Shown one piece after another: positions 1 through 20,046 of a DNA stretch of 20,046 bases (its first letter is position 1; the number at the start of each line of letters is the position of its first letter). Below the pieces are notes generated by a model that was given only the letters and a program-made list of their open reading frames with translations, ran no database searches and was not told the origin of the DNA. The stretch is from assembly GCA_018260755.1 (NCBI GenBank), contig JAGTWP010000021.1, positions 1-20,046 of the forward strand, read 5' to 3'. Source of the stretch: Candidatus Altarchaeum sp. (GTDB taxonomy: Archaea; Altiarchaeota; Altiarchaeia; Altiarchaeales; Altiarchaeaceae). Position numbers and translations under genes: made by a program.

Positions 1-53
1 TGAAAATTTATTTATAAATTTTCAGTAAATTTTTGTACCCTCTGAATAGTTAC
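1..53 (+). mobile_element. IS66-like miniature element, copy A (right end only)
   Basis: This is the right-hand end of the dispersed element seen in full at 10249-10447, 11842-12085 and 14398-14642. It contains the hairpin TGAAAATTTA-TTTA-TAAATTTTCA (1-24) and ends in the terminal repeat CTGAATAGTTAC (42-53). The left end lies outside the window. It sits 44 bp beyond the feoB stop codon, so it is downstream of that gene. No transposase is visible. Confidence 0.8.
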
Positions 54-68
54 ATACAATTTTCAAAA

Positions 69-83
69 CACAAAATTTTTGTG
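69..83 (-). terminator. Possible feoB terminator palindrome
   Basis: CACAAAA-T-TTTTGTG is an almost perfect palindrome 15-30 nt past the feoB stop codon on the minus strand, followed by a short T run. The spacing suits transcription termination, but the one-base loop is too tight for a normal RNA hairpin, and archaeal terminators often need only a T run. This is a weak call. Confidence 0.3.
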
Positions 84-97
84 TGCTAAATTTTATC

Positions 98-1840
98 TTA
101 AATACCTATCAGCAAAATTTTTAAAACCATTCCCGTAATAATTATATTTACGACAGCAATAAGAACAAAAAGCAAAAAATCTGTTTTTTTCATTTCTTTG
201 AGCATTATTGCAAATGTTGCTATGCAGGGAAACATAATAACACTAAGAACACTCGCAATAATTAACTGCTGTCCGTTCAATGTGCCTGAAACAACAAGCG
301 GAATTAACATTCCTACAGCAAGTTCCTTTCTTAAAAACCCTGTTGCTATCGGAAAAACCGCCTCTCCGGGCAGTCCGAATAAATTTTTAAATATCGGCTC
401 AAAAATAACGCTAATAAAATTAACAATTCCTAAAATATCAAGAATATTTAAAACCAATATACCTAGAAACATTACTGGAACGGCATTAATTAAAAAAATC
501 CTTACCCTCATCCATAACTTCTTTAAAACAATTTTTAATTTGATCTTTCTGTACGGAGGAATTTCAAGCAAAATTTCCGGGCTTTCTCCTTTGATAAATT
601 TATTCAATAAAATTCCGTTAATGACAAACATAGCTAACAATGTTGCAAATACAAGGTAAATATAGTTAAAATTTTGTGTTAATGCAAATATTCCAAATAG
701 TGTGGCTGTCTGGGCGGAACACGGAACAGCGGTTGCGAGCAATGTTATTGCAATAAACCGCTGCTTTCTCGTTTCAAATACCCTTGTTGCCATCACACCC
801 GGAACCCGGCACCCCAAACCAAGCATTGTCGGAACAATTCCAAAGCCGTGTAATCCGAATTTATGAAATATTGAATCGGTCAATACGTTCAGTCGTGGCA
901 AATATCCGCTGTCTTCAAGTATTTCAAGGACCAAATAAAAAGCAATTATATATGCAAGAACTGCTGCAAGGGGAATATAAATTCCGGAAGTAAGCACTCC
1001 AAGCGACGCAAATAAGTCAATTTTACCATTAACCAATGTCCCGATAAAAATTTTATACAAAATTTCGTTATCTTTTAGCACATTGGCTAAATTTTCTATA
1101 ACCGGAAGGTAAAAATTTTCAAATAACGGATCAAAGACATTGTCAATCAGCCCTTCTCCGATAAATCTTACAACTGTAAAAGTTAAAAATAAAACAATAA
1201 TTGCTATTGGAATTCCTGTTACCGGTTTAATTGTTAAATCCTCAAATTTTTCAATAATTGTGTGATGTCTGTGCTTTACCTTCTGAACCTCCATTACAAT
1301 CTTTCCGACATCCTTCCATTTTTCATCCGATGTGTGCCTGTGGATATTCGGACTTCCTGCATTCTTTACCTCTTCAATTAAATTTTTTATTCCTGTCCCT
1401 GTCAATCCTGATGTTGTAATTACCGGAACCAGAAGAAATTTTTTTAATTTTTCCACATCAATATCTATTCCTTTATGTTTTGTATCATCCCACAAATTTA
1501 ATGCAACGAGCATTGGTTTTCCTGTTTCAAGCAAGCCCAATGTAAGATATAAATTTCTCTCTAAATTTGTCGCATCAACCACATTTATTATTATGTCGTT
1601 GTCATCCATTTCCGAAATTTGCTTTGCGGTTACTTCTTCAGCTTTACATGTCGGTTCAAGGGAATAAGTTCCGGGAGTGTCTATTAACTCGTAAATTTTG
1701 TCTTCAATTCGGACGCTTCCTTTTGTAAAATCAACTGTTGTTCCTGGATAATTTGAAATAATTACATCAAGTCCTGTAAGGCGATTAAATATTGCTGATT
1801 TTCCGACATTAGAATTTCCAACGAGTAAAATTTTATTCAT
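98..1840 (-). CDS. feoB: Ferrous iron transporter FeoB
   Basis: FeoB is a membrane protein that imports Fe(II) and carries an N-terminal GTPase domain. Numbering from the ATG at 1840, the protein has 580 aa. The G1/P-loop GNSNVGKS is at 8-15, DTPG (G3) at 54-57 and NLWD (G4) at 115-118. The rest is polytopic membrane protein with the conserved FeoB signatures GCRVPGVMATR and PCSAQ in the transport core and GFLRKELAVGML near the C-terminus. It is shorter than the roughly 770-aa enterobacterial form and lacks the extra C-terminal cytoplasmic region. The frame runs on to a TTG at 1873. I prefer the ATG at 1840 because AGGAAAAGG lies just upstream and the protein then begins directly with the GTPase strand. 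No separate feoA gene is present; an FeoA-like domain is instead fused to the upstream DtxR-type regulator. A TATA box and a DtxR-type operator precede the gene, so iron repression is likely. Confidence 0.95.
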   Translation of the reverse strand: MNKILLVGNSNVGKSAIFNRLTGLDVIISNYPGTTVDFTKGSVRIEDKIYELIDTPGTYSLEPTCKAEEVTAKQISEMDDNDIIINVVDATNLERNLYLTLGLLETGKPMLVALNLWDDTKHKGIDIDVEKLKKFLLVPVITTSGLTGTGIKNLIEEVKNAGSPNIHRHTSDEKWKDVGKIVMEVQKVKHRHHTIIEKFEDLTIKPVTGIPIAIIVLFLTFTVVRFIGEGLIDNVFDPLFENFYLPVIENLANVLKDNEILYKIFIGTLVNGKIDLFASLGVLTSGIYIPLAAVLAYIIAFYLVLEILEDSGYLPRLNVLTDSIFHKFGLHGFGIVPTMLGLGCRVPGVMATRVFETRKQRFIAITLLATAVPCSAQTATLFGIFALTQNFNYIYLVFATLLAMFVINGILLNKFIKGESPEILLEIPPYRKIKLKIVLKKLWMRVRIFLINAVPVMFLGILVLNILDILGIVNFISVIFEPIFKNLFGLPGEAVFPIATGFLRKELAVGMLIPLVVSGTLNGQQLIIASVLSVIMFPCIATFAIMLKEMKKTDFLLFVLIAVVNIIITGMVLKILLIGI

Positions 1841-1883
1841 TTTAACCTTTTCCTGGATTGAATTTTGGCTCAAATGTTAAATT

Positions 1884-1897
1884 TTAGGCAAACCTAA
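1884..1897 (-). promoter_or_regulatory. DtxR-type operator in front of feoB
   Basis: The sequence TTAGG-CAAA-CCTAA is a perfect inverted repeat with a 4-bp spacer and extends one base each side as TTTAGG...CCTAAA. The known bacterial DtxR/IdeR operator contains TTAGG-N4-CCTAA, so arms and spacing match. It lies 43 bp upstream of the feoB ATG and about 27 bp downstream of the TATA box at 1924-1931, covering the predicted transcription start. A repressor bound there would block feoB. The likely binder is the DtxR-family protein encoded just upstream. I saw no second copy of TTAGG-N4-CCTAA in the window. Confidence 0.7.
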
Positions 1898-1923
1898 ATT
1901 TTATTATGTATTATGAATGAAAG

Positions 1924-1931
1924 CTTATAAA
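1924..1931 (-). promoter_or_regulatory. TATA box of feoB
   Basis: TTTATAAG on the minus strand matches the archaeal TATA consensus. A start site about 25 bp downstream would fall at the edge of the DtxR-type palindrome. This gives feoB its own promoter, separate from the regulator genes upstream, which end at 2036. Confidence 0.5.
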
Positions 1932-2035
1932 CTTTATAGGAGGTTTTTGCTTAAACCGATGAACTGATAATTATTAAATAATTAAACGATTTACTATGTG
2001 CGGATATTTTCATAAAAATTTCATTTTCTAAATTT

Positions 2036-2671
2036 CTAAATTTCTAAATAAATTTTATTAGCCATTCCTCTTCCGATTGCTATTTGATGGTGATCTATTT
2101 CAATAGTTATTGGTCCATAAGGTTGTTTGCTTATAACTTTAATTTCCTTTCCGATTCTGACTCCTAAATTTTCTAACCGCATTTTAAAATTTGTTCCGCT
2201 TACTATTTTTGAAATTTTTCCCTCATCTCCTTCATTCATCCCGGCAAGGAAAATTTCCATTTTCTCATCTTCTTCCTTTGCTCCCTTTGAGGATGTTAAT
2301 TTGGAAAGTGCATCGCTTATTTCAGGAGATGAGACATGCTCCAGTTTACAGGCAATTTCATGGATTGTATCTTTATCTTTCTTTATTCTGAGAAAGTCGG
2401 TGAGAAATTTTTCCCAAATCCTGTGGTTGTTAAGTATTTTTTTCCCATAGTCATCACCTTTTTTTGTTAGGACTATCTCTTTGTATGCCTTATGTTCTAT
2501 GTATCCCTGTTTTGCCAGTTTGTCCAGCATTTCCGTAACACTCGGAGGTGAAATTTTAAGTAATGAGGCAATTGCCGTTGTTGTTATCTTTTCCCCTCTT
2601 TCCTTAAGACGCTCCATTATTTCAAGGTATTCTTCTACATTTTCGCTAACCTTTGTGTCTTTGTCAATCAT
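2036..2671 (-). CDS. DtxR-family iron-dependent repressor with C-terminal FeoA-like domain
   Basis: This 211-aa regulator follows the DtxR/IdeR/MntR plan: winged helix at about 10-75, metal-binding dimerisation domain at about 76-125, an acidic linker, and an SH3-like FeoA domain at about 145-211. Aligned by eye with Corynebacterium DtxR, the metal ligands are nearly all present. H83 and E87 match His79 and Glu83, and H104, C108, E111 and H112 match His98, Cys102, Glu105 and His106. Cysteine at position 108 is the iron-type residue; MntR has Glu there. The residue matching DtxR Met10 is Glu14 and the one matching MntR Glu11 is Glu17, so the N-terminal ligands look MntR-like. The gene starts at an ATG 12 nt after the TrmB-like gene and is probably cotranscribed with it. 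Its likely target is the operator at 1884-1897 before feoB. The family call is firm; the metal it senses is inferred. Confidence 0.9.
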   Translation of the reverse strand: MIDKDTKVSENVEEYLEIMERLKERGEKITTTAIASLLKISPPSVTEMLDKLAKQGYIEHKAYKEIVLTKKGDDYGKKILNNHRIWEKFLTDFLRIKKDKDTIHEIACKLEHVSSPEISDALSKLTSSKGAKEEDEKMEIFLAGMNEGDEGKISKIVSGTNFKMRLENLGVRIGKEIKVISKQPYGPITIEIDHHQIAIGRGMANKIYLEI

Positions 2672-2683
2672 TTTAAAATTTAC

Positions 2684-3040
2684 TTATTTTATCAAATTTG
2701 CCATTTTCTTCAATGACATACAATACTCCTCAATCCTTGCCATAAGTATTTTCTTTAATGTCTCATTAGTAATTGCAAAATACACATATTTTCTTCCCCT
2801 TTTCATATTCAGACCTTTTCTGCCAACTATTCCGAGAGCGATTAAATTTTTTATAATCCTCTGAACAGTTGCTCTGTCTTTTTTTATCTTTTTTGTCAGA
2901 TCTATAACATCTGAGTCCTTTTCTGCAATGGCACAAAAAATTTTAACTTCAACATCGTTTAAACCAAAAATACATTTCATAATATCGTCCTTACAAAATT
3001 TTTCCGAATGAATAAGCGATTGCAATTCCGAAATTTGCAT
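2684..3040 (-). CDS. TrmB-like winged-helix transcriptional regulator
   Basis: This is a 118-aa protein with a single winged helix. The helix-turn-helix core (about residues 25-75) begins FGLNDVEVKIFCAI, the typical opening of archaeal TrmB-type regulators, followed by a recognition helix around KKDRATVQRIIKNLIALGIV. The wing holds the basic KRGRKYVYF segment, and a short C-terminal helix may dimerise. There is no sugar-binding domain, so it is a minimal regulator rather than full TrmB. It is the first gene of a probable two-gene unit, 12 nt ahead of the DtxR-family gene, and diverges from the RPA-like gene. Its own metal or ligand response cannot be told from the sequence. Two cysteines (C16 and C23) could matter for sensing but are not in a known motif. 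Confidence 0.75.
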   Translation of the reverse strand: MQISELQSLIHSEKFCKDDIMKCIFGLNDVEVKIFCAIAEKDSDVIDLTKKIKKDRATVQRIIKNLIALGIVGRKGLNMKRGRKYVYFAITNETLKKILMARIEEYCMSLKKMANLIK

Positions 3041-3093
3041 TTTATTAAATTTTTTTGAAACAAATTAAAATTTATAACTAAAATTTATGGCTC

Positions 3094-3150
3094 ATAATAC
3101 AATTAATACAATATTCATAATACAATCAATACAATCAATACAATATTCAA
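3094..3150. repeat. AATACAAT tandem repeats in a divergent promoter
   Basis: The stretch is built from AATACAAT units and forms an imperfect duplication: 3094-3117 and 3118-3150 both begin ATAATACAAT and end AATACAATATTCA, the second with an extra unit. It lies between the divergent TrmB-like and RPA-like genes. It could be a binding array or simple slippage product. Confidence 0.6.
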
Positions 3151-3188
3151 TTTATAATTTATTTTAATTTATAATTTAAATTTTTAGT

Positions 3189-3878
3189 ATGGTTACCTTT
3201 GTTTCAATTGCAGATGCAAAACCAAAAGAGGAAATTTCAGTCAGGGTTAAAGTAATTGGAGAAGTTCAATCTACAGATCGGAATGTTTTAAAATATAGAG
3301 TTAGCGATGAAAGTGCCATTGCGGAAATTATGGCTTGGGGCAATGAAAAAGAAAGGTTCAAATTTAAAAAAGGAGATGTAATTGAAGTCACTAATGCTGT
3401 TGTTTCCGAAAAGTCCCCTTTATTTGTATTCACAAAAAAAACAGAAGTGAGTGTAACAAATACAGACATTCCTGATGAAAAAATTTATCCCGTAAAATTT
3501 ATTGCTCAAATTCCTGCATTCGGATACGTCTATATTGATGGCTTTGTTTCAAGGACTTTCAATATTTACGACTATTATTGTAAGCGATGCAGGAAATTCA
3601 GCGAAGAGGTATGCTCATGCGGAAATTTTTCCGAAAAGGTCTTTAAAATAGCAGGAATTTTTTCCGACTCAACAGGAGACATATTATGGACTACAAACGA
3701 CGAGCAGGTTGCAGAAAAAATTACAAATAGGAATGCAGATGACTTAAAGGTAAAGAGGACAAAAGATAAGGAATCGGAAAATGAGAGAAAAATTATAAAA
3801 GGCATTATGAACCATGAGTATAAATTTTTTGGATATAAAAGCGATAAGAAATTTATAGTTGTTGATGCAGAATACTAA
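3189..3878 (+). CDS. RPA-like single-stranded-DNA-binding protein (OB fold plus zinc finger)
   Basis: A 229-aa archaeal replication protein A relative that probably coats single-stranded DNA during replication and repair. Residues about 5-90 read as an OB fold of the archaeal RPA/SSB kind, with alternating strands and ISVRVKVIGEV, VSDESAIAEIMAWG and FKFKKGDVIEV. A second beta-rich region follows (about 100-128). A four-cysteine zinc site, C131-x2-C134-x7-C142-x-C144, then leads into another OB-like stretch. This resembles the C-terminal zinc-containing OB domain of RPA large subunits. The C-terminus is charged. Only one clear OB fold precedes the zinc finger, so it may be a short paralogue or work with other subunits elsewhere. 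The ATG at 3189 follows a TATA-like AT stretch by about 20 nt, which suggests a leaderless transcript. No partner RPA gene is adjacent. Confidence 0.75.
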   Translation: MVTFVSIADAKPKEEISVRVKVIGEVQSTDRNVLKYRVSDESAIAEIMAWGNEKERFKFKKGDVIEVTNAVVSEKSPLFVFTKKTEVSVTNTDIPDEKIYPVKFIAQIPAFGYVYIDGFVSRTFNIYDYYCKRCRKFSEEVCSCGNFSEKVFKIAGIFSDSTGDILWTTNDEQVAEKITNRNADDLKVKRTKDKESENERKIIKGIMNHEYKFFGYKSDKKFIVVDAEY

Positions 3879-3894
3879 ATTTTTAATGTTAAAT

Positions 3895-3906
3895 TTTATA
3901 TATAAT
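3895..3906 (+). promoter_or_regulatory. TATA box of the surface-protein gene
   Basis: TTTATATATAAT is a strong archaeal TATA box. It lies 58 bp upstream of the ATG at 3965, so a start near 3930 would leave a leader of about 35 nt. It probably drives the surface protein and the overlapping phosphoribosyltransferase gene. Confidence 0.5.
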
Positions 3907-3964
3907 CTTATTTATAATTCCAATAAATTTTAATAAATAAAAATTTTAATATTTTAAAAATAAA

Positions 3965-6103
3965 ATGAGCAAAAGCAAAATTTTTCAGGGCAAATTTTTG
4001 ACATTAGGACTGACTGCTATAATTGCTATCTCTGTGTTGTTTATAAGTATGTCAGAAGTAAGTGCGTCATTGAATATAAAAAGTATAAATTTTATCGGCT
4101 CAAATTCTGACTTAAGGATAAATATCACAATAGAAAATACGAATACGGTTAGTGTTCCATTCAATATTACGCTTAAAGATACATCTAATGATAATGAAGA
4201 TAACCAGGTTATTTATTCGGGCTCAATATCAATAGATGCAAATAGAACACAATCATATATTTTTGGAATATCTGGAAGTTATGATTATTATTTAAGTAAT
4301 CCCTCTTATTGGGAAAATTACAGATGCGGGGAACACAGCATTGAAGCAAAAATTAATTATGGTGGAAGCACAGATACCGAGTCAAACGAAATTAATTTAG
4401 ATGCGGATGCGTTTAGTTTAACATTTTCTCCCGATATAGAAACAGGCAAAGTTTCTCTAAAGGATAGAGTATATGTAACCGTAAAGGATATAGATGGAAA
4501 AGCAATAAGCAGTGCTTCGGTTAAAATTAGTGACGGGGATGTAACAAAAACTGTCGGAACAACAAATAGCGTAGGACAAGTTAGTTTCAGAATTTCCGAA
4601 TTATTTTCTTCGCCATCAACGGGAACATATACCTTAAACATTTTCAAGCACGACAAATTCAGGGACCATTATTACTGTAATTATGAAAAGGACTTTCAGG
4701 CCAAGAAAAAATTAAACATTTCAAGCATAAGCCCTGCGAATCCGAAGGTAAACGAAAGAATTACCTTAACAGTTGCTGCCGATGATTATGCTGACTACAG
4801 CGGAGTATATTTGTCAGTTGAAGATACAGGCAATCCGTCTAATTCACACTATATAACATTAAATGACCAAACATCTTATTTCACACTTGCTAATCCGGGA
4901 ACATATAAGATTCGTCTTTCAAAAAGTAGCGAGTATTGGGAGGCCGAAAGAACGATTGTTATTGAAGAAAATCCGGAATTAAACATTTCATTCGGTGACA
5001 TTGCGCTTGGCAAAGAAAATGAGTTTGTTGTTCTGGACGCAAATAATGCAAGAGTGTCAGGCGTAAAAGTTACATTAAACGGTGAAAATTTAAATACCTA
5101 CAAAACAAGCGATTATAATGGTGTGGTTAAATTTACAATTACAAATCCGGGAAGTTATGAAATAACAGCAGAAAAAATAGGATACCAAACAGAACAAAAA
5201 ACATTTACGGTCCTGAAAAAGCTTAAAATTGCCTTTGAGCCAGAAAATCCGAAAATTTACGACAAGGTCAAAATAAAACTTTTTGATGAAAGTGATTCGC
5301 CGGTTGACGGAACGATAACAATTGATAATATACCTTATTCAACACAAGCGGGCTACATAACTTATAATTTTACAAAGTTTGTGAGTTATAAAATTGTCGG
5401 AAAGTCACAAAATTTTGCCGATTTTGAAGTAAATTTAAAGCCATTAAAAATTTTATCTCTGAATATAAATAAAGCGGAAAACGAGGAATTTTCTGTCGGG
5501 GAAAATTTAGATATAACCTTAGAAGGTGAGGGATTAAGTACGACAAAAATTGAAATAAAAAATTTAGATACGAATAAAACAACAAGTGCAACCACCTCAA
5601 CAAAAAATTACACACTGCCGCTTTTAAGTCCGGGAAATTATGAAATAACTGCAACTGGATATGGGTTTGGAGATGTCCGGAAAACATTTAGCGTCAGACA
5701 TTTGACAATGGAAATCAATGCAAAATATGATAATAAAAACAACAAAATTTTAATAAGTGTTATAAGTGATGGGAAAGGTCTTGAAAATGCAACAATATCA
5801 GTTAAAACACCGAAAAATCTGTTCGGGCAATATGTAACCGATGCAGACGGAGAAGCGGTTTTTGATGCCGTATGCGGAGAAGGAAATTACACAGTTAATG
5901 TTGAAAAAATTCATTACGAAACCAGACAACAAATTGTTGAAGTAAAGAAGCAAATTTTTGATTTCGGAGTAATTTTACCTGTCGCAATCATCATAATTGT
6001 TTTGTTAGTCTTTGCACTCATATATCTGATATTAAAGAAGAAAAGAGCAAACAAAGTAAACAATAAAAAAGTCAATGAAATTCATGAAAGTAAGCTGGAA
6101 TAG
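3965..6103 (+). CDS. Membrane-anchored surface protein with repeated beta-sandwich domains
   Basis: This 712-aa protein has the layout of a cell-surface protein. The N-terminus has a signal peptide: basic MSKSKIFQGK, a hydrophobic core and a plausible cleavage after VSA near residue 35. One membrane helix lies near the C-terminus (about 666-690), followed by a basic cytoplasmic tail. Between them are Ig-like or carboxypeptidase-regulatory-like repeats. Recurring phrases such as T-DG-A-F and GxYxIxAxKxGY appear at about 165-230, 340-415, 420-490, 500-575 and 585-660. The first domain has CARDB-like features (N-terminal adhesin-type beta sandwich). Many N-x-S/T sites would allow glycosylation. 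There is no catalytic domain, so the likely role is structural or adhesive. It overlaps the next gene by 29 nt. It could be a sensor or a stalk for a secreted complex; function is unassigned. Confidence 0.8.
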   Translation: MSKSKIFQGKFLTLGLTAIIAISVLFISMSEVSASLNIKSINFIGSNSDLRINITIENTNTVSVPFNITLKDTSNDNEDNQVIYSGSISIDANRTQSYIFGISGSYDYYLSNPSYWENYRCGEHSIEAKINYGGSTDTESNEINLDADAFSLTFSPDIETGKVSLKDRVYVTVKDIDGKAISSASVKISDGDVTKTVGTTNSVGQVSFRISELFSSPSTGTYTLNIFKHDKFRDHYYCNYEKDFQAKKKLNISSISPANPKVNERITLTVAADDYADYSGVYLSVEDTGNPSNSHYITLNDQTSYFTLANPGTYKIRLSKSSEYWEAERTIVIEENPELNISFGDIALGKENEFVVLDANNARVSGVKVTLNGENLNTYKTSDYNGVVKFTITNPGSYEITAEKIGYQTEQKTFTVLKKLKIAFEPENPKIYDKVKIKLFDESDSPVDGTITIDNIPYSTQAGYITYNFTKFVSYKIVGKSQNFADFEVNLKPLKILSLNINKAENEEFSVGENLDITLEGEGLSTTKIEIKNLDTNKTTSATTSTKNYTLPLLSPGNYEITATGYGFGDVRKTFSVRHLTMEINAKYDNKNNKILISVISDGKGLENATISVKTPKNLFGQYVTDADGEAVFDAVCGEGNYTVNVEKIHYETRQQIVEVKKQIFDFGVILPVAIIIIVLLVFALIYLILKKKRANKVNNKKVNEIHESKLE

Positions 6104-6560
6104 GACTGAAAAATATTGCATAATGTTGTATGACAAAATAAATAAAAATTTCAAATTTGACTGCATTGTTGCAATTTCCAGAGGCGGTTTGATTCCTGCG
6201 AGAATAATTTCTGATTTATCATATATTAGAGATATTGGAAATTTACGAATTGAAAGTTATGATGTTTATAATAAAAAAGAAGCTAAAATTACACAGGATA
6301 TTTCTATTGATATTAAAAATAAGAATGTCTTGCTTGTTGATGATATTGCGGATAGCGGGGATAGTTTGATTCTTGCGAAAAATTATTTGCTTAAAAATTC
6401 TCCGAAAAATTTAATGACTGCAACCTTGCATTACAAAGTAACGTCAAAAATAAGACCGGATTTTTTTGCTGAGGAAATAGATGCAGACACATGGCTCATT
6501 TATCCCTGGGAGAAAAGAGAAACAGCGAGAAAATTGAAGGAAGAAGGGATTGAAATTTGA
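6075..6560 (+). CDS. Purine phosphoribosyltransferase (hypoxanthine/xanthine-guanine type)
   Basis: A 161-aa type I phosphoribosyltransferase. It should transfer phosphoribose from PRPP to a purine base in salvage, in the cytoplasm. The PRPP-binding signature VLLVDDIADSGDS is at 85-97, an early ISRGGLIPAR loop at 35-43 matches the pyrophosphate loop, and the C-terminal WLIYPWEKRE matches the end of xanthine-guanine and archaeal hypoxanthine enzymes. Length is normal for the group. The ATG at 6075 lies 29 nt inside the surface-protein gene and an alternative ATG (6084) is three codons on. I keep the first because relatives begin a few residues before the (K/L)x(S/T)W motif. The overlap suggests coupled translation, though the two products have no obvious shared task. 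Base preference cannot be decided by eye. Confidence 0.88.
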   Translation: MKFMKVSWNRTEKYCIMLYDKINKNFKFDCIVAISRGGLIPARIISDLSYIRDIGNLRIESYDVYNKKEAKITQDISIDIKNKNVLLVDDIADSGDSLILAKNYLLKNSPKNLMTATLHYKVTSKIRPDFFAEEIDADTWLIYPWEKRETARKLKEEGIEI

Positions 6561-6603
6561 GGAAATTTAAATTTGAGGAAATTTAAATTTGAGGAAATTT
6601 AAA
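6556..6603 (+). repeat. Three exact 16-bp tandem repeats at the gene junction
   Basis: The unit TTTGAGGAAATTTAAA occurs three times head to tail without change (6556-6571, 6572-6587, 6588-6603). The first unit holds the stop codon of the phosphoribosyltransferase gene, and the third supplies a TTG start candidate for elp3 (6589). Each unit carries GAGG, a Shine-Dalgarno-like core. Because 16 is not a multiple of three, gain or loss of a unit would change spacing and frame. Confidence 0.9.
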
Positions 6604-6615
6604 ACAGATAATGAA

Positions 6616-8304
6616 ATGACTAAGGAAACAAAAAAGGAAACAAATAAAAATATCAGAAAAAACATAAGTAGAAAAATAATTGAAAAAATTCTAAACGGAG
6701 AAATCAACAGCAAGGACGCACTTGAAAGAGAAAAATCAAATTATTGTGATAAATTTGGTATTGCCGAATATCTGAATAATCCTGAAATTTTGCAGCAGGC
6801 AGAGACGGATGAAAAGGATGAAATTTTAAAAATTTTGCAGAAAAAACCATCCCGAACTTATGCAGGAGTTACGGTAATTGCCTGTATGACAATGCCAACC
6901 AAATGTCCTCACGGAAAATGCACTTATTGTCCCGGCGGTGTGGAAATTGGTGTTCCCCAGAGTTATACAGGAAAAGAGCCGTCAACGATGAGGGGCATTC
7001 AAAATGCTTTTGATTCCTACCTTGAAACAACCTCCAGGTTATATCAATATCACAAGCTCGGACATGCAATTGACAAAATTGAACTGATAATTATGGGTGG
7101 AACATTACCTGCTCAGGATATTGATTATATGGAATATTTTTCAAAAAGATGCATTCAGGCAATGAATGATTTTTATAAAAATTTAAGGACTCTTGAAAAA
7201 TACGGAGAGGAAAAATTTACTGAAATTTACAATGAGGACAAAAAATTTGGCAAAAATTTTCACAAATTTCATTATCTTGAAGAAGTTCAGAGAAATAATG
7301 AACGAGCAAATGTGCGATGTGTCGGATTGACCTTTGAATCACGGCCCGATTATGCGAAAAAGGAAGAAATTTTAAGAATGCTGAAATGCGGTGCAACAAG
7401 GGTTGAAATCGGTGTTCAGAATCCGTATGATTTTGTTTATTCCGCTGTCCATCGCGGTCATAGTGTAAGAGATGTCATTGAAGCAACGAAACAATTGAAG
7501 GACTACGGGCTAAAGGTCTGTTACCATATGATGCCAGGGTTACTAGGAAATTCCGAATACGGCATGGAATTGGATTTAAGGGGTTTTAAGAAAATTTTTG
7601 AGGATGAAAATTTCATGCCCGATATGTTAAAAATTTATCCAACTTTGATAATTAAAGGAACAAAATTTTATGATGAGTATGCTAAGGGAAATTTTGAACC
7701 ATTAACAACAAAAAATGCAGTCCGATTAATAACAAATGTTATGGTAGCACTTCCGAAATGGACAAGAGTGATGAGAATAATGAGAGACATTCCCGCTTAT
7801 ATGATTGAGGGTGGAATTAAGGCAAGCAATTTAGAGCAACTTGTTGATGAAGAGTTAAAAAAGCAAAATTTAAAATGTGTTGAAATAAGGCACAGAGAAG
7901 TAAGAGGTGAAATTGTTGATTTGAATAATGTCCGATTATTGCGTGAAAATTACAATGCATCGGGAGGACAGGAAATTTTTCTAAGTTATGAAGATATTAA
8001 GAACGATTTACTTATCGGATTTTTACGGTTGAGGATACCTTCAAATTTTGGCAAAACAAAGACAGCACTGATCAGAGAATTGCATGTTTATGGAAAAGAA
8101 GTTGAAATAGGAAAAAAGGCAGGAGCGAATGAAATGCAGCACAGGGGCTTCGGAAAAAATTTGCTGAAGGAGGCAGAGCGTCTCGCAAAAGAGGAATTCG
8201 GTGCAAAAAAAATTTCCGTGATGAGTGGAATAGGCGTTAGAGAATATTACAGAAAATTTAATTATAAAAGATATAAATTTTGGATGAGAAAGAATTTAAA
8301 ATAA
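6616..8304 (+). CDS. elp3: Elp3 tRNA uridine-34 carboxymethyl-forming radical SAM acetyltransferase
   Basis: Elp3 uses a [4Fe-4S] cluster, S-adenosylmethionine and acetyl-CoA to start cm5U-type modification at tRNA wobble U34. Archaeal Elp3 acts without the other Elongator subunits, and none are seen here. The basic N-terminal region should bind tRNA. The cluster motif CPHGKCTYC has the expected C-x4-C-x2-C spacing. Conserved Elp3 blocks follow: GGTLPAQD, GLTFESRPDYA, GATRVEIGVQ, VCYHMMPGLLG and YPTLIIKGT. The C-terminal GNAT domain has the acetyl-CoA loop QHRGFGKNLL and a late Tyr-Tyr (GVREYYRKF). The frame is open from a TTG at 6589, which has GAGG 10 nt upstream. I list the ATG at 6616, giving 562 aa, as the simpler start; the choice is uncertain. 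It follows the phosphoribosyltransferase gene closely and converges on folD, whose end is only 22 nt away. Confidence 0.95.
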   Translation: MTKETKKETNKNIRKNISRKIIEKILNGEINSKDALEREKSNYCDKFGIAEYLNNPEILQQAETDEKDEILKILQKKPSRTYAGVTVIACMTMPTKCPHGKCTYCPGGVEIGVPQSYTGKEPSTMRGIQNAFDSYLETTSRLYQYHKLGHAIDKIELIIMGGTLPAQDIDYMEYFSKRCIQAMNDFYKNLRTLEKYGEEKFTEIYNEDKKFGKNFHKFHYLEEVQRNNERANVRCVGLTFESRPDYAKKEEILRMLKCGATRVEIGVQNPYDFVYSAVHRGHSVRDVIEATKQLKDYGLKVCYHMMPGLLGNSEYGMELDLRGFKKIFEDENFMPDMLKIYPTLIIKGTKFYDEYAKGNFEPLTTKNAVRLITNVMVALPKWTRVMRIMRDIPAYMIEGGIKASNLEQLVDEELKKQNLKCVEIRHREVRGEIVDLNNVRLLRENYNASGGQEIFLSYEDIKNDLLIGFLRLRIPSNFGKTKTALIRELHVYGKEVEIGKKAGANEMQHRGFGKNLLKEAERLAKEEFGAKKISVMSGIGVREYYRKFNYKRYKFWMRKNLK

Positions 8305-8326
8305 AAAATTTTATATAAAATAAATT

Positions 8327-9178
8327 TTATTCTTTCATCTGCATCTTACAGGCGTTAACCGTATTTTTCAAAAGCATTGCTATTGTCATAGGACCAGCAC
8401 CACCTGGAACAGGTGTGATAAAGGAGGCTTTATTTTTAACATTTTCAAAATCAACATCTCCAACTACTTTATTATTGCTCCTTGAGATTCCGACATCAAT
8501 AGCAATTGCTCCTTCCTTAACCATATCTTCTGTAATCAAATTTGGCTTTCCAACGGCAGAAATTAATATATCTGCTTTTAATGTATGTTCTTTTAAATTT
8601 TTTGTGAAAACATGACACACAGTTACGGTAGCATTCCTGTTCAAAAGCATTAAGGCAAGCGGTTTTCCAACAACAGCACTATGATTAATTATTACAACTT
8701 CTCTTCCTTCAATTTTTATATTGTATTTTTCAAGCATATAAATTACGCCTTTTGGCGTACATGGTGCCAATGTTTCATCATTGTTCAGTATTTTTCCCGA
8801 ATTTACGGGATTGAACCCATCAACATCCTTAAAAGGCAAGATCGCACTCATAATTTTTGCAGGATTTATGTGCCTTGGCAATGGCATCTGAACGAGAATT
8901 CCATTTATATCTTTGTTATTATTTAATTCGTAAATTTTTTCAAGAAGTTCTTTTTCAGTTATTGTTTCGGGAAATCTTTCTATTAAAGAATTTATTCCGC
9001 ATTCCTCGCATGCTTTATGTTTCAAATTTACATAAATTTCCGATGCGGGATTATTTCCAACAATAATTGTGGCAAGAGAAAGTCTTATGTTTAATGTTTT
9101 GTTTAAATTTTCAACCTCTGCTTTTACTTCTTCTTTTATTTCGGCACTTAACTTTTTTCCATCTATTATTTCAACCAT
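8327..9178 (-). CDS. folD: FolD, methylene-THF dehydrogenase / methenyl-THF cyclohydrolase
   Basis: A bifunctional cytoplasmic enzyme of one-carbon metabolism that interconverts methylene-, methenyl- and formyl-tetrahydrofolate. At 283 aa it is full length. Folate-site residues are present: Y49-x3-K53 in ASEIYVNLKHKA, the GILVQMPLP block and KDVDGFNP. The dinucleotide domain has VVGKPLALMLL and ends with TPVPGGAGPMTIAMLL. Where many NADP-dependent FolDs have GRS before VVGKP, this protein has NHS. The arginine is thought to bind the NADP 2'-phosphate, so cofactor preference could differ; I believe an NHS subgroup exists. Its ATG lies 20 nt after the stomatin-like gene, so the two may be cotranscribed, though no functional link is obvious. 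A folate-based enzyme in an archaeon suggests use of tetrahydrofolate alongside or in place of tetrahydromethanopterin. Confidence 0.95.
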   Translation of the reverse strand: MVEIIDGKKLSAEIKEEVKAEVENLNKTLNIRLSLATIIVGNNPASEIYVNLKHKACEECGINSLIERFPETITEKELLEKIYELNNNKDINGILVQMPLPRHINPAKIMSAILPFKDVDGFNPVNSGKILNNDETLAPCTPKGVIYMLEKYNIKIEGREVVIINHSAVVGKPLALMLLNRNATVTVCHVFTKNLKEHTLKADILISAVGKPNLITEDMVKEGAIAIDVGISRSNNKVVGDVDFENVKNKASFITPVPGGAGPMTIAMLLKNTVNACKMQMKE

Positions 9179-9198
9179 TTCTAACTACTTGTAAATTT

Positions 9199-9996
9199 TT
9201 ATTTCTGTCTTTCATTATTTTTTCTTAAAAGACCTTCCGATAGTCCTATTATATCCCCTATATTTGTTGTTCCGCTAACAGCATTGGAAGGAACAACAAT
9301 TAAATTTTTCTCTCTTGCTATTTCCGAAAGTGTTTGCAGTTCTCTTAATTTCATTGCTAAAGGTGTTTTCGTATATGCCTCTGCCGCCTCTCCCATCTTC
9401 TTTGCAGCCTGCAATTCCCCGTCAGCCATAATAATCCTGCTTCTTTTTTCTCTTTCCGCTTCTGCCTGTTTTGCCATTGCTCTTGTCATATTTTCAGGCA
9501 AAATAACATCTTTTATTGTTACAGCACTAACTTTTATTCCCCACGGATTTGTTGCCGTATCTAAAATTTCCTGAATTTTCTTTCCGAGGTCTTCTCTTTT
9601 GGCGAGCAATTCATCCATTTCTACCTGTCCGAGAATATCTCTTAGTGTTGTCTCTGCCCTAAGCACGGTTGCTTCATGATAATTTTCAATATTTACAACT
9701 GCATGACTCGGATCTTCAACTCTGTAATAAACAACCGCATCAACCATGATGGAAATATTATCTTTTGTTATTACATTCTGCTTTTGAATGTCAAAGACAA
9801 TCGTTCTCAAATCAATCTTTATCCATTTATCTATTATCGGAATTATAAAGAATATTCCCGGACCTTTTGCCCCAACTAATCTTCCGAGACGAAAGATAAC
9901 GCCTCTTTCATATTCATTTACTATTTTTACACTACTCGCCAGAATTATTATTACAATCACAAGCCCGAAAATAACAGGAATTATCCAACTATCCAT
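9199..9996 (-). CDS. Stomatin-like SPFH-domain membrane protein (slipin)
   Basis: A 265-aa stomatin/slipin relative that forms membrane-attached oligomers and organises membrane protein complexes. One N-terminal membrane helix (about 5-24) is followed directly by the SPFH core: NEYERGVIFRLGR, KGPGIFFIIPIID, VDAVVYYRVEDP and LRAETTLRDILGQVEMDELLAKRE. An alanine- and charge-rich coiled coil comes next (about 180-225). A hydrophobic C-terminal segment around EKNLIVVPS ends the conserved part. Slipins are often encoded next to an NfeD/STOPP partner or serine protease; none is seen here and the next gene is folD, 20 nt downstream. The start is an ATG with a TATA box about 24 bp upstream. Confidence 0.9.
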   Translation of the reverse strand: MDSWIIPVIFGLVIVIIILASSVKIVNEYERGVIFRLGRLVGAKGPGIFFIIPIIDKWIKIDLRTIVFDIQKQNVITKDNISIMVDAVVYYRVEDPSHAVVNIENYHEATVLRAETTLRDILGQVEMDELLAKREDLGKKIQEILDTATNPWGIKVSAVTIKDVILPENMTRAMAKQAEAEREKRSRIIMADGELQAAKKMGEAAEAYTKTPLAMKLRELQTLSEIAREKNLIVVPSNAVSGTTNIGDIIGLSEGLLRKNNERQK

Positions 9997-10013
9997 TTTA
10001 AAAATTTAAGATA

Positions 10014-10026
10014 CATTTTTATAAAT
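10014..10026 (-). promoter_or_regulatory. TATA box of the stomatin-like gene
   Basis: ATTTATAAAAATG on the minus strand is a TATA-like box centred about 24 bp before the ATG at 9996. Transcription would start at or next to the start codon, giving a nearly leaderless mRNA. It would serve the stomatin-folD pair. Confidence 0.45.
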
Positions 10027-10117
10027 AATTTATTATAAATTTGTTATAAGAATATAAATATTTAAAATTTTAAAATTTAATATTCTAAATTAGATATTTA
10101 AAATAAATATTTAAAAT

Positions 10118-10196
10118 AGAGTTGTTGCAAATTAAAAATTTTAAAGGTGAAAACCAATAAAATTCAAAGGTAAAAAAGTTATTTTGCAACATGTCT
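10118..10196 (+). mobile_element. TGTTGCAAA-end miniature element, copy 1 (79 bp)
   Basis: The left end AGAGTTGTTGCAAATTA and the reverse complement of the right end, AGACATGTTGCAAAATAA, form an imperfect terminal inverted repeat sharing AGA..TGTTGCAAA. AAT lies on both sides. Removing the element with one AAT restores the surrounding 13-bp repeat exactly (ATATTTAAAATAAATATTC), so the borders and a 3-bp target duplication are well supported. It is almost identical to 15994-16082. It has no coding capacity. Confidence 0.75.
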
Positions 10197-10248
10197 AATA
10201 AATATTCAAAATCAGATATTTAAAATCAGATATTTAAAATAAATATTC

Positions 10249-10447
10249 GTAACTATTCAGCCACCCAAAAAATTACGAGTAAATTTTTTGATTTTTTTGT
10301 ATTTTTTGAAATTTTACGCTCACTTCGTTCGTGTATTTTCAAACAAGTTTGAAAATCGCAGGTATTAAAAAATATTTGAAATATTTTTTAAGATTGAAAA
10401 TTTATTTATAAATTTTCAGTAAATTTTTGTACCCTCTGAATAGTTAC
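10249..10447 (+). mobile_element. IS66-like miniature element, copy B (199 bp)
   Basis: It begins GTAACTATTCAG and ends CTGAATAGTTAC, perfect 12-bp terminal inverted repeats. Inside are the motif ACGCTCACTTCGTTCGTG, a hairpin TTTTCAAAC-AA-GTTTGAAAA, the palindrome AAAAAATATTTGAAATATTTTTT in outline, and TGAAAATTTA-TTTA-TAAATTTTCA near the right end. The same 17 bp, ATTTAAAATAAATATTC, abuts both sides (10232-10248 and 10448-10464). Since it lies in a tandem array, these flanks may come from the array rather than from a target duplication. No protein is encoded. Confidence 0.85.
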
Positions 10448-10601
10448 ATTTAAAATAAATATTCAAAATAAATATTCTAAATCAGATATTCTAAATCAGA
10501 TATTTAAAATAAATATTCAAAATAAATATTTAAAATAAATATTCTAAATCAGATATTCTAAACAAGATATTCAAAATTTAAACCATATAAATTTAGCCGG
10601 A

Positions 10602-11324
10602 ATGTATCTCTCATACAAAAACACAAACCTGAATATATCTTTATACAAAAATAAAGCGATAGTAAAGAATGAGAAAATTTTCAGAGAAATTTTCGGTATT
10701 GTCGTTGGGGAAAGGAGCAAAATAGAGAAAGAAATAGTGAAAAATTTGTTATTTAAGTATTCTCTTGAACCAATTGAAATTAACAATGAAATTTATAAAA
10801 ATAATGATATGCCTGAGGTGATTAAAAAAAACTTGTATGCTGCAAGGTGTGCAAATGTCGGCCCGATGGCAAGTGTTGCAGGAGCAATAGCAGAAATTTT
10901 GTGCGAGAAACTTATTAACAAATTTGATGCGGGAATTATTGAAAACGGAGGTGATATTGCTTTGTTCGGTGACAGGGACTTTAAGGTAAAAATTTATGCT
11001 GGAAATTCGGTATTTTCAAACAAATTTTTTATATTGCTAAATCCTGCAAAATTGTTCCCGAACAAAATTTTAGGTGTATGCACATCGTCATCTTCCGTAG
11101 GTCCATCTATGAGTTTCGGGGACAGTGATGCGACAACAATTATATCAAACAGTCCGGCAATTGCCGATGCATTCGCGACATCACTTGGAAATTTGGTTAA
11201 AAATGAAAAGGAAAGCATTGAGAAAGTTATTGAATATGCAAAGAAATTTAACGAAATTTATGGAATTTGTATAATTGCAAAGGATAAAATAGGGATGTGG
11301 AATGTACGTTTGGAGAAAATTTAA
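10602..11324 (+). CDS. UPF0280 family protein (ApbE-like fold)
   Basis: A 240-aa member of the archaeal UPF0280 family, related in fold to ApbE, the FAD:protein FMN transferase. Diagnostic blocks are VGPMASVAGAIAE at 87-98, IENGGDIALFG at 113-123, and GVCTSSSSVGPSMSFGDSDATTII with the following ADAFATSLGNLV in the C-terminal part. The first two match the region where ApbE binds flavin and metal, but the biochemical role of UPF0280 is not established. The length is normal for the family and there is no signal peptide or lipobox, unlike secreted ApbE. The ATG at 10602 has no strong ribosome-binding site. The gene stands alone behind the tandem array, and its codon and hexamer use (about 13 AAATTT in 723 bp) is typical of the window. 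Confidence 0.88.
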   Translation: MYLSYKNTNLNISLYKNKAIVKNEKIFREIFGIVVGERSKIEKEIVKNLLFKYSLEPIEINNEIYKNNDMPEVIKKNLYAARCANVGPMASVAGAIAEILCEKLINKFDAGIIENGGDIALFGDRDFKVKIYAGNSVFSNKFFILLNPAKLFPNKILGVCTSSSSVGPSMSFGDSDATTIISNSPAIADAFATSLGNLVKNEKESIEKVIEYAKKFNEIYGICIIAKDKIGMWNVRLEKI

Positions 11325-11502
11325 AATTTAAAAATTTAACGCTCTTATGTTGATTTTCACTGATGGAGATAAAATACATTGTTGAAGTTTTGCAAATTTT
11401 AAAATTCAAGCACAAACTCAAATATAAATTAAGTCAAATACACTAAAAATGCAAAACACAAAAGTTCAATGATAATAAGTATATGAGCGAAATTTAATAA
11501 AT
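11325..11502. other. Intergenic stretch with no recognised gene
   Basis: This AT-rich gap separates two convergent genes. It contains only tiny open frames, for example 27 codons from an ATG at 11363, with no ribosome-binding site or recognisable product. Scattered TGAT and CTGA words recall box C/D RNA boxes, but their order and spacing do not fit. I see no feature here. Confidence 0.5.
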
Positions 11503-11787
11503 TTAACCCTCTCCTGACTTTAAAATTTTTCCATCTGCAAAAACAGAATATTTCCACTTGCGGAATGGTGCAAAAAATAAAGGTGGCTCGCATACAATTT
11601 TAACATTGCATTTTTCTTTTTCGCCAACATCAAAATTAAAAACATAAGGTGTTTGCAGCCAATCCAATTTAAAAAATTTCTTTACGATTTTTCCGTCAAC
11701 TTTAAAGCGAATAATTCCCCCTATTTTGTCTAAGGAAAATTCAACTTCGTGTATTTCATTTGTACATAAGCTAAATTTTATTTCCAC
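11503..11787 (-). CDS. Small conserved-looking beta-rich protein of unknown function
   Basis: A 94-aa protein I do not recognise. It is predicted to be nearly all beta strand: HEVEFSLDKIGGIIRFKVDGKIVKKF, then VFNFDVGEKEKCNVKIV, a proline/aromatic turn (EPPLFFAPFRKWKY) and a last strand ending VFADGKIL. The paired 'VDGK'/'ADGK' turns suggest an internal repeat or a small beta sandwich, loosely like FAIM-type domains, but this is only an impression. There is no signal peptide or membrane helix, so it should be cytoplasmic. The start is an ATG at 11787. Base and AAATTT usage match the neighbours, so it looks like a resident gene. It lies between the UPF0280 gene, which it converges on, and a miniature element that starts 54 bp upstream of its start codon. 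Confidence 0.6.
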   Translation of the reverse strand: MEIKFSLCTNEIHEVEFSLDKIGGIIRFKVDGKIVKKFFKLDWLQTPYVFNFDVGEKEKCNVKIVCEPPLFFAPFRKWKYSVFADGKILKSGEG

Positions 11788-11841
11788 TTTAAAATATTTG
11801 TTTAAAAAAACGCAAAAGTAAATTTATGATAAATTTATTTT

Positions 11842-12085
11842 GTAACTATTCAGCCACCCAAAAAATTACGAGTAAATTTTTTGATTTTTACGCTCACTTC
11901 GTTCGTGTATTTTAAAATCTTTGAGATTTTAAAATTGTATTTTTTGAAATTTTACGCTCACTTCGTTCGTGTATTTTCAAACAAGTTTGAAAATCGCAGG
12001 TATTAAAAAATATTTGAAATATTTTTTAAGATTGAAAATTTATTTATAAATTTTCAGTAAATTTTTGTACCCTCTGAATAGTTAC
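11842..12085 (+). mobile_element. IS66-like miniature element, copy C (244 bp)
   Basis: The ends GTAACTATTCAG and CTGAATAGTTAC are identical to copies B and D. The flanking octamers TTTATTTT (11834-11841) and TTTAATTT (12086-12093) match at 7 of 8 positions, consistent with an aged 8-bp target duplication. This copy contains two ACGCTCACTTCGTTCGTG modules, the first followed by an extra hairpin AAAATCT-TTG-AGATTTT. The second is followed by the usual TTTTCAAAC/GTTTGAAAA hairpin. Together with short flanks it fills the gap between the 94-aa gene and the TraB gene and ends 20 bp from the TraB stop codon. Confidence 0.85.
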
Positions 12086-12104
12086 TTTAATTTTTTCCAA
12101 ATTT

Positions 12105-13277
12105 TCACCACAGCATCGGAAGCATAAATCCCATTGACACGAATGTTGCAATTGACCCTCCTGTATTTGTGAAAAAAAACACGAGGATAATCCTCACAAC
12201 CTGATTTCTCCATAAGTCATTCCATTTTCTTATTTTATGTAAATTTTCAAAATCAATAACCTTTGGCGGACGAACTTTTGCTTCAACAAGTGCTGAAACC
12301 ATTCCTATGGATATACCCGGGTGAAGTGCGGCAAAAGGAGAAAATATAAATGTCGCTAAAATTGTGAGCGGACGTGCAAAAGCCAAAATCGCCCCGATTG
12401 CTGCAAATACGGAATGATACAAAAACCATGTCCCGGCCATATTTAAAAAAACATCAATTCCTTTAATGTAAAATCCGTAAATAAACATTCCCGTGATAAG
12501 CAATAAAATTGAGTATGTAAAAATTTTAACTAAATTTCTTCCTTTCGGAATGTAGGTAACTTCTTTCATTAAATTTTCGTGCTCTTCGCTTGTTTTTTCG
12601 GAAAATTTTTCAATGTTTCTTTTTATCCCTGCCAAATGCCCGCTTCCGACAACGGCAACAACCTTATTACCGGACGCATTTAAAATTTTATTTGTCAGAT
12701 AATAATCCCTCTCATCTATTAATACACTTTTAACATTCGGAAAGGCAAGAGCCAATTCATCCATCATTTGCGACATAACATCTTTATTCTTTAGTTGTTC
12801 AATTTCTTCGGCTCTTAGCTTTTCAGAGAAAAATAATGTTAGCAATATTAAGGAAAAGACCTTATATTTTTCAAAAATACTCATTTTGTGAGATGCTCTT
12901 TTCATAGTAGTGTTTATATCTCTGTCTGCCAGTTCTATCGGAATGTTTAAATTTTTGGCTGCATTCATTGCTTCAATCATCTCCGCTCCGGGCAAAATTC
13001 CGACATCTTCTCCCAACCGCCGTTGAAAATTTGAAAGGATTAAATTTACGAGAAACAGAAATGTCTTATTCTCCTTTATGATCTTTGTTATATCTGTATT
13101 TTTCCATTTCTCTTTGTCATTTAAGATATCATATCTCTGCTTGCATAATTCAACACATACCCTATCCGGCTTTTCCGCTTCAATAGTGCTTTTTACTTCA
13201 TCTATGCTTTCTTTAGATATATGGGCGGTTCCGATTAGTATTATTTCCCTGTTATTAATTTGCAGTCGTTCTATCAA
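12105..13277 (-). CDS. TraB/PrgY-family membrane protein
   Basis: A 390-aa member of the TraB family (TraB/PrgY/TIKI-like, related to ChaN and EreA folds). The N-terminal domain has the family motifs: IGTAH at 15-19, VELCKQRYDIL with E43, ELADRDINTT with D118-R119-D120, ERD at 189-191 and VVGSGHLAGI with G211-x-G-H214. These GTAH and GxGH motifs resemble a metal-binding hydrolase or protease site, but the activity of archaeal members is not known. The last 140 residues hold about four membrane segments (about 249-270, 276-305, 308-330 and 362-390), the usual archaeal architecture. The frame has no early methionine codon. TTG at 13277 is the only good start just before the first strand, so I use it. 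It diverges from ncsA across a promoter containing a 24-bp tandem duplication. PrgY blocks pheromone activity in enterococci; that role should not be assumed here. Confidence 0.88.
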   Translation of the reverse strand: MIERLQINNREIILIGTAHISKESIDEVKSTIEAEKPDRVCVELCKQRYDILNDKEKWKNTDITKIIKENKTFLFLVNLILSNFQRRLGEDVGILPGAEMIEAMNAAKNLNIPIELADRDINTTMKRASHKMSIFEKYKVFSLILLTLFFSEKLRAEEIEQLKNKDVMSQMMDELALAFPNVKSVLIDERDYYLTNKILNASGNKVVAVVGSGHLAGIKRNIEKFSEKTSEEHENLMKEVTYIPKGRNLVKIFTYSILLLITGMFIYGFYIKGIDVFLNMAGTWFLYHSVFAAIGAILAFARPLTILATFIFSPFAALHPGISIGMVSALVEAKVRPPKVIDFENLHKIRKWNDLWRNQVVRIILVFFFTNTGGSIATFVSMGFMLPMLW

Positions 13278-13316
13278 TCTTTTATTTGTTATTAAATATA
13301 AATTTTATTATTGTTA

Positions 13317-13364
13317 ATTTAGTTAATAATTTAGTTTCATATTTAGTTAATAATTTAGTTTCAT
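13317..13364. repeat. Two exact 24-bp tandem repeats between divergent genes
   Basis: The 24 bp at 13317-13340 are repeated exactly at 13341-13364. Each unit holds TTTAGTT twice (TTTAGTTAAT and ATTTAGTTTC), so the region has four such words. It lies in the 129-bp divergent gap between the TraB gene and ncsA, so it could be a double binding site. Simple duplication is equally possible. Confidence 0.85.
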
Positions 13365-13406
13365 AAGCTGATATTTTCAAGTAATTTTTAAAATAAAATT
13401 TAAAAA

Positions 13407-14339
13407 ATGCAGTGCACAAAATGTAAAAAGGAAGCCGTGATAAATTTAAGATATAACGGATTAAATTTATGCAATGCCTGTTTTGTTGAGTATTTTGAAA
13501 AAAGAGCAAGGGCAACAATAAGAAATTTTAATATGCTCAATATCGGCGACAAAATTGCCGTTGGATTATCCGGGGGAAAGGATTCATCTTCATTGCTTTA
13601 TTTTCTAAAAAATTTTTCAGAAAAAAGAAGAACCAAAATTCTGGCAATGACAATAGATGTTGGGATTAATGATGAGTATGGCAGCAGCACATTAAATAAT
13701 ACAAAAGAAGTGTGCCAAAAACTCGGAATTGAGCATCACATTTATTCCTTTAAAGACGAAATAGGAATGACAATTGATGAAATACATTTAAAAATTTGTA
13801 ATAATAAATTTGGCGGAAGCGAGGGCTTATGTACTTATTGCGGCGTGTTAAGAAGGGATATAATGAACAAAAAAGCAAAGGAATTGGGCTGCAGCAAATT
13901 AGCAATTGCCCATAATTTAGAGGATGAAGATCAGGCATTTTTGATGAACATCGTCAGAGGAGACATTGAGAGGATAATCTGGGGAAGCAGTTTAATTAAA
14001 GATGCAAAGATGATTCCGAGAATAAAACCATTTATAAAATCGCCAGAAGATGAAGTAAAGTTCTATGCAAAAATAAATTTTCCGGAATTAAATTTTGAAC
14101 ATATATGTCCATACAGAAAAGACGCATACAGGAAAACATTCAAAGATATTTTAAATTTGCTGAACGAGAAGTATCCCGGCAGTAATTTTCAGATATTTGA
14201 GAGCAATAATAAGTTAAAAAATTTATTATTAAAGGACTACAAAATAAAGGGTGTCCATTTCTGTAAGACATGCGGAAATTTATGCAGCGGGGAAATATGT
14301 AAGAGGTGCGAATTGCTGAAAAATTTGAATTTAATTTGA
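13407..14339 (+). CDS. NcsA/TtuA-type tRNA 2-thiouridine synthase
   Basis: A 310-aa PP-loop ATPase of the TtuA/NcsA/Ncs6 group, which adenylates a tRNA uridine and replaces O2 with sulfur taken from a ubiquitin-like carrier. Domains in order: an N-terminal zinc finger (C3, C6, C22, C25), the PP-loop SGGKDS at 55-60, C142-TY-C145 in GLCTYCGVLRR, C234 in EHICPYRKDAYRK, and a C-terminal zinc finger (C286, C289, C298, C301). C142, C145 and C234 correspond to the three cysteines that hold the [4Fe-4S] cluster in TtuA. Both zinc fingers and all cluster cysteines are intact, so it should be active. Target position (U34 for NcsA, U54 for TtuA) cannot be decided by eye. With Elp3 in the same region, a wobble-U34 role is attractive. 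The ATG at 13407 directly precedes the zinc finger. Confidence 0.92.
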   Translation: MQCTKCKKEAVINLRYNGLNLCNACFVEYFEKRARATIRNFNMLNIGDKIAVGLSGGKDSSSLLYFLKNFSEKRRTKILAMTIDVGINDEYGSSTLNNTKEVCQKLGIEHHIYSFKDEIGMTIDEIHLKICNNKFGGSEGLCTYCGVLRRDIMNKKAKELGCSKLAIAHNLEDEDQAFLMNIVRGDIERIIWGSSLIKDAKMIPRIKPFIKSPEDEVKFYAKINFPELNFEHICPYRKDAYRKTFKDILNLLNEKYPGSNFQIFESNNKLKNLLLKDYKIKGVHFCKTCGNLCSGEICKRCELLKNLNLI

Positions 14340-14397
14340 TATATTAAGAATGCGAATGCGCCCGGATCGGATAGCAAAGTAGTTATTTAGTTATTTT
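14340..14397. other. Short intergenic stretch with a GC-rich patch
   Basis: Between the ncsA stop and the miniature element is a 25-bp patch (14351-14375) with about two thirds G+C, containing GCGCCCGGATCGG, in DNA that is otherwise about one third G+C. It does not fold as a tRNA and I see no match to a known RNA. The rest is AT-rich and ends in the octamer GTTATTTT, the left target duplicate of the next element. Confidence 0.5.
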
Positions 14398-14642
14398 GTA
14401 ACTATTCAGCCATCCAAAAAATTAAAGGTAATTTTTTTGACTTTTTTAAATTTTTTGAAATTTTACGCTCACTTCGTTCGTGTATTTTCAAACAAGTTTG
14501 AAAATCGCAGGTATTAAAAAATATTTGAAATATTTTTTAAGATTGAAAATTTATTTATAAATTTTCAGTAAATTTTGTACTCTATATATTGTATTGATAT
14601 ATTCGTACCCTTAAAATGTATTCAACATCTCTGAATAGTTAC
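14398..14642 (+). mobile_element. IS66-like miniature element, copy D (245 bp), with 8-bp target duplication
   Basis: The ends GTAACTATTCAG and CTGAATAGTTAC are perfect inverted repeats. GTTATTTT flanks both sides (14390-14397 and 14643-14650), a clean 8-bp target duplication. The central part matches copy B, but this copy has about 47 extra bases (about 14581-14628) just before the right end. GTAA ends with 8-bp duplications are characteristic of IS66-family transposons, so I infer mobilisation by such a transposase; none is in the window. It lies between the convergent ends of ncsA and the 315-aa gene, and the right duplicate touches the latter's stop codon. Confidence 0.88.
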
Positions 14643-14649
14643 GTTATTT

Positions 14650-15597
14650 TTAAGATTTAGTAATAGTATATCCTAAGGCGGACATTATTTTAACTTCTTG
14701 TGCTTCTTCTTGTAATTTTTTGAATATGCTTTCTTTGCCGTAGTAATATTTATTCTCTTCAAGAATTCCTGCTTCTTGTATTATATTATCAAGGTGACTT
14801 TCAAATTTTGTTCGGAATTGGCAACCTAAACCGGTGTTATAGATATTACGGTGTTCCAGCATTAATTCGTCAACAGTCGTATGAATTAGTTCATTTGCTT
14901 TTAATGCCAGAGAATAATATGTGTTTGCAATTCTCAAAAAAGGGATAATACTCTTTATCTTAAGATGGTCAATAATATATTTTTTACCTTTTTTTATAGC
15001 AAAACCAAACACATAGTTAATTATCTCATCTTTTTTAGCATCTTCTAAAAGATCTTCTATTTTGATAAATGCATTTCCTCTTTCATAAGAATAAGTATCA
15101 GTCTTCTTTCTTATCAATTCCTCGGACTCGAGCAAATCAAAGTATTTCCTTTGGTTAATCGCAAATTCTATTGGTTTAGCTGCATCATCTCTGTTGATCT
15201 TTGCAAGAATTGAATATATAGGATTAAGTGCTGTTCTGATAAATGAAATCTTTGCCAGATAAGAATATGTAGCATTCAATACAATTGCCTCGGTATCAAG
15301 AGATAACTCATATAATTTAGAGTATGCTTTTGAATATATTTCCATCCTATCAATCCTGGATTTAGGAATTAATTCTTTTTCAAATGCAAATTCATAGCTT
15401 TTGATATTATCAAATTTTATATATCTCAAATACTCCTTTTCACCATCTGTAAAATCTTTAATCAATTTAGGGAAAACCACACCAAAAGATACTTTATAAT
15501 CATGATTACCAAGATCATCTATATCTCTTGCATAAACTTGCGGACCTATTCTATTCATAATAAAATAATTGACATCCTCTTTTGTCAATTTACCCAT
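14650..15597 (-). CDS. Accessory protein of unknown function with a possible winged-helix segment
   Basis: A 315-aa cytoplasmic protein I do not recognise. It has no signal peptide or membrane helix and is mostly helical. A segment at about 142-180 (PIEFAINQRKYFDLLESEEL, then IRKKTDTYSYERGNAFIKI) looks like a winged helix: two helices, an 'LIRK' turn and a beta wing. That is pattern reading, not a family match. Hydrophobic helical stretches at about 100-135 and 205-240 may dimerise. Only two AAATTT hexamers occur in 948 bp, against 12 in 933 bp of neighbouring ncsA, so it is probably foreign. The right 8-bp duplicate of a miniature element meets its stop codon. A TATA-like AAATATTTAAAAACAAAATA lies 15-34 nt upstream of its ATG. 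Its likely partner is the C39-like peptidase gene, from which it is now separated by two elements. Confidence 0.75.
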   Translation of the reverse strand: MGKLTKEDVNYFIMNRIGPQVYARDIDDLGNHDYKVSFGVVFPKLIKDFTDGEKEYLRYIKFDNIKSYEFAFEKELIPKSRIDRMEIYSKAYSKLYELSLDTEAIVLNATYSYLAKISFIRTALNPIYSILAKINRDDAAKPIEFAINQRKYFDLLESEELIRKKTDTYSYERGNAFIKIEDLLEDAKKDEIINYVFGFAIKKGKKYIIDHLKIKSIIPFLRIANTYYSLALKANELIHTTVDELMLEHRNIYNTGLGCQFRTKFESHLDNIIQEAGILEENKYYYGKESIFKKLQEEAQEVKIMSALGYTITKS

Positions 15598-15611
15598 TTT
15601 TATATTGTTAA

Positions 15612-15631
15612 TATTTTGTTTTTAAATATTT
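15612..15631. repeat. 20-bp direct repeat, copy 1
   Basis: TATTTTGTTTTTAAATATTT occurs here, just upstream of the 315-aa gene, and again at 16089-16108, directly against the stop codon of the C39-like peptidase gene. The two copies bracket both miniature elements of the gap. On the minus strand it contains a TATA-like ATATTTAAAA, so this copy may be the present promoter of the 315-aa gene. Confidence 0.8.
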
Positions 15632-15642
15632 ACTTAAACTAT

Positions 15643-15851
15643 AGCGTTGTTGCGAAATAGTTTATATATGCTATTTTATATCATATCAAAAATGTTTGAA
15701 ACATTTTTGAGTATTCAAAAAACCTGAGAGGTTTTTACAACAACAATAGACAAACCATCTGAAAATTTATTTTTTTATCACCTCGCTTCGCTCGGATATT
15801 TTAAATAAATTTAAAATAACAATAGATTGAAAATTATTTCGCAACATGTCT
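15643..15851 (+). mobile_element. TGTTGCGAAA-end miniature element, long form (209 bp)
   Basis: The left end TAGCGTTGTTGCGAAATAGTT and the reverse complement of the right end, TAGACATGTTGCGAAATAATT, form an imperfect inverted repeat of about 21 bp. The ends resemble those of the elements at 10118-10196 and 15994-16082, but the interior differs. It has the palindrome AAAAATGTTT-G-AAACATTTTT, a hairpin AAAAACCT-GAG-AGGTTTTT and the motif CCTCGCTTCGCTCGGATATT (15781-15800). TA occurs at both borders, but the exact duplication is unclear. There is no coding capacity. Confidence 0.7.
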
Positions 15852-15852
15852 A

Positions 15853-15993
15853 TTATAAATAAGTATTAATATATTAATATATTAATAAATTAAATTTCGT
15901 TAAATATAATTGCATTCGATAAATTTTGGTGCTGATAAAAGCGAAAAATTTACCGAATTTATAAAATTGATAATTTCAATTTTAATAAATAAT
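15853..15993. other. AT-rich spacer between two elements, nothing recognised
   Basis: This piece separates the two elements in the gap between the peptidase and the 315-aa gene. It begins with a TATTAA-type simple repeat (15864-15888) and otherwise shows no open frame, promoter or RNA structure that I can defend. Confidence 0.5.
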
Positions 15994-16082
15994 AGAGTTG
16001 TTGCAAATTAAAAATTTTAAAGGTGAAAACTGATAAAATTTAAAGGAGTTCAAAGGTGAAAAAGTTATTTTGCAACCTGTCT
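15994..16082 (+). mobile_element. TGTTGCAAA-end miniature element, copy 2 (89 bp)
   Basis: This is almost identical to the 79-bp element at 10118-10196: the same AGAGTTGTTGCAAATTA left end, the same AAAGGTGAAAAC interior, and a right end differing by one base (TTGCAACCTGTCT). It carries 10 extra bases near the middle. Close identity at two distant sites implies recent movement. The flanking trinucleotides (AAT and TAT) do not match perfectly. Confidence 0.75.
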
Positions 16083-16088
16083 TATTAG

Positions 16089-16108
16089 TATTTTGTTTTT
16101 AAATATTT
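16089..16108. repeat. 20-bp direct repeat, copy 2
   Basis: This is an exact copy of 15612-15631. It abuts the stop codon of the C39-like peptidase gene. If the DNA between the two copies is collapsed, that stop codon falls 34 nt before the ATG of the 315-aa gene, as in an operon. Confidence 0.8.
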
Positions 16109-16759
16109 TTATTGAAATACTGTTAATTTTTTCTGTTTTAATTTCTCATCAAGTAAATAAATACTTGCACTTTTTGTTTTGTCCCAACAACTTAAAAATG
16201 TTTTATAATCTATTTTACGAACATTATCAAATGAATATTTCTTTTTTTCGTAAGGATCCAAAGGATCCCATATTCCAAAAATTTGTTTATCTTCATCGTA
16301 GCCAATAACAACAACAGAGTGATAAACAAACACATCTGATTTTTCGATTATTTTAATTCCACGATATTTACAATATTCCTCGAGATCTAAGAAAACAATT
16401 ACATAAGTATTTGATTCAATTAAACGCAATAAATCATCTTTGGAGAGATCTATTTTATAGTTGACAAGTATTTCATAATCTTTAAGGAGTTTCGCCAGGC
16501 AATCTTGGATTTCACTTACACCTTTAGGTATAAACTTTGGGTATCGCTGGCGATATTCATGAGGAAGTGGATCTCCCATCTCTTTTGTAATTTTATCCAA
16601 ACTTATTTTCCTCCTTAAATTAAACTGGTTATCCAAAATAGTTTTTATGCATGTCGGGAGGCACATATGATCTTGCTGTTGGTGTTGTGGATTCTTTAGT
16701 CCTATGAAATGTTGTTTTTTAATGCCCATTGTTTTATCTTTAGATTCATAATTAAACAT
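16109..16759 (-). CDS. C39-like papain-fold cysteine peptidase
   Basis: A 216-aa protein with the hallmarks of a C39-type cysteine peptidase. Gln27 (oxyanion hole) lies six residues before the probable catalytic Cys33 in QQQDHMCLPTC. His147 in VYHSVVVIGYDEDK and Asp165 in FGIWDPLDP complete the triad in the usual order and spacing, and GYD and WDP are characteristic. Classic C39 peptidases are fused to ABC transporters and cut double-glycine leaders; this one is stand-alone, has no transporter nearby and no signal peptide, so it should act in the cytoplasm. The substrate is unknown, and the adjacent 315-aa protein is a candidate. Only one AAATTT hexamer occurs in 651 bp, so the gene looks acquired. 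The ATG at 16759 lies about 27 bp after a good TATA box, implying a leaderless mRNA; Met11 (16729) is an alternative start. Confidence 0.75.
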   Translation of the reverse strand: MFNYESKDKTMGIKKQHFIGLKNPQHQQQDHMCLPTCIKTILDNQFNLRRKISLDKITKEMGDPLPHEYRQRYPKFIPKGVSEIQDCLAKLLKDYEILVNYKIDLSKDDLLRLIESNTYVIVFLDLEEYCKYRGIKIIEKSDVFVYHSVVVIGYDEDKQIFGIWDPLDPYEKKKYSFDNVRKIDYKTFLSCWDKTKSASIYLLDEKLKQKKLTVFQ

Positions 16760-16933
16760 TATTTCGGCGAAAGAATGATAACTTTATATGGGAAGCTTTA
16801 TCGAAACACAAGTTTGGACATTCCTCCAAGTTATTGTTATATCCGAATCCGAATTCCAACATGTTTTTTGTATCACTTGATATCTCTACGCATTTTGGCC
16901 AGCATTTGAGAATTTAAGAGAGTAAATTTATTT
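16760..16933. other. Intergenic region upstream of the peptidase gene, no gene supported
   Basis: Apart from the TATA box at 16782-16790, this gap has only short open frames. The longest minus-strand frame (about 40 codons, reading toward the peptidase start) ends without a plausible product, and a plus-strand frame of 66 codons crosses into the peptidase gene with no promoter. I regard them as chance. Confidence 0.5.
16782..16790 (-). promoter_or_regulatory. TATA box of the C39-like peptidase gene
   Basis: CATATAAAG on the minus strand is centred 27 bp before the ATG at 16759, placing transcription start at the start codon. This is the arrangement of leaderless archaeal genes. It would originally have driven the peptidase and the 315-aa gene together. 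Confidence 0.5.
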
Positions 16934-17818
16934 CTATTGTGTTGTTATTATCGCCCCTTCCTTTGTTATTATTGCAGTATGCTCAAACTGACTTATCATC
17001 CCGTTGCCTTTTTCCCTGAACATCCCATATCTTCTTATTATATTTCTATTCACCATATCCTGAAGTATTAAATTTAATTTTATTTCCGGAATTGCCTTAA
17101 ACCATCTTTTTGCGAATGGCATACCTTTTCTTATTTCAAGCTCTTTTAATAAATTTCTTTCTTCTGCCATCCTTACTGGCTTGATTTGAATTAAACTATA
17201 AATTTCATACTTGTTTGTTTCTATCACACTCCCGGCTCCGTCAGTAACGAACGGTTCTATCGCTATAACCATATCTTCGCTTAATGTCTGGTTTGAATTT
17301 ATATCTACATTTGGAATTGAAAGACCTGCATGCAACTGGTATTGGTCAATCTGATGCCCGGTTAAATTTTCAATCGGTTTGTATCCGTAACTCTTTATGG
17401 TTTTTTCTACGATTTTTCCTATTTCAGAAATTTTTACTCCTGCTTTTAAAGTTTTTAATGCGTTTTCTAATGCCGCCTTATTTGCATCTAACATTTTTCC
17501 GTATTTTCCTGTTAAATCAATCGTATAAGCGGTATCTGCGATATATCCGTCAACAGCAGTTCCTAAGTCAATTTTAACAACACCTTCTCCGATAACCGAC
17601 TCATCATTCCATGACGGTGTTGAATGTGCGGCAATGTTATTTACGGAAATATTTACAGGAAAAGCAATTTCCGCATTTTTTTCTTTTATCATATTTTCAA
17701 TGGCTTCTGCAATATCCAGGGTCTTTGCATCCGGTTTTATTAAATTTTTACTCCTGTCCACAACCTCTTTTGCGATTTTTCCCGCTTCAATGTATTTGTC
17801 TAATATTTGCTGTTCCAT
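16934..17818 (-). CDS. map: Type II methionine aminopeptidase
   Basis: Removes the N-terminal methionine from new proteins in the cytoplasm. The 294-aa protein has every expected metal ligand: D84 (KIDLG), D95 (IADTAY), H155 (LTGHQID), E188 (AIEPF) and E279 (QFEHT), plus H65 (AAHSTP) for substrate contact. The positions agree closely with Pyrococcus furiosus MetAP (D82, D93, H153, E187, E280). The type II insert lies between E188 and E279, around residues 205-270. There is no N-terminal extension, as usual in archaea. The ATG at 17818 is 38 bp downstream of a TATA-like box shared with the divergent antiporter gene. Confidence 0.96.
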   Translation of the reverse strand: MEQQILDKYIEAGKIAKEVVDRSKNLIKPDAKTLDIAEAIENMIKEKNAEIAFPVNISVNNIAAHSTPSWNDESVIGEGVVKIDLGTAVDGYIADTAYTIDLTGKYGKMLDANKAALENALKTLKAGVKISEIGKIVEKTIKSYGYKPIENLTGHQIDQYQLHAGLSIPNVDINSNQTLSEDMVIAIEPFVTDGAGSVIETNKYEIYSLIQIKPVRMAEERNLLKELEIRKGMPFAKRWFKAIPEIKLNLILQDMVNRNIIRRYGMFREKGNGMISQFEHTAIITKEGAIITTQ

Positions 17819-17855
17819 CTTAAAATTTATAAATTTATAATGTTAAAATTAGGAA

Positions 17856-17866
17856 GTATATAAAAA
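17856..17866. promoter_or_regulatory. Shared divergent TATA region (map and antiporter)
   Basis: GTATATAAAAA reads as a TATA box on both strands. On the minus strand (TTTTTATATAC) it is about 40 bp from the map start. On the plus strand it and a second TATAAAAA at 17873-17880 lie about 90-110 bp upstream of the antiporter start, leaving a long leader that contains the palindrome at 17885-17923. Confidence 0.4.
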
Positions 17867-17884
17867 TTATTGTATAAAAATTAG

Positions 17885-17923
17885 AATAAAATCTTATCTG
17901 AAAAATTTTATAAAGATTTTATT
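17885..17923 (+). promoter_or_regulatory. Perfect 11-bp inverted repeat in the antiporter leader
   Basis: The arms AATAAAATCTT (17885-17895) and AAGATTTTATT (17913-17923) are perfect complements with a 17-nt spacer. They lie 45 bp upstream of the antiporter ATG and downstream of the TATA boxes, so they could form an RNA hairpin in the leader or a repressor site on DNA. Confidence 0.55.
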
Positions 17924-17967
17924 ATTTAATCAAAATTTAACACATAAAATTTTACCAAATTTAACAG

Positions 17968-19668
17968 ATGGATATAAATTTAATCTCGCTTGCCATTATT
18001 GCAATTGTATTGGTAACAACAGTATTTATTTTACTGCGGCAGAGTTACATAATTGGAGTTATATTTGCAGGTATCTGTTTCGCTTATTTTGGCATTTTTC
18101 AGCAGGATGAAATAAAATTTTTCTCGGATATGGGAATTCTGCTCTTGCTGTTTCTCATAGGTATGGAATTTGACATGAAAAAAATCGGGAAGAATGCTTT
18201 TTCAATAGTAATTATTGCATTGCTTAAATTTTTATTCATATTTATGATATGTTATCAGCTCTTTTTATTTTTGTTTTCTCATGAAATAGCCCTCGTGCTC
18301 GCGAGTGCATTTACATTTTCATCAACCGCAATAGTGGCAAAAATAGCGGAAGAAAGAGGTATTCTCAAAGAGAAAGAAATACAGATGATGATTGGGGTTT
18401 TAGTTATAGAAGATGTTATTGTTATTATCTTGATGGCTTTAATATCTGGAACCGCAAACATAGAATTTTCAATTGTTAAAATTTTTCTGCTGATTTTGTT
18501 TTCTTATTTCGTGCTTCTGAAAGTAATATCTCAAATTTTCGGTTTTTTTGCGAAACGAAAGGCAGAAGAAAACATACTGTTAGTTACAATTATACTCTGC
18601 ATCGTAATGGCAGCACTCACAAATTTTATTGGATTTTCCGGACTGATCGGGGCGTTTATTGCAGGAAATTTAGTCGGCTCAACAAGACACAGCGGGACAA
18701 TCCAGAAAATTTTTGAACCATTTACCATACTTTTCATTACATTATTCTTCTTTTCCGTTGGCATGATGATACATATTGAGGAAGTAATAAACGGATTCGC
18801 AATTATCGTTTTGTTTGTCATCCTGAATCTTTTCCTCAAATTTTATACGGTGTTTTTTTTATATTATCCCCTGGAACATAATAAGGAACAGGCACTTCGT
18901 TCATCTGCGCTCATGCTTTCCCTTAGTGAATTTTCTTTGGTTTTACTTATAGATGCAACAAACAAAGGACTTATTACAGGCGAAATTTTAAGTGCTTTCG
19001 GAATTGCTTTTATCATTTCGGCATTTATTTCGTCTTTGGCATTAAAACAAAAAATTTTTAAAAAACTACCTGTTCTTATCCCAAAGTCCTCTCTTTTTGA
19101 TAAATTTTCGTTAAGAATATACAAAACAAAAACAGGTCTTGAAGAGGAAATTACAAAAAAGGTCTATACACAAGGAAAAGGTCTCTGGAAGGATACAATT
19201 GCAATATTGTCGGTCTTTGCGGTTTCTTATACTTTATCTGAAGTAGGTCATATCAGAGAAGGAATAATGCTGCTGATTTTATCGCTTCCATTTACCATTC
19301 ACGGCATAATTAAAATTATCAATCTTATTAAAGAAATATTCGTCATCGTGCATTCGTTTTTAATAATAAGCAAGAGAACGGAAAAAAGAATAAATGGAAA
19401 CATTGCGATAATTATTATTCTTTATCTTATTTTTACCATAAAAATTTCGGTTTTATCGCTCCTTCATCTTGGGTATATGGATCTGCCTTTATCTGTTTTA
19501 TTCGGAATAATGATGCTGGTATTTATGTATGATACAATATACATAGTTTCCAATGAGAAAATAATAAAAAAGATGATAGATAAAGGAAGTATAAAAAACA
19601 ACATAAATAAAAAAATAGAAGATATAAATGAGTATATTGAAAAAAAGATAGGAATAAAGCGGATTTAA
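17968..19668 (+). CDS. CPA2-family cation/proton antiporter (Kef/NapA-like)
   Basis: A 566-aa polytopic membrane protein of the CPA2 antiporter family, which exchanges Na+ or K+ for H+. The antiporter core covers about residues 1-365, with typical motifs: FLIGMEFDMKKI at 62-73, the broken-helix FSSTAIVAKIAEERG at 117-131, IEDVIVII at 147-154 with the ion-binding acidic pair E148-D149, and FSGLIGAFIAGNLVGS. The acidic pair is Glu-Asp where many KefC proteins have Gln-Asp. Instead of a TrkA/RCK nucleotide-binding domain, the C-terminal 170 residues carry about four further membrane helices, then a lysine-rich tail (about 525-566). The ATG at 17968 follows a long AT-rich leader with an 11-bp palindrome. 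Ion specificity cannot be read from the sequence. Confidence 0.92.
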   Translation: MDINLISLAIIAIVLVTTVFILLRQSYIIGVIFAGICFAYFGIFQQDEIKFFSDMGILLLLFLIGMEFDMKKIGKNAFSIVIIALLKFLFIFMICYQLFLFLFSHEIALVLASAFTFSSTAIVAKIAEERGILKEKEIQMMIGVLVIEDVIVIILMALISGTANIEFSIVKIFLLILFSYFVLLKVISQIFGFFAKRKAEENILLVTIILCIVMAALTNFIGFSGLIGAFIAGNLVGSTRHSGTIQKIFEPFTILFITLFFFSVGMMIHIEEVINGFAIIVLFVILNLFLKFYTVFFLYYPLEHNKEQALRSSALMLSLSEFSLVLLIDATNKGLITGEILSAFGIAFIISAFISSLALKQKIFKKLPVLIPKSSLFDKFSLRIYKTKTGLEEEITKKVYTQGKGLWKDTIAILSVFAVSYTLSEVGHIREGIMLLILSLPFTIHGIIKIINLIKEIFVIVHSFLIISKRTEKRINGNIAIIIILYLIFTIKISVLSLLHLGYMDLPLSVLFGIMMLVFMYDTIYIVSNEKIIKKMIDKGSIKNNINKKIEDINEYIEKKIGIKRI

Positions 19669-19803
19669 AGATGGAAAAATTTAACTGATTTGGTGCATGA
19701 CTTTTTGAACGAATTGCTCTTTGTATTTGAAACGGAACGTGGAAAAGAAGGAAATAGAGGGAGGGAAATTTTTTGGGAGGCGAATGTGTTGTGCGATATA
19801 TGA
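19669..19803 (+). pseudogene. Probable remnant of an archease gene
   Basis: Directly after the antiporter stop, the plus-strand frame 19672-19803 (stop TGA at 19801) is open for about 43 codons with no proper start. It contains DLVHDFLNELLFVFETE, which strongly resembles the conserved central helix of archease (DLxxLLxxFLxELLFLFDTE), the RNA-ligase RtcB activator. After that the sequence (RGKEGNRGREIFWEANVLCDI) no longer follows archease. The N-terminal half with the HTADIG motif is absent, since the antiporter gene occupies its place. I read it as a truncated relic; a chance match or a short unrelated gene starting at the TTG at 19690 remains possible. Confidence 0.45.
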
Positions 19804-20046
19804 ATTATAAAGGTAAATTTTATTGTTTTTTATTAAATTTGATGTAATTTCAATTTGTTTTAAATTTAACAAGTCCTATTAAACTTAAAAAATTTAAAGA
19901 AAAATTTAAAAAATTTAAAAAATTGAGACCGTTTAAAACTCTGTTGGTGAAAAAGAGTTTTAACCTCGCTAACGCTCGGATATTTCAAAAACTTCGTTTT
20001 TAAAATTATCAAAAATTTGTTCATTTTAATTTGATTTTGCCCATTG
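19804..20046. other. Hairpin-rich non-coding end of window
   Basis: No gene is visible. The stretch has AAATTT-rich DNA, then a perfect 9-bp hairpin TTAAAACTC (19933-19941) / GAGTTTTAA (19955-19963) with a 13-nt loop. A second one, AAAAAC-TTC-GTTTTT, lies at 19987-20001. Between them is CCTCGCTAACGCTCGGATATTT, close to the CCTCGCTTCGCTCGGATATT of the element at 15643-15851. It may be part of another miniature element extending past the window. Confidence 0.5.

Follow-up and report, generated by a model that had tools for sequence, protein, structure and literature searches.

Why would an altiarchaeal genome carry a gene for a stand-alone C39-like peptidase, and does that gene function together with its neighbour, which encodes a protein of 315 amino acids (aa)? 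Both genes lie in a 20,046-nucleotide stretch of DNA from Candidatus Altarchaeum sp. (the window); it spans an entire contig, and the genome measures 1.32 Mb. Here we describe the two proteins, the history of the locus and the recurrence of the pair in other archaea, and we weigh what the pair may do. Coordinates are collected in Table 1.

Table 1. Features of the gene pair and its surroundings, in window coordinates
Feature	Position	Strand	Remarks
C39-like (papain-fold) cysteine peptidase gene, first of the pair	16109..16759	-	216 aa from 16759
Predicted catalytic Cys33 codon	16661..16663	-	context QQQDHMCLPTC; from C39 alignment
Predicted catalytic His147 codon	16319..16321	-	YHSVVVI
Predicted catalytic Asp165 codon	16265..16267	-	WDP
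C39 C-terminal tail motif	16115..16126	-	LTVF, an instance of [LIVM]xx[FY]
Partner gene, second of the pair	14650..15597	-	315 aa
First possible winged helix of partner, ~residues 120-185	15043..15240	-	sub-threshold Pfam matches
Second possible winged helix of partner, ~residues 215-300	14698..14955	-	family consensus against PF24406, sub-threshold, E = 7e-4
Repeat-element insert between the genes	15605..16108	.	three abutting repeats, each with many genome copies
Repeat-element copy beside the 3' end of the pair	14391..14580	.	other copies at 10246-10432 and 11935-12090
Stretch absent from same-genus genome G003	14335..16939	.	G003 MetAP and TtuA-like genes convergent, ~40 bp apart

A C39-like protein without an exporter

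The original prediction, a stand-alone C39-like peptidase with an intact Cys-His-Asp set and no exporter, agrees with profile and alignment evidence. The window peptidase matches Pfam Peptidase_C39_2 with 34.2 bits against a cut-off of 24 (E = 4.5e-8), and its Cys33, His147 and Asp165 occur in order and align with the same residues in other active-type relatives. By this score above the curated cut-off, together with the catalytic residues, the protein is a member of the C39-like (papain-fold) family. It is most likely a cytoplasmic papain-fold cysteine hydrolase, for which we infer peptidase activity. The first 10 residues of the reading frame are uncertain because the close relative described below starts at the equivalent of window position 16729, where an alternative ATG gives a protein of 206 aa.

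The profile fold and the order of Cys, His and Asp are shared with the Peptidase C39-like family PF13529 (for example PDB 3erv, a putative C39-like peptidase); unlike that family, the window-type protein is predicted to be cytoplasmic, lacks a signal peptide, and has a fixed partner and a conserved C-terminal tail. The fold is also shared with the C39 domain of bacteriocin exporters and the C39-like domain of HlyB, but an ABC transporter and a double-glycine precursor are absent from the window's open reading frames (ORFs) and neither is conserved in homologous loci. A role in bacteriocin export was rejected on the lack of both transporter and peptide. The homologous loci show no third gene that goes with the pair. 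Pfam significance is missed by 17 of the 21 C39 relatives of the pair family. AlphaFold2 models, computed from two near-identical sequences per protein, had a pLDDT of 45 for the peptidase and 32 for the partner and were left unused.

The partner founds a family of its own

Searched alone or as a family, the 315-aa partner stayed below threshold throughout Pfam, NCBIfam, PADLOC, PHROGs and PDB. The protein thus kept the status of an unknown, as predicted, when checked against known unrelated families, and it founds a family without a match in Pfam, NCBIfam, PADLOC or PDB. Its layout comprises an N-terminal domain of ~100 aa and two possible winged-helix segments. The predicted winged helix fared less evenly: the best Pfam matches of single members are indeed winged-helix models (E = 0.02-0.1; for instance TFA2_Winged_2, E = 0.024, and HTH_45, E = 0.027), but all lie below the cut-off, and no helix-turn-helix family scores above it. 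The PF24406 match makes a winged helix possible in the second segment as well. Overall, these matches suggest winged helices in the partner.

Searches of plasmids, phages and viral contigs for relatives yielded nothing apart from one viral-contig stretch. That stretch, for which no locus was returned, encodes a relative of the partner; it is possibly the window's own record, and a related record may sit in IMG/VR.

The pair was acquired as a unit and later split by repeats

In the species-level genome collection the sole close relative is found in Candidatus Altiarchaeales archaeon WOR_SM1_SCG (MCBE01000242.1; genome G026, locus L015), which belongs to another altiarchaeal family; with a phylum set of 29 genomes, this places the host among the altiarchaea. 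Both genes occur there in the same order, 26 bp apart, and their proteins are 81% and 88% identical to those of the window. The genes that flank the pair in the window are far more diverged from their WOR_SM1_SCG versions (MetAP 56% and TtuA-like 45% identical), and the neighbours of the pair differ there. Weaker matches of the first survey (L003-L006 and L009-L014) were treated as chance.

Both genes are absent from all three same-genus genomes. Only G003 tests the site itself, because the flanking genes are not neighbours in G001 and G002; in G003 the site is empty. The near-identical adjacent pair in a distant altiarchaeal genome, the diverged flanks and the empty site together argue that the pair was gained as a unit, which bears out the proposal of an acquired two-gene island. 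The foreign base signature that had been cited for it proved too weak to serve as evidence of acquisition, since both genes have 29.3% GC and a GC3 of 0.23, close to those of their neighbours (30-36% and 0.24-0.34). No tRNA was found near the pair.

Flanking mobile elements had also been predicted; mobile DNA is present, but it consists of repeat elements, of which ~450 bp separate the two genes. A 27-bp direct repeat borders this insert on either side (15605-15631 and 16082-16108, 93%). Given the 26-bp gap in WOR_SM1_SCG, these ~450 bp indicate that the operon was split after transfer. AT-rich repeat copies, 89-99% identical, occupy window positions 10018-10577, 11822-12094, 14391-14580 and 1-63 (intergenic DNA and the contig end). 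They are probably MITE-like and probably account for the break in the contig. Elsewhere in the window, positions 11503-11787 (-) encode a protein of 94 aa, whose match to FAIM1, an animal protein, is below threshold (E = 0.0023).

Locus L015 has copies of gene ends of its own. The 3' end of a methylase-like gene (846-965) is copied twice beside the pair (97% and 82%) and that of guaA (5400-5563) once (96%), with partial copies flanking the pair at 2169-2288, 4776-4939 and 4953-5007. These copies may record how cargo genes entered between convergent genes. Near the pair, L015 989-1855 (-) encodes a 288-aa protein with a GNAT acetyltransferase domain and a phosphoribosyltransferase-like N-terminal part.

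A pair that is patchy, absent from three same-genus genomes and interrupted by repeat elements might be a passenger, carried by those elements with no selected function in this host. We consider this very improbable: both genes are open, and relative to WOR_SM1_SCG each has a dN/dS of 0.15-0.16, a value that averages over the whole time since divergence. In addition, many lineages have retained the pair, and in one clade it is fixed.

The two genes recur side by side in distant archaea

A profile of the pair, run against 394 archaeal genomes, retrieved two distant homologues of the partner (21-22% identity), in G286 and G245, both with a C39-like gene directly upstream. A four-member profile then matched in 26 of 400 genomes around G245, and a 24-member profile gave further matches around G286. 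Altogether the profile searches found 40 genes of the 315-aa family in several archaeal lineages; these are several families that do not belong to the window's class.

With one locus counted per gene, and with L114 (a kinase-like false match) and L109 (at a contig edge) set aside, 39 loci are testable. A C39-like gene lies directly upstream of the partner in 34 of them (in one, L113, the call was made by eye on the Cys-His-Asp pattern), and the spacing is mostly 0-20 bp or the genes overlap. The proposed pairing thus withstands the neighbourhood survey of homologues and is real. At the G546 locus only both ends of the C39 gene are left. The four loci without an upstream C39 gene are G682, where a DHH-family gene precedes the partner, G784:C1, G570 and G534. 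The partners of G570 and G534 are 216 aa long and also lack the N-terminal domain; the joint absence hints that the domain is there for the C39 protein.

To what extent are the upstream proteins one family? Leave-one-out profiles made from relatives of less than 50% identity recovered 20 of 21 at E = 3e-7 or better (L083 fails), a slightly generous figure in that the alignment columns included the tested row. The distances within the two protein families correlate (r = 0.94, 28 pairs, 0 of 2000 permutations), partly through shared genome history; among distant pairs alone r is 0.64. The pair is transferred between genomes as one unit.

The same survey bears on whether the papain fold might instead be a transferase, amidase or peptide processor acting on a small substrate that the partner presents, in the manner of RiPP or BtrH-type chemistry and outside any conflict system. 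The C39 protein weakly resembles BtrH_N and papain folds of the guanylyl-cyclase type, and some RiPP recognition elements are winged helices. However, in the ~20 loci read, no conserved small peptide gene, modifying enzyme or transporter lies beside the pair, and the existence of a clade with disarmed enzymes (below) also speaks against such chemistry, which we regard as improbable.

One clade has lost the catalytic residues and kept the pair

All 15 active-type C39 proteins in the alignment keep Cys-His-Asp, with Asn replacing Asp in one. Six further sampled proteins lack the Cys: four of these lack the other two residues as well, one has His-Asn left and one Asn. In the partner tree the disarmed pairs group on a single branch (support 99/98), and they sit mostly at a conserved locus. 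An MFS transporter gene adjoins the disarmed pair in 9 of 12 loci; in the others none lies within the 1.5-kb flank. With a dN/dS of 0.11-0.20, the disarmed clade is under purifying selection. Because the pair was kept after its catalytic residues were lost, proteolysis cannot be the whole story in this lineage. HlyB sets a precedent: its C39-like domain is catalytically dead but has been retained for binding.

Active-type pairs are patchy in distribution, and both kinds co-exist in G245 and G399. By Pfam, the genes within a few genes of active-type pairs include HepT and MNT (G510), PIN (G397 and G562) and an OLD-like TOPRIM (G399). Other loci have SLFN AlbA_2 with an archaeal ATPase (G534), AAA_14/DUF4143 ATPases (G397 and G690), a DNA methylase (G286), or TnpB with a DDE transposase (G245). 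All of these are raw occurrences.

Several active-type pairs show signs of decay. In G286 (L058) the C39 gene is disrupted by a short repeat-like insert with inverted-repeat ends (~8950-9075), in G397 and G690 it has frame breaks, and in G546 it has an internal deletion; the partner is intact in each. Two of these disruptions could be assembly errors. If the enzyme were the costly half, it should decay first, as it does here, although the loci were found via the partner; this way of searching selects for intact partners and may miss C39 relatives that stand alone.

These observations can be set against a proteolytic transcription switch, in which the C39 protein would cleave, or be held on, a DNA-binding repressor partner and, on a signal, switch on target genes as ImmA/ImmR does. 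The obligate pairing, the sub-threshold winged-helix matches and the acquired, mobile character of the pair are all in keeping with such a switch, and ImmA/ImmR is likewise a mobile two-gene unit of a protease and a DNA-binding protein, which the partner here may be. However, no divergent target gene travels along, and the pair moves alone among unrelated neighbours. The disarmed clade retains the pair without catalysis, and the MFS gene is convergent with the disarmed pair at L086, a locus read in detail, and so does not share a promoter with it. The pair contains neither a metallopeptidase such as ImmA nor an XRE-type repressor such as ImmR. We consider a switch of this kind somewhat less likely than the model favoured below.

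A conserved C-terminal tail may dock on the partner

Most C39 proteins of the pair end in a conserved [LI]xx[FY]. The slightly broader [LIVM]xx[FY] occurs in the last 18 residues of 23 of 27 C39 proteins, compared with 48 of 250 long ORFs from the same loci; the 27 are not independent of one another, and elsewhere in the chain they are often less than 20% identical. Disarmed proteins have the motif too. In the simplest reading, the tail is likely a docking peptide.

A tentative model and its relation to known systems

We tentatively favour a mobile two-protein module, similar in outline to toxin-antitoxin systems, in which a hazardous or conditional C39 enzyme is restrained or directed by its partner. 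In this model the enzyme, a cytoplasmic papain-fold cysteine hydrolase, would be the hazardous half; its dedicated partner would bind it, with the enzyme's C-terminal tail docking on the partner, would restrain or direct it, and would probably touch DNA via winged helices. The active enzyme would travel in accessory regions as a toxin-antitoxin or defence unit does, and one archaeal clade would have disarmed it and kept the complex for a non-catalytic role. A physical complex is argued for by the obligate adjacency, the translational overlap, the co-divergence and the tail motif. That the enzyme may be hazardous or conditional, and the partner restraining or directing, is suggested by mobility, surroundings, enzyme-first decay and the disarming in one clade. 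We infer the complex, the peptidase activity, the direction of restraint, DNA binding and a role in toxicity or defence from these patterns.

Like the archaeal toxin-antitoxin systems HepT-MNT and VapBC, which sometimes lie side by side with it, the pair consists of two overlapping or near-adjacent genes, is patchy and is exchanged between genomes; in contrast to them, its proteins are 2-3 times larger and have no known toxin fold. The pair matches no PADLOC model of a known anti-phage defence system; one member gives a partial match to a cyclase (E = 0.0022). C39-family peptidases occur in uncharacterised archaeal 'dark matter' islands (PMC6393860, PMC4158269), but there they are tied to double-glycine precursors or pseudomurein-binding domains and not to this partner. 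The pair is an undescribed recurrent two-gene unit of distant archaea, in that the literature searched contains no description of it or of the partner family, an absence that is not proof.

Conceivably, though at somewhat less than even odds, the pair is the first of a class of archaeal modules for conflict or regulation: a C39-fold enzyme with a dedicated DNA-binding partner docked by a C-terminal tail, which transfer carried into several archaeal phyla and which one clade disarmed and turned into a regulator that works without catalysis. In any case, what were two hypothetical genes now make up a defined system that recurs in archaea. It brings a new protein family, and both its enzyme and its docking motif can be tested. 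If the enzyme is toxic or proteolytic, it would place a C39 peptidase inside the cell with a dedicated partner, and not in peptide export. The disarmed clade provides a natural control, the same pair maintained without its active site.
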